DNA from: Variovorax paradoxus
Lineage (GTDB): Bacteria > Pseudomonadota > Gammaproteobacteria > Burkholderiales > Burkholderiaceae_C
DNA length: 64,000 nt
Reading direction: 5' to 3'
NCBI RefSeq assembly: GCF_030811855.1
Contig: NZ_JAUSRN010000016.1
Coordinates: 1 to 64,000, forward strand
Positions 1 through 64,000 of this stretch are shown here, piece after piece (positions within the stretch are counted from its first letter, which is position 1; each line of letters begins with the position of its first letter). The notes under the pieces are model-generated. The model did not search any database. It was not told the DNA's origin and saw nothing but the letters and a program-made list of their open reading frames with translations. The translations under genes and the position numbers were made by a program.

Positions 1-1755
1 ACCCATCCGACCCTGCGCACGCACAACTTCGTGAACGACGCGAACGGCAACGCCCTGTACGCCTACTACGCCTACGAGGGCACGCCCCAGGTGCACGCCA
101 ACGGCCAGCGCCAGCTGGTGGTCAACGGCGAGGTGCTGGGGCGCTACGGCCTGCTCGCGGACACCCGCTTCGAGGGCACGGCGCTGGCGCAGAACGGCCC
201 GCTCTTCAGCGCCCAGAGCGACTTCAGCTTCGGCTACCAGCCCATCGACGGCAACTACCCCGCGGGCAGCCCCGGCACCTATGCGGTGGCCACGGGCGAC
301 ACCCTGCAGAGCATCGCCAAGGGGGCGTACGGGGATGCGAGCCTGTGGTACCTGATCGCGGATGCGAACGGGCTGAGCAGCGATGCGGACCTGCGCACCG
401 GGCAGGTGCTCAGGATTCCGACCAGGGTGGGGAGTGCGGACAACGCGAGCACCTTCAGGCCGTACGACCCGTCAAAGATTGCCAGCGACTCGCCGACCAT
501 GATGGCGACGCCGCAGGCCGAGGATGGCGGCTGCGGGGCCGTCGGCCAGATCATCATGGTGGTGGTCGCCGTGGTGGCTGCAGTCTTTACCGCAGGAGCG
601 GCGCTCGCTGCCATGGGCGCCACACTGGCGACCGCCGGGACGGGCACGCTCATCGCGGCGGGGGCCATTGGCGGTGCCGTTGGCTCCATCGCGAGCCAGG
701 CGGTCGGAATAGCGATCGGCGCGCAGGACAGCTTCAGTTGGAAGGGCGTGGCGCTGGGGGCCATCGGCGGCGGTGTCACGGCCGGCCTGGGCGGGGCCGG
801 GTTGCTCCCAGATACGGGCAATGTCTTCCTCGATGGGGCGATTCGTGGTGCCGTGAGCAGCACCTTGACGCAAGGTATCGCAGTGGTCACCGGCTTGCAG
901 GACAAATTCAGCTGGAAGTCGGTCGCTGCATCCGCAGTCGGTGCGGGTGTGGGCGCGGCGGCAGGCCCGGCCATCGGCAAGGCGTTCGGCGAAGCGTTCG
1001 GCAACAACGCAGGCAGCGCCTTCGCGGCGCGACTTGCGACGGGCCTGGTCGCGGGCACGGCGGCTGCGGTGATGCGCGGGGGCAAGGTGGCGATTCAGCA
1101 GGTCGCGACTGATGCCTTTGGCAATGCGTTGGGGGAATCCATCGCAGCGGCGAATGGGCAGCAGGCGCAAGGCGTCGGGCCGCGGATTACCGCAACGGGA
1201 TGGACATCGAGAGCGACAACGCCGCGCTGCAGCGGCAGACGCAGCCTTACTACGACCAAATCGTGGGGGCATTCGGTCAGCCCGGTGACGGCAACCGGTA
1301 CGCTGGCGTGCAGATCGCAGCGGGTTCGGGCTACAGCGGCATGGGTTCGGGCAGCGGCCGTGATCAGAACATCGATCGCATGCTCGATTTGGCTAATAGA
1401 CCCGAGTCGGGTGGAACGCGGAGCAGCATGGGTGCCGATGGCGTGCCGCGTGTGGGCTTCGGTGTGTTTGGGCCGGCCGAGAGCATTCGCAGCGACGGGC
1501 GCGGCTTCATCGATGAAGTCAGGAGTGCGACGGAAGGGTCGATCAATCAGGGGAGCGCGATCGGCACGCCATTGCCACCGTCACCGTACAAGTGGGTATC
1601 CAACGAGATGGTCGACGGAAGAGTTGTCCCTGGGCATTGGACAGACGGCGTCGACACAGGAGACGATTCGGCGCGCCTCCTGGCGCGGTCCAAGGACAGT
1701 CCGGCGATGCAACAGTGGGCGAAGAACTACTACAGCGATGGTGCCAACTCGTTGA
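1..1755 (+). CDS. Large LysM-containing (RHS-like) polymorphic toxin, 5'-truncated, upstream half of a frameshifted gene
   Basis: The gene enters from the window edge: the frame is open from base 1 and the true start lies upstream. Around residues 85-125 of the visible part is a LysM domain (T-G-D-T-L-Q-S-I-A, then L-W-Y-L-I-A-D-A-N-G-L and G-Q-V-L-R-I-P), which in this family binds peptidoglycan or glycan. It is followed by a long Gly/Ala-rich hydrophobic stretch (about 170-375) that could span or insert into a membrane, typical of secreted polymorphic toxins just before the C-terminal toxin tip. Sense coding ends near base 1184. Beyond that this frame is Arg/Thr-rich nonsense to a stop at 1755, while the sensible protein continues one base back in the frame of the next entry, beginning D-Y-R-N-G at 1185. 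Adding one G near 1182 would restore continuity. The family assignment (RHS/YD-type or other large effector) is inferred because the N-terminus is missing. Confidence 0.6.
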   Translation, partial: THPTLRTHNFVNDANGNALYAYYAYEGTPQVHANGQRQLVVNGEVLGRYGLLADTRFEGTALAQNGPLFSAQSDFSFGYQPIDGNYPAGSPGTYAVATGDTLQSIAKGAYGDASLWYLIADANGLSSDADLRTGQVLRIPTRVGSADNASTFRPYDPSKIASDSPTMMATPQAEDGGCGAVGQIIMVVVAVVAAVFTAGAALAAMGATLATAGTGTLIAAGAIGGAVGSIASQAVGIAIGAQDSFSWKGVALGAIGGGVTAGLGGAGLLPDTGNVFLDGAIRGAVSSTLTQGIAVVTGLQDKFSWKSVAASAVGAGVGAAAGPAIGKAFGEAFGNNAGSAFAARLATGLVAGTAAAVMRGGKVAIQQVATDAFGNALGESIAAANGQQAQGVGPRITATGWTSRATTPRCSGRRSLTTTKSWGHSVSPVTATGTLACRSQRVRATAAWVRAAAVIRTSIACSIWLIDPSRVERGAAWVPMACRVWASVCLGRPRAFAATGAASSMKSGVRRKGRSIRGARSARHCHRHRTSGYPTRWSTEELSLGIGQTASTQETIRRASWRGPRTVRRCNSGRRTTTAMVPTR

Positions 1756-2561
1756 ATGCGGCCGAGCGCGCGGATGGCTTTGCGGACAGCACGAACCGCT
1801 TTATGCCTCCAGCATCGACACAGACGCTGGGTGATTTGTATGCGGCAAATGCACGGATGGTTGGAGCTGCAACAAGCAAAGAAGGCTGGGTGGCCGCTGC
1901 TCGCGTGGTGTTCTCGAACCCGACCGATGGCGAGAGGAGATCGGCCCTCGCCACGGTCGGGTCTGCGGCCATGATTGGACTAGACGTGGCGCCTGTCGGT
2001 ATCGTCGGTAAGGAAGTCAGTATGGCGATGGTCGGAGGGGTCCGGTCAGCCTGGAATGGGGCCAAGGCCGAGTTGAGGCTGGCTGCTGCGGCCCAGGATG
2101 CGGTTGAAATGCGCGTAGCGGGTGACATCGGCGTGCCTGCGACCCGGTCTGCTAATCCACTGAGCACGGTGCTGGAGTTCGATGCGCATGGGAATGAGAT
2201 CATGTATCGGTCGATGTCGAGAGAGGACTACAGGTATCTGCGAGACTTTGGTGAACTGCGTCCAACAACCGAAACCTCCATCTCGCCCAACTTGGCCTAT
2301 TCTTCAAAATACACCAACAACAACAGCGTGACCGTCCGCTTCGCCACCACGCCGGGCACCTCGGCCGCGTTGCAAGAAATAGGCATTGCAGCCAACCCAC
2401 CGGCAGCGAAGGCTTTGAGCTTGGCCGAGCGCAACGACAGCTGGATGCAAACCAACACGCGCTTCAAGGTCGAAGGCGGGCAGATGACCACGCAATTGGG
2501 CCAAGGCCCTGGCATCACGACTTTCAATCGTGGCATCGTTGACTTTGAGCTCGTTCGCTAA
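1200..2561 (+). CDS. Downstream half of the toxin gene: linker and putative ART-like C-terminal toxin domain
   Basis: This is the continuation of the preceding protein after a one-base shift. The first ATG in this frame is at 1200, but coding sense starts at 1185 (D-Y-R-N-G-M-D-I). The first 300 or so residues are a linker with repeated Gly/Ser/Asn. The last 130 residues form a compact domain: M-Y-R-S-M-S early, T-S-I-S-P-N in the middle, then V-R-F with P-G-T-S-A-A-L, and finally F-K-V-E-G-G-Q and V-D-F-E-L-V-R at the end. The Arg, Ser-x-Ser and late Glu order fits an ADP-ribosyltransferase fold, and I recall similar domains at the tips of contact-dependent and RHS toxins. The activity is inference, not shown. 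A small gene starts 11 bases downstream, as expected for an immunity gene. With no start codon and ribosome site of its own at 1200, it is probably not expressed separately. Confidence 0.6.
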   Translation: MDIESDNAALQRQTQPYYDQIVGAFGQPGDGNRYAGVQIAAGSGYSGMGSGSGRDQNIDRMLDLANRPESGGTRSSMGADGVPRVGFGVFGPAESIRSDGRGFIDEVRSATEGSINQGSAIGTPLPPSPYKWVSNEMVDGRVVPGHWTDGVDTGDDSARLLARSKDSPAMQQWAKNYYSDGANSLNAAERADGFADSTNRFMPPASTQTLGDLYAANARMVGAATSKEGWVAAARVVFSNPTDGERRSALATVGSAAMIGLDVAPVGIVGKEVSMAMVGGVRSAWNGAKAELRLAAAAQDAVEMRVAGDIGVPATRSANPLSTVLEFDAHGNEIMYRSMSREDYRYLRDFGELRPTTETSISPNLAYSSKYTNNNSVTVRFATTPGTSAALQEIGIAANPPAAKALSLAERNDSWMQTNTRFKVEGGQMTTQLGQGPGITTFNRGIVDFELVR

Positions 2562-2572
2562 AGGGAAGACCA

Positions 2573-3055
2573 ATGTTTTTACAGTTCGATCAATCCGGCG
2601 TTCCCATGAAGCGCGTGTACCTGCTCTCAGAGGAACTGAAGGCAGACCCCGGTCGGATCGCCTTGGCGCAAGCCTTGACCCTGAATGCTGCCAAGCCACG
2701 CATGGGCCTCAAGGGCACGCTGGGACTCTTTGGATCGCCCGAATGGTGGGCCAATATAGAGCAACGAAGAATGCCCTTGCGGTTTGTGCAAGGCATCATT
2801 CGCAGCACGTATTTCGCTGGGCAGGATGAGCCGGGCGACCACAACTCCTTTGAGTTGCTGCTGGAGGATGGTGCAACCTACGATGAAAGTATTTACGCCA
2901 ACGACAAGGCCAGTCGTGCACTGTTTCGCGTCGGTCATCGGGTCGAAATCGTCTACGCGCTCGATGAGTCAAAGCGCCAGCCCGCCCAAGATGGCGGCGT
3001 GAATTATTCAGACATCGTGCTCGAAATGGCCGTCTCCCTGGAGCCCGTCAAGTAG
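2573..3055 (+). CDS. Hypothetical protein, candidate immunity protein for the upstream toxin domain
   Basis: A 160-residue soluble protein with no signal peptide or membrane segment and no family I recognise. It is mixed alpha/beta by composition, with an acidic middle part (F-E-L-L-L-E-D-G around residue 90) and an acidic character overall. It begins 11 bases after the toxin stop codon, preceded by AAGGGAAGACCA, and runs in the same direction. That position is where the cognate immunity gene of a polymorphic toxin sits, so immunity is the most economical guess. Nothing in the protein itself proves it. Its 3' end overlaps the convergent DUF4291 gene by eight bases (3048-3055). Confidence 0.6.
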   Translation: MFLQFDQSGVPMKRVYLLSEELKADPGRIALAQALTLNAAKPRMGLKGTLGLFGSPEWWANIEQRRMPLRFVQGIIRSTYFAGQDEPGDHNSFELLLEDGATYDESIYANDKASRALFRVGHRVEIVYALDESKRQPAQDGGVNYSDIVLEMAVSLEPVK

Positions 3056-3632
3056 CCTGCTGACCGGGGTAGGCCTGCTCCACCGGTAGCTTGTTGGCAG
3101 CTTCTTGGAGCTGCCCTTGCTGCACCAGCGCGCGCACTTCATGGGCCGTCGCCGTCACTTCCGTGATCCTGCGCGTCCACTGGTTCACGTAGAGCCGCAC
3201 AGCCTCCTTGCTCAGGCCAATCTGAATGGCCCGATGCTCCAATGGCTGCAAATGCAAATCGCGCTCCGGATCCCATTGCACCCGCACCGGGCGGCGCTGC
3301 TTGAGCTCGGCGTAGGCATCCATCGACATGCCTGCTGGCGAGTGGCTCGGACAGCTATGGGCCAAAGCCCACTCGAAGCCCTCGCGCGTGATGTCGATCG
3401 CCAGAATGCGCTTCTGGCCTTCGTCCTTCAACCCCCAGCCGGCGCGGTACATCATCCAGAGGAAAGAAGGCTTGATCCACGTCATGCGCTCCAGCTTGAA
3501 CGGTGGCGAGATGAAGCGGCCATGCGCCAGAGCAGAGTCGGCAATCGCATCGCTGTACGCCTGATAGACCCGAATGGTGTCGGCGTCGTACATGGCGCGG
3601 ATTTGGTTGTGGGGAATTGCGTCGGTCTTCAT
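3048..3632 (-). CDS. DUF4291 family protein
   Basis: A 194-residue protein carrying the DUF4291 signature near its start: I-R-A-M-Y-D-A-D-T-I-R-V-Y-Q-A-Y, then P-P-F-K-L-E-R-M-T-W-I-K-P-S-F-L-W-M-M-Y-R and I-T-R-E-G-F-E-W-A-L. Length and motif order match a full-length member. The family is widespread in bacteria and fungi; I know of no firmly established function. It is cytoplasmic by sequence. It converges on the candidate immunity gene and is followed at 126 bases by another minus-strand gene (ORF6N), so the block may be an accessory cassette rather than a functional unit with the toxin. Confidence 0.88.
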   Translation of the reverse strand: MKTDAIPHNQIRAMYDADTIRVYQAYSDAIADSALAHGRFISPPFKLERMTWIKPSFLWMMYRAGWGLKDEGQKRILAIDITREGFEWALAHSCPSHSPAGMSMDAYAELKQRRPVRVQWDPERDLHLQPLEHRAIQIGLSKEAVRLYVNQWTRRITEVTATAHEVRALVQQGQLQEAANKLPVEQAYPGQQAT

Positions 3633-3758
3633 GCGTGCATGCCTGTTCAGTAGCAGCTAAAAAAATAAATGCCTCGCCCAACCCCTTGGCCGCCGAGTGC
3701 CGGGGTTCTGTGGTCGCAAGCTGCGACCACCCTGGGCGCGTCATCGGTGTGTCGTCTG

Positions 3759-4364
3759 TCAGCCCGTGCGCGCCTTGCCCTTGGTCGCCTTCTTCTCCTC
3801 GGGCGTCACGAACCCGATCGGCCGCTTGGGCGACTCCGGTGGCATCGTCAGTTCCCTGACCGCCTCGAAGAGCTGCCTCAGCTGATTGCGCGTGTTGCGG
3901 CTGAAGGTGTCGTGGCTCAATTCCAGCCGCTCCGTCTTCTCCTCGATCTCGGCCAGCCGCTTGGCCGGGTCCTCATGCAGGCTCGCCGCCTGGCGCAGCC
4001 GCACGAACGCGCGCACCACGTAGATGCCCATCTCGACGGCCTGGCTTGAGGCCAGGATATTGGCCAGCGCCACCGCCCCGAACTCCGTGAAAGCAAACGG
4101 CAGCGATCTGGAAAACTTCAGCTTCGAGAGGTGGTCACAGTTTGTGACCACCTCGGCCTTCTCGGCCGCGTCCAGCTGGAACATGAAGTCCGACGGAAAG
4201 CGCCCCGCGTTGCGCTTGACGGCCTGGTTCAGCGCCTTGGTCGGCACGCCATAGAGCTCGGCCAGATCGGCGTCGATCATCACCTTCAGGCCGCGCAGCA
4301 GCTGGATGCGCCCCTCGATGCGCGGCAGCAGCGCGCCGGCTGTTCTTGTCGTTGTTGTCGCCAT
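3759..4364 (-). CDS. ORF6N domain-containing DNA-binding protein
   Basis: The protein has 201 residues from the ATG at 4364, which is preceded by AGGGAACGC; an in-frame extension further upstream has no coding character. The N-terminal 90 residues carry the ORF6N signature: V-M-I-D-A-D-L-A-E-L-Y-G, T-K-A-L-N-Q-A-V-K-R-N, R-F-P-S-D-F-M-F-Q-L, then A-F-T-E-F-G-A-V-A-L-A-N-I-L. ORF6N is a DNA-binding domain related to KilA-N and Bro proteins of phages and large DNA viruses. In bacteria it is usually carried on prophages or accessory islands. The C-terminal half (about 115-180) is a charged, probably coiled helix. A small ORF ends 34 bases upstream in the same direction and may be co-transcribed. 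Confidence 0.87.
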   Translation of the reverse strand: MATTTTRTAGALLPRIEGRIQLLRGLKVMIDADLAELYGVPTKALNQAVKRNAGRFPSDFMFQLDAAEKAEVVTNCDHLSKLKFSRSLPFAFTEFGAVALANILASSQAVEMGIYVVRAFVRLRQAASLHEDPAKRLAEIEEKTERLELSHDTFSRNTRNQLRQLFEAVRELTMPPESPKRPIGFVTPEEKKATKGKARTG

Positions 4365-4398
4365 GCGTTCCCTGGTCTTGTCTTCCGGTCTTTGTTCT

Positions 4399-4572
4399 TC
4401 AGTGGCTGGCCTGCGCCAGAACCGTCTCCAGCATCTGCGAGACGAACTGCTGCTTGGTCTTTGGCAGTTGCTCCACCGCATCGATTTGCTGGTGCAGCCG
4501 CGACACCGGCCCGCGCCTGGTGGTACCGCGCCGCGTGGTGCCGGCAGCGGCCGGCTGCGTGTTCTGGCCCAT
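4399..4572 (-). CDS. Small 57-residue ORF, possible C-terminal remnant of an XRE-type regulator
   Basis: It reads ATG (4572) to TGA (4399) and ends 34 bases before the ORF6N gene. Residues 1-25 are basic and low-complexity (two T-T-R-R-G blocks). Residues 26-55 (R-L-H-Q-Q-I-D-A-V-E-Q-L-P-K-T-K-Q-Q-F-V then S-Q-M-L-E-T-V-L-A-Q-A) resemble the helical tail that follows the HTH domain in many small XRE-family regulators. The HTH itself is absent and a stop codon lies six codons upstream, so this is either a decayed regulator or a short partner of ORF6N. Codon choice is GC-rich and consistent with coding. I have seen this tail pattern before, but the assignment is tentative. Confidence 0.35.
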   Translation of the reverse strand: MGQNTQPAAAGTTRRGTTRRGPVSRLHQQIDAVEQLPKTKQQFVSQMLETVLAQASH

Positions 4573-4858
4573 CAGTTTAGCCCGGCCCTAAGCGTTTCAC
4601 GCGAAGTGCGGATGCATTGACGGAGACCCTGAGCACCCAGCTGGTGGCCGCGCCGGAGCAAGACAGCCAGCGCTACTTCCAGATTGGCGGAGTCGCGCTT
4701 ATGTCCAGACTCGACTGTCAAGAAATAAATTCCTTGATGCTTCACAGCTAGACACCCGTCATCTCGCCCGAGCAAGTTACTCGAAAAGCCGCCCTTGTAC
4801 TTGCCCCTTGGCATACTCTGGCGAACACTCCGTCTCTCATTCATCCAAGGTAGGCACG

Positions 4859-5635
4859 ATGCCGAACGCAAGAAAAATCGTCAATCTGGGCATCGCCACT
4901 CCGGCATACAACAACACGGTGCTAATGAGCTATGCGAACACGCTGTTCGGCATTCAGGCGGCGGCAATGAACGGGGGGATCGGGTGCCGGCTGCTGTGGT
5001 CGTCGAGTTCGAGTGTGATCGCGGTCGCGCGGAATTTGCTTGTCGACGAATTCTTGCGTGATGATCGCCTGTCTCATCTGTTGTTCATCGACGCGGATAT
5101 GGCCTTTCCGCCGGAGGATTTGATGCGCATGTTGGCAGCCAGTGAGTCGCTGGAGCCTCACGACGTTGTTGCGGCCATCTGTCCCCGCAAGCGCTTGAAC
5201 TGGGAGCGTGTGATGGCGGCAGCACGCATGCAGCCTCAACTGGCAAGTGAGGGTCTGGCCACGCTGGCCGGGTCGTTCGACGGCATGTTCAAGCCGCTAT
5301 CGGGACGGATGGAGGATGTGTTCGAAGATCGTCCTGTGGAAGTCGAGGCGATCGGGACGGGCGTCATGCTGATAAGTCGCTCCGCTCTAGAACACCTGAT
5401 GGCGCACGGGGTTCAGCGCGTCAGGATGGGATCGCAGCAAATCGAACTGAATGTGTTTTTTGAAGAGACCGTGGTCAACGGCTTCCATACCTCGGAAGAC
5501 ATCTCTTTTTGCCACAAGGTGCGCCGCGCGGGTGGGCGAGTGTGGGGCGTTCCATGGTTCCGCGTGACGCACGGCGGCAATTACGACCACATCGGGGATA
5601 TCGGTGCCATCTCGCGAGCCCATATGGCGCTGTAA
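4859..5635 (+). CDS. GT-A fold glycosyltransferase (GT2-like)
   Basis: The protein has 258 residues. The ATG at 4859 is chosen over the one at 4808 because AAGGTAGG lies at the right distance and the protein then begins directly with the beta strand V-N-L-G-I-A-T-P-A-Y-N. The nucleotide-sugar/metal motif D-A-D is at residues 78-80 (L-L-F-I-D-A-D-M-A-F-P-P). Later come G-T-G-V-M-L-I-S-R and, near the end, the acceptor/base region T-S-E-D-I-S-F-C and H-G-G-N-Y-D-H-I-G. It has no membrane segment, so it is probably cytoplasmic. It converges on the GT41 gene (61-base gap with a short CACGGC-GA-GCCGTG hairpin at 5668-5681), so the two stay together without sharing a transcript. Sugar and acceptor are unknown; a role in decorating the neighbouring adhesin is inference. 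Confidence 0.78.
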   Translation: MPNARKIVNLGIATPAYNNTVLMSYANTLFGIQAAAMNGGIGCRLLWSSSSSVIAVARNLLVDEFLRDDRLSHLLFIDADMAFPPEDLMRMLAASESLEPHDVVAAICPRKRLNWERVMAAARMQPQLASEGLATLAGSFDGMFKPLSGRMEDVFEDRPVEVEAIGTGVMLISRSALEHLMAHGVQRVRMGSQQIELNVFFEETVVNGFHTSEDISFCHKVRRAGGRVWGVPWFRVTHGGNYDHIGDIGAISRAHMAL

Positions 5636-5695
5636 CGGCGATGTCTTGCGGGCGGGAGGGCAGCACTCACGGCGAGCCGTGCAACTGCCGCGCGA

Positions 5696-7918
5696 TCATG
5701 CAGGGACGACGAGCGGGATCGGTGGCTCACGTCGCATGTGGCGCTCCATCATCATCTGATACGCGGCTTCGATACCAGATCGGTACCGCTCTATATCGAA
5801 CAATGGTGCACTCGTCCTTGCCTGGTGTAGATGCTCCCTTTGGCCCTGGAGCTCCATAGGATCTGCGGCCAACTCGATGGCCCTCGTCGCATACGCTTCG
5901 AGAGTGGGCATCACCATCTCCGGCAACCCGACGGCATGGAGCAGGCTGGCGGCAACGCGGCTGGCAAACGTTGTTCCGAGGCAAGTGAGCAAGGGAAGGC
6001 CTGCCCAGAGAGCGTCGCTCCCCGTGGTATGCGCATTGCAAGGAAACGTGTCCAGGAACAAATCAGCCAGCGCATGCCGGCTGAGGTGATCAGGCAGGGG
6101 TTGCCGTGGCGCAAAAACAAGGCGCTCAGGCGAAATGCCGAGATTCAACGCTTCCTGCCGCAGGCGAGGTTCTGTCCCGCTGTCCGGCCTGTACAGCCAT
6201 AGAACGCTGTCGGGGACCGCATGGAGAATTCGCATCCAGACCGCAAAGACGGCTGGGGTGATCTTGTAGGTGTTGTTGAAGCAACAGAAGACGAATCCGT
6301 TTGCAGGAAGGCCGGCTGCATTTCTGGCAGTTGCCTTGTCAACCTGCAGAGGCGCGATCGAACGCAAGCCCGAGGCGTTTGGTTGATAGCAGTGAGGCAG
6401 GGTGACGATTTGTTCGGCATAGAAACGCGCGTGTTCCGGCGGCGTCACAATCGCATCGCCCACGATGTAGTCGATACATGTGGTCCCCATGCTTGCGGGA
6501 TAGCCCAGGTAGTTGACCTGCACGGGTGCGGCACGTTCGGTAAATATGCGTGGGCGGCAGTTTTGTGTGTAGCCTTTCAAGTCGATTGCTAGGTCGATTT
6601 CCAGCTTGCGGGACAAGGCGCAAACAGCGCTATCCGACTCCTGGGAGACGTCGAAAAAATGATCTATCGACTGTGTCAGACGCTTGGTCATGTCATCTGG
6701 AGCCGACGGTCCGAAGGAAAAAAGAAACACCTCGAACTTCGAGTTGTCATGCTTTTCAAGAAGCTCAGCGATCAGCAACGTGGTCGCGTGCGCATGAAAG
6801 TCCGCAGAAAAATACCCCAGGCGAATCCTTTCGTGGGGACTGCGTTCGGGCAGCGGCAAAGGCTCGGCATCTGGGAAAAAATGCGCCATGAACGTCGCTC
6901 CCGCCTGTCGGATCACTTCAAGGTCATCGCATCCGACCGCCATGACAAACGGGGATGCGGTTGGTTCTCCCCGCATGACGGCTTCACACAGACGGGCCTT
7001 GGCGCTGTCGAAGTCGCGCCAGCGCACCAACTGCGCCATCGCAAGGAAATGGTCTCCCGCGGCGTAGGCTGGCACCGGATCGGAGTCGAGGGCCTTTTCA
7101 AGATGAAGGAGCGCTTCGTCATGCCGGTTCCCTACGACGAGCGAGCGCGCGGCAAGGAAGTGGTCTTCCCCGCAACTGCGCGGCGATAGCGCGCCGAGAG
7201 CGATCACGCGTTCAAACGCTTGCACGGCCTTGGGCGAATTTCCCATCCCAAGAAGCACATGGCCGTGCGCTCTCCAGGCGTCCACCGACGAAGCGCGGCG
7301 AGCGATTGCCTTGTTGCTTTCGGCCAGGGCCTCCTGATGCAAATGCAAGCCGCATAGCGCGTAAATGCGTCTGCACTGGGCATCGGGGTCATCGCTCGAC
7401 CTTGCCAGCACGGCATCAAAATCGACCAGCGCTTCGGCATGCCGTCCTTTCTCGAACAGCGCCACCCCTCGGTTGTAATGCGTGTCGATGGAGGTCGGGC
7501 AGATTGCCAATGCGCGGTCATAGCACTGCATTGCCCGCTCGAAGTGGCCCTGCCGATTGAGAGCATTCGCGAGATTTGTAAGAACGTCATGCGCGCCGGG
7601 GTCCAGTAGCAGCGCCACTTGATAAGCCTCTATCGCTTCTTCATGGCGCTTCAATCCGTGCAAGGCATTGCCGCGGGTTGCATGCGTATTTGAAATGCGC
7701 GGTTCGATGGCAATCGCGAGATCGGCGTACCGCAACGCGTCGTCGAGATGGCTTCGCTGAATGCCCAAGATGCCAAGCATTCCAAGGCTCTGGTGATGGC
7801 GCGGTGCGCGGCGCAGGATTTCCTGATAGCCGGCTTCCGCTTGATCCAGCAGGCCCTCCTGGTGAATGCGCAACATCGCGTCGAATTCACGATCGATCTC
7901 TTTGGTCGCACTCTCCAT
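5696..7918 (-). CDS. TPR-repeat GT41 glycosyltransferase (O-GlcNAc-transferase/SPINDLY-like)
   Basis: A 740-residue cytoplasmic enzyme. Residues about 10-320 are tetratricopeptide repeats (for example A-L-R-Y-A-D-L-A-I-A-I-E-P, A-M-Q-C-Y-D-R-A-L-A-I-C-P). Residues about 355-725 are a GT41 catalytic region: I-R-L-G-Y-F-S-A-D-F with H-A-H-A-T-T-L-L, Y-L-G-Y-P-A-S-M-G, C-F-N-N-T-Y-K-I-T-P (the Lys that contacts UDP in OGT), and D-L-F-L-D-T-F-P-C-N then H-T-T-G-S-D-A-L-W-A-G-L-P with A-S-R-V-A-A-S-L-L. These match human OGT block by block, so the active site looks intact. The family moves GlcNAc, glucose or other sugars from UDP or GDP donors to Ser/Thr or Asn of proteins. It is divergent from a trimeric autotransporter adhesin 347 bases away, suggesting that this adhesin is its substrate. 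Confidence 0.92.
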   Translation of the reverse strand: MESATKEIDREFDAMLRIHQEGLLDQAEAGYQEILRRAPRHHQSLGMLGILGIQRSHLDDALRYADLAIAIEPRISNTHATRGNALHGLKRHEEAIEAYQVALLLDPGAHDVLTNLANALNRQGHFERAMQCYDRALAICPTSIDTHYNRGVALFEKGRHAEALVDFDAVLARSSDDPDAQCRRIYALCGLHLHQEALAESNKAIARRASSVDAWRAHGHVLLGMGNSPKAVQAFERVIALGALSPRSCGEDHFLAARSLVVGNRHDEALLHLEKALDSDPVPAYAAGDHFLAMAQLVRWRDFDSAKARLCEAVMRGEPTASPFVMAVGCDDLEVIRQAGATFMAHFFPDAEPLPLPERSPHERIRLGYFSADFHAHATTLLIAELLEKHDNSKFEVFLFSFGPSAPDDMTKRLTQSIDHFFDVSQESDSAVCALSRKLEIDLAIDLKGYTQNCRPRIFTERAAPVQVNYLGYPASMGTTCIDYIVGDAIVTPPEHARFYAEQIVTLPHCYQPNASGLRSIAPLQVDKATARNAAGLPANGFVFCCFNNTYKITPAVFAVWMRILHAVPDSVLWLYRPDSGTEPRLRQEALNLGISPERLVFAPRQPLPDHLSRHALADLFLDTFPCNAHTTGSDALWAGLPLLTCLGTTFASRVAASLLHAVGLPEMVMPTLEAYATRAIELAADPMELQGQREHLHQARTSAPLFDIERYRSGIEAAYQMMMERHMRREPPIPLVVPA

Positions 7919-8265
7919 CGAATCTCCCTGAATGGTTGCACGCGCCTAGAACGGCGCTCACCCGATTCTCCCTCCCCTTTTGCGCCACTGAGACGGTGCA
8001 CTTTTCCACAAATCGGGCCCTTCAATTGTCAAATATCGTCGCGCCCGCTCTGAGGCAGAACGCCTCGCTCTATATTGCCGACGCAAACGTTCGACCGGTT
8101 CAATTGCATACATTGATGACGCCCTTATCGAGGGCCCGTCCCTGCACGCAAATTGTTCAGATCAAAGTCTGTGACGCATTCAGGACTCCTTCGCACGAAG
8201 GTCCTTGGATATCCTACAAAAAACATCAACGGGGCTCCGATGCAGGTTCCCCAAGGGAGAAAGTT
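7919..8265. other. Divergent intergenic region between the GT41 and adhesin genes
   Basis: This 347-base region must hold the start signals of both divergent genes. It is AT-richer than its surroundings from about 8020 to 8230. A small imperfect hairpin sits at 8183-8204 (CCTTCG-CA-CGAAGG core, flanked by GGA/TCC). On the minus strand a TTGACA-like hexamer occurs at 8027-8032, but no good -10 follows, so I do not call promoters. No ORF with coding character is present. Confidence 0.5.
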
Positions 8266-9585
8266 TTGAATTTATCGCTTACCAAAATCGCGGCCGTGAT
8301 CGCCTTTACGTGCGCGCTGCCCGGTGCTTGGGCCCAAGGTGCAGGCGCCGTCGTGGTCGACGGCGCTGGAACGGCGGTCTATGGTTCGACCGGTACGACA
8401 TTGGACCCTTCGACCGGTAGCCCGGTGTTCGGCGCCATCGCCAGTTCGGCCACGGAGTTCTCAGCACTCACGCTCACGCCTACGGCGGCGCAGACCCTCG
8501 TGACCGACGGCACGAACGCCTCGGCCGTGACGCAAACGCCGACGAGTTTCGACGCGACGGCGGCGGGTTCCGGCGTTTTTCTGGGGCCCGTCGGCGCTAG
8601 CCTGTTGCGCACCAACGCCACTTCGACCGTGAATTCCGGCTATGTTGCAGTCGACAACGCCGCTGCGGGTGGCACATTCGAAACCGGCACTGGCCGTCAA
8701 TACAACGGAACCCGCACCTTGTTTGGCCCCGGCTTGGACACGACGCAGACGGGTTCTTTCGATGCGAGCAGCAATCTCGCTACGGGGTTGCTGACCGATG
8801 GGGTCGCCGGCACCAACACGCTACTGGGAAGCACCTCGACAAATGGCATCGTCAATGCAGGAAATATCGCGACGACGACGCTGAACGTCAGCGGTGCCAC
8901 TACCACCAATGGAATCGCGAACACGGGCCACATCGCTACGACGTCCTTGTCCACAACTGGCAATGCGACCGTCGGCGGCACGCTTGCGGTGTCCGGCGCC
9001 ACAACCACCAATGGCATCGTGAACACAGGCAACATTGCAACGACGTCGTTGTCCACAACTGGGAATGCGAACGTGGGCGGCACACTCGCTGTGTCTGGCG
9101 CCACGACGACCAACGGCATTGACAACAGCAACCAGAAAATCACTGGCGTTGCGCCTGGCACCGTCAGCAGTTCGAGCACGGACGCGGTCAATGGCAGCCA
9201 GCTTTACCAAGTGAGTTCGGCCCAAGCGACGGCGAACGCCAATCAGGCCGCGATCAACAACAACCAGGCGTTGGTCAATGCCAACCAGGCCAACATCAAC
9301 GCAGCGCAGTCGCTGACGAATCAGCAGATGCAGGCCCAAACCGCAAGCAACCGCAAGATCTCCAGTGGCGGCATCGCATCGGCCACTGCTACCGCATCAA
9401 TGCCCGCTCTCCAGCGTGAGCAAAAGTTCGGAATAGGAGTAGGCGTGGGCAATTACGACGGCCAATCGGCCCTCGCCATCGGTGTGGCTGCGCGTGTCTC
9501 CGAACAGCTCCAGTTGAAATTTTCTGTGGGTACGAGCGGCGGCGGCAAGACAACTGTTGGCGCTGGCGGTATGTACGCCTGGTAG
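8266..9585 (+). CDS. YadA-type trimeric autotransporter adhesin
   Basis: The protein has 439 residues. TTG at 8266 is chosen as start because AAGGGAG lies six bases upstream and the product then begins with a clean signal peptide (K-I-A-A-V-I-A-F-T-C-A-L-P-G-A-W-A, cleavage before Q24). Residues 25-190 form a Gly/Thr/Ser-rich passenger with no known domain. Residues 209-290 are a 34-residue tandem repeat (S-G-A-T-T-T-N-G-I start). Residues 284-315 are the YadA stalk/neck motif (K-I-T-G-V-A-P-G-T-V then S-T-D-A-V-N-G-S-Q-L-Y). Residues 318-365 are an Asn/Gln/Ala heptad coil. The last 60 residues are the four-stranded membrane anchor, ending in aromatic M-Y-A-W. Six N-x-S/T sequons (N84, N117, N147, N207, N233, N309) lie in the exported part. 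It should form an outer-membrane trimer for attachment. Confidence 0.92.
   Translation: MNLSLTKIAAVIAFTCALPGAWAQGAGAVVVDGAGTAVYGSTGTTLDPSTGSPVFGAIASSATEFSALTLTPTAAQTLVTDGTNASAVTQTPTSFDATAAGSGVFLGPVGASLLRTNATSTVNSGYVAVDNAAAGGTFETGTGRQYNGTRTLFGPGLDTTQTGSFDASSNLATGLLTDGVAGTNTLLGSTSTNGIVNAGNIATTTLNVSGATTTNGIANTGHIATTSLSTTGNATVGGTLAVSGATTTNGIVNTGNIATTSLSTTGNANVGGTLAVSGATTTNGIDNSNQKITGVAPGTVSSSSTDAVNGSQLYQVSSAQATANANQAAINNNQALVNANQANINAAQSLTNQQMQAQTASNRKISSGGIASATATASMPALQREQKFGIGVGVGNYDGQSALAIGVAARVSEQLQLKFSVGTSGGGKTTVGAGGMYAW
8890..9093 (+). repeat. Two tandem 102-bp repeats inside the adhesin gene
   Basis: Two consecutive 34-codon units (residues 209-242 and 243-276) are nearly identical, each reading S-G-A-T-T-T-N-G-I ... 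T-T-S-L-S-T-T-G-N-A ... G-G-T-L-A-V. A degenerate partial copy precedes them (residues 190-208) and a 14-residue partial copy follows. Such in-frame repeats allow stalk length to vary by recombination or slippage. Confidence 0.85.
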
Positions 9586-9599
9586 CGGGTCAAGGGATT

Positions 9600-10140
9600 T
9601 CATGATCGGCTTCCTCGCGATTCTCGGTCACCCCTCGCTGCCCTCAACCGCAGCGCATTCGTGATCACAGACGCCGAACTCAGGCTCATCGCCAGCGCCG
9701 CGATCATCGGGGACAGCAGCCATCCCGCGAATGGGTACAGCACGCCGGCGGCCAGGGGGACGCCGAGCGCGTTGTAGACGAAAGCGACGCCCAGGTTCTG
9801 CTTCATGTTGGCGATAGTCTGTTCGGAGACGATGCGCGCCTGCGCGATGCCGCGCAGGTCGCCCTTGACGAGTGTGACCTGCGCGCTGTTCATGGCCACG
9901 TCGGTGCCGGTGCCCATCGCGACGCCCACGTCAGCCTTGGCGAGCGCGGGCGCATCGTTGATGCCGTCGCCGGCCATGGCGACGATGCGTCCCTCCCGCT
10001 GCAGCTTGTCCACCAGCGCGAGCTTGTCGGCGGGCTTGACTTCGCCGTGCACCTCGTCGATGCCCAGCCGGGCGGCGACGGCGCGGGCCGTGGTCAGCCC
10101 GTCGCCGGTGGCCATGATCACGCGCATGCCCGAACCATTC
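9600..10140 (-). pseudogene. copA: Remnant of a copper-translocating P-type ATPase (C-terminal part only)
   Basis: About 176 codons remain of a gene normally near 750-800 codons. The sequence begins [16 protein letters not shown] and contains the hinge motif [14 protein letters not shown] and the last two membrane helices, ending [10 protein letters not shown]. The metal-binding domain, the CPC helix and the phosphorylation motif DKTGT are all missing, so it cannot pump copper. Upstream, a ribosome site (TTGGAGAGCTCGA followed by ATG) and a MerR-type promoter survive, which suggests one large internal deletion running from just after the start codon to the hinge. That ATG reads out of frame and hits TGA after six codons; ATG at 10127 could still express the tail. 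It lies directly after the adhesin stop (14-base gap), convergent. Confidence 0.88.
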
Positions 10141-10194
10141 GAGCTCTCCAACGAGAAAACGGGAAGATGAGGCGCTCCGTGCAGAGCGCAGCTC

Positions 10195-10226
10195 CAGTTT
10201 CCAGGTTGACGCCGTGTCAAGGTCAA
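10195..10226 (-). promoter_or_regulatory. CueR/MerR-type metal-responsive promoter of the deleted copA
   Basis: On the minus strand the -35 hexamer TTGACC (10226-10221) and a -10-like GAAACT (10201-10196) are separated by 19 bases, the overlong spacer typical of MerR-family promoters. The spacer contains the dyad TTGAC-ACGGC-GTCAA (10205-10219). This is the arrangement CueR acts on before copA genes. No MerR-family regulator is encoded nearby, so control would be from elsewhere. Confidence 0.75.
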
Positions 10227-10257
10227 GCCCGGCAAGGCTTCTGGCCGGCGGGCCTTC

Positions 10258-11784
10258 TCAGACGGCGGAGGTGGTGACGGCCGAGGCGCCGCTGCTGCCG
10301 GTGCCCGGCGGCGTCTTGACGATGGAAGTGAGCGCGGGTTCGGCCATGCGCAAAGTCGCGAGGTCGGGCCGTGGGCGGCGCAACTGCGCGTCAGATGCGA
10401 ATGCCATCTCCATCGCATGCGCCGCGCCCAGCACCTGATGGTCGGTCCGGAACCCGCCCACTATCTGCAGCCCGAACGGCATGCCTGCATGGTCGACGCC
10501 GCAGGGCAATGAGAGCGCGGGATGCGTCGTCAGCGTCACGACATACGTCAGCGCGAGCCAGCGGTAGTAGTTCTCCTGCTTCTCGCCATTGATGGTGTCC
10601 GCGTAGAGCTGCGTCCACGGGAACGGCGACACCGGCGTGGTGGGCGAAAGAATCAGGTCGTAGTCGGCAAAGGTTGACTGAAAGCGCTTGATGAGCCGGG
10701 TCTGCTCGGCCTGCGCCCAGGCGCTGTCGAGCAGGCTCATCTGCGCGCCCATCTCGTAGTTGGCGCGGGAGTTGGGCCCGAGGCTGGCGGGGTCCTTTTC
10801 GTAGGCCGCATGCATGCCGGCCACGAAGGCTTCGGCGCGCAGCACGTCGAAGCAGCGGTGCGCTTCGCCCAGGTCGAGCGTCACTTCGTCGCAAGACTTG
10901 AACAAGTGCCGCATGGCGCCGACCTTGCGGCGCATCGTGGCGCGGATGTTGTCGTCCACAGCGCAGACACCGAAGTCTTCGGTCCACGCCACGCGCAGCT
11001 TGCTCAGGTCGAGGTCGGCGGGCTTCAAGAAAGACAGCGGGTCCAGCGGATAGCTCAGCGGATCGCCGGCGTGCATGCCCGCGGAGGCCGCCATCTGCAG
11101 GCAGGCGTCTTCCACGGTGCGACCCATGGGGCCGACAACGGAGATAGGTGTCCAGCCCAGCAGCTTTCGCACGCTGGGCACGACGCCCGGCGAAGGCCGA
11201 AAGCCGACCACGCCGCATTTGGCAGCCGGAATGCGCAGCGAGCCGCCGGTGTCGGAGCCGGTGCACACGGGCAGCATGTCGCACGCCAGTGCCGCCGCCG
11301 AGCCGCCCGAGGAGCCACCGGCATTCAGGTTGGGGTTGAACGGATTGCCGGTGGCGCCCCACACGTCGTTGCGCGAGTTGGCGCCGGCGCCCATCTCGGG
11401 AACGTTGGTCTTGCCAGCGACGATGGCACCGGCCCTGCGCAGGCGGGCCACCAGTTCGATGTCTTCGCTGGGCACGTGGTCGCGGAAGATCGCGGAGCCC
11501 CAGGTGGTGAGCAGGCCTTCCGTGGGTTCCAGGTCTTTCACGCCGAGCGGGAGACCGTGCAGCAGGCCCAGCGAGTCGCCGCGCATGACGGCCGCCTCGG
11601 CCGTCTTGGCTTCGGTTCGCGCGCGGTCGAAGCAGGTCGCTGTCACGGCATTGACGAAGGGGTTCACCCGCTCGATCTGCGCAATGCAGGCCTCCAGCAG
11701 ATCGACCGGTGAAACTGCCTTGCTGCCGATGAGGCGCCGCAGTTCGACCGCGGATTTTTCGACCAATTCGTTGTGAGTGCTCAT
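10258..11784 (-). CDS. Amidase (amidase signature family)
   Basis: A 508-residue hydrolase of amides to acid plus ammonia or amine. The start at 11784 ([10 protein letters not shown]) is taken in preference to an upstream in-frame codon because the family aligns from here. The Ser-cisSer-Lys triad is visible: K83 (G-V-K-D-L-E-P), the signature [10 protein letters not shown] (cis-Ser S158/S159) and nucleophile S182 in [12 protein letters not shown]. It has no signal peptide, so it is cytoplasmic. It lies downstream of a Bug-type receptor gene on the same strand with a palindromic element between them. Together with the divergent LysR this looks like uptake and hydrolysis of an organic amide or acid. 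Substrate cannot be told from sequence. Confidence 0.9.
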
Positions 11785-11850
11785 GTCGGTTGTTGTTTCA
11801 TCAGGCCCAGTCCAGTGCACCCGCGGAACGGGCTTTGCCCGGCCGCCGGG

Positions 11851-11894
11851 TGCGCCCCCCGTGGGGGGAGGCGCCGAAGGCGCTTCGGGGGGCG
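11851..11894. repeat. GC-rich multi-hairpin intergenic element
   Basis: Nested stems are present: CGCCCCCC (11853-11860) pairs with GGGGGGCG (11887-11894), enclosing CCCCCC-GT-GGGGGG (11855-11868) and GCGCC-GAA-GGCGC (11871-11883). It lies between the Bug receptor stop and the amidase start, both on the minus strand. Elements of this look are common between genes in Comamonadaceae. It could attenuate transcription into the amidase gene or stabilise the upstream message. Confidence 0.6.
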
Positions 11895-11902
11895 TTCATC
11901 AT

Positions 11903-12886
11903 CTAGTCGGAGGTGATGTTGGCGCGCGCAGCAATGGCGCGCATCAATGGCAGTTCCTTGCTGATCAGCTCGCTCACGGCGGCCGAATTGCTGTAAGCAG
12001 GCTCCAGGCCCTGCGCGGTCAGCTTGGCACGCGTGTCGGGGTCGGCAATGGTTGCAGCCAGCGCCTTCTCGAGCTTGGCCTTCACATCGGCAGGCAGGCC
12101 CTTCGGTGCAGACACCACCAGCCAGCTGTCCATGTTGATGTCGGGGTAGCCGCTTTCGGCCAAGGTGGGCACGTCGGGCAACAGGGTGGAGCGCTTGGCC
12201 GTGGTCACCGCAATGGCCTTGATCTTGCCGCTCTTGAGCTGGGGGATGGCGGCGCTCACCGTGTCGATGCTGAACGGAACCTGGCCGCCCATCAGGTCCG
12301 TCATGGCCGGGGCGCTGCCCTTGTAGGGCACGTGCGTCATCTTGAGGCCGGCGGTGTGGAGGATGGTTTCTCCCGCGAACTGGGACGTGGTGCCGGTGCC
12401 GTACGAGGCGTACGAATACTTGCCGGGCGATGCCTTCACGTAGTCGACGAACTCCTTGACCGTCTTCACCGGCACCTCGCTGTTCGCGAGCAGGATGAGG
12501 CCGACGCGTCCGACAAGGCCGATCTGGTCGAAGCTCTTGACCGGGTCGTAGGGAAGATTCGATCGGATGGCCGGGTTAACGGTGAACGTGGTGCCCGAGC
12601 TGACCAGCAGCGTGTAGCCGTCTGGCGCCGCCTTGGAGACATAGCTTGCTCCGATCACCGTGCCGGCGCCGGCACGGTTCTCAATGACGATGGGCTGGCC
12701 GAGTTCCTTGCCCAGGCGCTGGGCAATCACGCGCCCGTTCACGTCGGTGGCGCCGCCGGGTGGAAAAGGAATCACCAGCGTGACCGGACGCGTGGGAAAT
12801 GCGGTGTCCGCGGCAACCGCTGCCAGGGACGACAGTGCCAGGCAGGACATCAGCACCATGCGGGCGAAAGCGGGAAGGCGTTTCAT
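11903..12886 (-). CDS. Bug/TctC-family tripartite tricarboxylate transporter substrate-binding protein
   Basis: A 327-residue periplasmic protein. The ATG at 12886 has AGGAGA at good distance and gives a clean Sec signal (M-K-R-L-P-A-F-A-R-M ... A-V-A-A, then D-T-A-F-P-T-R-P-V-T-L-V-I-P). The hallmark region is P-F-P-P-G-G-A-T-D-V-N-G-R, followed by N-R-A-G-A-G-T-V-I-G-A and A-P-D-G-Y-T-L-L. Bug receptors bind carboxylates or related small molecules; most are orphans without TctAB permease genes nearby, as here. Divergent LysR and downstream amidase suggest a shared substrate. Confidence 0.93.
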   Translation of the reverse strand: MKRLPAFARMVLMSCLALSSLAAVAADTAFPTRPVTLVIPFPPGGATDVNGRVIAQRLGKELGQPIVIENRAGAGTVIGASYVSKAAPDGYTLLVSSGTTFTVNPAIRSNLPYDPVKSFDQIGLVGRVGLILLANSEVPVKTVKEFVDYVKASPGKYSYASYGTGTTSQFAGETILHTAGLKMTHVPYKGSAPAMTDLMGGQVPFSIDTVSAAIPQLKSGKIKAIAVTTAKRSTLLPDVPTLAESGYPDINMDSWLVVSAPKGLPADVKAKLEKALAATIADPDTRAKLTAQGLEPAYSNSAAVSELISKELPLMRAIAARANITSD

Positions 12887-13013
12887 GAAGAGTTCTCCTG
12901 AGGGGGCGGGACGCTGCAATAAAAGGCGGGACTGCGAAAGCGCGAGGCGGGGGAGGCAGTCTCATCGTAGGAGTCGCAAGCCGCTGCCACAAGCGCAATG
13001 TTTAGAATTGTGG

Positions 13014-13055
13014 ATTGCCGTTTCGGCAATCGACGCGTTGCGGTTTCGAGCAACG
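13014..13055. promoter_or_regulatory. Two adjacent palindromes in the bug/lysR divergent promoter, candidate LysR operators
   Basis: ATTGCCG-TTT-CGGCAAT (13014-13030) is a perfect 7-bp inverted repeat, and CGTTGC-N8-GCAACG (13036-13055) a perfect 6-bp one. Both lie 18-60 bases upstream of the LysR start codon. LysR regulators typically bind T-N11-A dyads next to their own gene, so these are natural binding-site candidates. Confidence 0.55.
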
Positions 13056-13072
13056 ATCGCGAAGGAGCATCC

Positions 13073-13987
13073 ATGTCGCTTCACGCACTTCAGGAGACGG
13101 CGGTCCGGTACTTTCTGGAGGTCGTCAGAACCGGCTCCGTCAAGGAAGCCGCGACCAAGCTCAACGTGGCGCCGTCGGCGGTGAGCCGGCAGGTGGCGCG
13201 TCTGGAGCGCGAGCTCGACACCTTGCTGTTCGAGCGCCATGCGCGCGGCATGGTGCCCAATGCGGCCGGCGAACTGCTGGCGGCGCATGCCAAGCGGGTG
13301 CAGCAGGACATCGAGCGGGTTGCGAGCGACATCGAGGGCTTGCGCGGCCTGCGCAGTGGGCGTGTGCGGGTGGCAAGCACAGAAGGCTTCGCCTTCGATT
13401 TCCTTCCGACGCTGATCTCGCGCTTTCGCAGCAAGCACGAGGGCATCCGTTTCCATCTGGAAGTCTGCTCGCCGAGCGAGATTCCAGGCCGCATCCGCGA
13501 CGGCGACGCGGACGTCGGCATCACTTTGAGCGCGCTGCCCGAGCCGGGCATCAAGATCGAGCTGCGCCACCCGAGCCCGATCCTCGCGGTGATGGCCAAC
13601 GACCACCCACTTGCGGCGCAGCGCCAGCTCTCCCTGCGCCAAGTGGTGGGCTACCCGCTAGGCCTGCCGCCGCAGGACAGCTCCATCCGCCAACTGCTCG
13701 ACATCAGCTGCAGCCGGCAAGGGTTGCGCTACATGCAGGCCATGTCCAGCAACCATGCGAATGCACTGGTGAGTTTTGCCGCGGCGGGGCGCGGCATCAT
13801 CGCGTTCTACGGTGAGCTGTCGATTCGCACGCTGCTGAAGTCCAAGGCGCTGGTCGCCATTCCGCTCAAGGACCGCGAAATGAACGAGCGCCATCTGGAG
13901 GTCGAGACACTGGCGGGCCGTTCGTTGCCCGACGCGGGGAAAGCCTTCGTGCGGTTTCTGACGGATGCCATCAAGGAAGCGGCCTGA
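13073..13987 (+). CDS. LysR-family transcriptional regulator
   Basis: A 304-residue protein. The ATG at 13073 has GAAGGAG eight bases upstream. The N-terminal winged HTH covers residues about 5-65 (Y-F-L-E-V-V-R-T-G-S-V-K-E-A-A-T-K-L-N-V-A-P-S with A-V-S-R-Q-V-A-R-L-E-R-E-L). The effector domain of about 90-300 is of periplasmic-binding-protein type. Transcribed away from the Bug receptor across a 186-base gap holding two palindromes, it probably controls bug-amidase and itself. The inducer is unknown. Confidence 0.93.
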   Translation: MSLHALQETAVRYFLEVVRTGSVKEAATKLNVAPSAVSRQVARLERELDTLLFERHARGMVPNAAGELLAAHAKRVQQDIERVASDIEGLRGLRSGRVRVASTEGFAFDFLPTLISRFRSKHEGIRFHLEVCSPSEIPGRIRDGDADVGITLSALPEPGIKIELRHPSPILAVMANDHPLAAQRQLSLRQVVGYPLGLPPQDSSIRQLLDISCSRQGLRYMQAMSSNHANALVSFAAAGRGIIAFYGELSIRTLLKSKALVAIPLKDREMNERHLEVETLAGRSLPDAGKAFVRFLTDAIKEAA

Positions 13988-14142
13988 AAGCACTCCGCAC
14001 AAGCGACTTGGCGAAGCCGCAAAAGCGCTCGCAAATTTAAGAGGCACGCCGCGTGCGCTACACTCCGCGCCGCTTGCAGACGGCCTCAGCCGCTGCGCCG
14101 TCATTGGCAACATGACGAGAACAATCCTAAGGAAACTTTCAA

Positions 14143-14520
14143 GTGAACCGTATCGAACTGGTCGAAAAGATCGCCACCGCCCACACCGTCAGCAAGGCTG
14201 AAGCCGCACGCATCCTGGAAACCGTCACCGGCTCCATCATTGCCGCAGTGAAGAAGGGCGACCCCGTGCAACTCATCGGCTTCGGCACCTTCAAGCAAGT
14301 GGCCCGCGCCGCGCGCACCGGCTTCAACCCCCAGGCTGGCGCCAAGATCAAGATCGCCGCGCAGAAGGTGCCCAAGTTTGTGCCGGGCGCCGCATTCAAG
14401 GCCGCCATCGACCCCAAGGCTGCAAAGCGCAAGGCCGACAAGGCAGCCGCCAAGCCCGTCGCCAAGAAGGCAGCGCCGGCCAAGAAGGCCGCCGCTCCCG
14501 CCAAGAAGGCCAAGAAGTAA
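14143..14520 (+). CDS. HU-family DNA-binding protein with histone-H1-like tail
   Basis: A 125-residue protein. GTG at 14143 is the start, preceded by AAGGA. Residues 1-90 are a normal HU/IHF fold (N-R-I-E-L-V-E-K-I-A, G-F-G-T-F-K-Q-V-A-R, and a beta-arm region, T-G-F-N-P-Q-A-G-A-K). The usual R-N-P-x-T-G arm signature is altered to R-T-G-F-N-P-Q-A-G. Residues 93-125 are a Lys/Ala/Pro tail with A-K-K-A-A repeats resembling histone H1, as in HU variants of some betaproteobacteria. It should bind and compact DNA. It stands alone with its own terminator. Confidence 0.9.
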   Translation: MNRIELVEKIATAHTVSKAEAARILETVTGSIIAAVKKGDPVQLIGFGTFKQVARAARTGFNPQAGAKIKIAAQKVPKFVPGAAFKAAIDPKAAKRKADKAAAKPVAKKAAPAKKAAAPAKKAKK

Positions 14521-14540
14521 ATCGCGCAATGCGCAAGTTG

Positions 14541-14596
14541 GCGGCAGCTGCAAGGCTGCCGCTGCGACGACGGCCCTTCGGGGCCGTTTTCTTTTT
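14541..14596 (+). terminator. Rho-independent terminator after the HU gene
   Basis: ACGGCCC-TTCG-GGGCCGT (14570-14587) is a perfect 7-bp stem with a stable tetraloop followed by TTTCTTTTT. A second hairpin just upstream, GCGGCAGC-N6-GCTGCCGC (14541-14562), may help. The facing LysR gene ends at 14604, which may also be served from the other side, though without a comparable T-run. Confidence 0.88.
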
Positions 14597-14603
14597 CAGG
14601 GCT

Positions 14604-15512
14604 TCAGTTGAGTGTGCCCAGCCGCGCAAGGATCAGGTCGTGCAACGTCTGCGCCGCGACGGAAAGGCTCCCTTCTCGCCGCTGCACCAGGTAGATGGTC
14701 CGCGTCAGGCCGGGCAGCGGCAACGGCCGGGTCGCCAGGGTGTCGCGCCGGAAGTGAAAGAGCGTGAGCTCCGGCACCACGCTGATGCCGATGCCCGCCT
14801 CCACCAGGCCCATGACGGTGGCCAGGTGCTCCACTTCGAACACCGCATTGAGCCGAAGCGGATGCAGTGCGACATCGAGCGACTGGCGCACGCTGCTGTT
14901 GCGCGCCATCTGGATGAAGGGCCAGGGCGCGAGCTGTTTGGCCGTGAGCCGGGGCACGGCGGCCAGCGCATGGTCCTTGCGACACACCAGGTGAAAGCGG
15001 TCGTCGCAAAGCTTGCGTCCGCGCAGATCGCTGGCCGCGGCCGCGCCGGCGCCCGTGGCCGCCAGGGCAAAGTCTGCCTGGTGGCTGCGCAACTGGGCGA
15101 TGCAGGCGTCCGACAGTGCATCATGCAGCTCGACGGTGATGCCGGGCCAGGCCTGCATGAATTCCGCCAAGATGGCCGGCAGCCAGCCGGCCGCGAGCGA
15201 GGGCAGTGCTGCCACGCTCACGCGGCCCTTGCGCCGCTGGGTGTGGTCGGCAAGGTCGCCGATGGCGCCCTGCATGTCGTCCAGCAGGCGCCGCGCGGAA
15301 GGCTCGAACAGCCGCCCCTCGGGCGTGAGCTGCACGCTGCGCGTGTCGCGGTCGAACAGGCGGGCGCCAAGCGTCTCTTCCAGCGCCCGGATCAGCGCGC
15401 TGAACGCCGGCTGCGACAGATGGCAGGTCTCTGCCGCCCGGGTGAAGTTGCGCTGCTCGGCCAAGGCGGTGAACGCGCGCAATTGGCGGCTGGACAAATC
15501 GGGCGCTGGCAT
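14604..15512 (-). CDS. LysR-family transcriptional regulator
   Basis: A 302-residue protein. The ATG at 15512 starts M-P-A-P-D-L-S-S-R-Q-L-R-A-F; longer in-frame starts have no family similarity. The HTH is at residues 10-65 (F-T-A-L-A-E-Q-R-N-F-T-R-A-A-E-T-C-H-L-S-Q-P then A-F-S-A-L-I-R-A-L-E). The effector domain covers 90-295. Divergent from the TRAP-type binding protein and c-di-GMP genes (172-base gap), it is the most likely local regulator of that block. The ligand is unknown. Confidence 0.92.
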   Translation of the reverse strand: MPAPDLSSRQLRAFTALAEQRNFTRAAETCHLSQPAFSALIRALEETLGARLFDRDTRSVQLTPEGRLFEPSARRLLDDMQGAIGDLADHTQRRKGRVSVAALPSLAAGWLPAILAEFMQAWPGITVELHDALSDACIAQLRSHQADFALAATGAGAAAASDLRGRKLCDDRFHLVCRKDHALAAVPRLTAKQLAPWPFIQMARNSSVRQSLDVALHPLRLNAVFEVEHLATVMGLVEAGIGISVVPELTLFHFRRDTLATRPLPLPGLTRTIYLVQRREGSLSVAAQTLHDLILARLGTLN

Positions 15513-15684
15513 CGGTTGGAAAATGAATGAAATGGTCCGCAGTTCCGGAAAATCGGGTCCGTCGGCTCTGGGGATAGTATTCCTGTGCCGTGGACGCAAC
15601 GGGCCCTTGCCGACATTGCCGCGCAGGATGCTGGAAACGTGGTTTTCTGTAAAAAATTTGTGACTTGAAGCGCAATTCGGCATC

Positions 15685-16788
15685 ATGATCCGGGCCATGA
15701 AGTCCGGCGAAGCATCTCCCGCTCGGCAACGCGTCCTGTGGATGGCGCAGGTTGCCGCTCTTTTTCTGGCTTTCGCAGCGACGAACAGCGAGGCTCAGCA
15801 GTCCGTGCCTGTGCAACGGCTGCGGGTGGTGGGCGGTCTTGCCAGCGTGAGTCAGTACACGCTTCAAGAGGAGCCCTTCTGGAGCAAGGACCTGGCCCGT
15901 TTGAGCGGCGGCAAATACAGCGCGAGCATTGTCCCCTTCAACCAGGCCGGCGTACCCGGTCCGGAAATGCTCAACCTCATGCGCCTGGGCGTTATCCCCT
16001 TCGGCACTGCGCTTCTGACGCAGATCAGCAATGAGTACCCTGAACTGGGTACCCCGGACATCGCCGGCCTGAACCCTGACATGCCGACGCTGCGCCGGGT
16101 GATCGGCGCTTTCAGGCCCTATCTTGAGAAAACGCTGCGCGAGCGCCATGGCGTCGAAGTCCTTGCGGTGTACGTGTATCCGGCCCAGGTGATCTTCTGC
16201 AAGCAGCCCGTGAAGCAGCTCTCGGACATGGCGGGGCGGCGCATCCGCGTTTCGGGCAGCACGCAAGCCGACTTCGTCCGGGCCCTGAAGGGGGTCCCGG
16301 TGTTCACCGAATTCGCCGAAATCATGGCCAACATGAACTCGGAAAACACCGAGTGCGCAATCACGGGTGCCATGTCCGGCAACACGCTCGGCCTGCACAA
16401 GATCACCGGTTCCCTCTACACGATGCCCATCAGCTGGGGTATTGCCGTGTTCGGCGCCAACACCGACGCATGGAACGCACTTCCCCCGGACTTGAAGCTC
16501 CTGTTGAAAACCGAGCTTCCAAAGCTGGAGGCCGCAGTCTGGGCCGAATCGGAGCGCGACACCGGCAACGGCATTGCGTGCAACACAGGTGCTGCTACAT
16601 GCGTGAAGGGCACCAAGGGCGCCATGGTGGAGGCACGTCCTTCGGCGGATGACGACCGCCGCAGGCGCGAAATCTTCGCCTCGAGCGTATTGACACGATG
16701 GGTACAGCGGTGCGGCGCGGTGTGCGCGGAGGTCTGGAACCAGACCGCGGGCCCCGTGGTGGGCATCAAGGCTCCCGTCGGACAGTGA
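15685..16788 (+). CDS. Orphan TRAP-type (DctP-like) periplasmic substrate-binding protein
   Basis: A 367-residue protein with an N-terminal signal (V-L-W-M-A-Q-V-A-A-L-F-L-A-F-A-A, cleavage near S-E-A-Q). The start may be ATG 15685 or 15697. The body follows the DctP pattern: F-N-Q-A-G-V-P-G-P-E-M-L-N-L-M-R-L-G, Q-L-S-D-M-A-G-R-R-I-R-V-S-G, and a late segment with M-P-I-S-W-G-I-A-V-F-G. No dctQ/dctM permease gene is present. Instead its stop codon overlaps the start of a GGDEF-EAL gene (GTGA, 16785-16788), so the two proteins are made together. I infer that it senses a ligand in the periplasm and signals to the adjacent membrane c-di-GMP enzyme rather than feeding a transporter. Confidence 0.85.
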   Translation: MIRAMKSGEASPARQRVLWMAQVAALFLAFAATNSEAQQSVPVQRLRVVGGLASVSQYTLQEEPFWSKDLARLSGGKYSASIVPFNQAGVPGPEMLNLMRLGVIPFGTALLTQISNEYPELGTPDIAGLNPDMPTLRRVIGAFRPYLEKTLRERHGVEVLAVYVYPAQVIFCKQPVKQLSDMAGRRIRVSGSTQADFVRALKGVPVFTEFAEIMANMNSENTECAITGAMSGNTLGLHKITGSLYTMPISWGIAVFGANTDAWNALPPDLKLLLKTELPKLEAAVWAESERDTGNGIACNTGAATCVKGTKGAMVEARPSADDDRRRREIFASSVLTRWVQRCGAVCAEVWNQTAGPVVGIKAPVGQ

Positions 16789-19757
16789 ACACGCAACTGC
16801 CCCGCCGCATCACCGCCTTCGTTTATGGGGTTGCGGCGCTGTTTCTCGGCGCCGTCCTGTCGATTGCCGCCCTCACGATGTGGCAGACCTACCAGAAGGC
16901 CATCGCCGAAAGCGAGAGCGAGGCCAAGCGCTTCGTCGGCGCCTCGGAAGCCGCGCTCAACCGAAGCCTCTTGGCCGTGGACATGCTGCTCGCGGGCATG
17001 GGGCAGTTCCTGCGTAAATCCACGGAAGCCAGCGTTGCGGACGATATTGGGCAAGCCGACACTGCGCAATTGTTCGAGACCACCGTGCGGCAGAGCCTGC
17101 TGGTGCGTTACCTTGCCTTCCTGAATCCGGACGGCAGGGTCGTCGGGTCTTCCGACCGCCGAGGCGCAGGGCTGGCGGTACAGCTGCCCGACGGCTTCCT
17201 GAAAGAGCTCTTGAACCGGCCGGGGGCATTGCTGTCGATCAGCGCGCCTTCGGTCAGCCTCGCCACATCGCAGCAGGTGCTGTACTTCGGTCGTGTGCTC
17301 CGGCTCGCCGACGGCAGCCGGCTGGTGGCGGTGGCTGAAGTGCAAGTGTCGATGCTCACCACCATTCTTGCGCAGGGCGCGAGCATCAAGGGGCTCGAGG
17401 TCACGCTGGAGCGAGAGGCGGGGCCGCTCCTGGCCAGCATGCCGCCGCGCGACGATCTTGCCGGACGGGTCATTCGCCCGGTGATGACGGATCCGGTCAG
17501 CGACGGGCGTCCGCTCAGGATGGATGCGCGGCTGAGCGGCACTCCCGCCATCATCGTGGCCCGCCCCACGCTTTACCGGAACCTGCTGATCGTCGCAGGC
17601 ATTCCGCTCGAGGTTGCACTGGAAGATTGGCGCAGGGAGCGCGATCTGATCCTGGGCACGGCACTGGCCTTCACGCTGATGATCCTGGCCGTGAGCTACT
17701 TCGCCCATCTGCAGCTGCGCCGGCAGTGGAGCGCTCGCGGCGACCTGCTCCGCTCCAAGGCCACGCTGGACCAGGCCCTCGAATCGATGGCCGACGGCTT
17801 CGTGCTGCTCGATCCAGAGGGCCGCATCGTCACGTGGAACCGCCGCTTCGTCGATTACTTTCCCTGGACCGAGACATTGCTTTCGCCGCGGGCAACGTTC
17901 CAGCAGATCGACGATCAGAACGTGCGTCACCTGCAAGCGCAGAACGAGCAGGAACTCACCTTGCCGAACGGCCAGGTGATCCTCGCGGTGAAAAGTCCCA
18001 CGCCGGACGGCGGGCTGGTGTGCGTCTACCGCGACGTGACCGAGAAGCGGCGCCATCTGGCGGACATCCTCGAAGGCAAGGCACAGTTGCAGGCCACGCT
18101 GGACGCCCTGCCCGACGTGCTGCTCGAGGCCGGCATCGATGGCCGGTGCTACCGCTTCCATTCGCCGCGCCGCCCCAGGTCCTCCATCAAGGTGCGCGAG
18201 CCGGTCGGCAAGCTGATGTCCGAGCTGTTGCCAACCAACGCCGCCGCCGAGGTGATGGTGGCGCTGCGCGATGCGTTCGAGTTCGGTTTCTCGTCCGGCA
18301 GGCAGTTCGAAAGCCGGGGTCCCAAGGGCGCGCTCTGGTTCGAGATTTCGGTGTCGCGCATGGCGGTTGGCGAAGGTGCGGACGCTCGCTTCATCGTCAT
18401 CCTGCGCAACATCACGGACAGCAAGCTCGCGGCCCGCGAGATCGAGCACCTCGCCTTCTACGACATCCTCACGGGCCTGCCCAACCGCCGGCTGCTGCTT
18501 CATCGCCTGCAAGCCAGCATCGACTCCAACATCCGGCGCTCGCGGCACGGTGCCTTGCTGTTTCTCGACCTGGACGACTTCAAGACACTGAACGATGCGC
18601 TCGGCCACGCTGTGGGCGACGAGCTGCTGAAGCAGGTGGCCGTGCGGCTCCAGGGCAGCCTGGGCGAAGGCAGCACTGTGGCGCGGCTCGGCGGCGACGA
18701 ATTCGTGGTGCTGCTCGAGAACCTCAGCGAAGATCCAGCCATTGCCGCCATGCAGACCAATGCCAGCGGCGAGGCCATCCTCACGGGGCTGAACCAGTCG
18801 TTCCAGCTGGACAATCATCAGTACCACAGCACCTGCAGCATCGGTGCCGTGGTCTTCAACGCCACGCATCAATCGCTGGAAGACCTGCTGAAGCAGGCGG
18901 ACATCGCCATGTACTACGCCAAGTCGGCGGGTGGCAACGCGCTGCGGTTCTTCGAGACTGCAATGCAGACGGCCATCACGGCCCGTGCCACGCTGGAGAG
19001 CGAAATGCACGCGGCGCTGGAAGGCGGGCAGTTCTTGCTGCACTACCAAAGCCAGGTCACGTCGGAAGGCCACATCGTAGGCGCCGAGGTCCTCATTCGC
19101 TGGCAGCATCCGGAAAAGGGCATGGTGCAGCCCGGAGGCTTCATCGAGCTGGCCGAAGAAACCGGGCTGATCGTGCCGATCGGCATGTGGGTGCTCGAAA
19201 CCGCCTGCGTGCAGCTCGAGCGCTGGAGCCATGACCCGAGGCGGCGGCACCTGCAGCTCGCCGTCAACGTCAGCGCGCGCCAGTTCCGAAGCGACGATTT
19301 CGTGGATCGAATCCGCGATGTGATCCGAAGAACCGGCGCAGACCCGACGCGGCTGAAGCTGGAGCTCACCGAAAGCCTGCTGCAGGACAAGGTGACCGAA
19401 ACCATCGGCAAGATGCAGTCCCTCGCGGCCATGGGCATCCACTTTTCGATGGACGACTTCGGCACCGGCTATTCGTCGCTTTCCTACATGACGCAGCTGC
19501 CGCTGAACCAGATCAAGGTCGACAAGTTCTTCGTGCAGAACATCGGCATCGATCCGAAGGTCGAGCTGATCATCCAGGCCATCATCGGCATGGCGCACAA
19601 CCTGGACCTCGAGATCGTGGCAGAGGGCGTCGAAACGCAACAGCAGTTCGAGTTTCTCCAGGCGCACGGGGCCATGCTGTGCCAAGGCTACCTGTTCAGC
19701 AGGCCAGTGCCGATCGAGCAGTTCGAAGCGCAGCTGGACGTCGCGATGGCCGACTGA
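16785..19757 (+). CDS. Membrane sensor GGDEF-EAL protein (c-di-GMP synthesis/degradation)
   Basis: A 990-residue protein. GTG at 16785 overlaps the stop of the preceding gene, so translation is coupled. Residues about 12-33 and 287-307 are membrane helices bracketing a periplasmic sensor of roughly 250 residues (Cache/PDC-like). Two PAS-like segments follow (about 325-435 and 440-550). The GGDEF domain has an intact G-G-D-E-F at 636-640, but the inhibitory RxxD site is absent. The EAL domain (about 735-985) has E768-V-L, N-V-S-A-R-Q-F, E-L-T-E-S-L-L, D-D-F-G-T-G-Y-S-S-L, K-V-D-K-F-F and E-G-V-E-T-Q, so all metal and catalytic residues appear present. Both activities are therefore possible; which dominates probably depends on the sensor. 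Confidence 0.93.
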   Translation: MNTQLPRRITAFVYGVAALFLGAVLSIAALTMWQTYQKAIAESESEAKRFVGASEAALNRSLLAVDMLLAGMGQFLRKSTEASVADDIGQADTAQLFETTVRQSLLVRYLAFLNPDGRVVGSSDRRGAGLAVQLPDGFLKELLNRPGALLSISAPSVSLATSQQVLYFGRVLRLADGSRLVAVAEVQVSMLTTILAQGASIKGLEVTLEREAGPLLASMPPRDDLAGRVIRPVMTDPVSDGRPLRMDARLSGTPAIIVARPTLYRNLLIVAGIPLEVALEDWRRERDLILGTALAFTLMILAVSYFAHLQLRRQWSARGDLLRSKATLDQALESMADGFVLLDPEGRIVTWNRRFVDYFPWTETLLSPRATFQQIDDQNVRHLQAQNEQELTLPNGQVILAVKSPTPDGGLVCVYRDVTEKRRHLADILEGKAQLQATLDALPDVLLEAGIDGRCYRFHSPRRPRSSIKVREPVGKLMSELLPTNAAAEVMVALRDAFEFGFSSGRQFESRGPKGALWFEISVSRMAVGEGADARFIVILRNITDSKLAAREIEHLAFYDILTGLPNRRLLLHRLQASIDSNIRRSRHGALLFLDLDDFKTLNDALGHAVGDELLKQVAVRLQGSLGEGSTVARLGGDEFVVLLENLSEDPAIAAMQTNASGEAILTGLNQSFQLDNHQYHSTCSIGAVVFNATHQSLEDLLKQADIAMYYAKSAGGNALRFFETAMQTAITARATLESEMHAALEGGQFLLHYQSQVTSEGHIVGAEVLIRWQHPEKGMVQPGGFIELAEETGLIVPIGMWVLETACVQLERWSHDPRRRHLQLAVNVSARQFRSDDFVDRIRDVIRRTGADPTRLKLELTESLLQDKVTETIGKMQSLAAMGIHFSMDDFGTGYSSLSYMTQLPLNQIKVDKFFVQNIGIDPKVELIIQAIIGMAHNLDLEIVAEGVETQQQFEFLQAHGAMLCQGYLFSRPVPIEQFEAQLDVAMAD

Positions 19758-19786
19758 ATGCATGTCGCGCTGATCGAGTTCACACG

Positions 19787-22555
19787 ATGATGCGCTTGCC
19801 CACATTCAGCCTGCGCACCCGCCTGACGGCGGGCGTGGTTGCGATCGTTTTCCTCACGACCTTCGGGGTGACCACCGCTGCGCTTTACTTCGTCAAGCGC
19901 AACATGCAGGCCGCCATTGCCAGCGAGCAGCTCGAACGGATATCGGCCATTGCCGAGGCGGTAGACCAGAAATTCCTAAGCCGGCGCACCTTGCTGAAGA
20001 CCTTCGGCGACGCCGTCGAGAGCCACGACCTCGCCAGGCCCGAGGGATTGCAGGACTTGGTCATGCGGCACAAGTCGCTGAAAGAGGCCTTCGACAACGT
20101 CGCCTTCGTGGACACCGATGGCAAGCTGGTTGCCAACCTCAACGGCGCACACCAGATCGGCCGGGTCAACATCAAGGATCGCGAGTACTTCCAGCGCACG
20201 ATGGAGGCCAAGGCCGGCGTGATTTCCGCGCCCTACCGCAACCGGCTCAATGGCCTGGCGCAAATCGCCATGACCGAACCGGTGCTGGACCGGCAGGGCA
20301 ACGTGGCCTACGTCATCGCCGCTTCGATCAATCTCAGCGAACAGAACTTTCTCGGTGAGCTTGCCAACGTGAAATTCGGCAAGACGGGGTACATGTTCAT
20401 CACCAACACGGATGGCATCGTCATCGAGCATCCCGACAAGTCCAGGCTGCTCCAGCATGTGGAGGCCGATGGCGTGCGCAATGCCGCCACGGAGCGCGCC
20501 ATTGCGGGCTACGAGGGCACGGCAGAAGCCGTCAACCGCAAAGGCGTGCGCGGCCTGTACGCGTTCAAGCCGCTCCGCCAGACCAACTGGGTGCTGGGCG
20601 CCATTTATCCGCGCGCCGAAGCCTTTGCGCACATCGAGCGGATCGAGCGCTTTGCATGGGCGGGCGCAGTGCTGCTCACGCTTGTGGCGGGCGCGCTCGC
20701 CTTGGTGACTACGCGGTCGCAGCTCGCGCCCCTGTCGCGGCTGCGCGAGCACATGCAGGTCTCGCGCGCGGTTGCGGTCTATGCGCCAATGAAAGAGGCG
20801 CCGCCGTCCACGGACGAGATCGGCGATTTGTCGCGCACCTTCGATTCGCTGATGCAAGAGCGCCAGGCGTCTCAGGAGCGGGTGCAGGCCAGCGAAAGAT
20901 TCCTGCGCGACGTGACCGACAACCTGCCGGCGGTCGTCGCCTACTTCGACAGCGACCAGCGCTGCCTGTTCGCCAACAAGGCGGGACTCGGCATGCGTGG
21001 CAGGACGCAGGCCGACATCGGACGCATGACCATGCAGGAGTCGCTGCCCGATGCGGTCTACCGGCAGCTCGTTCCGCACATCGACAAGGTGCTTGCGGGA
21101 ACGCCGACGCGCGCGGAAGGCACCTACGACCGCAACGGCAAGGAAGGCTTCTTCGAGTGCCATCTGGCGCCCGACATCCGCGATGACGGCATGCTGGCCG
21201 GCTACTACGTGATGACCTTCGACATCACGCGCCAGAAGGTGGCCGAGCGCGAGCGCGCCGCTGGCGAAGCCCGCGTGCGCACCATCACCGACAATCTTCC
21301 GGCGCTCGTGTCTCACGTGGACTCGTCGCTGCGCTTCACCTTCGTGAACGAGCATCTGCGTGCCCTGTTCGACGGCACCGAGCTGGTGGGAAAGCTGCTG
21401 CCCGAGGTGCGAGGCGTCGAGGACTTCGAGGTGGTCGAGCCTTATGTTCGCCGCGTGCTCGCAGGGGAAGCCGTCACCTTCGAGAAAAAGGGCGATGCCG
21501 CGCGCGGCATCGGGCACCGGTGGCACCAGTCGCACTACATTCCCGACCGCAACGCGGACGGCACCGTGCGCGGCTTCTACGCAATGACCTTCGACATCAC
21601 CGAGCGCAAGCAGGCCGAGATGCGAAGCGCCGAGAGCGAGCGCCGCCTGCGGGGCCTGACCGACAACGTTCCGGCGCTGCTGACCGAACTGGACAGAGAA
21701 GAGCGGGTGGTCTTCTGCAACGGCAGGTATCAGACCTGGCTCGGCATCTCGCCGGATTCGATCATGAATCGCCCCATCCGAGAGGTGATCGGCGACGCGC
21801 ACTACGAGATGCGCAAGCCACTGCTGGCCCGCGCATTCGCCGGCGAGGTGGTGTCTTTCGAGCAGTCGGCCCGGCTGCTGATCGGCGAGCGAACCCTGCA
21901 GACGACCTACCTGCCGCAGAAGAATGCCGAGGGCGAGGTGGTGGGCCTCTATGTGCTGGCGAACGACGTCAGCGACCTGAAGCAAAAGCAGCTGCAGCTG
22001 GACGTTCTTGCGCGCGAAGATGCGCTCACGGGCCTGCCGAACCGCCGGTCGTTCGAAGAGCATGCGCACGACGCGATGGCCAGGTCGCGGCGCTCCGGCC
22101 TGTCGGTCTGCCTACTGTTCCTGGACATCGACTACTTCAAGACCATCAACGATTCGCTGGGCCACGCAGCGGGCGATGCGGTACTGAAGGAATTCGGCCG
22201 CCGGCTCCGGCAGAGCGTGCGCGACACCGACATGGCGGCGCGCTACGCCGGTGACGAATTCGTGATTCTTCTCGAAGGGGTGGCGGGCCCCTCCGAAGCG
22301 CAAATGGTGGCGGGCAAGGTGCTGGCTTCCATGCGGCCGCCCTTCGATCTGCCCAGCCGCAGCCTGAACACAACGACCAGCATCGGCGTTGCGATGTCGG
22401 AAGACGACGAGGACTTTCCTTCCTTGCTGGTGCGCGCCGACAACGCGCTGTACGCGGCCAAGAAAGAGGGCAAGAACCGCTTCGTGATGGCGGCGCCCAG
22501 GACCGAAGCCAGGGGCGCCGGCGCATGGCCGCGGCAGGAGCCCTACAGCGCCTGA
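19787..22555 (+). CDS. Membrane-bound diguanylate cyclase with Cache and three PAS domains
   Basis: A 922-residue protein from ATG 19787 (29 bases after the GGDEF-EAL stop; the next codon is also ATG). Membrane helices at about 14-36 and 283-303 bracket a periplasmic dCache-type sensor (F-V-D-T-D-G-K-L-V-A-N-L, D-R-E-Y-F-Q-R-T-M then G-K-T-G-Y-M-F-I-T-N-T-D-G). A short HAMP-like linker leads to three PAS units, each starting with D-N-L-P-A or D-N-V-P-A. The GGDEF domain is C-terminal: A-G-D-E-F at 821-825 (Ala in the first place is active in known cyclases) with the inhibitory site R812-D-T-D815 exactly five residues before, so product inhibition is expected. It adds a second c-di-GMP source to the block. 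Confidence 0.93.
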   Translation: MMRLPTFSLRTRLTAGVVAIVFLTTFGVTTAALYFVKRNMQAAIASEQLERISAIAEAVDQKFLSRRTLLKTFGDAVESHDLARPEGLQDLVMRHKSLKEAFDNVAFVDTDGKLVANLNGAHQIGRVNIKDREYFQRTMEAKAGVISAPYRNRLNGLAQIAMTEPVLDRQGNVAYVIAASINLSEQNFLGELANVKFGKTGYMFITNTDGIVIEHPDKSRLLQHVEADGVRNAATERAIAGYEGTAEAVNRKGVRGLYAFKPLRQTNWVLGAIYPRAEAFAHIERIERFAWAGAVLLTLVAGALALVTTRSQLAPLSRLREHMQVSRAVAVYAPMKEAPPSTDEIGDLSRTFDSLMQERQASQERVQASERFLRDVTDNLPAVVAYFDSDQRCLFANKAGLGMRGRTQADIGRMTMQESLPDAVYRQLVPHIDKVLAGTPTRAEGTYDRNGKEGFFECHLAPDIRDDGMLAGYYVMTFDITRQKVAERERAAGEARVRTITDNLPALVSHVDSSLRFTFVNEHLRALFDGTELVGKLLPEVRGVEDFEVVEPYVRRVLAGEAVTFEKKGDAARGIGHRWHQSHYIPDRNADGTVRGFYAMTFDITERKQAEMRSAESERRLRGLTDNVPALLTELDREERVVFCNGRYQTWLGISPDSIMNRPIREVIGDAHYEMRKPLLARAFAGEVVSFEQSARLLIGERTLQTTYLPQKNAEGEVVGLYVLANDVSDLKQKQLQLDVLAREDALTGLPNRRSFEEHAHDAMARSRRSGLSVCLLFLDIDYFKTINDSLGHAAGDAVLKEFGRRLRQSVRDTDMAARYAGDEFVILLEGVAGPSEAQMVAGKVLASMRPPFDLPSRSLNTTTSIGVAMSEDDEDFPSLLVRADNALYAAKKEGKNRFVMAAPRTEARGAGAWPRQEPYSA

Positions 22556-22795
22556 GGCCGCGGCTTTCGTCGTGCCCGCCGCTCGCGATCTCGGCCTTGT
22601 CCTACGCGGAAAGTACCCGAGGCTGCCCTAAATTTGCGGCAGCACCTTCACGGCCAGCCTGCATGCGCCAGCGCATGTACGCAGCCTCGTGCGGGGATGT
22701 TCGAGCGAAGGAATTCGGGAGTTCGGCATCAGCCGCTGAAGCGGGGAGCCGCATGCCGCTGCACCGATGCGCGGCCACTGGAAGGGCGAAGAGCA

Positions 22796-24724
22796 ATGGC
22801 AGAACACGGCGGTGGGAGTGCACCCCTCAACCAACGTACTCTGACCGACGCCGATTATCGGCTGATGGTCGATACAGTCACCGGCTACGCCATCACCGTT
22901 CTGGACCCGGGCGGCATCTTCATCAGCTGGAACGACGGGGCGAGAAAGCTCAATGGCTACGAGCCGTCCGAGGTGCTCGGGCGCCACTTCTCTTTGCTTT
23001 ACCCGAGCGAGCTCATCGACCAGAACCGGCCGGAGCAGGAACTCGCCCGGGCCCGTGACGAAGGCTATGTGGAAGAAGAGGGCTGGCGCTTGCGCAAGGA
23101 CGGCACGCGCTTCTGGGCCAGTGTCGTCCTCACCCGGATGACCGGTCCGGGCGGTGATGTCCGCGGCTATTCCATCATCACGCGGGACCTCAGCGAGCGG
23201 CGCCGCCAGGACGAAATGCTGCGCATGAGCGAGGAGCGGTTCCGGCTCCTGGTCGAAGGCGTGAAGGACTACGCGATCTTCATGCTCGATCCCGGCGGCC
23301 ACATCGTGAGCTGGAATCTGGGCGCGCAGAAGAACAAGGGCTACGAGGCATCCGAGATCATCGGGCAGCACTTTTCCAAGTTCTATCCGCCCGACGTGGC
23401 CGCCAGCGGCTGGCCGGAACAAGAGTTGCGCTATGCCCTGCGCGACGGGCGCTTCGAGGACGAGGGCTGGCGCATCCGCAAGGACGGCAGCCGGTTCTGG
23501 GCCAGCGTGGTGATCACCGCGCTGCACGACGCCACCGGCAAGCACCGCGGCTTTGCCAAGGTCACGCGAGACCTGACCGAGCGGCGCCGCGTCACGGCGC
23601 TGGAAGACGAGGGGCGGCGCGTGACCAACTTTCTCGCCATGCTCGGGCATGAGCTGCGCAATCCGCTCGCGCCGATCTCGAATGCGCTCGAACTCCTCAA
23701 GCGCGAAAAGACGGATTCGGGGGTGGTTGCGCATACACGCGACATCATCGGCCGGCAGCTGCGGCAGATGACGAGGTTGGTCGACGACCTGCTCGACGTG
23801 GGCCGCATCACGAGCGGCAAGATCCATCTGGAGAACAAGCCGGTGCGCCTGCGCGACGCCATTGCCCAGGCCATCGAGGCAGCGCGGCCGTTGATCGAAA
23901 GCAAGTCGCAGACGATTCACCTCGAGGCCCGTGACGCGGACCCGTGGATTTCAGGAGACAGCGCGCGGGTCATCCAGATCGTCAGCAACCTGATCCACAA
24001 CGCGGCCAAATTCACGCACAACGGCGGCAACATCCACGTGTCGCTCTCGCAAGGCACCGCCGATGCCGACATCAGCGTGCGCGACGACGGTCCCGGCATC
24101 CTGCCCAAGGACCTGCACCGGATCTTCGACCTGTTCGTGCAGGGCGAACAGAACATGGCGCGGACGCAGGGCGGGCTTGGGCTGGGGCTCAGCCTGGTGC
24201 AGCAGCTGACCACGCTGCACGGAGGCCGGGTGAGCGCCTTCAGCACCGGCAGGGCGGGTGAGGGCAGCGAGTTCGTGGTGCAGTTTCCCACCGTCCAGGC
24301 GCCGATTGCCACGCTCGAGGCGCAGCCCCGGCCCTTGGGAGAGCAGCGCGTGCTGGTGGTGGATGACAACACCGACGCGGCCGAAACCATGGCGCTGTTG
24401 CTGGAAGCGCTTGGCTACAGGTCCAGCGTCGCGCATGGCGGGCTCGCGGCCATCGAGGCGGTCAAGGCGCAAGACCCCGACGCCGTGCTGCTGGACATCG
24501 GCCTGCCCGACCTGAGCGGCCACGAGGTTGCCAGGCGCCTCAGGGCCGAGATGATCAACCCGCCGCCGCTGATTGCCGTGACCGGCTACGGCCAGGCCAG
24601 CGACCGAGACACGAGCCTCGAGGCCGGCTTTCGCGCCCACCTCACGAAGCCGGTCGACGTCGACAAGCTTTCGGCGCTGCTCGAGCGCCTGCTGGAGCCG
24701 CCGCCTCGCTCGAAGGCGGCGTAG
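22796..24724 (+). CDS. Hybrid sensor histidine kinase (PAS-PAS-HisKA-HATPase-REC)
   Basis: A 642-residue soluble kinase. The ATG at 22796 is used, since the upstream in-frame sequence has no domain character. Two similar PAS domains (about 20-130 and 142-260) share I-S-W-N / V-S-W-N, G-R-H-F-S / G-Q-H-F-S and E-E-G-W-R / D-E-G-W-R blocks, so they are an internal duplication. The phosphoacceptor is H285 (M-L-G-H-E-L-R-N-P-L-A-P). The ATPase boxes are N-L-I-H-N-A-A-K-F-T, D-D-G-P-G-I and G-L-G-L-G-L. A receiver domain at about 515-630 has V-V-D-D-N-T and the phosphorylatable D567 (V-L-L-D-I-G-L-P-D). It is separated from the diguanylate cyclase by 240 bases, so it may have its own promoter. No separate response regulator is adjacent. 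Confidence 0.93.
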   Translation: MAEHGGGSAPLNQRTLTDADYRLMVDTVTGYAITVLDPGGIFISWNDGARKLNGYEPSEVLGRHFSLLYPSELIDQNRPEQELARARDEGYVEEEGWRLRKDGTRFWASVVLTRMTGPGGDVRGYSIITRDLSERRRQDEMLRMSEERFRLLVEGVKDYAIFMLDPGGHIVSWNLGAQKNKGYEASEIIGQHFSKFYPPDVAASGWPEQELRYALRDGRFEDEGWRIRKDGSRFWASVVITALHDATGKHRGFAKVTRDLTERRRVTALEDEGRRVTNFLAMLGHELRNPLAPISNALELLKREKTDSGVVAHTRDIIGRQLRQMTRLVDDLLDVGRITSGKIHLENKPVRLRDAIAQAIEAARPLIESKSQTIHLEARDADPWISGDSARVIQIVSNLIHNAAKFTHNGGNIHVSLSQGTADADISVRDDGPGILPKDLHRIFDLFVQGEQNMARTQGGLGLGLSLVQQLTTLHGGRVSAFSTGRAGEGSEFVVQFPTVQAPIATLEAQPRPLGEQRVLVVDDNTDAAETMALLLEALGYRSSVAHGGLAAIEAVKAQDPDAVLLDIGLPDLSGHEVARRLRAEMINPPPLIAVTGYGQASDRDTSLEAGFRAHLTKPVDVDKLSALLERLLEPPPRSKAA

Positions 24725-24730
24725 CAGCCC

Positions 24731-25903
24731 CTAGAAGTCCACCAGACTCAGGCCGATGCTGAGCACGGTGCGCTTGCGGTTGTAGTCGACCAGCGTGTCG
24801 CCGTAGCCATGGAACAGCTGCGTGTGGAAGCGCAGGTTGCTCGTGGTCGCATCGCCAATGGCCTTGAGCCATTCGAGCCGGACCGAGCCGCGGCCGCTGT
24901 CGCGCAGGTTGTTGCGCACGGTAATGCCCAGCGTGTTGTCGCGGTTGAAGTTCCAGCGGCCCGTGATTTCGGCCCGGCCGATGTAGTTGGAGATGTCCGG
25001 GTTGTCGTCCTTCGCCGCCTCTTCCGACAGCCGCTGCCACACGCGTCCGGTGATGGTGAAGCGGTCGTCGAGTTCGGCGCCGCCCATCAGGTAGACGCGG
25101 TTCCAGCTGCGCGACAGCGGCAGGCTCTGCCCGTTCGACTGGTGCACCAGGCCCACGCCCGCGTAGCGCCAGCGCCAGCCGCCAGGTAGGTTGAAGTCGA
25201 GCGGATAGACGTACATCAGCTCCGGCTCGTGGTCGGTGGTGCGGAACGGGCGCGAGACCGAGCCGTTGAACAGCTGCCAGGTCGACTGCTGCGAATACGC
25301 GAACCACAGCGAGTCCTTCTTGGCCGGCTCGTTCTGCGTGAGCAGGCCCTGCGCGATCTTGGTCCGCACCGAGAGGCCGATGCGCATTTCGTTGGCCTGG
25401 TAGGACACGGGGGTTGCAGTGTGGCCTTCGGCGGGCGAGGTGGGCGTGTCGGGCTTGCTGGTGGCGGCCGAAGCCGACACGTTCAGCGGGCGGTAGCCGC
25501 GGAACACGAAGGCGCCGCAATCGGTGCCGTTCTCGAGCTCCCAGAAGCGAGACAGGATCGAATACTGCCGGTCGCGGCAGCCTTCGCTGGTGGCGACCGA
25601 AACCACGCGGGTGGCCGGAATCGATGCGTCCACCGGAGGCGGCGGCTGCGTGCTGGCCAGCACCGGCGGCGCCACCGGCACCGAGACCGAAGGCAGCGTC
25701 TGCTGCTGCGTCCAGCGGTCGAAGCAGGCCAGCCGCGCTTCGTTGTTGTTGCCGAGCGCGGCGCACTGCTGCCAGGTCAGCTGGGCATCGGCCAGCGGGC
25801 TGCGCGGCCGGTCGACCGCCTGTGCCTGGGCCGGCGCCGCAAAGAGGCCGGGAGCCAGCAGCAGGCCTGCGGCCAGCGTGGTGCGTAGTTGGATTGCGTT
25901 CAT
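24731..25903 (-). CDS. pldA: Outer-membrane phospholipase A (OMPLA)
   Basis: A 390-residue protein from ATG 25903 with signal peptide ending near A-P-A-Q-A-Q. The first 130 mature residues are a Pro/Ala-rich extension; the beta-barrel domain follows. The OMPLA catalytic signature is intact: Y-A-G-V-G-L-V-H254-Q-S256-N-G with N268 in S-R-S-W-N-R-V-Y, the same 14-residue His-to-Asn spacing as in E. coli (H142, S144, N156). It hydrolyses acyl chains of phospholipids that reach the outer leaflet. Its start overlaps the stop of the small lipoprotein gene by ATGA, so it is coupled to it and through it to rep. Confidence 0.95.
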   Translation of the reverse strand: MNAIQLRTTLAAGLLLAPGLFAAPAQAQAVDRPRSPLADAQLTWQQCAALGNNNEARLACFDRWTQQQTLPSVSVPVAPPVLASTQPPPPVDASIPATRVVSVATSEGCRDRQYSILSRFWELENGTDCGAFVFRGYRPLNVSASAATSKPDTPTSPAEGHTATPVSYQANEMRIGLSVRTKIAQGLLTQNEPAKKDSLWFAYSQQSTWQLFNGSVSRPFRTTDHEPELMYVYPLDFNLPGGWRWRYAGVGLVHQSNGQSLPLSRSWNRVYLMGGAELDDRFTITGRVWQRLSEEAAKDDNPDISNYIGRAEITGRWNFNRDNTLGITVRNNLRDSGRGSVRLEWLKAIGDATTSNLRFHTQLFHGYGDTLVDYNRKRTVLSIGLSLVDF

Positions 25904-26364
25904 TGATCTCGTGTGGGTTCCGTCTTTTTCAGAGTGAAGGGATGTGTGCTGTCGTCGGCGGCGTTGCGCCACGTGCCCTTGAACTCGCGGCCGCACGAGT
26001 CCGGCTGCAGAGCGCCCGACCACACGCCGCTGATGCTCCGGCCGTCGAGCGATTCGTCGATGGCGAGCTCGCCCTCGTCGTCGACGTCACCCGCGAGCTG
26101 GGCCACGGTGGTGCGCGCCGAAGGTGCGGCCGCCCTGCGCGTGATGGTGCCGCGCACCCCCGCGTACTCGGGGTGTTTGCCGAGCCGCACCAGGGCCGCA
26201 TCGGGCTGGCCATCGAAACGCGCCTGCCAGTCGCCATAGAGCGCCTCGACGGGCAGGTCTTGCGCAGTGGCCGGGCATCCGGCCTCGGCCGCGCTCCGGC
26301 CGCCGGGGCCGGCGCAGGCCGTGCAGAGCGCCGCCACGAGAAGAAGAGAGAACGGTGCCTTCAT
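25900..26364 (-). CDS. Small putative lipoprotein between rep and pldA
   Basis: A 154-residue protein beginning M-K-A-P-F-S-L-L-L-V-A-A-L-C-T-A-C-A-G-P, a signal with a possible lipidated Cys at 17 (the -3 position is Cys rather than the usual Leu, so lipidation is probable but not certain). The rest has no family I recognise; it includes Y-G-D-W-Q-A-R-F and G-V-W-S-G-A-L-Q-P, a pattern seen in beta-rich periplasmic proteins. Both ends overlap neighbours by ATGA (26361-26364 with rep, 25900-25903 with pldA). The tight link to an outer-membrane phospholipase suggests an envelope role. Confidence 0.8.
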   Translation of the reverse strand: MKAPFSLLLVAALCTACAGPGGRSAAEAGCPATAQDLPVEALYGDWQARFDGQPDAALVRLGKHPEYAGVRGTITRRAAAPSARTTVAQLAGDVDDEGELAIDESLDGRSISGVWSGALQPDSCGREFKGTWRNAADDSTHPFTLKKTEPTRDQ

Positions 26365-28466
26365 GGTGCTGAGGCGGCGGCTGCTGCGGCGGCCGCGCTG
26401 TCCTGGGCCTTGCGCGCGAATTCGGCGCGCAGTGCCTTGAGTTTTTCGCGCGGGTCTTCCCGCGTGGTGGTCTTGTCCAGGCCCATCTCGGCAATGAAGC
26501 GGCTCGGCACGCAGGGCACCATCTCGCGGCCCTGCTTGCGCTTCTTGGTCCAGCTCACCGCAAGGCTGCGCTGCGCGCGCGTGATGCCCACGTACATGAG
26601 GCGGCGCTCTTCCTGCAGCCGCTGCAGCGTCTCGTCGCTCACCTTCAGCTGGCGGCCGTTGTCGTCTTCCAGCTTGAAGGGCAGCAGGCCCTCGGTCACG
26701 CCGATGAGCATCACGTGCGGCCATTCGAGACCCTTGGAGGCATGCAGCGTGGAGAGCGTGACCACGTTCTGGTCTTGCTCGCGCTCGCTGATGGTCGAGA
26801 GCAGAGAGATGGTCTGCGCCACCTCGAGCAGGCTCTTGCGCTCGCCTTCGATGTTGTCGTTGGCGCCGGAAGCATCGTCGAGGCCGCCGCCCGCGCGCTG
26901 CGACATCCAGTCGACGAACTCCAGCACGTTGGTCCAGCGCGCGGCCGCGGCCTGCTCGCTGTCCTCGCCGTCGTACAGGTGCTTCTCGTAGTCGATCTCC
27001 TTCAGCCAGTCGAGCATGAAGGTGCGCGAGTCTTCCGCGCCCATGGTGCGGCGCGCGCGGTATTCCAGGTCGTTGATGTAGCGGCCAAACTCGTGAATGC
27101 CCTCCAGCGTGCGCTTGGGCATCACGCTCGGCAGCGATGGGCTGAAGAGCGCCTCGAACAGGCTCAGCTTGTACTGGCTGGCAAAGGTGCCGAGGCTCGC
27201 GAGCGTGGTGTGGCCGATGCCGCGCTTGGGCGTGGTGATGGCGCGCAGGAACGCCGGGTCGTCGTCGTTGTTGACCCACAGGCGGAACCAGCCGCACAGA
27301 TCCTTGATTTCGGCGCGGTCGAAGAAGCTCTGCCCGCCCGACACCTTGTAGGGGATCTGCGCCTTGCGCAGCGCCTGCTCGAACACGCGCGCCTGGTGGT
27401 TGGCGCGATAAAGAATGGCGAAGTCGCGAAATTCCTTGTACTGCTTGCCTTGCGTGGTGGCATCGCCCGCGCGCTGGCTGACGATGCGTGCCACCGCGCG
27501 CTCGGCCTCGTGCGCTTCGGAGTCGGCATCGACGATGCGCACCGGCTCGCCTTCGCCGAGCTCGGAGAACAGCGTCTTCGGAAACAGCTTGGGGTTGGGG
27601 CCAATCACGTTGTTTGCCGCCCGCAAGATCGCGCTGGTCGATCGGTAGTTCTGCTCCAGCTTGATGACCTTCAGGGTCGGGAAGTCGACTGGCAGCTTGC
27701 GCAGGTTGTCCAGCGTGGCGCCGCGCCAGCCGTAGATCGACTGGTCGTCATCGCCCACCGCCGTGAAGCGGCCGCGCTCGCCGGTCAGCGCCTTCAGCAC
27801 TTCATATTGGGTGGCATTGGTGTCCTGGTATTCGTCCACCAGGATGTGGCCGAGTGCGGCCTGCCACTTGGCGCGCACTTCGTCGAAGTCGCGCAGCAGC
27901 TTGAGCGGCAAGCCAATGAGGTCGTCGAAGTCGACGCTCTGGTAGGCCGAAAGCCGCTCTTCGTAGCGCGCCATGATGCGCGCCGTGATGCGCTCGTTGT
28001 CGTCCGCCGCGGCCGCCTCGGCCTGTGCGGCGTTGAGGCCCATGTTCTTCCACTTGCTGATGGTCCACTGCCAGATGCGTGCGGTGGCCGTGTCGGTGGT
28101 GCCGCCCGCATCCTTCAGGATCTTGGTGACGTCGTCGCTGTCGAGAATGCTGAAGGCGGGCTTCAGGCCCAGTACGGCGCCGTCTTCGCGCATCATGCGC
28201 ACGCCCAGCGCGTGAAAGGTGCAGATCACCACTTGCTTCGCGTCGCGCCCGATCAGCCCCTTGGCGCGCTCGCGCATTTCGCTGGCGGCCTTGTTGGTGA
28301 AGGTGATGGCCGCGATGCGCTTGGGTTCGAGTCCGGCCTGGATGAGCCGGCCGATCTTGTGCGTGATGACGCGCGTCTTGCCCGAACCCGCGCCCGCCAG
28401 CACGAGGCAGGGCCCGTGCAGGTAATTGACCGCTTCTTGTTGCGCGAGGTTGAGGCCGGAGGACAT
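26361..28466 (-). CDS. rep: ATP-dependent DNA helicase Rep (UvrD/Rep superfamily 1A)
   Basis: A 701-residue helicase with the complete motif set: Q motif L-N-L-A-Q-Q-E-A-V, Walker A G-A-G-S-G-K-T, motif Ia T-F-T-N-K-A-A, Walker B V-D-E-Y-Q-D-T, motif III G-D-D-D-Q-S-I-Y-G-W-R-G, motif IV L-E-Q-N-Y-R-S-T, motif V L-S-T-L-H-A-S-K-G-L-E-W and motif VI E-E-R-R-L-M-Y-V-G-I-T-R-A. Its length, close to E. coli Rep (about 670), and lack of a UvrD-type long tail favour Rep; an Ala run ends the protein. It would help replication forks past obstacles in the 3'-5' direction. It is the first gene of a coupled rep-lipoprotein-pldA operon and is divergent from the AEC transporter. Confidence 0.93.
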   Translation of the reverse strand: MSSGLNLAQQEAVNYLHGPCLVLAGAGSGKTRVITHKIGRLIQAGLEPKRIAAITFTNKAASEMRERAKGLIGRDAKQVVICTFHALGVRMMREDGAVLGLKPAFSILDSDDVTKILKDAGGTTDTATARIWQWTISKWKNMGLNAAQAEAAAADDNERITARIMARYEERLSAYQSVDFDDLIGLPLKLLRDFDEVRAKWQAALGHILVDEYQDTNATQYEVLKALTGERGRFTAVGDDDQSIYGWRGATLDNLRKLPVDFPTLKVIKLEQNYRSTSAILRAANNVIGPNPKLFPKTLFSELGEGEPVRIVDADSEAHEAERAVARIVSQRAGDATTQGKQYKEFRDFAILYRANHQARVFEQALRKAQIPYKVSGGQSFFDRAEIKDLCGWFRLWVNNDDDPAFLRAITTPKRGIGHTTLASLGTFASQYKLSLFEALFSPSLPSVMPKRTLEGIHEFGRYINDLEYRARRTMGAEDSRTFMLDWLKEIDYEKHLYDGEDSEQAAAARWTNVLEFVDWMSQRAGGGLDDASGANDNIEGERKSLLEVAQTISLLSTISEREQDQNVVTLSTLHASKGLEWPHVMLIGVTEGLLPFKLEDDNGRQLKVSDETLQRLQEERRLMYVGITRAQRSLAVSWTKKRKQGREMVPCVPSRFIAEMGLDKTTTREDPREKLKALRAEFARKAQDSAAAAAAAASAP

Positions 28467-28587
28467 GGGGAGTGGGGACGGAAGGCCCGCAGGGGAACGG
28501 CGGGCGCAAAGCGCGCAATGATACGGGGCGCATGTGTCTGGAAAGGCCGCCCGAGTTCACGATGCGGGACGCAACGACAATAGCCCC

Positions 28588-29610
28588 GTGCTGCCTGTAT
28601 TTCTCGTAACTTTTCCTTTCTTCGCATTGATCGCGGCCGGCTACGGCGCCGCGCGCGCCCGCGTCCTGCCGCTCGATGCAATTCCGGGTCTCAACACCTT
28701 CGTTCTGTACTTCGCGCTGCCTTGCATGTTGTTGCGATTTGGCGCCGGCACGCCGATCGGGCAGCTGCTTGACGGCAGCGTTGCGCTGGTCTGGGGCTTG
28801 GGCGCGCTGGCCGTGGTGGCAGGCGTGGTGGTCTTCACCCGCAATGCACGCATCGGCTGGAACGACGCCGCCTTCGGCGCGCTGGTGGCGGCCTTCCCGA
28901 ACACCGGCTTTATGGGCGTCCCGCTGCTGGTGGCGCTGCTCGGTGCGCAGGCCGCGGGGCCGATCATCATCACCATCGCCTTCGACTTGATCGTGACCTC
29001 GTCGCTGTGCATTGCGCTGTCGCGCCTTGACGAGGTTGGTGGTGGCGCGGCGCAGCACGGCCCGCGGCAGGCGGCGCGCCAGGCGCTGCGCGGCGTGCTG
29101 GTCAATCCGATGCCGTGGTCGATCCTGCTGGGCGTGCTGCTGTCGGCCGCGCGCTGGCGCCTGCCGGGTCCGGTGGAGCGCACCATCGCCATGCTGGCCG
29201 ATGCGGCTTCGCCGGTGGCGCTGTTCACCATTGGCGCGGTGCTGGCGCGCTCGGCCTTGCTAGCGCGTGAGCATGGCGCCAGCGCGGCGGTGGCGGCGGC
29301 CATGGGCACCCGGTCGGCCGTGCCGCCCAAGGCGCCGCTGGCCGACGTGCTGCCGGTGGTGCTGGTCAAGCTGCTCGCACATCCGGTGCTGGTCTGGGCG
29401 CTGGGGCAGGGCGCGATCGCGCTCGGCCTGTCGCTCTCGTCGTCGGCGCTGATGGTGATCGTGCTGGTGGCGGCTCTGCCCAGCGCCAGCAACGTATCGA
29501 TGCTGGCCGAGCGCTTCGGGGCCGACAACGGCCGCATCGCGCGCATCATCCTGTGGACGACTGTCGCAACCTTCTTCAGTTTTCCGCTGGCGGTGGGGCT
29601 GCTGCGCTGA
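28588..29610 (+). CDS. AEC-family (auxin efflux carrier-like) permease
   Basis: A 340-residue membrane protein. GTG at 28588 is taken as start because the first helix (L-P-V-F-L-V-T-F-P-F-F-A-L-I-A-A-G-Y-G) begins there; an ATG at 28534 would add 18 residues without family likeness, and neither has a strong ribosome site. About ten helices in two halves of five are visible, with conserved N-T-F-V-L-Y-F-A-L-P in helix 2, F-P-N-T-G-F-M-G-V-P-L in helix 4 and P-S-A-S-N-V in the second half. The family exports or imports small carboxylates such as malonate or malate. Substrate is unknown; it is 122 bases from divergent rep. Confidence 0.88.
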   Translation: MLPVFLVTFPFFALIAAGYGAARARVLPLDAIPGLNTFVLYFALPCMLLRFGAGTPIGQLLDGSVALVWGLGALAVVAGVVVFTRNARIGWNDAAFGALVAAFPNTGFMGVPLLVALLGAQAAGPIIITIAFDLIVTSSLCIALSRLDEVGGGAAQHGPRQAARQALRGVLVNPMPWSILLGVLLSAARWRLPGPVERTIAMLADAASPVALFTIGAVLARSALLAREHGASAAVAAAMGTRSAVPPKAPLADVLPVVLVKLLAHPVLVWALGQGAIALGLSLSSSALMVIVLVAALPSASNVSMLAERFGADNGRIARIILWTTVATFFSFPLAVGLLR

Positions 29611-29634
29611 ACCGGTGCGGCCCGGCCTCAGGCA

Positions 29635-30288
29635 TCAGGGTGTCAGCACGCCGAGCTTGAAGGGGTCGGCGTCGGGCAGACGCTCGCACTTGGAAAAATC
29701 GCGGCCTTGGCTGCCGTCGCAATAGAACGCGTTGTAGATGCGCCCGAAGAGCGTGGGGCTGGCCGTGAAGAGCACGCCATGGTCGGGCTGCCAGTTGTCC
29801 TTGGCCGACCCAGTGCTGGGCTCCGGCTCCTTGGCGGGGGCGGCCGCCGCGATCGGCGTGAATTCCGCCAGTGTCTTGTGGGCTTCGTCGCCGCGCCAGC
29901 GCGACGCCAGTTCGGTCGCCGACGGCCTGGTCGCCACTGGCAGCAGCACGCCGTTCACCTGCAGGCCGTAGCCGAAGCGGTGCGTCTTGCCGGCCAGAAA
30001 TGCGTAGGCGCAAGCGGCCATGCACTGGCCGCGGACCTCGGTGTCCACGCCGCTCGATCGGATCGCGTCGGCATAGGCGCCGGCCGCGTCGGCGGTGCCG
30101 CCGAACGAATCCTCGAACACCACGGTACGCACGGTGCCTTTGGCGAGATATTGGGCAAAGGTCTTGATGGCGCTGCCGTCGAGCATGCCCGACACCATCA
30201 GCCGGCTTCCCTGCAGTTCGAGTTCGGCCGCAGGGCATGCAAGGCATGCGAACAAAAGAGCCGAACCAAGAAATAAAGGCAGTTTCAC
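29635..30288 (-). CDS. Exported protein with ClpP/SppA-like fold motif (COG3904-like)
   Basis: A 217-residue protein. GTG at 30288 is chosen because AGGGG precedes it and a signal peptide follows at once (K-L-P-L-F-L-G-S-A-L-L-F-A-C-L-A-C-P-A-A). The longer frame to 30429 lacks coding character. The central part (V-V-F-E-D-S-F-G-G-T-A-D-A-A, then G-Q-C-M-A-A-C-A-Y-A-F-L-A-G) resembles periplasmic members of the ClpP/crotonase fold, where a Ser or Cys sits in G-x-C-x-S-A-C. Here it is A-A-C, so proteolysis is doubtful. It also has an extra C-terminal region with two Cys (F-Y-C-D-G, F-S-K-C-E). Function unknown. Confidence 0.7.
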   Translation of the reverse strand: MKLPLFLGSALLFACLACPAAELELQGSRLMVSGMLDGSAIKTFAQYLAKGTVRTVVFEDSFGGTADAAGAYADAIRSSGVDTEVRGQCMAACAYAFLAGKTHRFGYGLQVNGVLLPVATRPSATELASRWRGDEAHKTLAEFTPIAAAAPAKEPEPSTGSAKDNWQPDHGVLFTASPTLFGRIYNAFYCDGSQGRDFSKCERLPDADPFKLGVLTP

Positions 30289-30513
30289 GACAACCCCTGC
30301 AAACCAGCGTGCTTGCTTGATGCGCGAAGCCGGAACGGGCTTCGCACAGCGACAGCTTGCGCAACCAGCCGGTGCTCGGTCAACCTCTTTTTCAGAATAT
30401 TTCCGGCTTTGCGACCGGCCGTAAGACATACCTACTGGTATTACCGTTATTACTTCAGATGAATACTTGTGTTTTCATCGCACCTGCTAGAGTGTTTGCA
30501 AATCAAAGTATGA

Positions 30514-30738
30514 ATGGGCAGCACGATGACAATACTTGTTCGTGTCCTGTTGTGGCTGGCATGGATTGCTGGCGTGAGCTGGTTCTGGCACGCCGGGGAT
30601 CTCGGCACCGGGACTTCGCTGGCGCTCGGCGCCCTGAGCCTCATGGTGTTTGCATGGCCCGGCAGCATTGCGCGGCGTCGCAGCACCGAACTGCGCTATA
30701 TCGACGTCGGCAAGGAGCCTGCAGGCCTGCACCACTGA
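30514..30738 (+). CDS. Small putative membrane protein
   Basis: A 74-residue ORF (ATG 30514, or ATG 30526 giving 70 residues). It has two hydrophobic stretches, I-L-V-R-V-L-L-W-L-A-W-I-A-G-V-S-W-F-W and T-S-L-A-L-G-A-L-S-L-M-V-F-A-W, then a basic R-R-R-S and a short soluble tail, so a two-helix hairpin in the inner membrane is likely. Third-position GC is high, supporting coding. It is preceded by an AT-rich stretch (about 30380-30510) suitable for a promoter and ends 17 bases before the convergent priA stop. No known family. Confidence 0.6.
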   Translation: MGSTMTILVRVLLWLAWIAGVSWFWHAGDLGTGTSLALGALSLMVFAWPGSIARRRSTELRYIDVGKEPAGLHH

Positions 30739-30754
30739 CCGCGGTGCGCACGGC

Positions 30755-32830
30755 TCAGATGCTGTGCGGATCGACGTCGACGAGCCAACGGATCACGCCC
30801 TTGCCTTCGGGCGTACGCCGCAACGCATGCAAGAGCGGCTGCCAACCGGCCAGCAGGCGCTGCAGCGCGGCGCGCGAGGGGCTTTCGATCAGCATCTGGG
30901 CCCTTTCCACATTCGCCACGCGCTGGATGGCGAGCGGCACGGCCGGGTATCGCACCACGCGGTCAGCGCCTTCTAGCGCATCGGCGGCCGCACTCGCCGC
31001 ATTCAGGAAAGCCTGCGCGGCCTCCTGCGTGCGCGCATCGGCCCGCAGCAGCGCCTGAAACGCGAACGGCGGCATGCCAGCCGCGGCGCGCTCCTCCAAC
31101 TGCTGCCGCGCGAAAGCGGTGTAGTCGTGCCTGCGCAGCGCGGCAAAGAGGGGATGCTGCGCATGGTGGGTTTGAATCCACATTTCGGCCGTAGCGCCTT
31201 GCGCCGCCAGATACGCGGCATCGCGGCCGGCCCGGCCGGCCGATTGCATTAGCAGGCTGAACAGCCGCTCGGGCGCGCGAAAGTCGCTGGAAAAAAGCGC
31301 GCCGTCCGGGTTCACAGCAGCCACCAGCGTGATGCGCCGGAAGTCGTGTCCCTTGGCGATCATCTGCGTGCCGACCAGTACGTCGACCTCGCCGGAATGC
31401 ACAGCCGCAAGCTGCGACTCGAGCGCGCCCTGCTTCTTGGTGCTGTCGGCGTCGATGCGCGCGATGCGCACCGCGCTGCCATCCGGCCGCTTGACCGCTG
31501 CGAACAGCTCGGCCAGGTGCTCCTCGAGCCGCTCGGTGCCGCGGCCGACGGGTGCGATGTCGGGGTTGCCGCAGGACGGGCAGGCGCGTGGCACGCGCTC
31601 GGTAAAGCCGCAGTGGTGGCAGCGCAGCGTGCGGTCGATCTTGTGGAACACCCGGTAGGCGCTGCAATGCGGGCATTCGCTCTTCCAGCCGCAATCGGCG
31701 CAGGCCAGCACGGGTGCATAGCCGCGCCGGTTGAGAAACACCATGCTCTGCTCGCCGCGCGCAATGCGCTGGCCGATGGCGTCGAGCAGCGCGCTGGAGA
31801 GCACCGTCTTCGGCGGCTGCAGGTTCATGTCCACGAGCCGCACCGCGGGCAGTTCGCCAGCGCCAATACGCGATGGCATGGCCAGCCGCACGTAGCGCCC
31901 GCCCGGGTCTTCGCCCTCGGCGGGGCGGCTCTGGTGCCAGCTTTCGAGCGAGGGCGTGGCCGAGCCCAGGATGACTTTTGCGCCCTCGCGCTGGCCGCGC
32001 CACACCGCCAGGTCGCGCGCCGAGTAGCGTGCCCCTTCCTGCTGCTTGTAGCTGGGGTCGTGCTCCTCGTCGACCACGATGAGCTTGAGCCCCGGTATGG
32101 ACGCGAACACTGCCATGCGGGTGCCCAGCACGATGCGCGCGGCACCGCTGTGCGCCCCGAGCCAGCTCGCGAGTCGCTGCGGGTTGGTCATGCCGCTGTG
32201 CAGCGACACCACCGCTTCGTCACCGAAACGCGCCTTGAAGCGTGCCTCGAGCTGCGGCGTCAGGTTGATTTCCGGCACCATCACCAGTGCCTGCGCGGCG
32301 GCATCACGGGCGAGCAGGTCGGCCACGCAGCGCAGGTAGACCTCTGTCTTGCCGCTGCCGGTGCTGCCGACTAGCAGAAAGGTGCCCGTCTCGGCCTCGA
32401 TGCGGGCGAGGGCGGCCGTCTGCTCCGGGCTCAGCGCGATCAGGTTGGCGGATTCGTCGGTGGCGGCCACGGGTCCGGTCGTCGCCTTGCGTTTGAGGCG
32501 GCGCGCCAACTGCGTCGTCGTGAGGTCGCGAAGTTGCGGCGGCAGAGCGGCCAGGGCGATTTCGCCGATCGAGCGCTGGTAGTAGCGCGCGGCAAAGGCG
32601 ACCAGGTCACGCCAGGCGTCGCCGAGCGGAGCCAGCCCATCGAGGGCGGCGCCAACGGGCTTGAGGGCCATGTCGGGTTCGGCGCCGTCGAGCGGGGCCG
32701 CGTCGTTCCAGACAACGCCCAGCACCTCGCGCCGCCCCAGAGGCACCCGCACCAGGGTGCCGGGCGCGAGCGGCATCGCGGCGGCATAGCTCAGCAGGTC
32801 GCCCAGAGCCGCGTGCGCGGGGGTCTGCAC
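30755..32830 (-). CDS. priA: Primosomal protein N' (replication restart helicase PriA)
   Basis: A 691-residue protein as read from GTG 32830. Helicase motifs: Walker A G-S-T-G-S-G-K-T-E-V-Y-L, D-E-E-H, G-S-A-T-P-S, and the late G-T-Q-M-I-A-K-G-H-D-F and Q-S-A-G-R-A-G-R. The eight zinc-binding Cys are present (C-A-D-C-G-W, C-P-H-C, C-H-H-C-G-F, C-P-S-C-G). It restarts stalled replication forks. The N-terminus is a problem: the codons just before the GTG read W-R-L-D-I-A in the same frame and look like the first strand of the PriA DNA-binding domain, yet no ATG/GTG/TTG exists between them and the upstream stop at 32930-32932. An ATT at 32905-32903 with GAGGA five bases before could be the real start (716 residues). 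Confidence 0.93.
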   Translation of the reverse strand: MQTPAHAALGDLLSYAAAMPLAPGTLVRVPLGRREVLGVVWNDAAPLDGAEPDMALKPVGAALDGLAPLGDAWRDLVAFAARYYQRSIGEIALAALPPQLRDLTTTQLARRLKRKATTGPVAATDESANLIALSPEQTAALARIEAETGTFLLVGSTGSGKTEVYLRCVADLLARDAAAQALVMVPEINLTPQLEARFKARFGDEAVVSLHSGMTNPQRLASWLGAHSGAARIVLGTRMAVFASIPGLKLIVVDEEHDPSYKQQEGARYSARDLAVWRGQREGAKVILGSATPSLESWHQSRPAEGEDPGGRYVRLAMPSRIGAGELPAVRLVDMNLQPPKTVLSSALLDAIGQRIARGEQSMVFLNRRGYAPVLACADCGWKSECPHCSAYRVFHKIDRTLRCHHCGFTERVPRACPSCGNPDIAPVGRGTERLEEHLAELFAAVKRPDGSAVRIARIDADSTKKQGALESQLAAVHSGEVDVLVGTQMIAKGHDFRRITLVAAVNPDGALFSSDFRAPERLFSLLMQSAGRAGRDAAYLAAQGATAEMWIQTHHAQHPLFAALRRHDYTAFARQQLEERAAAGMPPFAFQALLRADARTQEAAQAFLNAASAAADALEGADRVVRYPAVPLAIQRVANVERAQMLIESPSRAALQRLLAGWQPLLHALRRTPEGKGVIRWLVDVDPHSI

Positions 32831-32905
32831 GGCAATATCGAGCCGCCAGGCCGCCGATTCGGTTGCCGCTGCGTCCGTCGGGAGGTCAAGGCTGAGAGGG
32901 GAAAT

Positions 32906-33296
32906 GGACGTCCTCGCTGGCAGGCTTTGTTAATGCGAATTTGAGCAAAATCACTTAAGTTGTTGATTTTCCAGAGCTTTGGCGGCCATCCAGAGTTTCT
33001 GTGGATAACTTTGTTGACAACGAGGCTCGACAGGCCGCCAAGCCTTGCAGATCAAGCTCCTGGCTAATTTGCCCTCAAAAAAAGCAAAGTCCAATTTCTA
33101 TATAAATCAACAACTTACGAGTGCTACGAGTTTGTGAGCAAAGAAGGGTTCGCCTCAGACGATCTTGCGCAGTGCAGCACATTTTTTGTGTATAAGTCGG
33201 GCCTCTTACACGGTTTCCAGGGCTTGACAAACGGCTTGGAATTGATTTCCAACGCCCGAGTCCCTCCGGCGCAGACTGCCCTGGTAATGACGGGTT
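32906..33296. other. hemE-priA intergenic region with DnaA boxes and nested inverted repeats
   Basis: This 390-base non-coding stretch is much AT-richer than its surroundings (especially 33060-33125). It contains two sequences matching strong DnaA boxes in the same orientation: TGTGGATAA at 33000-33008 and TGTGTATAA at 33187-33195. The first is enclosed by a 9-bp perfect inverted repeat (TTGGCGGCC 32979-32987, GGCCGCCAA 33033-33041) and that by a 14-bp perfect one (TAAGTTGTTGATTT 32956-32969, AAATCAACAACTTA 33104-33117). The priA promoter must also be here. I see no ORF. Confidence 0.8.
32956..33117. repeat. Nested perfect inverted repeats around a DnaA box
   Basis: The outer arms of 14 bp (32956-32969 and 33104-33117) and inner arms of 9 bp (32979-32987 and 33033-33041) are perfect complements. 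The loop between the inner arms carries TGTGGATAAC and the small palindrome TTGT-TG-ACAA. The spacing is too wide for a simple terminator, so a protein-organised structure is more likely. Confidence 0.75.
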
Positions 33297-34406
33297 TCAG
33301 CTGCGCAGAGCGCGCGACTGGGCGTGCACCGCCTGCACCAGCGCCGCCACGTGGTCCGGCGGCGTGAACTGGCTGATGCCATGGCCCAGGTTGAAGATGT
33401 GGGTCGGCCCGGGCACGCCGCTGTCCGTGTGCGGCTTGCCGAAAGCGCTCAGCACCTTGGCCACCTCGGCTTCGATCCGCTCGGGCGGCGCGAACAGAAC
33501 GTTGGGGTCGATGTTGCCTTGCAGGGCCTTGGCCTTGGCGTCGGTGCCTTCGCCGACCAGCCGGCGCGCAGCCGCGAGGTTTACCGTCCAGTCGACGCCG
33601 AGAACTTCGCAGTCGAGTTCGCGCATGGCCTCGAGCCACAGGCCGCCGCCCTTGGTGAACACGATGCGCGGCACAGGCTGCCCGTCGGAGCCGTTGCGCT
33701 TCAGGCCGGCCAGCACGCGGGCCGTGTAGGCAAGGCTGAATTCCTGGAACGCACCGTCAGCCAGCACGCCGCCCCAGCTGTCGAACACCATCACGGCCTG
33801 CGCGCCGGCGTCGATCTGCGCATTGAGATAAGTGGCCACCGAATCGGCATTGACCGCGAGCAGGCGGTGCATGAGGTCGGGGCGGCTGTAGAGCATGCTC
33901 TTCACGAGCCGGTAGTCGCTGGAGCCCGCACCTTCGACCATGTAGCAGGCGAGCGTCCAGGGGCTGCCGGAGAAACCGATGAGAGGCACGCGGCCATCGA
34001 GCACCTTGCGGATGGATGCCACGGCGTCGAACACGTAGCGCAGCTTGGCCATGTCGGGCACTTCGAGCGCCGCAACGGCCGCTTCGCCCTGCACCGGCCT
34101 TGCGAAGCGCGGGCCTTCGCCGGCTTCGAAGGACAGGCCCAGGCCCATGGCGTCGGGCACGGTGAGGATGTCTGAAAACAGAATGGCCGCGTCCAGCGGA
34201 TAGCGCTCGAGTGGCTGCAGGGTGACCTCGGTCGCGTAGTCGACGTTGGTCGCCAGCCCCATGAAGCTGCCGGCCTTGGCACGCGTGGCCACGTACTCGG
34301 GCAGGTAGCGCCCGGCTTGGCGCATGAGCCAGACGGGCGTGTGGTCTGTGGCCTGGCGCCAGCAGGCCCGCAGGAAAGTGTCGTTTTGCAATGGGGCGAA
34401 AGGCAT
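33297..34406 (-). CDS. hemE: Uroporphyrinogen III decarboxylase
   Basis: A 369-residue cytoplasmic enzyme that converts uroporphyrinogen III to coproporphyrinogen III by four decarboxylations in heme synthesis. The ATG at 34406 begins [14 protein letters not shown]. Signatures: [15 protein letters not shown] near residue 27, the catalytic Asp in [21 protein letters not shown], and F-N-L-G-H-G-I near the end. Full length. It follows the MFS gene by 65 bases on the same strand. The long downstream gap before priA suggests that hemE transcription ends there, though no clear T-run hairpin was found. Confidence 0.97.
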
Positions 34407-34471
34407 GGCCCGATTGTCGCAGGGGCCCGCACATGGACCGTGTGACGGCCCTGCGGCAGGCCCGGAAAAGC

Positions 34472-35818
34472 TCAGACCACCGGCACGCGCCGCGAATCGG
34501 CTGGGCTCACGTTGCGCCGGTAGAGCATCAGCGTGGCGACGAGCCCGCAACCGGCGGCAGCCGTCATCCACAGGCCCGGCGCGCCCTTGTCGCCGGTAAT
34601 CTCGATCAGACCGGTCGCAATTGCCGGCGTGAAGCCGCCGAACAGCGCCGTTGCGAGGCTGTAGGCCAGTGAGAAGCCGGCGGTACGCACATTGACCGGC
34701 ATCACCTCGGTGAGCGCCACCACCATCGCGCCGTTGTAGCTGGCATAGAGGAACGACAGCCACAGCTCGACCTCGAGCATGCGCCCGAAGCTCGGCGCGC
34801 CCACCAGCCATTTGAGCGACGGGTAAGCGGTGAAGATGGTCAGCACCGTGAAAAGAATCAGCAGCGGCTTTCGGCCCACGCGGTCGGACAGCGAGCCCAT
34901 CACCGGCAGCCAGAAGAAGTTGGAGACCGCCACGCACAGCGTGACGATCAGCGCATCGGTCGTGCTCAGGTGCAGCACCGACTTGCCGAAGGTGGGCGTG
35001 TAGACCGTGATCAGGTAGAACGACACGGTGGTCATCGACACCAGCATCATTCCCGCCACCACGAGGCCCCAGTTGGCCACCATCGACTGGAAGATCTCGC
35101 GCGCATCGGGCCGGTGCTTGCGCGCCATGAACTCCTCGGTCTCCTGCAGCGAACGCCGGATGATGAAGAGCACCGGCACGATCAGGCAGCCGACGAAGAA
35201 CGGAATGCGCCAGTAGAAGTCGCCGATCTCCTGCGAGGTGAAGGTCACGTTGAGCCAATAGCCCAGTGCCGCCGCCACGATGATCGCCACCTGCTGGCTG
35301 GCCGACTGCCAGCTCACGTAGAAGCCCTTGCGCCCGGGCGTGGCCATTTCCGACAGGTAGACCGAGACGCCGCCCAGTTCCACGCCGGCCGAAAAACCCT
35401 GCATCAACCGCCCGATGAGCACCAGGAGCGGCGCCGCAAAGCCGATGGTGGCGTAGGCCGGCACGCAGGCGATGAGCAGCGTGCCGAGCGCCATCAGCGC
35501 GAGCGTGGCGATGAGGCCCTTGCGGCGGCCCACGCGGTCGACGTATGCACCAAGGAAGATCGCACCCAGCGGCCGCATCAGGAAGCCCGCGCCGAAAGTC
35601 ATGAAGGTCAGCATCAGCGACGCGAACTCGTCGCCCGCCGGAAAGAAGGCCTTCGATATCTGCGTGGCGTAGAAGCCGAACAGGAAGAAGTCGAACATCT
35701 CCATGAAATTGCCGCCCGTCACGCGCAGGACGGTGGCCAATTTCGAGGAGGATGCGGTGCTTGAAGAAGAGGCGCGGACGGCCGTGCCCGCTTGCGCTTC
35801 GGAGTGCGCAGGATTCAT
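34472..35818 (-). CDS. MFS transporter, metabolite:H+ symporter (citrate/tricarballylate-like)
   Basis: A 448-residue twelve-helix transporter. The ATG at 35818 (M-N-P-A-H-S-E-A-Q) follows GGGGACAACGAG. The MHS-subfamily signature is [16 protein letters not shown] in helix 1. The loop 2-3 motif is [12 protein letters not shown] and its repeat is [10 protein letters not shown]. The [11 protein letters not shown] region also fits. Members closest in pattern carry citrate or tricarballylate with protons. It stands alone upstream of hemE. A 38-residue soluble Ser/Ala-rich N-terminus precedes helix 1. Confidence 0.9.
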
Positions 35819-35917
35819 CTCGTTGTCCCCTTGGGCGATGTAATGCGCCAAGGGTAGGCCGGGGTTCCCGACCGCTGCCTGACCGTGCGAGTCAGGTAGC
35901 TGTCACTCGCGGCTTCT

Positions 35918-36610
35918 TCAGCTCTTGTATTTCACCGAGCAGCCGTAGGGCCGCGTCGATGCCGCCGAGATCGGTTTGCCGCCAAAGGCTTCGCCGAGCG
36001 CCTGGTTCACGTAGTTGGTCGCGCTCTTGATGTCGTCGGGCCGGGCCGACGCAATGCTGTCGATGCCGCCCGCATACACCAGCATTCCCTTGGGATCGAT
36101 GATGAAGATGTGCGGCGTGGTGCGTGCGCCGTAGGCCTGGCCGATCACGCCGTCCTCGTCCATCAGCACCGCGGTGGGCGACGCCTTTTGCGACTTCATC
36201 CAGGCGTCGAGCGCGGCGGGCTGCAGATAGTCGCTGGCCGCGCGCTCGGTGGAATTGACCGACAGCCAAACCACGCCCTGGGCCGTGGCGGCCTTCTGCG
36301 TGGCAGGCATGTTGCCGCTGTTGTAGTGCTTACGCACGAAGGGGCAGCCCGGGTTGGTCCACTCGAGCACCACGAACTTGCCGGCGAAATCGGACAGCTT
36401 GTGCTTGGCGCCGCTGGTGTCCACGGCAACGAAGTCGGGCGCCTGCTGGCCGACGGCGGGCGCGGCGAAGGCATGGTTGCCCATCAGGAAGGTGGCACCC
36501 AGGGCCACGGCGGCGGCCACCACGGCGCGGCGTGAGGCGCGGCTGAGCGCGGCACGGGCCTGGCGCGCGGCACGGAGAGAACGCGAGTCGGAAGATGGCG
36601 AAACTGACAT
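35918..36610 (-). CDS. Exported thioredoxin-fold redoxin (AhpC/TSA-type)
   Basis: A 230-residue protein with a twin-basic, long signal (R-R-A-V-V-A-A-A-V-A-L-G ... H-A-F-A-A). The fold is that of TlpA/AhpC proteins: V-G-Q-Q-A-P-D-F, V-V-L-E-W-T-N-P-G-C-P-F-V and T-T-P-H-I-F-I-I-D. Only one Cys is in the active loop (C-P-F-V, not CXXC); a second Cys is near the end (P-Y-G-C-S-V-K-Y). This is a peroxiredoxin-like rather than classical oxidoreductase arrangement. It lies 91 bases downstream of the DsbD-type gene's stop on the same strand, order DsbD then redoxin reversed in transcription (redoxin is upstream), so shared thiol redox chemistry in the periplasm is likely. Confidence 0.88.
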   Translation of the reverse strand: MSVSPSSDSRSLRAARQARAALSRASRRAVVAAAVALGATFLMGNHAFAAPAVGQQAPDFVAVDTSGAKHKLSDFAGKFVVLEWTNPGCPFVRKHYNSGNMPATQKAATAQGVVWLSVNSTERAASDYLQPAALDAWMKSQKASPTAVLMDEDGVIGQAYGARTTPHIFIIDPKGMLVYAGGIDSIASARPDDIKSATNYVNQALGEAFGGKPISAASTRPYGCSVKYKS

Positions 36611-36701
36611 GGCCAGCTAGAACTCCAAAATAAAAACGAACAACGGCGACAGCTTAGAGCGCTTTGCTCATGTGCATGTGACAACCCATGTCACACCGGG
36701 G

Positions 36702-38924
36702 TCAAAGCGAAGCCAGCGCCGCGCGCACCTCGTCCTTGCCCAAAATTTCGGTCAGCACGACCGGCGGCTTTCCGGGTGCCTGCAGCACGTACAGCGGCAC
36801 ACCGCTGCGTCCGAGCGAGGTCAGCGCGGCCGTGATGGCGGGATCGCGGCGCGTCCAGTCGGCCCGCAGCATCGCGACCTTCTTGCTGTCGAAGTCGGCC
36901 AGCACCTCGGCGTCCGCAAGCGTGGCCTTCTTGTTGTACTGGCAGGTCACGCACCAGGCGGCCGTGAAGTCGATGAACACCGGCTGCCCCGCGCCCGTGA
37001 GCTCGGTGACGCGATCGGCCGACCAGGGCTGCCAGCGCTGGCTGGTGTTGGACGCGAGCTTGGCGGGCTCCACCGTCTGCAGCACGTTGCGGCCGATGGC
37101 GGCGGTGAGCATCGCGGTGAAGGCGACCAGCACCGTGGCAATGACCAGCCGAGTGCGGCCGCGCAGGGTCAGCGCCCACACGATGGCGGCCATGCACACC
37201 AGCAGCGCGAGCAGCGTGCCGGCACCGTCGATGCCGCTTTGCTGGCCGAGCACCCAGACCAGCCAGGCCACCGTGGCGAACATCGGGAAAGCCAGCAGCC
37301 GGCGCAGCGTGCCCATCCACGGTCCCGGCTTCGGCAGCAGCCGCGCAATGGCTGGAACGAAGCCCGCCACCAGGTAGGGCAGCGCCAGCCCCAGGCCCAA
37401 CGCTGCGAACAGCAGCAGGGCTTGCGTGGCCGGGAGCCCGATCGCAAAGCCGAGCGAAGCGCCCATGAAAGGCGCCGTGCAGGGCGATGCGATCACCACC
37501 GCGAGAACGCCCGAGAGAAAGTCGTTGGCGATCGGGTGCTTGGCCTGCGCCGAGCACAGCGACACCGGCGCCGCGCGGCCGAATTCGAACACACCCACCA
37601 GGTTGAGCCCCATCAGCGTGAACAGCGCCGCCAGCGCTGCCACCACAGCCGGCGATTGCAGCTGGAAGCCCCAGCCGAGCTGGGCGCCCGCCGCGCGCAG
37701 CGCAAGCATGGCGCCGCCCAAGGCGAGAAAAGAGAGCATCACGCCCGCGGTGTAGGCCAGGCCCGCCGTTCGGTGCGCGCTGCGGTTGCCCGCCTGCCGC
37801 GCAAAGCCCAGCACCTTGATGGCAAGGATCGGGAACACGCAGGGCATGAGGTTCAGAAGCAGGCCGCCTAGCAGGGCGCCCAGCAAGGCGACAACGAAGG
37901 TGCCGGCGGGTTGGGGCGGCAGGTCCGTGGACGAGGCCGGGGCGGTCGCCGCGTTCGCGGCATTGGCGGCAAGCGCAGCCTGCAGCGCGGGCGACACTTC
38001 GGCGCGCGGCGCAGCGGCCGCCGGCCAGGTGCCGCTGACCGGCGCCTCGGTGCGCCAGGCCACCGGCTGGCCCGGCTGCCGGTCGGGCTCGGCCAGCGCA
38101 ACTACCAGCGGCAGGGTCGTGGGACTGGCGCTGCGCTGCTCGGCCAGCGGCAGCGTGGCCGTCCAGGTGCCACCCTGCCAGCTTTGCGTCCAGTCCTTGC
38201 CGGACTCCGCGGCGGTGCGGATCAGCTCGGGCGTTTCGGGGAAGAAACCAAGCGTTTTGCCCTGTGCGGCGGCGGGCAGGCCTTCAAGGCGCACTTGCAG
38301 ATTGTTGCCATTGACCTCCACGGCGCCCGGCTTGGCGAGCGGTTGCGGCTGGGCCGCCTGGGCCGCGTCGAAATCGGCCTTGTGCAGCGCCGTGGAGCCC
38401 TGCAGCGGCAGCGCGAGGGTGAACTCGCCTTCCTCAGGGATGCATTCCTTGCGGCACACCAGCCACGTGGCCTTGAGCCGGATGTCCATCGACGAAGCCC
38501 CCGCGCCCAAGGCCAGTGGCGGCTTGAAATTGCTCGACACCTCCAGCGGCACCGGCAGCAGCACCGTGCCCTCGTAGCCGTAGTTGGCGAGCGTGCCTAC
38601 GGGGATCTTTTTCGGCACCGGCCACGCGATGTCGCCGGCCGCCACGCCCGGCGGCAGCGTCCAGTTCAGTTCGGTGGGCAGGCCGGAATCGCCGGCGTTC
38701 TTCCAATAGGTGTGCCACTCGGGCTGGTGGGTGATCTGCAGCCCGACCCAGACCGGTGCGCCCGGCGTAACGCCTTCCGGCGCGTGCGCAACCAGTTCGG
38801 CGCGCACGTGGGGGGTGGCGACGACGGCACCCGGTTTGGATGACAGTTGAGCTGCAGCCGGCATGCAGGCTGCGGCGGTTGCTACAAGAAGCGTAGCCAG
38901 ATGAAAGATGCGGGAAAAGATCAT
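36702..38924 (-). CDS. dsbD: Thiol:disulfide interchange protein, DsbD/ScsB type
   Basis: A 740-residue inner-membrane protein. A signal peptide is followed by a periplasmic domain of about 300 residues (W-H-T-Y-W-K-N-A-G-D-S-G-L, with C-R-K-E-C as the redox Cys pair). Eight membrane helices follow (about 330-610) with the Cys in L-N-L-M-P-C-V-F-P and V-I-A-S-P-C-T-A-P-F. The C-terminal thioredoxin domain has A-A-W-C-V-T-C-Q. All six electron-relay Cys are present, so electrons can pass from cytoplasmic thioredoxin to the periplasm. The large N-terminal domain of this type is closer to ScsB than to E. coli DsbD, so the symbol is by function. Confidence 0.88.
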   Translation of the reverse strand: MIFSRIFHLATLLVATAAACMPAAAQLSSKPGAVVATPHVRAELVAHAPEGVTPGAPVWVGLQITHQPEWHTYWKNAGDSGLPTELNWTLPPGVAAGDIAWPVPKKIPVGTLANYGYEGTVLLPVPLEVSSNFKPPLALGAGASSMDIRLKATWLVCRKECIPEEGEFTLALPLQGSTALHKADFDAAQAAQPQPLAKPGAVEVNGNNLQVRLEGLPAAAQGKTLGFFPETPELIRTAAESGKDWTQSWQGGTWTATLPLAEQRSASPTTLPLVVALAEPDRQPGQPVAWRTEAPVSGTWPAAAAPRAEVSPALQAALAANAANAATAPASSTDLPPQPAGTFVVALLGALLGGLLLNLMPCVFPILAIKVLGFARQAGNRSAHRTAGLAYTAGVMLSFLALGGAMLALRAAGAQLGWGFQLQSPAVVAALAALFTLMGLNLVGVFEFGRAAPVSLCSAQAKHPIANDFLSGVLAVVIASPCTAPFMGASLGFAIGLPATQALLLFAALGLGLALPYLVAGFVPAIARLLPKPGPWMGTLRRLLAFPMFATVAWLVWVLGQQSGIDGAGTLLALLVCMAAIVWALTLRGRTRLVIATVLVAFTAMLTAAIGRNVLQTVEPAKLASNTSQRWQPWSADRVTELTGAGQPVFIDFTAAWCVTCQYNKKATLADAEVLADFDSKKVAMLRADWTRRDPAITAALTSLGRSGVPLYVLQAPGKPPVVLTEILGKDEVRAALASL

Positions 38925-38976
38925 GCCGATAAGTCGGAGCAGGCGGGCGGTGCGAAGTTCCGGGCTTGGAGGGGCT

Positions 38977-39726
38977 TCAAGCGGCCCAGCCCAGCACCAC
39001 GCGGCGGCTGTTGGCGCTCTTTTTCTCTATTTTGGTGACCATCACCGCGCCAATTTCCAAAGTGTTTGCAACATGCGTGCCGCCGCAGGGCTGGAAATCG
39101 ATCTGCGCTTCGCCCTCGCCGCCGATGCGGATGGTGCGTACCGTGCCCGTGCCGCGCGGCGGCTGCACGCTCATGCTCTTTATCAGCGCCGGATTCGCGT
39201 CGAGCTCCTCGTCGGTGATGGCGCCCACGGTCAGCGGATGCGCCGCTTCCACCAGCCGTGCGAGACCGGCGGTCAGCGCTTCCTTGTCGAGCTGATCGGT
39301 CATGTGGAAGTCGATGCGCGCGTAGTCGGGCGTGATCGAGCAGCCGTTGACCGGCACCGGCACAAGGTGGCACAGCAGGTGGCTGGCCGTGTGAAAGCGC
39401 ATCAGCCGGTGGCGGCGCTCCCAGTCCAAGCGCGCGGTCACGCTGTCGCCGGGCTTCAGCGCGGCCAGCAGTTCCGCCTGCCCGGGGGCCGGCACGTGAA
39501 CGAATTCGGCGGTGGGCTGGCCTTCGTCGTTTTTCGCCTTGCGGGTGTCGGCAATGGCGATTTCGCGGCCATCAGGCAAGGCCAGCACGCCGGTGTCGCC
39601 GGCCTGCCCGCCGCCCAGCGGATAGAACACGGTGCGGTCCAGCACCACGCCCGCGTCGTCGATGCGCAGGATGCGCGCTTCGCAGGCGCGCAGGTAGGCG
39701 TCGGCGCGGAACAGGTCGTCGGTCAT
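38977..39726 (-). CDS. Alanyl-tRNA editing protein (AlaX-type)
   Basis: A 249-residue trans-editing hydrolase that removes Ser or Gly wrongly attached to tRNA-Ala. ATG at 39726 is used (M-T-D-D-L-F-R-A-D-A-Y-L); the longer frame enters the neighbour's promoter. Residues 1-95 resemble the AlaRS editing-side fold (T-V-F-Y-P-L-G-G-G-Q-A-G-D-T-G). The zinc ligands are H112 and H116 (F-H-T-A-S-H-L-L) and the C-x-x-x-H pair in P-C-G-G-T-H. No aminoacylation domain is present. It lies just downstream of nothing on its strand and is divergent from the sugar-dehydrogenase gene. Confidence 0.92.
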   Translation of the reverse strand: MTDDLFRADAYLRACEARILRIDDAGVVLDRTVFYPLGGGQAGDTGVLALPDGREIAIADTRKAKNDEGQPTAEFVHVPAPGQAELLAALKPGDSVTARLDWERRHRLMRFHTASHLLCHLVPVPVNGCSITPDYARIDFHMTDQLDKEALTAGLARLVEAAHPLTVGAITDEELDANPALIKSMSVQPPRGTGTVRTIRIGGEGEAQIDFQPCGGTHVANTLEIGAVMVTKIEKKSANSRRVVLGWAA

Positions 39727-39863
39727 GCCGCCGATGGTAGCGGCGATGCGCCGATGGGGTGCGCCCACGCCAAAAAGCGCCCATGACCGACAGCCCATCG
39801 CAGCGCCGCCCGCATGATCTGTGTCAAAGCGGCCTGCAAGCCGCGACAAACCGAGGAGAGCGA

Positions 39864-41225
39864 ATGAAGGTCCCGAGCATCGCTGTTTCTTCCCTGGTCT
39901 CCATGGCCGCCGTGGCAGCCGCTCTGGCGCTGACTGGTTGCGGCGAAGCCGCCAAGCTGGCGCCCGAAGCCACCATCGGGCCGAGGCCCCGACTGGCCGA
40001 GCCCCACAAGACCGTGATTCCCACCGTCAACGTCGCCACCGCGGTCGGCTGGTCCGACACCGCCGGGCCCAAAGCCGCCGACGGCTTGCGCGTGAATGCG
40101 CTGGCGCGCGGACTGGACCATCCGCGCTGGGTCTACACCCTGCCCAACGGGGACGTGCTGGTGGCCGAAAGCAACAAGCCGCCAAAGCCCGAGGGCACCA
40201 CCGACGGGGGCAGCGGCCCCATGGCCAAGATCCGCGACTGGGTCATGGGCAAGGTCATGAGCCGCGCTGGCGCGGGCGTGCCCAGCCCCAATCGCATCAC
40301 GCTGCTGCGCGATGCCGACGGAGACGGTGCGGCCGAGGTGCGGCACGTTTTCCTCTCGAACCTGAGTTCTCCCTTCGGCATGGCGCTGGTGGGCAACGAG
40401 CTCTTCATCGCCAACGCCGACGCGCTCGTCAAGGTGCCCTACACCGAAGGGCAGACCTCGGCCAGCGCCGCGCCCACCGTGGTCACGCCGCTGCCCGCGG
40501 GCATCAACCACCACTGGACCAAGAACGTGATCGCCAACCCGGACGGCACCAAGCTCTACGTCACGGTCGGCTCCAACAGCAACATCGGCGAGAACGGGCT
40601 CGCGGCCGAAGAAGGCCGCGCCGCCATCTGGGAGGTCGACGTGAAGAGCGGCGAGAAGCGCCTGTTCGCGAGCGGCCTGCGCAACCCCAACGGTCTGGCC
40701 TGGCACCCCGAGACCAAAGCGCTTTGGGCCGTGGTCAACGAGCGTGACGAAATCGGCAGCGACCTCGTGCCCGACTACCTGACCTCCGTCAAAGACGGTG
40801 CTTTCTACGGTTGGCCCTGGAGCTACTACGGCAATCACGTCGACTCTCGCGTCACGCCGCAAAAGCCCGACATGGTGGCCAAGTCAGTCGTGCCCGACTA
40901 CGCGCTAGGCTCGCACGTCGCGCCGCTGGGGCTCGCCTTCTCCGATGCGCGCGGCATGCCGCCCGAGTTTGCGAGCGGCGCCTTCATCGGCGAGCACGGC
41001 TCGTGGAACCGCAAGCCCAAGTCGGGCTACAAGGTGGTGTTCGTGCCATTCGTCGGCGGTCAGCCGGTTGGACCGCCGGTCGATGTGCTGACCGGTTTCC
41101 TCACCGCGGACGAAAAGGCCCAGGGCCGTCCGGTGGGCGTTGCGCTCGACAAGAACGGCGCGCTGCTGGTGGCCGACGACGTGGGCAACGTGGTCTGGCG
41201 CGTGTCGCGCGCAAAGCCGCAGTAG
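39864..41225 (+). CDS. PQQ-dependent sugar/sorbosone dehydrogenase-like lipoprotein
   Basis: A 453-residue protein. The ATG at 39864 has GAGGAGAG in front. Signal peptide II with lipobox A-L-T-G-C. The mature part is a six-bladed beta-propeller of the soluble glucose/sorbosone dehydrogenase type: [57 protein letters not shown] and G-E-H-G-S-W-N-R. An insertion of about 35 residues after the first blade (G-T-T-D-G-G-S) is a common feature of this subgroup. It would oxidise sugars or other alcohols at the envelope with PQQ and calcium. No PQQ synthesis genes are in the window. Confidence 0.88.
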
Positions 41226-41240
41226 ACGCCCCGCCAGTCT

Positions 41241-41807
41241 CTAGCGCTGCGGGCGGCCGATCCGGAACAGCCGGTGCCGGCGCAGCGGGTGCCCCTCGGG
41301 CACGCTCGGGTGCTCGAAAGCGCCGGGCAAGTCTTCATGCATGCCGATACGTTCCATCACAGCCGCCGAGCGCACATTGCCAAGCGCCGTGAACGCCACG
41401 ATTTCGTCGAGCCCGAGCCGCTCGAAGCCGACCTGCAGCGCGCCCCGCGCCGCCTCGGTCGCAAGGCCTTGGCCCCACCACCGGCGTGCGAAGCGCCAGC
41501 CGATCTCCACGCATGGTGAAAAGGGCAGCGCGGCCAGCGGCGCGTTGAGCCCAGTGAAGCCCGCGAACTCGCCCGAATCCTTGTGCTCGACGGCCCATAA
41601 GCCCCAGCCGTTGGCGGCGATGCGTGCCTTGAGACTTGCCGCCAGCCCATCGCTGTCGGCCCGAGTGGGAAGCGGCAGCAGGAACGCCATGACTTCCGGG
41701 TCGGAGGCGAGCGCGGCAAAGGGCGCGAGATCGCCCTCGCGCCACTGCCGCAACCGAAGACGCGGGGTCTCGAATTCGATCGGCGGTTGAATGATGGTTT
41801 CGGCCAT
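41241..41807 (-). CDS. GNAT acetyltransferase (RimJ/RimL-like)
   Basis: A 188-residue protein. It begins with the E-T-P-R-L-R-L-R-Q-W strand typical of RimJ/RimL-type enzymes, and has the acetyl-CoA loop W-G-Q-G-L-A-T-E-A-A-R-G-A-L (R/Q-x-x-G-x-A) and the late V-R-S-A-A-V-M-E-R-I-G-M. Such enzymes acetylate N-termini of proteins, antibiotics or small amines; the acceptor cannot be inferred. It converges on the sugar dehydrogenase (16-base gap) and follows the quinone oxidoreductase gene by 24 bases on the same strand. Confidence 0.9.
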   Translation of the reverse strand: MAETIIQPPIEFETPRLRLRQWREGDLAPFAALASDPEVMAFLLPLPTRADSDGLAASLKARIAANGWGLWAVEHKDSGEFAGFTGLNAPLAALPFSPCVEIGWRFARRWWGQGLATEAARGALQVGFERLGLDEIVAFTALGNVRSAAVMERIGMHEDLPGAFEHPSVPEGHPLRRHRLFRIGRPQR

Positions 41808-41831
41808 GCGGCCGATTGTGCGCAGAAGTGC

Positions 41832-42842
41832 TCAGAACCCCGCGAGCACCACCTTGCCCTGCGCCGTGCCGCTTTCGATCAGCGCATGCGCCTTCCTGAG
41901 GTTGGCCGCGTTGATGGTGCCGAAGCTTGCGTTGGCGGTCGTGCGGATGCGGCCCGCATCGACCAGCGCCGCCACCTCGGCCAGCAACGCGCCCTGCTCG
42001 GCGATGTCCGGCGTTTCGAAGCGCGAGCGCGCGAACATCATTTCCCAGTGCAGCGAGATGCTCTTGGTCTTGAGCGGCATCGCGTCGAGCGAGGGCAGGT
42101 CGTCGATCACCGCGAGCTGGCCCTGGGGCTTGAGGCTTTCGATGATCTGCGCGTAGTGCTGGCCGGTCTGCGTGAGGCTCGCGACCATGTCGACCTCGCC
42201 GATGCCGGCGGCCTTGAGTTCGGCCGCGAGCGGCTTCGAATGGTCGATGACCGCATGCGCGCCGAGCGCCAGGCACCAGGCCCGCGTCTCGGCCCGCGAG
42301 GCCGTGGCCACCACGCGCAACTGCGTGAGCTGGCGCGCAAGCTGGATGAGGATGGAGCCCACGCCGCCGGCCCCGCCGGTGACCAGCAGCGTCTGTCCCG
42401 CGCCGCCGTTCTTCGGAACCTTGAGGCGATCGAACAGCAGCTCGTACGCGGTGATGGTGGTGAGCGGCAGTGCGGCGGCCTGCGCGTCATCGAGGCTCTT
42501 GGGCGCCAAGGCCGCGATGCGCTCGTCGACCGCATGCAGTTCCGAATTGGCGCCGGGCCGGACGATCGAGCCAGCGTAGTAGACGCGGTCGCCGACCTTG
42601 AAGTTCTTCACCCCCGCGCCAATTGCCTCGACGGTGCCAGCGGCATCCCAGCCCAGCACCTTGGCCTGGCCGGCTTCGGGCGCCATGTTCTTGCGCACCT
42701 TGGTGTCGACCGGGTTCACCGAGATCGCCTTCACGCGCACCAGCAGATCGCGCGGGCCGGCCACGGGCGCGGGCAGTTCGATGTCCTGCAGCGACTCCGG
42801 GTTGTCGATGGGGAGGGCTTGGTAGTAGCCGATGGCTTTCAT
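41832..42842 (-). CDS. Zinc-type alcohol dehydrogenase-like / NADPH:quinone oxidoreductase (MDR family)
   Basis: A 336-residue protein. ATG at 42842 begins M-K-A-I-G-Y-Y. The medium-chain dehydrogenase pattern is complete: V-K-A-I-S-V-N-P-V-D-T-K-V-R, V-L-G-W-D-A-A-G-T-V, G-D-R-V-Y-Y-A-G, then the nucleotide fold Q-T-L-L-V-T-G-G-A-G-G-V-G-S-I. It lacks the catalytic-zinc Cys/His set, as in zinc-free quinone oxidoreductases. It is cytoplasmic and NADPH-dependent by family. Divergent from a LysR regulator across 86 bases holding a small palindrome, a standard arrangement for a regulated target. Confidence 0.9.
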   Translation of the reverse strand: MKAIGYYQALPIDNPESLQDIELPAPVAGPRDLLVRVKAISVNPVDTKVRKNMAPEAGQAKVLGWDAAGTVEAIGAGVKNFKVGDRVYYAGSIVRPGANSELHAVDERIAALAPKSLDDAQAAALPLTTITAYELLFDRLKVPKNGGAGQTLLVTGGAGGVGSILIQLARQLTQLRVVATASRAETRAWCLALGAHAVIDHSKPLAAELKAAGIGEVDMVASLTQTGQHYAQIIESLKPQGQLAVIDDLPSLDAMPLKTKSISLHWEMMFARSRFETPDIAEQGALLAEVAALVDAGRIRTTANASFGTINAANLRKAHALIESGTAQGKVVLAGF

Positions 42843-42886
42843 GTCGGAGACCTTTCTTGAATGGATGGCCTCACTGTAGGATGGCA

Positions 42887-42899
42887 ATCAAAAATTGAT
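42887..42899. promoter_or_regulatory. Small palindrome in the oxidoreductase/LysR divergent promoter
   Basis: ATCAA-AAA-TTGAT is a perfect 5-bp inverted repeat of 13 bases total, sitting midway between the two divergent start codons. The form (T-N-A dyad with AT-rich centre) suits LysR binding. It is the only dyad I see in the 86-base gap. Confidence 0.45.
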
Positions 42900-42928
42900 A
42901 AGCCCGTCTGAATAAGCAACACTTTCAA

Positions 42929-43837
42929 ATGAAGATTGAAAATCTGTCGGACCTGCAGGTGCTGGTGCAGACCGCGCGCGGCGGCACGCTCACGGCCGCC
43001 GCCCATGCGTTGGGCATGACGCCGGCAGCAGCCAGCGCCACTCTCAAACGGCTGGAAACGCAGCTCGGCGCGCGCCTGTTCGAGCGTTCGACCCGCGCCA
43101 TGCGCTTGACGTCGCAGGGCCAGACCTTGCTCGATTACGCGGTGCGCGCCTTCGAGCTGCTCGACGAAGGCGAGTCGCTGGTCATGGCCGACCGTGGCGA
43201 ACTGGTCGGCACCTTGCGCGTGGCCGCTCCGTCGGATCTCACGCGCAGCACGCTGCTGCCATGGTTCGACGAATTCCTCGAACTGCACCCCGGCGTCCAG
43301 CTGTCGCTTTCCGTCGGCGACCGTCTGCTCGACGTGACCCGCGACGAGGTCGACGTGGCGCTGCGCTACGGTGCGCTGGCCGATTCACGCTTGGTGGCGC
43401 GGCCCTTTGCCCTGACCCATCCGCTGCTCACCGCATCGCCCGACTACCTGCGCCGCCATGCCGCGCCAAAGACGCCGCAAGACCTGGTGCACCACAACTG
43501 CCTCACCTTCGATCGCGGCGGGCGCCGGCACCGCACGTGGCGCTTCGCGCAGAACGGGCAGTGGACCGAAGTGCGGGTGAAGGGCGATCGCAGCGTAGAT
43601 GACGCCTCGCTCGCGCGCGATTGGGCCGTGGCGGGGCGCGGCATCACGCTGAAGTCGGCGCTCGACGTGCGCAGCGACATCCAGAGCGGCCGGCTGGTGC
43701 ACCTGCTGCCCGAGTGGGACACCGAGCCCTATCCGCTGCATGCATTGCTGCCGAGCGGGCGCTTCGTGCCGGCGCGCGTGCGGGCGCTGGTGGATTTTCT
43801 GGCGCTGAAGTTCGAGGCGCTGACCGCCACCGCCTAG
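42929..43837 (+). CDS. LysR-family transcriptional regulator
   Basis: A 302-residue protein. HTH at 5-62 (D-L-Q-V-L-V-Q-T-A-R-G-G-T-L-T-A-A-A-H-A-L-G-M then A-A-S-A-T-L-K-R-L-E-T-Q-L). The effector domain has the R-x-G-x-L (R-Y-G-A-L-A-D-S-R-L-V-A-R) pattern of the CrgA/DsdC-like subgroup, which often controls a divergent oxidoreductase. It is transcribed away from the quinone oxidoreductase gene, its probable target. The convergent SDR stop overlaps its last four bases (43834-43837). Confidence 0.93.
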   Translation: MKIENLSDLQVLVQTARGGTLTAAAHALGMTPAAASATLKRLETQLGARLFERSTRAMRLTSQGQTLLDYAVRAFELLDEGESLVMADRGELVGTLRVAAPSDLTRSTLLPWFDEFLELHPGVQLSLSVGDRLLDVTRDEVDVALRYGALADSRLVARPFALTHPLLTASPDYLRRHAAPKTPQDLVHHNCLTFDRGGRRHRTWRFAQNGQWTEVRVKGDRSVDDASLARDWAVAGRGITLKSALDVRSDIQSGRLVHLLPEWDTEPYPLHALLPSGRFVPARVRALVDFLALKFEALTATA

Positions 43838-44631
43838 ATCATGGGCGTGACGGCGCCGTCCATTGCGACGATGGCGCCGGTGATGTAGCTCGCCTTTGGC
43901 GATGCCAGGAACACGACGGCATTGGCAATCTCTTCCGGCGCGGCGATGCGCCCGAGCGGGAGCCGCGCCTTGGCACGCTGCAGCGCCTCGTCGCTGCCGA
44001 TGCCCTGCAGCTTCGCATCCGCCTTCATGCCTTCCTGCAGCCGCTCGGTCAGCGTGAGGCCGGGGTTCACTGCGTTCACGCGCACTCCCTTGCCCGCGTA
44101 GGCCGCGGCCATGCCGGCGCTTACCAGCATCAGCGCCGCGTTGGCCGCGCCGCCGGCCATGTGGACCGGACTCGCAACCTTTCCGCCCTGCCCAATGACG
44201 TTGACGATGGCCCCGCTCCCGCGCTGGCCCATGCGCTTCACGACCGGATCGATCATGTGGATGTAGGTGAAGTACTTGGCGTCCATCGCGTCGTGCCAGG
44301 CGGCGGCGTTCAGCTCGTCGGGCGGTGTGCGGCGCGCGGCGCCGGCCGAGTTGACCAGCACGTCGACGGGGCCGAAGGCCTGCTCGGCCGCATCGAGCGC
44401 GGCCAGCGCACTTGCCGGGTCCTTGAGGTCGGCGGCGTGCACCGAGACCCGACCCACGGTTTCGGCAAACGCTTCGACCAGCGTCTTGCGACCCTGCTCC
44501 AAGTTCTGCAGATCGCGCGAGACGAGGCTCACGCGCGCGCCCTCGCGCAGAAAGCCCAGCGCGCAGGCCAGGCCGATGCCCTTGCTGCCGCCGGTAATGA
44601 GAACGTGCCGGTCCTGGAGCTGGAGGTCCAT
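43834..44631 (-). CDS. Short-chain dehydrogenase/reductase, catalytic Tyr and Lys absent
   Basis: A 265-residue Rossmann protein. ATG at 44631. The cofactor motif is intact: T-G-G-S-K-G-I-G (13-20), with D68-L in A-D-L-K-D and N-S-A-G (94-97). In place of the Y-x-x-x-K catalytic pair the sequence reads M-A-G-G-A-A-N-A-A-L at 158-167, so the Tyr position is Gly160 and the Lys position Asn164. The rest (V-N-A-V-N-P-G, Y-I-T-G-A-I-V-A-M-D-G) is normal. It is therefore either inactive as a standard dehydrogenase or uses another mechanism; a subgroup of SDRs with this change exists in related bacteria. It is divergent from the creatininase-family gene across 80 bases. Confidence 0.88.
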   Translation of the reverse strand: MDLQLQDRHVLITGGSKGIGLACALGFLREGARVSLVSRDLQNLEQGRKTLVEAFAETVGRVSVHAADLKDPASALAALDAAEQAFGPVDVLVNSAGAARRTPPDELNAAAWHDAMDAKYFTYIHMIDPVVKRMGQRGSGAIVNVIGQGGKVASPVHMAGGAANAALMLVSAGMAAAYAGKGVRVNAVNPGLTLTERLQEGMKADAKLQGIGSDEALQRAKARLPLGRIAAPEEIANAVVFLASPKASYITGAIVAMDGAVTPMI

Positions 44632-44711
44632 GTGAGAGAGTCCTTGAGTCGTGAAAAGAAGGCCGCGCCGCGCGGGTCGCGTGGATTGAATCACCGCTCT
44701 AAGATCGGCGG

Positions 44712-45539
44712 ATGAATGCATCTTCGGTATCCCTGCCCCGCTACTGGTCTCAACTGACGACGCGCGACTTTGCGGCGCTTGATGTGGCAGCCACCGTGGC
44801 AGTACTGCCACTCGGTGCGACGGAACAGCACGGGCCCCATCTGCCGCTGGGCGTGGACACGGTGCTGGCCGACGGCATCGTGACCGCGGCGCTGCCGCTG
44901 CTGCCGGCAAAGCTGCCGATACTGTTCCTGCCGACGCAGCAGATCGGCCTGAGCCCCGAGCACGCGCGCTTCGCGGGCACGCTCACGCTGTCGGCCGAGA
45001 CCGTGATCCGCATGTGGAACGAGATCGGCGCCGGGGTGGCGCGTGCCGGCGTGAAGAAGCTGGTGCTGTTCAACGCGCACGGCGGGCACGTGGGCGCAAT
45101 GGACATCGTGGCGCGCGAGCTGCGCGCGGCGCACGGGCTCATCGTCTACAGCGTGAGCTGGTTCAACCTGCCGCTGGGCGATGCGGGCGCGCAGTTCGGC
45201 GCCGACGAACATCGCTTCGGCGTGCATGCCGGCGACATCGAAACGTCGATGATGCTGGCGCTTGCGCCGCAGCAGGTGCGCATGGGCGAGGCGAAGAATT
45301 TCCGCTCCACCTCCGAGCAGCGCGCGGCCGACTACGCGATTCTTGGCAACGGCAAGAGCGCGAAGCTGGGATGGGCCATGGAGGATTACAACCCGCAAGG
45401 CGCAGCGGGCAATGCGGCCGCGGCGACTGGTGTGCGTGGGCAGGCTGTAATCGATGCGGCTGCGGAGCAGCTCGCGTTGTTATTGGCGGAGGTGTCTCGG
45501 CTGCCGTTGGAGACGGCTCATACGGGGCCGCTGCCGTAG
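44712..45539 (+). CDS. Creatininase-family metal-dependent amidohydrolase
   Basis: A 275-residue protein. The dinuclear metal site is visible: L-G-A-T-E38-Q-H40-G-P-H-L-P-L-G-V-D49-T, N-A-H-G-G-H-V-G, and a later Glu in G-D-I-E-T-S-M. Members hydrolyse creatinine, other cyclic amides, or act in cofactor maturation (mycofactocin, FAPy), so function beyond amide hydrolysis is open. It is divergent from the SDR gene, ends just before a long inverted repeat and has no same-strand partner. Confidence 0.9.
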   Translation: MNASSVSLPRYWSQLTTRDFAALDVAATVAVLPLGATEQHGPHLPLGVDTVLADGIVTAALPLLPAKLPILFLPTQQIGLSPEHARFAGTLTLSAETVIRMWNEIGAGVARAGVKKLVLFNAHGGHVGAMDIVARELRAAHGLIVYSVSWFNLPLGDAGAQFGADEHRFGVHAGDIETSMMLALAPQQVRMGEAKNFRSTSEQRAADYAILGNGKSAKLGWAMEDYNPQGAAGNAAAATGVRGQAVIDAAAEQLALLLAEVSRLPLETAHTGPLP

Positions 45540-45873
45540 CTTTGGGTCGTTGAGTGTTTGGTGCGCCGTTCAGGGCGGCGCTCCCGCCGACGGGGTACCT
45601 TTCTCCGCGAATGTCCCCCGGCCTGCGGCCTCCTCCTTTATTTCGCTGCGCAAGGCGCCCCGCCAGCGGGAGCGTGATTCAGAGCAGTCGTTGATTAGCG
45701 GTACAACCGCAGCGTGCCCCAGTGCACAGGGCATCGGGTGCTCCGCGCAGCGAAATAAAGGAGGAGGGCGAAGCCCGGGGGACATTCGCGGAGGGGAGTA
45801 CCCGGTGGCCTTTGCACGCGCCCTGAACAGCAGCGCCAAAAGCACGCGTCCAAAAAAACGGACTCCTAAATCT
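45540..45873. other. Intergenic region between convergent genes, filled by a long palindrome
   Basis: These 334 bases lie between the creatininase stop and the PLP-enzyme stop. No ORF has coding character. Almost the whole region is the inverted repeat described separately; only the outer 30-45 bases are outside it. Confidence 0.8.
45568..45828. repeat. Roughly 260-bp imperfect inverted repeat (large intergenic palindrome)
   Basis: Left arm 45568-45652 and right arm 45745-45828 are near-perfect complements. The outer ends GTTCAGGGCG and CGCCCTGAAC match exactly. Inside are CTCCGCGAATGTCCCCCGG against CCGGGGGACATTCGCGGAG, and CCTCCTTTATTTCGCTGCGC against GCGCAGCGAAATAAAGGAGG. The roughly 90-base centre has its own option: 45580-45596 can pair with 45656-45672 (CGCTCCCGC with GCGGGAGCG), so two foldings compete. 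Placed between two converging transcription units, it could stop both. The arms look like a repeat family found in Comamonadaceae intergenic regions (from memory). Confidence 0.85.
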
Positions 45874-46842
45874 TCAAGCCACCCGCCCCAGCACCCCCGC
45901 GAACATGTCTGAATCGACATTGCCGCCGCTCACGCAGATGCCCACCGTCTTGCCGCGCCAGCGCTCCTGCTGCTGGAGCGCACCCGCCAGCGCCGCGGCG
46001 CCCGCCCCTTCGGCCACGTTGTGCGTGTCGCTGAAGAGAATGCGCATGGCCTCGGCAACTTCGTTGTCGCTGACGGCGATCACGTCGTCGGCTTCGCGCA
46101 GGATCACCTCGACCGATTCGGGCACCGGCGTGCGGCAGGCCATGCCGTCGGCCAGCCGCGTGCTGACCGGCGATTCGACGGGCCGGCCCGCGCGAAAGGA
46201 ATCCTGGTACGCCGTGGCATGCGCCGACACCACGCCGATGAGCCGGGTCGATACGCCGCAATGCGCCCGCGCGGCGGCCGCGGCGGCAAAACCCGAGCCC
46301 AGGCCGATGGGCACGAACATCACGTCGGGTGGCGTGTCTTTCAGCGCACTGAAGAATTCGACATACGCGGTGGACACACCGCGCACCAGCTCGCGGTGGA
46401 ACGACGGCACGCGATGCATGCCGTCGCGCTCGGCGAGCATGGCCGCGTGCTCCGAAGCCGCCTGGAAATCGTCGCCATGCTCGACCAGCTGCACGCCCAG
46501 GGCGCGCATGGCGGCATTCTTCTCGATCGAGTTGCCATGCGGCACCACGATGGTGGCCGCGAGCCCATGGCGCCGCGCCGCGAAGCCGACCGATTGGCCG
46601 TGGTTGCCGCGCGTGGCGCTGATGACGCGGCGCACGCCGGGTTGCTCGCGCGCCAGGGTCTCGAAATAGGTCAGTCCGCCGCGGATCTTGAAGGCACCCG
46701 CTGGCGTGTGATTTTCGTGCTTGGCCCACACCGTACTGCCCAGGCGCTGCGAAAGCAGCGGCCATGCGTATTGGGGCGTGGGTGGCATGGCGGCGCCGAC
46801 CGTGCGCTGCGCCGATTCGATTTCTTCGCGGGTGAACTTCAC
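45874..46842 (-). CDS. PLP-dependent threonine/serine dehydratase-like protein (fold type II)
   Basis: A 322-residue protein from GTG 46842. The cofactor Lys is K52 in P-A-G-A-F-K-I-R-G-G. The phosphate loop is V-P-I-G-L-G-S-G-F-A-A-A, and S-A-T-R-G-N-H-G-Q-S matches the substrate loop of threonine dehydratases. It has no ACT regulatory domain, so it resembles catabolic dehydratases or related ammonia-lyases/racemases. It deaminates a hydroxy-amino acid to a keto acid by family. It is the last gene of the minus-strand exporter operon (13 bases after a LysE gene). Confidence 0.88.
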   Translation of the reverse strand: MKFTREEIESAQRTVGAAMPPTPQYAWPLLSQRLGSTVWAKHENHTPAGAFKIRGGLTYFETLAREQPGVRRVISATRGNHGQSVGFAARRHGLAATIVVPHGNSIEKNAAMRALGVQLVEHGDDFQAASEHAAMLAERDGMHRVPSFHRELVRGVSTAYVEFFSALKDTPPDVMFVPIGLGSGFAAAAAARAHCGVSTRLIGVVSAHATAYQDSFRAGRPVESPVSTRLADGMACRTPVPESVEVILREADDVIAVSDNEVAEAMRILFSDTHNVAEGAGAAALAGALQQQERWRGKTVGICVSGGNVDSDMFAGVLGRVA

Positions 46843-46855
46843 GGGCGTTTTCTTT

Positions 46856-47488
46856 CTACTTGCGTTCCGTCAGCGCGACACGCACCGCCAGCGCAGCGAG
46901 CACGCTGCCCATCACGTAGCGCTGCGCCCGCAGCCAGCCGGCGCTTTGCGACAGCACGGCCGTGATACTAGCGGCGCCGAAGATCATGACGGTGTTGACC
47001 GCGGCACTGCTCGCCATCTGCGCAACGCCCAGCTGCATGCTCTGCAGCAGCACCGAGCCGCGCTCGGGATGGATGAACTGCGGAAAGAACGAGAGGTAGA
47101 ACATCGCGACCTTCGGGTTCAGCAGGTTGGTGAGAAAGCCCATGCGAAACAACTTGCCGGGCCGGTCCGAAGGCAGAGCGCGCGCCTCGAAGGGCGCATT
47201 GCCGCCGGGCTTGACCGCCTGCCATGCCAGCCACAACAGATACGCCGCGCCGGCAAGCCGGATCACGTCGAACGCGATCGGCACTGCCAGCAGCAGCGCG
47301 GTGAGCCCGAGCGCAGCCGCAAACAGGTGCGCGAGAAAAGCCATCATCACGCCGCCGAGCGAGACCAGCCCCGCGCGGCGACCCTGGATCAGCGTGCGCG
47401 ACACGCAATAGATCATGTTGGGACCGGGCGTGAGCGCGAGCAGCACGGAGGCGAGCGCGAACCAGGCGATTTCGGTCAAGCTGAGCAT
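46856..47488 (-). CDS. LysE/RhtB-family amino-acid exporter (first of three)
   Basis: A 210-residue membrane protein, ATG 47488. Five to six helices; the family signature L-T-P-G-P-N-M in helix 1 and F-L-T-N-L-L-N-P-K-V-A-M-F-Y-L-S-F-F-P-Q-F in the middle are intact. These exporters release amino acids or homoserine lactone-like compounds. It is separated from the VOC gene by 5 bases and from the PLP enzyme by 13, so it is within an operon. Confidence 0.93.
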   Translation of the reverse strand: MLSLTEIAWFALASVLLALTPGPNMIYCVSRTLIQGRRAGLVSLGGVMMAFLAHLFAAALGLTALLLAVPIAFDVIRLAGAAYLLWLAWQAVKPGGNAPFEARALPSDRPGKLFRMGFLTNLLNPKVAMFYLSFFPQFIHPERGSVLLQSMQLGVAQMASSAAVNTVMIFGAASITAVLSQSAGWLRAQRYVMGSVLAALAVRVALTERK

Positions 47489-47493
47489 GTTGG

Positions 47494-48186
47494 TCAGAGC
47501 CCTTCGGACTGAAGTGTGACGGGGCCGCGGGGTGTGTCGAGCACCGCTACGAGATTTGGCGCGCCGGGCTGCACGGCCATGTCGGCCATGCCAATGGCGG
47601 ACAGCGCGGCAGCCAAGTCGGCCGCGCGTGGATGGGTGGCCTGGAGCGACCGCATCGAAAGCCCCGAGGCGGGCATGGCATCGGTGGGGTGCACCGGTCC
47701 CCACTGGATCAGCGTGGGCAGCGCGCCGTAGAAAAGCCGCTGCCCGTCGTCGCGCACCGTGATCTGCCATTCGAGCCGGCCGGCGGGCGTGTCGCGCGAA
47801 GCCTCGAGCAAATGGCCGCGGTCGATGTGCGCGTGTTCGTCGCGCGCCAGCGCCTGCAGCGCGGCGTGTGCATCTGGCACGCGCGCCACGAAGTGCACCA
47901 GCCGAGGCCCGCGTCGCAAGAGGCCCATCTGCAGCATTGCATCGTCGAGGTCGAACCAGCGGTGGGTGCCGGACCGCGACGGCTGCTTGCCGGGCTCGAT
48001 GGCGATGATTTCGAGGTAGGCCTGCGGAAAGGCCGCGCTCGCGATATTCAGCAGCCGGTTGTGCGTGCCCATCAGCGGATGCGAACCGCCGGCGCCCGGC
48101 GTCACGCCCAGAGTTGCCTCGCACCACGCCACGCCCTCGGACAGCGAGGCGGCGGCGATCACCAGGTGGTCGAGCTGCGCGCGCAT
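47494..48186 (-). CDS. VOC-superfamily (glyoxalase-like) protein
   Basis: A 230-residue protein. It begins L-D-H-L-V-I-A-A-A-S-L-S-E-G-V-A-W, the usual first strand of a glyoxalase-like module, with the second metal-site region Y-L-E-I-I-A-I-E-P. A second module begins at L-V-H-F-V-A-R-V-P. Members act as metal-dependent lyases or dioxygenases or as binding proteins. No specific activity can be named. It sits mid-operon (12 bases after phzF-like, 5 before LysE). Confidence 0.85.
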   Translation of the reverse strand: MRAQLDHLVIAAASLSEGVAWCEATLGVTPGAGGSHPLMGTHNRLLNIASAAFPQAYLEIIAIEPGKQPSRSGTHRWFDLDDAMLQMGLLRRGPRLVHFVARVPDAHAALQALARDEHAHIDRGHLLEASRDTPAGRLEWQITVRDDGQRLFYGALPTLIQWGPVHPTDAMPASGLSMRSLQATHPRAADLAAALSAIGMADMAVQPGAPNLVAVLDTPRGPVTLQSEGL

Positions 48187-48198
48187 GGTGTTCTCCTC

Positions 48199-49125
48199 TT
48201 ACAGCGTCACCTGGCCGTCGACGCAGGTCACGGCATCGCCGCCGACCCACACCTTGCCGTCGCCGTCGCGCTCGATGGACACGCGCCCGGCGCGTCCGAG
48301 GCACTGGCCTTGCGCGGCGGTGTAGCGCTCGGGCATGTGGCCGTCCGCAATCAGCCATTCGGCGAGGCTGGCGTTGAGGCTCCCGGTGACCGGGTCCTCC
48401 TCGACGCCGATCGGCGCTGCAAAAGCGCGCACCTCGAGATCGATCTTCGGGCCGTCGTCGGCTTGGGCCATGGCGGCCTTGCCGCCGAAGGCGCGCGCCT
48501 CGCGGTTCGAGCGCCCGATCAGCATCGATGAGCCCTCCGCCACTGGCACGCCCGCTACGCCGGCCTTGACGCCCAACTCCTTGAGCATTCGGTGGTCGGG
48601 CACGAGCCTGAGCACGGTGTCGGCATCGCTGAGCAGCAGGCCGAACCAGACCGGACCGTTGTCCAGCACCTGGGCCGCGACGATCTGCTGCGCCTTCAGG
48701 CCCAGCGCACCCGCCACCTTGGCCAGCAGCGTGGGGCTGGGCGCACTGCGCTTGAGTGGCGGGGCAGAGAAAGCCAGCCGCTCGCCTTCATGGCGCAGGG
48801 GCACGAGGCCGGCCGCGCACTGCTGCACGATGCGGCCCGCCGCCTTGGGCGTGCCGCCGGCCTGCAGCCAGGCATGGCAGCTGCCGATGGTCGGGTGGCC
48901 CGCGAAAGGCAGCTCGCCGCCGGGCGTGAAGATGCGCACGCGGTAGTCGGCGGTGGGGTCGGTCGGCGGCAGCAAGAAGGTGGTTTCGGACAGGTTGGTC
49001 CACTGCGCGAAGCGCTGCATCTCGGCGTCGTCGAGGCCTGCGCCGTCGAGCACCACGGCAAGCGGATTGCCGAGGTAAGGCGTTGCGGTGAAGACGTCGA
49101 CTTGTTTGAACGGGCGGGGTTTCAT
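48199..49125 (-). CDS. PhzF-family isomerase/epimerase-like protein
   Basis: A 308-residue protein. It begins K-Q-V-D-V-F-T-A-T-P-Y-L-G-N-P-L-A-V-V-L, followed by N-L-S-E-T-T-F (the catalytic Glu in PhzF), F-T-P-G-G-E-L-P-F-A-G-H-P-T-I-G and, in the second half, G-V-E-E-D-P-V-T-G-S. The twofold fold of diaminopimelate-epimerase type is intact. Function beyond a Glu-catalysed isomerisation is unknown; no other phenazine genes are near. ATG 49125 is used; ATG 49134 would add three residues and overlap the GST stop as ATGA, which is equally possible. Confidence 0.9.
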   Translation of the reverse strand: MKPRPFKQVDVFTATPYLGNPLAVVLDGAGLDDAEMQRFAQWTNLSETTFLLPPTDPTADYRVRIFTPGGELPFAGHPTIGSCHAWLQAGGTPKAAGRIVQQCAAGLVPLRHEGERLAFSAPPLKRSAPSPTLLAKVAGALGLKAQQIVAAQVLDNGPVWFGLLLSDADTVLRLVPDHRMLKELGVKAGVAGVPVAEGSSMLIGRSNREARAFGGKAAMAQADDGPKIDLEVRAFAAPIGVEEDPVTGSLNASLAEWLIADGHMPERYTAAQGQCLGRAGRVSIERDGDGKVWVGGDAVTCVDGQVTL

Positions 49126-49130
49126 GCGTG

Positions 49131-49772
49131 TCATTCGAGCGGAAGGTCGAGCACGCCGCGCGTGCCCGGACGGGAAATCAGTTCGCCGTACCAGCGTTCG
49201 AGGTTCGGCCAGCTGGGGCGCTGGTATTCGGCCGGCGGCAGGCCGAACCAGCGGTGGGCTTCGCAGCCGATGGGAATGTCGGCCATCGTGAAGCGCTCGC
49301 CGGCCATGTAGGGTTGCCGCGCAAGGTGCGCGTCGAGCATCGCGAACAGAGACTCGCTCGCATGGACGGAAGCGTCGATGAGCGTGAAGTCGCGGTCGGC
49401 CGGCGCCGTGCGCACCCACTGCACGAAGGCGTCGCGGCTCGCGCGGTTGAGCGTGGTCTGCTGCCAGTCCATCCAGCGCTCGGCATCGAAGCGCGCGGGC
49501 AGGTCGCTCGGGTAGAACTTGCCGTGCGAATGCTTGGCGCACAGGTAGCGCACGATCACGTTCGATTCCCACAGCGTGACGCGCTCGCTGCCTTCGCCGT
49601 CGTCGATGGTGGGCACCAGCGCGTTCGGATTGAGCGAAAGGTACTCGGGCGTCTGCACCACGCCGAACCGGCCGCCGGCTTCGGTGCGTTGAAAGTCGAG
49701 CCCCAGCTCCTGCGCGCACCAGACGACTTTGCGCACGTTGATCGAACTGATGCGGCCCCAGATGTTGAGCAT
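49131..49772 (-). CDS. Glutathione S-transferase family protein
   Basis: A 213-residue cytoplasmic protein. The thioredoxin-like N-terminal domain (I-W-G-R-I-S-S-I-N-V-R-K-V-V-W) has S-S-I-N at the catalytic position, the cis-Pro region is N-A-L-V-P-T-I-D-D and E-S-N-V-I-V-R-Y-L binds glutathione. An all-helical C-terminal domain follows (F-T-M-A-D-I-P). It conjugates or isomerises electrophiles by family. Four bases separate it from the upstream LysE gene. Confidence 0.93.
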   Translation of the reverse strand: MLNIWGRISSINVRKVVWCAQELGLDFQRTEAGGRFGVVQTPEYLSLNPNALVPTIDDGEGSERVTLWESNVIVRYLCAKHSHGKFYPSDLPARFDAERWMDWQQTTLNRASRDAFVQWVRTAPADRDFTLIDASVHASESLFAMLDAHLARQPYMAGERFTMADIPIGCEAHRWFGLPPAEYQRPSWPNLERWYGELISRPGTRGVLDLPLE

Positions 49773-49776
49773 GTGT

Positions 49777-50448
49777 TCAGCTTCCTTGGACAGGTGTGGC
49801 GGACAAGGCGGACGGCACGGAAGGACGGTCGAGCAGCAGCAGGCGGATGGCCAGGCCGACCATCACCAGCGCCAGCAGGCCGCGCTGGAATCTTTCAGCC
49901 CCCGGACGGCGCTGAAGCCAGCGTCCGACCTGCCCGCTGCATGCGCCGAGCAGCGTGTTGAACGCAAGCGCGGCAGCCGAGAGCATGACGCCGAGCTGCA
50001 CCAGTTGCAAGGGCACGCTGCCGCGCGCCGGGTCGACGAACTGCGGCAGAAACACCATGAAGAACAGCAGCGCCTTCGGATTGACGAGGTTGTTGAGGAA
50101 CGCCATGCGCACGATGCGCGCGAAGGCGGACGGCTGCACGCGCGCACCCGCGGGGAGGCCGCCGTTGCTGCGAAGCGCCTGAAACGCGAGCCACAGCAGG
50201 TACAGAGCGCCGGCATAGCGCAGCAGGTCGAAGTAGGGCGGCCATGCCGCCACCAGCGCGGTCACGCCAGTGGCGGCGAAGAGCGTGTGCACCAGGTCGG
50301 CCGACGAGATGCCGAGCGCCGCCGCGAAACCGCCGCGCGGTCCATGGGCCACGCCGTGCGAGAGCACGAAGGCCATGTTCGGCCCGGGCGACAGGAACAG
50401 CGCGAGGACGGCCAGCAGGAAGAGCGCGAGCGTGGCGAGGCTGATCAT
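49777..50448 (-). CDS. LysE/RhtB-family exporter (second of three)
   Basis: A 223-residue membrane protein. ATG 50448 (M-I-S-L-A-T-L-A-L-F-L-L) is chosen over upstream in-frame codons that overlap no coding pattern. Signature L-S-P-G-P-N-M-A-F-V-L and F-L-N-N-L-V-N-P-K-A-L-L-F-F-M-V-F-L-P-Q-F. Full length with six helices. Different enough from the other two LysE proteins in this operon to suggest separate substrates rather than a recent duplication. Confidence 0.93.
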   Translation of the reverse strand: MISLATLALFLLAVLALFLSPGPNMAFVLSHGVAHGPRGGFAAALGISSADLVHTLFAATGVTALVAAWPPYFDLLRYAGALYLLWLAFQALRSNGGLPAGARVQPSAFARIVRMAFLNNLVNPKALLFFMVFLPQFVDPARGSVPLQLVQLGVMLSAAALAFNTLLGACSGQVGRWLQRRPGAERFQRGLLALVMVGLAIRLLLLDRPSVPSALSATPVQGS

Positions 50449-50470
50449 GGTGTGCCTTGCAATGCTTCGT

Positions 50471-51103
50471 TCAGGCAGCTGCGGCCGTGGCTGCCGCAAC
50501 CGGCGGGAGGTAGGGCTCGATGTTGCGCATGGCGCGTGTCACGTAGTCGTCTTTCTCGCCGACCGGCGCAACGTAGTGCAGCGCGCTCTTCGCGGCCTCG
50601 ATGCCTTCGCTGCGCGCAATGAGCCAGGCCGCGAGGTAGGGCGCTGACAGGCAGCCGCCGGCAGTGGCGACGTTGCCTTGCGCGAAGAAAGGCTGGTTGA
50701 GCACCTCGACGCCGGCTTCCTGCACCCAGGGCTTGGTCGTCAGGTCGGTACACGCCGGCACCGCGCCCAGCAGGCCCAGCTTGGCGAGCAGCAGCGTGCC
50801 CGAGCACTGCGCGCCGATCAGTTGCCGCTTGGCGTCGAGGCGGCGCAGCACGCCCATGATGGCGGGATCGGCCGCAATCTCTCGCGTGCGGATGCCGCTG
50901 CCGACGAGCACCGCCTCGGCCTCGGTGGCCGCCTCGAGCGTGGAGCTCGCATGCACGGTCACGCCGTTCATCGAGGTAACCGTGGCGCTGGGGGCGGACA
51001 GCGTCACGCGCCAACCTGGCTTCTTGATGCGGTTGAGTACCCCGAGCGCAATCAGCGAGTCGAGCTCGTTGAAGCCGTCGAAAGTGAGGATGGCGATGTG
51101 CAT
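50471..51103 (-). CDS. DJ-1/PfpI-family protein
   Basis: A 210-residue protein. ATG 51103 begins M-H-I-A-I-L-T-F-D-G-F-N-E-L-D. The nucleophile elbow is I-G-A-Q-C100-S-G-T-L-L-L-A; the Glu of the first strand region (N-E-L-D) is present, as in the isonitrile hydratase/AraC-N-like branch rather than protease PfpI. It could be a glyoxalase, amidase-like or isonitrile hydratase enzyme. It lies between the aminotransferase (22 bases) and the second LysE gene (22 bases) of the operon. Confidence 0.88.
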   Translation of the reverse strand: MHIAILTFDGFNELDSLIALGVLNRIKKPGWRVTLSAPSATVTSMNGVTVHASSTLEAATEAEAVLVGSGIRTREIAADPAIMGVLRRLDAKRQLIGAQCSGTLLLAKLGLLGAVPACTDLTTKPWVQEAGVEVLNQPFFAQGNVATAGGCLSAPYLAAWLIARSEGIEAAKSALHYVAPVGEKDDYVTRAMRNIEPYLPPVAAATAAAA

Positions 51104-51125
51104 CGTGATTGCCTCGGGGAGTGGC

Positions 51126-52328
51126 TCAGGCGGGTTCGGGCGCGAGCTTGCGTTCGCCAAGCAGCGCCAGTTCTTCGCGCAGCGTCAGGGCGAGTGCGGC
51201 GATGGCGATGTCGATTTCCTCGACGCTGGCCGTCACGAACGACAGGCGCAGCGTGCGCGGATCGCCCTGGCCTGCATAGAAGGGCGCGCCCGGCACGAAG
51301 GCCACGTTGCGTTCCACCGCCTTGGGCAGCAGCGCCACTGTGTCGATGCCCTCGGGCATGCGCGCCCACAGGAACATGCCGCCCTTGGGCACGTTGAACT
51401 TCACGTCGAGCCCGGCCATCTCGCGCGTGAGCGCCGCGATCATGGCGTCGCGCTGGCGCTTGTAGAGCGCGCGGATCGTGGGCACGTGGCGCTCGAGAAA
51501 GTTGTCTTTCATCACCGCCGACACCATGCGCTGCGTGAAGATGGGCGTGTGCAGGTCGACCGCCTGCTTGGCCTGCAGCAGCTTCGGATAAATGGCCTTG
51601 GGCGCAACCAGGAAGCCCAGGCGCAGGCCCGGGGCCAGCACCTTCGAGAACGAGCCCAGGTAGATGCAGCCCTCAGGGTTGCGCGCGGTCAGCGGCAGCG
51701 GCGGGGCTTCGTCGAACCACAGCTCGCCGTAGGGGTTGTCTTCGACGATCGGCAGGCCGGCCGCGGCAGCGGCGGCCGACACGGCGGCGCGGCGCTCTTC
51801 GGTCATGGTGCGGCCGGTGGGGTTCTGGAAGTTGGGCAGCAGGTAGACGAAACGGGCGTCCTTCGACTTTGCGACCAGGTCGTCCACGATGACGCCCTCG
51901 TTGTCGCTTGCCACGCTCACCGGCACCGGCTCCATCGGGCCGAAGGCCTGCAGCGCGCCGAGGTAGGTGGGCGTTTCGACCAGCACGGTGCTGCCGGGAT
52001 CGAGCAGCACTTTGGCCACCAGATCGAGGCCCTGCTGCGAGCCGGTGGTGATGAGCACCTGCGCGGGATCGACGTTCCACGGCAGCATGTCGGCCACCGC
52101 CTGGCGCAGCGGCGCATAGCCTTCGCTCGCGGCGTATTGCAGGGCCGCCTGGCCGTCGTTGTGCAGCACCTCGGCGCAGGCGTCTGCAAAAGCCTGGATC
52201 GGGAAGGTCTTGGGCGAGGGCAGGCCGCCGGCCAGGCTGATGATGCCGGGGCGCTCGGTGACCTTGAGGATTTCGCGCAGCACCGACGGGTTCATTTTTG
52301 CGGCGCGGGCGGCGAGTTTCCAGTTCAT
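51126..52328 (-). CDS. PLP-dependent aminotransferase (class I/II, 2-aminoadipate type)
   Basis: A 400-residue enzyme, ATG 52328. Fold-type I hallmarks: I-S-L-A-G-G-L-P-S-P, L-Q-Y-A-A-S-E-G-Y-A-P-L-R, L-I-T-T-G-S-Q-Q-G-L-D, N-F-Q-N-P-T-G, D-N-P-Y-G-E-L and the Schiff-base K229 in Y-L-G-S-F-S-K-V-L-A-P-G-L-R-L-G. It is closest in pattern to 2-aminoadipate or LysN-like aminotransferases related to MocR tails. It moves an amino group from an amino acid to a keto acid. It lies inside the exporter operon, so its substrate may be the compound the system handles. Confidence 0.92.
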   Translation of the reverse strand: MNWKLAARAAKMNPSVLREILKVTERPGIISLAGGLPSPKTFPIQAFADACAEVLHNDGQAALQYAASEGYAPLRQAVADMLPWNVDPAQVLITTGSQQGLDLVAKVLLDPGSTVLVETPTYLGALQAFGPMEPVPVSVASDNEGVIVDDLVAKSKDARFVYLLPNFQNPTGRTMTEERRAAVSAAAAAAGLPIVEDNPYGELWFDEAPPLPLTARNPEGCIYLGSFSKVLAPGLRLGFLVAPKAIYPKLLQAKQAVDLHTPIFTQRMVSAVMKDNFLERHVPTIRALYKRQRDAMIAALTREMAGLDVKFNVPKGGMFLWARMPEGIDTVALLPKAVERNVAFVPGAPFYAGQGDPRTLRLSFVTASVEEIDIAIAALALTLREELALLGERKLAPEPA

Positions 52329-52369
52329 GGGTTCTTCTTTCAGGCGGGTGAGGTGAGAGGCGAATTTGT

Positions 52370-53317
52370 TCAAGATTGTTCGGCACGCGCAGCGCGTGGC
52401 GAAACGGCATGAGCGGGCTGCGGCTGCGAAAGGCGTTTGCCGAGCATCACCGTGCAGACCACGGCAATGGCAAAGCCCAGTGTGACCACGTCGAGCGGCT
52501 CGCCCAGCAGCGGAATGGAGGCAAGTATCGAGAGAAAGGGCTGCAGCAGCTGGGTCTGGCTCACGCGCAGTGCGCCGCCCATTGCGAGGCCGCGGTACCA
52601 CGCGAAGAAGCCGATCCACATCGAGAACACACCGACATAGACGAAGCCCAACCAGGCCGACGTGGCGATGGGTTCCTGTGGCCACAGGGCCCACGTGGCC
52701 GGCAAGGTGACGGGCAGCGCCATCACGCAAACCCAGCAGATCACGCGCTCGGCACCGAGGGACGGCGTGACCTGCGCGCCGTAGATGTAGCCGAACGAAG
52801 CGGCGATGACCGCACCGACCAGCAGCAGATCAGCCCATTCGAAACCGAAGCCATGGCCGTTCTGGCTGGCACGCAGCAGCGAGAACAGCACGACCAGCAC
52901 GCTGCCTGCGATGGCACACAGCCAGAAGCCGAGCCGCGCCCGCTGGTGCAGCACCAGGGCGGCGACTGCCGCGGTGACGAGCGGCAGCAGCGCGGTGACG
53001 ACAGCCGCGTGGCTCGCCGTCACCACGCGCAATGCGTAGGCCAGCAGCAGCGGGTAGCCGATGACGTTGCCGAGCACCGCCATGCCCAGCGGCTTCCACT
53101 GGTGCGGTGCGGGCCGCGGTGAGCGCGTGGCAAGCAGGAAAACGGTCGAGAGAATGCCCGCCAAGGCGGCGCGCCCGAGCGTGACGAACCACGGCGAAAG
53201 CTGCGGGGCGCCCTGCGTGCCAGTGGCCAGCCGGGTCATCGGCAAGGTGATGGCGAACAGTGCCACGCCGATCACGCCGAGCCACATGCCGAGAGTCTCG
53301 TCTTTGATTCGGCTCAT
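52370..53317 (-). CDS. EamA/DMT-family transporter
   Basis: A 315-residue membrane protein, ATG 53317 overlapping the stop of the third LysE gene as ATGA. Ten helices in two EamA halves are visible, with R-A-A-L-A-G-I in the first half and G-F-V-Y-V-G-V-F-S-M-W-I-G-F-F-A-W-Y-R-G-L in the second. DMT proteins export amino acids, nucleosides or other metabolites. It is translationally coupled to the promoter-proximal LysE gene. Confidence 0.92.
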   Translation of the reverse strand: MSRIKDETLGMWLGVIGVALFAITLPMTRLATGTQGAPQLSPWFVTLGRAALAGILSTVFLLATRSPRPAPHQWKPLGMAVLGNVIGYPLLLAYALRVVTASHAAVVTALLPLVTAAVAALVLHQRARLGFWLCAIAGSVLVVLFSLLRASQNGHGFGFEWADLLLVGAVIAASFGYIYGAQVTPSLGAERVICWVCVMALPVTLPATWALWPQEPIATSAWLGFVYVGVFSMWIGFFAWYRGLAMGGALRVSQTQLLQPFLSILASIPLLGEPLDVVTLGFAIAVVCTVMLGKRLSQPQPAHAVSPRAARAEQS

Positions 53318-53913
53318 ACGCTCAGCATCCACCACGCCGTGAGCACCAGCACCAGCCCCATCGCACGGTTGAACCACAGCAGGCGCTTGCCCTTGGAGAG
53401 CCATTCGCGCAGCAGCGCGCCGGCCAGCGCATAGGTGAAGTTGCTGACGAAGGCGTAGACCAGCATTACCGGCGCGACGATGGCGAAGCGGCCGAGAGCA
53501 TCGGGCTGCCCCGCGATCCAGCCGGCCACCAGCGTGAGCGCGAGCAGCCAGGCCTTGATGTTGACGAACTGAAGCATCACGCCCTGGCCGAAGCCGATAT
53601 TCAGGCTGGCACTGTCCGCACGCCCCAGCGTGGCACTGCCGCTGAGCTTGTAGGCCAGCCACAGCAGGTAGCCCACGCCCAGAACCTTGATGGCCAGGCG
53701 CAGCGAAGGCACCGCCACCACCAGCGCGCCGATGCCGGCCGCGCAAAGAACCAGCAGCAGCGTCCAGCCGACCGGCACCGCCATCACGAAGCGCATGGCG
53801 CGCGGCAGTCCGCCGTTGGCTGCAAGGGCAGTCGAGAGAGTGGTGTTGGGACCGGGCGAGAAGCTCATCGCCGTGGCCAGCACCAGCAGGGCGGTGAATT
53901 CTTGCCAGTTCAT
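53314..53913 (-). CDS. LysE/RhtB-family exporter (third, promoter-proximal)
   Basis: A 199-residue membrane protein, ATG 53913 (M-N-W-Q-E-F-T-A-L-L-V-L). Signature M-S-F-S-P-G-P-N-T-T and F-V-N-I-K-A-W-L-L-A-L in the N-P-K position (here N-I-K). Six helices. As the first gene of the ten-gene operon and the one facing the MocR regulator, it is the most direct regulatory target. Confidence 0.93.
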   Translation of the reverse strand: MNWQEFTALLVLATAMSFSPGPNTTLSTALAANGGLPRAMRFVMAVPVGWTLLLVLCAAGIGALVVAVPSLRLAIKVLGVGYLLWLAYKLSGSATLGRADSASLNIGFGQGVMLQFVNIKAWLLALTLVAGWIAGQPDALGRFAIVAPVMLVYAFVSNFTYALAGALLREWLSKGKRLLWFNRAMGLVLVLTAWWMLSV

Positions 53914-53947
53914 TGCATACACTCTAAACTTTGCGACCATTACAGTT

Positions 53948-53986
53948 CCAATACAGTTGATCGAACATATGCGAAAACTGTATTGG
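53948..53986. promoter_or_regulatory. Perfect 11-bp inverted repeat, likely MocR operator
   Basis: CCAATACAGTT (53948-53958) and AACTGTATTGG (53976-53986) are exact complements with a 17-base spacer. A further TACAGTT copy (53941-53947) lies directly upstream as a direct repeat of the left arm. MocR-family regulators bind paired direct or inverted boxes of this size in the divergent promoter they share with their target. The boxes lie 24-73 bases from the two start codons. Confidence 0.75.
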
Positions 53987-54009
53987 CCTGACTTTCGACA
54001 CAGAAGCCG

Positions 54010-55425
54010 ATGCTGACACGAACCTCCACCCAGTCGCTCACCGGCCAATTGGCCGATCGGCTGGCCGAGCGCATCCGCACGCGGCTTCTGCCGCCCGGTG
54101 CGCGCCTCCCCTCGGTACGCGAATGCGCCCGCCAGCAGGGCGTGAGCCCCTACACGGTGGTGGCGGCTTACGACCAGTTGCTGGCCCAGGGCCTGGTCGA
54201 GGCGCGCCGGCAGCGCGGCTTCTATGTGCGCGATGCCGCGCCCGCGCAGGAGGAGCGCCCGTCCAACGCGGCGCCCATGGTTGCCCAGATGATGGCCTCC
54301 CGGGTGCCGGCCGACGCCAGTTCCCTCATCCGCAGCATGTTTCACCGGCCGAGCGACAAGCCGCAGCCGGGGATGGGCGTGTTTCCGCCCGACTGGATGT
54401 CGTCGACCTTCATGCCGACGGCGGTACGTCGCATGACCAGTACAGCGGCGCTGCAGGAGCTGTCGCTCCAGTACGGGGAGCCCGCCGGCGATGCCGCCTT
54501 GCGCCGCAGCCTGTCGAACAAGTTGATGGGCATCAACGTGCCCGCCGCACCGGACCAGATCGTCACGACTGTGGGCGCCACGCATGCACTGGACATCGTG
54601 AGCCGCACGCTGCTGCGCGCGGGGGATCCGGTGATGGTGGAGGAGCCGGGCTGGGCGCTGGAGTTCGCGCGACTCGAGGCGCTGGGCATGCGCATCCTGC
54701 CGGTGCCGCGTCGTGCCGACGGGCCCGACCTGGAGGTGATGGCGCAGTACTGCGCGCTGCACAGCCCCAAGCTCTTCGTGAGCGTGAGCGTGCTGCACAA
54801 CCCGACCGGCTATAGCCTCACGCCGGGCAGTGCGCACCGCGTGCTCAAGCTGGCCAATGCGCATGACTTTCACATCGTCGAGGACGACACCTACAGCCAC
54901 CTGGCGCCCGAGCACGCCACGCGTCTCAGTGCGCTCGATGGGCTGCAGCGCACCATCTACGTCAGCGGTTTTGCCAAGATCCTGGCGCCCAACTGGCGCA
55001 TCGGATTCCTGGCCGCATCGCCGGAACTGAAAGAGCGGCTGCTCGAAACCAAGCTGCTGGCCACGCTCACCACGCCCACGCTGTTCGAGCGGGCGCTCTC
55101 ATGGTGCATCGACCAGGGGCAACTGCGGCGGCATGCCGAGCGCATACGCATCCGGCTCGACGGCGCGCGTGGCCGTGCGGTGAAGCTCGCCATGTCGCAC
55201 GGCTGCACGTTCGCGTCGGAGCCGGCAGGCCTGTTTGGCTGGGTCGATACGGGTGTGGACACCGATGCGCTCACCCAGCGCATGCTCGACCAGGGCTACC
55301 TGCTGGCGCCGGGTTCGCTGTTCCACGCGCGGCGGCCGCCGAGCACGATGATGCGAATCAACTTCGCGACCTCGCAGGACGCGGCATTCTGGAAAGTGTT
55401 CAGCAAGGTGCGCGCGGAGCTTTGA
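54010..55425 (+). CDS. MocR/PdxR-type regulator (GntR HTH plus aminotransferase domain)
   Basis: A 471-residue protein. Residues 10-75 are a GntR winged HTH (L-P-P-G-A-R-L-P-S-V-R-E-C-A-R-Q-Q-G-V-S-P-Y-T-V). A linker of about 30 residues follows, then a fold-type I aminotransferase domain of about 115-465 with L-Q-Y-G-E-P-A-G, N-P-T-G-Y, D-D-T-Y-S and K323 in S-G-F-A-K-I-L-A-P-N-W-R-I-G, able to bind PLP. In this family PLP or a PLP-amino acid adduct is the signal. It is divergent from the ten-gene exporter operon and very probably controls it. Confidence 0.93.
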   Translation: MLTRTSTQSLTGQLADRLAERIRTRLLPPGARLPSVRECARQQGVSPYTVVAAYDQLLAQGLVEARRQRGFYVRDAAPAQEERPSNAAPMVAQMMASRVPADASSLIRSMFHRPSDKPQPGMGVFPPDWMSSTFMPTAVRRMTSTAALQELSLQYGEPAGDAALRRSLSNKLMGINVPAAPDQIVTTVGATHALDIVSRTLLRAGDPVMVEEPGWALEFARLEALGMRILPVPRRADGPDLEVMAQYCALHSPKLFVSVSVLHNPTGYSLTPGSAHRVLKLANAHDFHIVEDDTYSHLAPEHATRLSALDGLQRTIYVSGFAKILAPNWRIGFLAASPELKERLLETKLLATLTTPTLFERALSWCIDQGQLRRHAERIRIRLDGARGRAVKLAMSHGCTFASEPAGLFGWVDTGVDTDALTQRMLDQGYLLAPGSLFHARRPPSTMMRINFATSQDAAFWKVFSKVRAEL

Positions 55426-55526
55426 CGGTTCTTTGCCCTTGCACGACATGGGCGTTCGCGGGTCGAAAAGAGGGATGCCTTGGAGTAAGCTGGCATCACA
55501 AGAAAACCCAACCCGGAGACCGCCGC

Positions 55527-56261
55527 ATGAGCAACGCCAGCCAGCCCTTCGATTTCAGCCAATTCGTCCCTGGATTCGATTTTTTGAAGAACCTTGCCGG
55601 CGGTGCCGCCGGTGGTTCGGGTGGCGGCGCAGTGCCGGGGTTGCCCGGGCTTGCAAGCTGGGTGGCGCCCACGCTGAGCGTGGAAGAGGTCGACAAGCGC
55701 ATCCAGGAGCTCAAGACGGTGCAGTACTGGCTCGAACAGAACGGGCACGCGCTCAAGGCCACCATCCAGGCGCTCGAAGTGCAAAAGATGACACTTTCGA
55801 CCTTGCGCGGCATGAACGTGCGGATGGAAGATATCGCCAACGCGTTCACCAAGCAGGCGGCCGCCGTGGCGCCTGCCGCTGCGCCGGTCGAGCCCGAGCC
55901 TGAAGCCGAGCCGGAGGAAGAAGCACCGGCAGAAGCAGCGGCGCCCGCCAGGAAGGCGCGCAGCAAGCCGGCATCGTCCACTGGCACTTCGACCGGCAAT
56001 GGCGGAGTGGTGGATCCGATGCAATGGTGGGGCTCGCTGACGGAGCAGTTTCAGCAGATTGCCAGCTCGGCGCTGCAAGATGCAGCCCAGCTCAAGGTGC
56101 CGGCCATGGCCCAGCCCGTGGTCGATGCGGTAGACAAGGCAATGGGCAAGCCGGCGGCCTCCGCGGCTTCCAAGCCTGCGGCCAAGAAGGCGGCAGCGAC
56201 GCCCGCCGCGAAGAAGAAGGCGCCCGGCGCCGCGCGAAAGCGAACGGCCAGCCGGCGCTGA
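55527..56261 (+). CDS. phaM: PhaM-type polyhydroxyalkanoate granule regulatory protein
   Basis: A 244-residue protein, ATG 55527 with GGAG nine bases before. N-terminal P-F-D-F-S-Q-F-V-P-G-F-D-F-L-K-N-L and the conserved helix W-V-A-P-T-L-S-V-E-E-V-D-K-R-I-Q-E-L-K-T match PhaM; a Glu/Ala/Pro linker (about 115-140) leads to a Lys/Ala-rich tail of histone-H1 type (from about 205). In Ralstonia PhaM activates PHA synthase and ties granules to the nucleoid so they are shared at division; the basic tail is the DNA contact. No phaC gene is in the window. Confidence 0.85.
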   Translation: MSNASQPFDFSQFVPGFDFLKNLAGGAAGGSGGGAVPGLPGLASWVAPTLSVEEVDKRIQELKTVQYWLEQNGHALKATIQALEVQKMTLSTLRGMNVRMEDIANAFTKQAAAVAPAAAPVEPEPEAEPEEEAPAEAAAPARKARSKPASSTGTSTGNGGVVDPMQWWGSLTEQFQQIASSALQDAAQLKVPAMAQPVVDAVDKAMGKPAASAASKPAAKKAAATPAAKKKAPGAARKRTASRR

Positions 56262-56313
56262 CGCCATACACACGAACGCATTTTTGTTTGAAGAGAACGG
56301 GTTGGCACGCATC

Positions 56314-57594
56314 ATGAAGTTGTTTCCTTCCGGCCATGCCACCCATCCGCAATGGCGCATGGCGGCCGGCCTCGTGCTGGCCCAGTTGCGGGCGCAGATG
56401 GCGCTGCCCGACTACGCGTCGTCGCCGACCCTGGGGTTGCTCTACATCACCGACCACTACGCGTCGGATGCGCAAGACATCCTCGACCACCTGAGCGCCG
56501 AGCTTCCCGAGGTCACCGACTGGTCGGGCACCGTCGGCATCGGCGTGTCCGCCAACAATGCTGAATATTTCGACGAGCCCGGCCTCTGCCTGATGCTCTG
56601 CGCGCTGCCGAGCGACCAATACCGCGTGTTTTCCGGCGTCGCGCCGCTGGGTAATTCGGAGATGAGCGGTTTCGAGGCCCACACGGCGCTGGTGCATGCG
56701 GACCCCGCGACCCCCGACCTGACCGAGCTGATCGGCGAAATGGCCGGCCGCACCGACACCGGCTACCTGTTCGGCGGACTGTCGTCGGGCCGCGCGGGCG
56801 CGCTGCAGTTCGCCGTGGGCGGCAACGGCAACATCCGCGGGCATGGCGCGGCGGGCGGTGTGTTCTCGGGTGGCTTGTCGGGCGTGGTGTTCGGCGAGGG
56901 CGTGCGGCTGGTTTCGCGCGTCACTCAAGGCTGCCAGCCGCTGCGCTCGGGCGGCGGGCGCGAACGCGAGATCACTGAGGCCGACGGCAATCTGCTGCTC
57001 AAGCTCGACGGCGAACCCGCGCTCGACGTGCTGCTGGCCGACCTGCAGGTGTCGCTCGAGCGGCCGCAGGAAGCCATCGACGCCGTGCGCGCCACCCTGG
57101 TGGGCCTTGCCGATGCGGGCAGCGACGGCATCCGCCGCACCGGCGACTTGGGCGCCGACGTGCTGGTGCGCCACATCATCGGATTGGACCCCACGCGCCG
57201 CGGCATCGCCATTGCCGACGTGGCCGAGGCCGGCATGCGCCTGACCTTCTGCCGCCGCAATGCGCAGGCTGCGCGCGCCGACCTGATGCGCATATGCGCG
57301 GAAATCCGCGAAGAGCTGGAACCCGAGGAACAGACGCTGGCCACCGCGCGCGCCGTGGCGGCCGGAGAGGCCGAAGCCGCGCCGCATCCGGCGCGCCGCA
57401 TCGCGGGTGCCGTTTATGTCAGCTGCTCGGGCCGCGGCGGGCCGCACTTCGGCGCGCCCGGCGCCGAACTGCAGATCGTGCGGCACGCCCTGGGCGACGT
57501 GCCCTTGGTCGGCTTCTTTGCCGCGGGCGAGATCGCCCGGCACCACCTGTATGGGTATACGGGGGTGCTGACGGTGTTTACCGCCGCGGATTGA
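56314..57594 (+). CDS. FIST-domain signal-transduction protein
   Basis: A 426-residue soluble protein with FIST N- and C-terminal domains: an N-half Y-L-F-G-G-L-S-S-G-R-A-G, G-G-V-F-S-G-G-L-S-G-V-V, and a C-half with Y-V-S-C-S-G-R-G, G-F-F-A-A-G-E-I and G-Y-T-G-V-L-T-V-F at the end. FIST proteins are thought to sense small ligands such as amino acids and are often near signalling genes. ATG 56314 is taken (M-K-L-F-P-S-G-H); TTG codons at 56284 and 56302 are possible extensions. It lies 52 bases after phaM on the same strand, so co-transcription is plausible. Confidence 0.88.
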   Translation: MKLFPSGHATHPQWRMAAGLVLAQLRAQMALPDYASSPTLGLLYITDHYASDAQDILDHLSAELPEVTDWSGTVGIGVSANNAEYFDEPGLCLMLCALPSDQYRVFSGVAPLGNSEMSGFEAHTALVHADPATPDLTELIGEMAGRTDTGYLFGGLSSGRAGALQFAVGGNGNIRGHGAAGGVFSGGLSGVVFGEGVRLVSRVTQGCQPLRSGGGREREITEADGNLLLKLDGEPALDVLLADLQVSLERPQEAIDAVRATLVGLADAGSDGIRRTGDLGADVLVRHIIGLDPTRRGIAIADVAEAGMRLTFCRRNAQAARADLMRICAEIREELEPEEQTLATARAVAAGEAEAAPHPARRIAGAVYVSCSGRGGPHFGAPGAELQIVRHALGDVPLVGFFAAGEIARHHLYGYTGVLTVFTAAD

Positions 57595-57795
57595 CGGACG
57601 AGGTTTCTAACTCCTTGCGCTGAGGTCGACTGTGGTTGCCTTCATAGAATTAACCGATTGGCGCTGCCGCGCGGAGAACCTCTGCTGACCAGCGCCCATT
57701 TAGTAGGCGTGGCTTTGCGGCACCCGCCCATCGGGTCTATTACGATTTCGTTTTTCGGCCGACACAGCGAACGAACTCAAAACCAGCACGCGCGT

Positions 57796-59982
57796 CTAGC
57801 CTTCAGGCGCACAGAAGATGAGTTCGACGTCTGGATTGAAGTAAGAAACGGCCGTCGACACGTTGCTGACGATATGGAGCAGCGCATTACATCTCGCCAT
57901 TGTCATCGCGTCTCGGATGACTTCCCAGGCCATCCGAACTGACCAATTGGACTGATCTGCAGCCACCAGGTGCTGGACCTGAAAACCTTCGGCACCTTGT
58001 TCACTCTTGCTTAAACTGTCGAAACGGGCGTCTTCGTGTTCTCTGGTTCGACGAACGTCGTCGTAGCAAAACACCCGCTCGCCGAATGCTGACCTGAAGC
58101 GGTCCACCACGCGATCCTGATCGGTAGCGAGGAATATCCCCCAGTCCGGGGATGAGAAGGCAATACCGCGTTTTTCCAATTCCAAGCGAATAGAATTGAC
58201 GTAATTTTCCGTATGCGCAATGGCGCCGTCCGGCTGCTCTATCACATGACTCGGGTGCTTGATATGGGCCGCGATCATGAATTTTCTTTGGCGAAAATTG
58301 GATTCGACAAAGGCATCAAGTTCTGCCTGAAAATTCGGCAGAAGGCGAACATGCTGCTTCAGCACCGAGTTGTATTGCTCCCGGAATCTGAGGAACTGCC
58401 CGCTTTTGTATAGCTTGTAGGCATGCACATAGGTCAATTGAGGTTCCCGATGATCATTAAAGTGGGCGTCGGGAAGCTTTCCTTTGTCGTAGAGAAACGC
58501 CGGGTCATCCATTTGCTCGGGGGTGAGGCCGAACAGGGGGTGAAACAACTTTGTCCAGATATTTCCATCATCCGGCTTGCCATAGCAAAAACTGATGAAT
58601 GGCTTGTTCTCATGGCGTTTCATCATGCGGGCGACATTCCAATCGGGCAAAACCATGTGACACCGAGTTTCGCGTTGGTCCCAGACGAGATGGCTCATGA
58701 AGGTATTGAAAACGGAGAAAAAGCCCCCGTCATGAGATTGAACGACTGTTCTGTCGATGTGGGGGAGGTGTTGGTTTCGCACCCCCAATTTGGCAGCTTG
58801 GCGCTCCGCAAATTTCTCGGGCCAGCGCGTATATTTTGATCCTAGTGCTTGTGGTCGGAAGTGCGGTAAATCGAAATCAACGAGTCGCGCATAATCGTTG
58901 GCCAGAGTTGAAAAACTGAATTCCGATGCTAATTCCTTGCGTACGTGTGCAGTGCGAGCAGGCTGACCTGTCGTAACAAACTGAAAACTCTCCTCAAGGC
59001 GTGCTCGGACATCCTTGATAGTCGCGCCAAATTGGCGGCCGGCGATCAAGTTGTCTACCTCTGGATAACGAGCCGGAACTGCGATATCTGCTGGCACAAC
59101 AAAAACACCAGGCGTTGGGTAAAGATCCCGATGGCCGCCCACATCGGTGATGACCAGCGATTTTCCGAGCGCCAACGCTTCGCGGGGCCCGATCGAAAAT
59201 CCTTCGCCTTTGGAACAATTGACAAAGATGTCGCAAGCTTCGATTAAGTCATTTTTTTGCTGATCACTCAACGCTTGATCACTGATGATTATGTTCTTGG
59301 CGGAACTCGTACGAACCTTTTCCTGGATTCTCTCCAAGTACCGTCCTATCGCCAGATTGGAGTGAATTGTCAGTTCCGCTTCCGGGTTTTCGCCGAAAGA
59401 CTGGAGAAAGGCATCGACTAGTGTCTCCACACCTTTGCGGGAATGAAAGGCTGCGACCGAAAGAAATTTAATTTTCGCCTTGTGTGGCGGCCTGTAAGGG
59501 CGACTTAGCAAGGCTTCGAGATCGAGGCCCAGTGGCAACGTGCCGATGCCGATTTGAACGCCCGATTTTCGCGCGACGTCTTCCAATGTTTTATTCATGA
59601 AGAGCACGAAATCCAATCGCTCGTTCATGACTTGTACCCATTGTGGCAAAAATTCATCGGAATCCCATGCGACATGGGCGATTCGCAATGCGTCGGGGGG
59701 GATTAATTTGTAATTGAAGTCGTGGGCGCCGTTCCACAGGACATCGGTATAAAACGCGACTTGTACCTCGGAAAGATTCTTGCAGACAGGAATCCGCGTT
59801 CCATTGGGCAGGAAGATTTCGTTCAGCTCCCGAAGTTTGGGTTCCACGGGGAATATGGAAACTTCGTGAAACCTACTCAGCAACTCGCACGCCGCGTAGG
59901 TGGTCCGACCGATTCCGGTTTCAAAGGCGCATCGACCGATGACGCAAACAGACGAAAACAATTGCTGCTTCCTATTATTCAT
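57796..59982 (-). CDS. Fusion of GT4 glycosyltransferase and fucosyltransferase-like domain
   Basis: A 728-residue protein. Residues about 1-370 are a GT-B enzyme of family 4: F-E-T-G-I-G-R-T-T-Y near the start, F-L-S-V-A-A-F-H-S-R-K-G-V-E, and D-I-F-V-N-C-S-K-G-E-G-F-S-I-G-P-R-E-A-L-A-L-G-K. Residues about 430-728 look like a NodZ/O-fucosyltransferase-type domain: I-A-A-H-I-K-H-P-S-H (the HIR-like donor motif), a T-D-Q-D segment, and H-I-V-S-N-V-S-T-A-V-S-Y-F-N-P at the end. The neighbour fcl makes GDP-L-fucose, the expected donor. Base composition is clearly AT-richer than the chromosome here. ATG 59982, two bases after the FkbM stop. Confidence 0.82.
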   Translation of the reverse strand: MNNRKQQLFSSVCVIGRCAFETGIGRTTYAACELLSRFHEVSIFPVEPKLRELNEIFLPNGTRIPVCKNLSEVQVAFYTDVLWNGAHDFNYKLIPPDALRIAHVAWDSDEFLPQWVQVMNERLDFVLFMNKTLEDVARKSGVQIGIGTLPLGLDLEALLSRPYRPPHKAKIKFLSVAAFHSRKGVETLVDAFLQSFGENPEAELTIHSNLAIGRYLERIQEKVRTSSAKNIIISDQALSDQQKNDLIEACDIFVNCSKGEGFSIGPREALALGKSLVITDVGGHRDLYPTPGVFVVPADIAVPARYPEVDNLIAGRQFGATIKDVRARLEESFQFVTTGQPARTAHVRKELASEFSFSTLANDYARLVDFDLPHFRPQALGSKYTRWPEKFAERQAAKLGVRNQHLPHIDRTVVQSHDGGFFSVFNTFMSHLVWDQRETRCHMVLPDWNVARMMKRHENKPFISFCYGKPDDGNIWTKLFHPLFGLTPEQMDDPAFLYDKGKLPDAHFNDHREPQLTYVHAYKLYKSGQFLRFREQYNSVLKQHVRLLPNFQAELDAFVESNFRQRKFMIAAHIKHPSHVIEQPDGAIAHTENYVNSIRLELEKRGIAFSSPDWGIFLATDQDRVVDRFRSAFGERVFCYDDVRRTREHEDARFDSLSKSEQGAEGFQVQHLVAADQSNWSVRMAWEVIRDAMTMARCNALLHIVSNVSTAVSYFNPDVELIFCAPEG

Positions 59983-59984
59983 TT

Positions 59985-61331
59985 TCAGCGGGGAAGCATG
60001 CGTCTGATGGCTCGGAGCGGTCGCGTAATGCGCCACGAGAGCGTTCGAAATACTTCGTCCAGCCGGGATGCATGCTGCTCTCTTTGGCTTAGGAGTTCGG
60101 ATTCCAAACTGCGAAGCAGTTCTTCTCGTTGCTGCTGTGACTCCACCAAGGCTTGATGTGACCCCACCAGGGCTTGATGTGCCCCGGCCAAGGCTTGCTG
60201 TGCATTTTCGCTCTGAGACAGGCGATGGCTGAGTTGCACCCGTTCATGGCTCAGCCAAGCGATATGTCGCGAGGACTCAAAGGCCTCTTGGTAGTAGGCC
60301 TCGATTTGGCTGGTCAACGTATCCTGCATTTGACGGAGCAGATCCAATTCGCTTTTGGCGACTGCGAGTTGCTCTTGCGCTTGCATGGAGTTTTGCGCTA
60401 GTCGGCTGCAAGAATCGGCTCGGTCCGAAGCCGATTTGACGAGGGCCGAAATCTCCGTTTGAGCATCTTTGAGCCGCTGCTCCAGTTGTTCGCGCGCCGT
60501 TTTCTCGAGGCGCCAGCCAGCATCCATTTCATTAAGCTCCGACGCGGTTTTTTCCAATTCAGAGGTTACCTCACTGAGTTTTCGTTCGAGCAATACCTTT
60601 CCGGAATCTAGTTCTACAGATTTTTGAAGGGCAGTTGCTTCTGAGGCACGCATGAAATGATCAAACCAGTTAGGAGGCGAGTGAAAATAAGCTTCAAGTT
60701 CATCCAGTTTTTCATTGGCGACGTAGAATCTGTTCAATCCGTCAAAATAGACAAAGGTGTATCTTTGGGAGAGAAGAAGATCTTCCCATTCTTGGTGGGT
60801 CGGAGTCTGAGAGTTGGGGAGCGTTGCTTCCACCAGAATGATCCAAGGGCGAAATCTTGCAAAGTCTCCACCAAGCAATACAGCACGTTCCTTGCCTTCG
60901 ACGTCGACCTTGAGAAAATGAATGGCGCGACCTTGGGCATGCTTTTCGCAAACGTCTCTCAGCGTACCGATGGTCACTGGGACACGCTCGACCTCCCAGT
61001 TTTCGTTTTTGTACTTGTTGCCAAGTGCGGGTACGCCAGTGGATATCCCATTGCCTTCTCCAACGGAGAAATACGAAGCGACTCCTGATTTTTCCTCAAG
61101 GGCCAATTGAAGGTTGATGTCTCGGCTACGAGCGGCAGCGAGTCGTGCGTAGGCGCCAGCCATTGGCTCAATGTTAATCCCAGACCAACCACGCTCATAA
61201 AAAGCGGCGGTCACAGAATCGGCAATCGGTTCGGAGGCGCCCACATCGATATAGAAACCATCCTTGACCGTTGAGAGCGCACGCCACAGCATGACGTCTT
61301 CGAAATTCTGCGCGTAAGAAACAAATGTCAT
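59985..61331 (-). CDS. FkbM-family methyltransferase with long C-terminal coiled coil
   Basis: A 448-residue protein from ATG 61331 (M-T-F-V-S-Y-A-Q-N-F-E-D-V-M-L-W-R-A-L, the usual start of this group). GTG 61382, overlapping the fcl stop, would add 17 residues. Residues 1-215 form the FkbM fold: G-F-Y-I-D-V-G-A-S-E-P, W-S-G-I-N-I-E-P, then F-L-K-V-D-V-E-G-K-E. It would O-methylate a glycan sugar with SAM. Residues about 245-430 are a continuous coiled coil rich in Glu, Gln, Leu and Ala, with a 7-residue repeat H-Q-A-L-V-x-S near the end. The tail R-I-T-R-P-L-R-A-I-R-R is basic, as often seen in glycan-chain-length or scaffold proteins. Confidence 0.87.
   Translation of the reverse strand: MTFVSYAQNFEDVMLWRALSTVKDGFYIDVGASEPIADSVTAAFYERGWSGINIEPMAGAYARLAAARSRDINLQLALEEKSGVASYFSVGEGNGISTGVPALGNKYKNENWEVERVPVTIGTLRDVCEKHAQGRAIHFLKVDVEGKERAVLLGGDFARFRPWIILVEATLPNSQTPTHQEWEDLLLSQRYTFVYFDGLNRFYVANEKLDELEAYFHSPPNWFDHFMRASEATALQKSVELDSGKVLLERKLSEVTSELEKTASELNEMDAGWRLEKTAREQLEQRLKDAQTEISALVKSASDRADSCSRLAQNSMQAQEQLAVAKSELDLLRQMQDTLTSQIEAYYQEAFESSRHIAWLSHERVQLSHRLSQSENAQQALAGAHQALVGSHQALVESQQQREELLRSLESELLSQREQHASRLDEVFRTLSWRITRPLRAIRRMLPR
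60135..60200. repeat. Three 21-bp tandem repeats within the coiled-coil region
   Basis: The units ACCAAGGCTTGATGTGACCCC, ACCAGGGCTTGATGTGCCCCG and CCAAGGCTTGCTGTG follow one another. They encode the heptad A-G-A-H-Q-A-L, V-G-S-H-Q-A-L and V-E-S-Q-Q-Q on the minus strand, so the coil could change length in whole heptads. Confidence 0.7.
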
Positions 61332-61378
61332 GCATTTATCCCGAGTGCGAGTGAGCGAAAGCAAGCCTTGAAAGCGGT

Positions 61379-62314
61379 TCACCTTCTCGCACGGGAATAA
61401 TTCTCCTTATACCAGTGATAGGTCAGAGAAAGCGCCTGTTCGAATGACTGCCTTGGTTTGAAGCCCAGGGCCTGAAGACGAGAAATATCGTACTCTCTTA
61501 ATTTCTGCCCGTCGGGTTTGGTCGAATCCCATTCAACTGTCCCGGTGTATCCGGAAATTTTATGCAGCATGTCGACAGTGTCGCGAATCGTTACCGAGGT
61601 GCCTGTGGCGAGATTGATCGCACCTTGATATTCCTCTGCGAGGAGGCGCAGCGCTAAAGCGGCATCGTGGCTGAAGAGAAAATCTCTTTCTGCTTTTCCC
61701 GTGCCCCAAACTGAAACCGATTCACCGTGAGTCTGGCCTTTGTAGAATTTGGAAATCAACGAAGGAATGACGTGGCCGAATTTTTCATCGAACTTGTCAT
61801 GTGGACCGAATAGGTTGGTAGAAATTCCGTAGGCAAAATTCAGACCGTACTGATCTTTGTAGGCCTCCAATTGGGCCAGCATGCTGCGTTTAGTATGAGC
61901 ATACGCGGCCTCGGAGTAATGCGGTGGGCCATTCCAAATCTGGTCTTCCGACATCGGCAATTTGACCATGTCCGAATAGATGGCAGCAGACCCCATGGCG
62001 ACAATTTTTTTTGTGCCATACATTCGTGCAGACTCCACAACATTTGTATTGATTCTGATGTTGTCTAGATAGGCGATGCCTTTATTCGACAGATTGCCCA
62101 TGATTCCCCACACGCGGGCCGCGAGATGAAAAACCAGCTTTGGCTTAGTCGCGTTGAACAGGCGTTCTGTGGCCGGTTGGTCGGTCAGATCGACCTCTTT
62201 GCTTGTTACGGAGGTTACGTTTTTATAGCCTGCGGATGCCAGTTCATGCTGCAAGGCACGGCCGATAACGCCCCCGGCTCCTGTAATTAGGATCGAATCA
62301 TTTGTGATGCTCAT
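61379..62314 (-). CDS. fcl: GDP-L-fucose synthase
   Basis: A 311-residue extended SDR that converts GDP-4-keto-6-deoxymannose to GDP-L-fucose by epimerisation and NADPH reduction. ATG 62314 has GGGAGT in front. NAD(P) motif T-G-A-G-G-V-I-G (11-18), L-A-A-R-V-W-G-I-M-G-N (the family's A-A-x-V-G-G-I equivalent), and the Y138-A-H-T-K142 pair are present. The gene for the preceding step, GDP-mannose dehydratase (gmd), is not in the window. First gene of the AT-richer glycan operon, coupled to FkbM. Confidence 0.9.
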   Translation of the reverse strand: MSITNDSILITGAGGVIGRALQHELASAGYKNVTSVTSKEVDLTDQPATERLFNATKPKLVFHLAARVWGIMGNLSNKGIAYLDNIRINTNVVESARMYGTKKIVAMGSAAIYSDMVKLPMSEDQIWNGPPHYSEAAYAHTKRSMLAQLEAYKDQYGLNFAYGISTNLFGPHDKFDEKFGHVIPSLISKFYKGQTHGESVSVWGTGKAERDFLFSHDAALALRLLAEEYQGAINLATGTSVTIRDTVDMLHKISGYTGTVEWDSTKPDGQKLREYDISRLQALGFKPRQSFEQALSLTYHWYKENYSRARR

Positions 62315-62585
62315 TTTTACTCCCTGGCTATGGATGTTGATCCGCGAGCATAACTGCTCTGAAAAAGAGGTCCGCGCAGCTGAAAAGCGGTGAAGGAATT
62401 CTAATCGACCGGTTAAATGAATGCTTAAGTATTAAAATGTCTTCCATTGTCATTAATTTGGCCAAGGTGGTCTCCATGTGCGCCACTCCGGCATCGGTGA
62501 GGTTGAGGGTTCCAATGCCCAGCAAATCCCACGCCACAAATCAATTTCAGCTTAGATCGCCCTTGCCGCGTGGCAGGCTGACTCG
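62315..62585. other. Intergenic region upstream of the fucosylation operon
   Basis: This AT-rich stretch (notably 62390-62470) lies between the dadA stop and the fcl start, both on the minus strand, and should contain the operon promoter. A possible reading frame of 69 codons (62328-62537, minus) has no family likeness and is not called. No terminator hairpin with a T-run was seen after dadA. Confidence 0.5.
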
Positions 62586-63917
62586 TCAAGGTTTCAATAA
62601 GGATGAACTCGGTGGGAAGATGGGTTTCATCTGCGTGAGCTCCGCGGACGCAACGCCCGTAAACGCGAAATCCACCTCCGGCGCAAGCCCGCTCACAATG
62701 CGCGCAATCGACTTGCCCGAGCCGCAAGCGTGCGTCCAGCCCAGCGTGCCGTGGCCGGTGTTCAGATATAGGTTCGGCAGCTTCGTCTTGCCGATCAGCG
62801 GCACGTTACTCGGCGTCGCAGGACGCAGCCCGGTCCAGAACTGCGCCTGCGCGGTGTCGCCGGCGCCCGGGAAGAGCTCTTCGACGCGCCGCAAGATGGC
62901 CTCGCAACGCAGGCGGTTCAGATCGCGGTCGTAGCCGTTGAGTTCGGCCGTGCCGGCGATGCGCAGGCGGTCGCCTGAGGCGGACGTGTAGCGCGAGAAC
63001 ACCAGCTTGTATTCGTCGTCGGTCAGCGAGACCTGATGCGCCTTCGAGGCGTCCTGGACCGGCAAGGTCACCGAATAGCCCTTGGCCGGATAGATCGGCA
63101 GCCGGATGCCCAACGGCGCGGCAACGATCGGGCTCAGCGAGCCCATCGCCAGCACGAAGGCGTCGCCCCGGATGCGCTGGAAGCGGCCTTCGTCGTCGGT
63201 CGCTTCGACGTGATCGATGCTGCCGCCCGCTTCGCGCAGCGCAGTGATCGTGTGGCTCATGAGGAACTTCACACCGGCCGCCCTCGCCAGCGCGACCAGC
63301 TCGCGCGCAAAGCGGTTGGCGTCGCCCGATTCGTCCTCGGCCGTGTAGGTGGCGCCGGCCAGCTTCGGACGGATGTGGGCCAGGGCCGGTTCGATCTTCA
63401 CCGCCTCGTCGGCCGAGATCACCTGGCGCTCGCAGCCCAGGGCGCGCATCTGCTCGGCCGGCGCGAGGGCACCGTCGAACTCCTTCTGCGTCGTGTAGAA
63501 GTGCAGGATGCCCTGAGTGCGCTGGTCGTATTGGAGGCCGGTGTCGGCGCGCAGCTGCTGCAGCGTGTCGCGGCTGTAGGTGCCCAGGCGCACGATCTGC
63601 TCGATGTTGTGGCGCGTGCGCGCCGGGGTGCATTCACGCAAGAACTGCAGGCCCCAGAGCCACTGGCGCATGTCCGCGCGGATGCGAAAGAGCAGCGGCG
63701 CATCTTCCTTGCCCAGCCACTGCAGCACCTTGAGCGGTGCGCTCGGGTTGGCCCAGGGTTCGGCATGGCTCACCGAGATCTGCCCGCCATTGGCAAAGCT
63801 GGTTTCGGCCGCCGGCGTGGCCTGCCGGTCGATCACGGTCACGTCGTGGCCGAGTTGCTGGAGGTAGTAGGCCGAGGTCACGCCGAGCAAGCCGGCGCCA
63901 AGAACGATCACGCGCAT
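62586..63917 (-). CDS. dadA: D-amino-acid dehydrogenase (small subunit, DadA type)
   Basis: A 443-residue FAD enzyme that oxidises D-amino acids, passing electrons to the respiratory chain. ATG 63917 gives M-R-V-I-V-L-G-A-G-L-L-G-V-T-S-A-Y-Y-L. The FAD-binding pattern G-A-G-L-L-G is followed by A-A-E-T-S-F-A-N-G-G-Q-I-S and the C-terminal G-L-R-P-A-T-P-S-N-V-P and N-T-G-H-G-T-L-G-W-T. The last 20 residues differ from the usual short DadA end and are Ser/Pro-rich. The last 83 bases of the window are its upstream region. Confidence 0.92.
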   Translation of the reverse strand: MRVIVLGAGLLGVTSAYYLQQLGHDVTVIDRQATPAAETSFANGGQISVSHAEPWANPSAPLKVLQWLGKEDAPLLFRIRADMRQWLWGLQFLRECTPARTRHNIEQIVRLGTYSRDTLQQLRADTGLQYDQRTQGILHFYTTQKEFDGALAPAEQMRALGCERQVISADEAVKIEPALAHIRPKLAGATYTAEDESGDANRFARELVALARAAGVKFLMSHTITALREAGGSIDHVEATDDEGRFQRIRGDAFVLAMGSLSPIVAAPLGIRLPIYPAKGYSVTLPVQDASKAHQVSLTDDEYKLVFSRYTSASGDRLRIAGTAELNGYDRDLNRLRCEAILRRVEELFPGAGDTAQAQFWTGLRPATPSNVPLIGKTKLPNLYLNTGHGTLGWTHACGSGKSIARIVSGLAPEVDFAFTGVASAELTQMKPIFPPSSSLLKP

Positions 63918-64000
63918 TTCAAGTACCTTTGAGTGAGGCACCTGAACGACGGACTGGGTGTGCTACCGATTCAATAGCAAGCAACCGGACGACCGACGTC

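Follow-up and report, generated by a model that had tools for sequence, protein, structure and literature searches.

The window, a stretch of 64,000 nucleotides from Variovorax paradoxus, carries a TPR-bearing glycosyltransferase of family GT41 next to a trimeric autotransporter adhesin (TAA), and genes of these two kinds are paired again in relatives. We propose that the locus is a cytoplasmic protein-glycosylation unit in which the GT41 would glycosylate the adjoining TAA before export, probably on Ser/Thr, and we give this reading a probability of about 0.52. The conservation of a distant version of the pairing suggests that the enzyme may decorate the adhesin. The pair would represent a variant on the known theme of adhesin-glycosylating GT41s, its glycan being predicted.

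The initial annotation had described a GT-A gene, a TPR-GT41 gene and a divergent TAA gene at this locus, and all three are real genes. Their features are as follows.

4859..5635, plus strand: putative glycosyltransferase of GT-A fold, 258 aa, a relative of phrog_1574, with a DxD in FIDADMAF at 5090-5098 and an SEDxSFC motif
5696..7918, minus strand: TPR-GT41 glycosyltransferase, 740 aa, with its catalytic GT41 part at about 5777-6841 and its TPR part at about 7199-7870
7919..8265: intergenic region of 347 bp between the start codons of the divergent GT41 and TAA genes
8266..9585, plus strand: short TAA, 439 aa, with a TTG start
8266..8334, plus strand: Sec signal peptide of the adhesin, its first 23 residues, read by eye from the translation, with a cleavage site placed by the AxA rule
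8892..9119, plus strand: tandem repeat of 102 bp (34 aa) in 2.2 copies, within the Thr/Asn/Ser-rich passenger
9136..9267, plus strand: YadA_stalk domain PF05662 (residues 291-334), above cut-off
9403..9582, plus strand: YadA_anchor trimeric membrane anchor PF03895 (residues 380-439), 57.2 bits against a cut-off of 22.7

The GT41 catalytic domain of the 740-aa protein matches PF13844 with 276 bits (cut-off 25), and this gene is the only PF13844 gene detected in the source genome (G000, a Variovorax of 6.2 Mb in 41 contigs). The N-terminal part matches TPR models above cut-off (PF00515, PF07719 and others) and aligns with the TPRs of OGT. Among PDB structures, OGT (7ntf, E 2.5e-106) and XcOGT (E 6.6e-76) come nearest, followed by SPINDLY (E 6e-63). 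DFHAH, FNNTYK and HTTGSDALW align with the OGT motifs, and motifs of this type (DFxxH, FNNTYK, HTTGSDALW) are present in all six members of the clade to which the window GT41 belongs. We take the roles of the catalytic His/Lys and of the HTTG-D motif residues to be those of human OGT. The enzyme thus keeps intact catalytic motifs and is a candidate for sugar transfer to Ser/Thr. It reaches only 19.4 bits with the N-glycosyltransferase (NGT) model NF049992, whose cut-off is 1000, and its N-terminal part consists of TPRs, not of the AAD domain found in HMW1C. Together, the PDB relatives, the NGT model score and the OGT motifs place it in the TPR type and not in the HMW1C type, in agreement with the initial annotation, which had called it OGT-like.

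The adhesin is a type Vc autotransporter by profile search and reading by eye, with a signal peptide, a stalk and a C-terminal YadA_anchor in common with YadA-type TAAs. It differs from them in being short, in lacking an ESPR and a YadA head (both were looked for by eye, and neither was seen) and in having an anchor that stands apart from those of the long ESPR-type Variovorax TAAs. Its most likely start, as read from the sequence, is the TTG at 8266, behind a GGGAG box, and this start is also kept in the OV700 (G030) orthologue. A search of the intergenic region for a sigma-70-like promoter gave no match.

GT41 enzymes have so far been known to act on two-partner adhesins (HMW1C type) and on cytoplasmic or flagellar proteins (OGT type). 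OGT and Xanthomonas XcOGT share with the window enzyme the combination of TPRs and a GT41 domain as well as the aligned catalytic motifs, whereas the window gene, known here from its sequence, is a bacterial gene paired with that of a surface adhesin. FlmG of Caulobacter crescentus is likewise assigned to the GT41s with TPRs. FlmG is a cytoplasmic flagellin O-glycosyltransferase with a separate N-terminal substrate-binding part; it is similar in being cytoplasmic and in having an exported surface protein as its target, and different in that its system involves flagellins and pseudaminic acid (PMC7591256). HMW1C-type GT41s glycosylate two-partner adhesins encoded alongside them (PMC3983070), and TAAs in Kingella and Aggregatibacter are reported to be substrates of orphan HMW1C-like enzymes (Rempe 2015, cited by PMC5303269). 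The HMW1C/NGT systems (with HMW1, EtpA and the TAAs of orphan NGTs) resemble the window in combining a cytoplasmic GT41 with an adjoining gene for an exported type V adhesin. Their enzymes carry an N-terminal AAD domain, target the Asn of N-x-S/T sequons and are orphan or serve two-partner adhesins, whereas the window GT41 has TPRs, OGT-type motifs and a TAA partner with no excess of sequons. In the Actinobacillus pleuropneumoniae ngt-agt operon, a GT41 and a second glycosyltransferase jointly make a hexose polymer (PMC5303269). The window also has a second glycosyltransferase gene beside its GT41; it differs in that agt codes for an alpha-6-glucosyltransferase and ngt for an HMW1C-like enzyme, while the second gene of the window encodes a GT-A-fold protein and, being convergent with the GT41 gene, does not form one operon with it. 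TAA genes of Burkholderia are described in PMC3404963 and PMC7142374, and the word glycosyltransferase occurs in neither main text. A TPR-type GT41 paired with a TAA gene is not named in the titles and abstract openings of the literature searched, a scope mostly outside subscription papers.

A PF13844 match is present in 57 of 101 Variovorax genomes, and a YadA_anchor in 91. We compared 71 GT41 places (one per gene, with second Pfam stretches dropped) with 153 TAA places and found a TAA anchor at most 12 kb away from 23 of the 71, which is a lower bound since 153 TAA places were used and 318 anchor matches were counted. The 23 TAA-linked GT41s fall into two clades of the GT41 tree, A (which includes the window enzyme) and B, and the split between them is strongly supported. 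The large tree was made by a quick method from 95 rows, with gap and stop letters dropped from the tblastn segments; a more careful tree used 53 of the 95 rows, with clade B reduced to 8 paired rows and the named outsiders to 8. Variovorax has 43 further GT41 places that belong to neither clade. All of them lie more than 12 kb from any listed TAA anchor, and a search with the anchor model in 25 of these 43 loci, some of them near contig ends, found no TAA anchor. The initial annotation had proposed co-occurrence of GT41 and adhesin in related strains as a check. The proposal passes this check in a modified form: a GT41 beside a TAA does recur, in two clades, but the exact pair is rare, and the exact trio of GT-A, GT41 and TAA is present in 2 of the 101 genomes, G000 and G030.

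Clade A comprises six genomes (G000, G030, G011, G078, G063 and G003), in four of which (G000, G030, G011, G078) the GT41 gene adjoins a TAA gene. In G000 and G030 the TAA is of the window type and divergent from the GT41. In G011 and G078 (59% identity), a long ESPR-type TAA is again found on the divergent side, at a distance of about 1.4 kb, with a 155-aa DUF4019 gene in between (the DUF4019 assignment was tested in G011). Chance would bring at least two of four clade-A lineages to within 10 kb of a TAA with a probability of about 4e-4. In G063 and G003, no TAA anchor was found in the 19-20 kb fetched, and the GT41 genes of both are split over two or three frames. TAA-adjoining GT41s of this clade are intact in four of four cases and TAA-less ones split in two of two, although the G078 TAA is itself split over two frames near its anchor.

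In clade B, the GT41 gene lies directly downstream of the TAA gene and in the same direction in 19 of 20 testable Variovorax loci, with a gap of 143-185 bp in the 17 of 19 pairs measured. The single exception, G118, has an intact clade-B GT41 with no adjoining TAA; two further loci, in G010 and G029, are cut by contig ends and stand outside the 20. The clade-B enzymes have SGATANDVLW at the position of the HTTG motif of clade A. In the wider family, 66 of 299 genomes have a GT41 with E <= 1e-90 to the clade-B protein, and of the 65 such genomes outside Variovorax only 3 have any YadA_anchor. The two closest clade-B orthologues, in G280 (50%) and G178 (41%), belong to two other genera, and both have a YadA_anchor just upstream of the GT41, at a distance of about 100-150 bp given that the GT41 starts are uncertain there; both TAA genes run off the end of their contig. 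Of 330 sampled genomes of the order, 31, including G000, have a TAA. Fourteen of the other 30, all 14 from outside the family, also have a GT41, and only one of these 14, G043, has both close together; on this sample we reject a general TAA-GT41 linkage across the order. The remainder of the order has its closest clade-B relative in G525 (1 of 399 at E <= 1e-115), and the 18 kb fetched there hold no TAA anchor. Among named genomes, a TAA anchor was found only in L033 (OV700) of the best 79 loci listed with P0002 relatives; the anchor model used was derived from Variovorax sequences and could overlook distant anchors. Together, the counts within the family and the order indicate that the pairing belongs to particular GT41 clades and not to GT41s generally.

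The main rival to this reading is that the GT41, along with the GT-A enzyme, modifies something else, such as another protein or a glycan, and that the adhesin became its neighbour when a recently acquired island was gathered by chance. The GC content of the GT-A and GT41 genes (0.59, compared with 0.649 in the window) and the anti-repressor-like and Rhs-like genes close to the trio are in agreement with such an island. So is the arrangement in G063, where the block homologous to the window spans 4808-7900 only and holds GT-A and GT41 without a TAA. Furthermore, the GT-A gene is near-identical between G000 and G030 (2 changes in 774 nt), against a divergence of 5-7% for GT41 and TAA, and related TAAs occur without a GT41. 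Recurrence of the pairing in separate GT41 clades argues against the island, as does purifying selection, which acts on both the window GT41 and the window TAA (dN/dS between G000 and G030 of 0.18 and 0.12, respectively). The intact and split GT41s of clade A, on a base of six genomes, point the same way. We consider a chance-gathered island unlikely, if still the most serious competitor of a dedicated glycosylation unit.

The adhesins themselves give a mixed picture. In an anchor tree of 47 rows and 86 columns, the window TAA and the clade-B-paired TAAs lie on one side of a 99/99 branch. The same side holds five TAAs with no adjoining GT41 (G066, G026, G096, G022 and G001, of which two are on contigs shorter than 9 kb), together with L214 of G116. 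A GT41 is absent altogether from four of the five genomes with these unpaired TAAs. The TAAs of G011 and G078 fall in the other, long ESPR-type anchor group. Clade-B-paired passengers are rich in Ser and Thr, with a median share of 0.36 (n=19), whereas that of 29 other Variovorax TAAs is 0.19 (p 1e-7). The paired passengers are also richer than the five related unpaired TAAs (0.18-0.31; p 0.007). Since the paired passengers are orthologues, this richness counts as no more than a single evolutionary event. At 0.29, the window adhesin lies inside the span of values of its unpaired relatives; the G011 TAA, at 0.19, is not Ser/Thr-rich. The 30 comparison TAAs were drawn from the best-scoring of the 318 anchors and trimmed to the sequence retrieved; the G011 TAA, which adjoins a clade-A GT41, is one of them. 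Unknown residues (X) were dropped before the composition and sequon counts and before the anchor alignment. Rows L200, L224 and L253 were misread in the sequon counts; the Ser+Thr test left out L200 and kept L253.

An N-glycosyltransferase acting on N-x-S/T sequons, in the manner of HMW1C/NGT, would have a precedent in the HMW1C-like enzymes on TAAs reported by Rempe 2015 and would fit the six sequons in the exported part of the window adhesin, which the initial annotation had pointed out. The sequons are there, but they are not in excess: 7 are observed where 9.7 are expected from composition, and Ser/Thr stands at +2 of only 18% of Asn, under background, which rules out sequon enrichment as evidence for N-glycosylation in this adhesin. 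In the Variovorax clade-B TAAs the forward count (884) is about equal to that of the reversed sequences (936), with 594 expected. The TAAs of G280 and G178 (83 Asn, both truncated) do show a forward bias, with Ser/Thr at +2 of 68% of Asn and at -2 of 23%, and have repeats such as TTNLTA. With the low NGT model score and the TPRs in place of the AAD (PMC3983070) also on the other side, we regard an N-linked role of the window GT41 as improbable. The sequon deficit in the window, the equal counts in clade B and the bias in G280 and G178 make O-linkage the better guess for the window; clade B may be either O- or N-linked. We would offer only as a long shot the fuller idea that TPR-bearing, OGT-like GT41s became dedicated TAA partners on more than one occasion and that in the operon-like clade B, with its altered HTTG motif and the Asn/Thr repeats TTNLTA and TITNLTA, the GT41 acts as an N-glycosyltransferase. 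If true, an N-linked clade B would break the rule by which TPR-type GT41s modify Ser/Thr and AAD-type ones Asn.

In the O-linked unit that we favour for the window, the GT41 would use its TPR superhelix to capture the still unfolded, Ser/Thr-rich passenger inside the cytoplasm, and the OGT-like GT-B domain would add single sugars, presumably from UDP-GlcNAc or a UDP-hexose, to Ser/Thr ahead of Sec. The modified TAA chain would then trimerise and be displayed via its YadA-type anchor. The paired TPR-GT41 and TAA genes of 19 Variovorax species and two other genera are natural candidate enzyme-acceptor pairs, through which the selection of an exported acceptor by TPRs, and the choice between an O- and an N-bond, could be probed directly in harmless soil and plant-root bacteria.

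The 258-aa protein has a GT-A fold and may extend the sugar added by the GT41. It scores below the cut-offs of the curated families (PF00535, 17 bits against 23.3; PF03452, 16.4 against 28.8) and has no NCBIfam match. Its sole PHROG match is phrog_1574, whose function is not annotated. An alternative, compatible with glycosylation of the adhesin by the GT41, is that this gene is a phage-type leftover of a mobile element with no part in that process. Indeed, relatives occur in 61 phage records and in 75 of the 101 Variovorax genomes, at 25-41% identity outside G000, G030 and G063. In G063, however, an 87% orthologue is still convergent with the GT41, and a second GT-A relative lies on the GT41's other side. 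We see the odds of the phage-type origin as evenly balanced. The 2-nt difference between G000 and G030 hints at a recent exchange of the GT-A stretch. The GT-A enzyme had been annotated as part of the adhesin locus; it follows the GT41 instead, as in G063, where no adhesin was found in the 19 kb fetched. No GT-A relative (tblastn, E <= 1e-4) was found at the fetched loci, some of them short, of G011, G078, the 19 Variovorax clade-B pairs, G280 and G178, and for clade B and G011/G078 we reject it as a conserved third member. Plasmid and phage collections searched for P0004 and P0001 gave distant relatives only, and viral contigs held ten relatives of P0001, five of which were taken into a structure alignment.

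The GT-A-fold gene and the trimeric autotransporter adhesin (TAA) gene are flanked, toward the window start and downstream, respectively, by the following features:

1200-2561, 453-aa ORF after an Rhs-like end
2573-3055, 160-aa ORF after the 453-aa ORF
3048-3632, DUF4291 gene upstream of the GT-A gene, adjoining the ORF6N-domain gene
3759-4481, ORF6N-domain anti-repressor-like gene, likewise upstream of GT-A
9600-10418, copper P-type ATPase, C-terminal part (profile positions 663-831 of 838 covered), adjoining the adhesin gene

The ATPase piece is probably a gene remnant. The Rhs-like end and the two ORFs after it together span 31-3055, and the Rhs-like end includes a stretch that reads by eye as LysM-like. 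The 453-aa and 160-aa ORFs, for which no match was found in Pfam or NCBIfam, may represent a toxin-like tip and its partner.

Within clade A, the GT41 clade of the window gene, the G063 locus (L222 7333-11346) carries a split GT41 flanked on either side by GT-A relatives, with no TAA beside them. In G078 (L224 4290-10735), a long ESPR-type TAA is spread over two frames, the second of which encodes the anchor.

TAAs paired with clade-B GT41 genes in two other genera (L281 1-1073 and L282 9446-10183) contain N/T repeats (NTTTTNLTA, TITNLTA), within which N-x-T is very dense. Furthermore, two to four consecutive GT41 domains occur at L036, L040, L044, L049, L054, L057 and L058, loci whose hosts are Chlorobiaceae, Methylococcales and betaproteobacteria.
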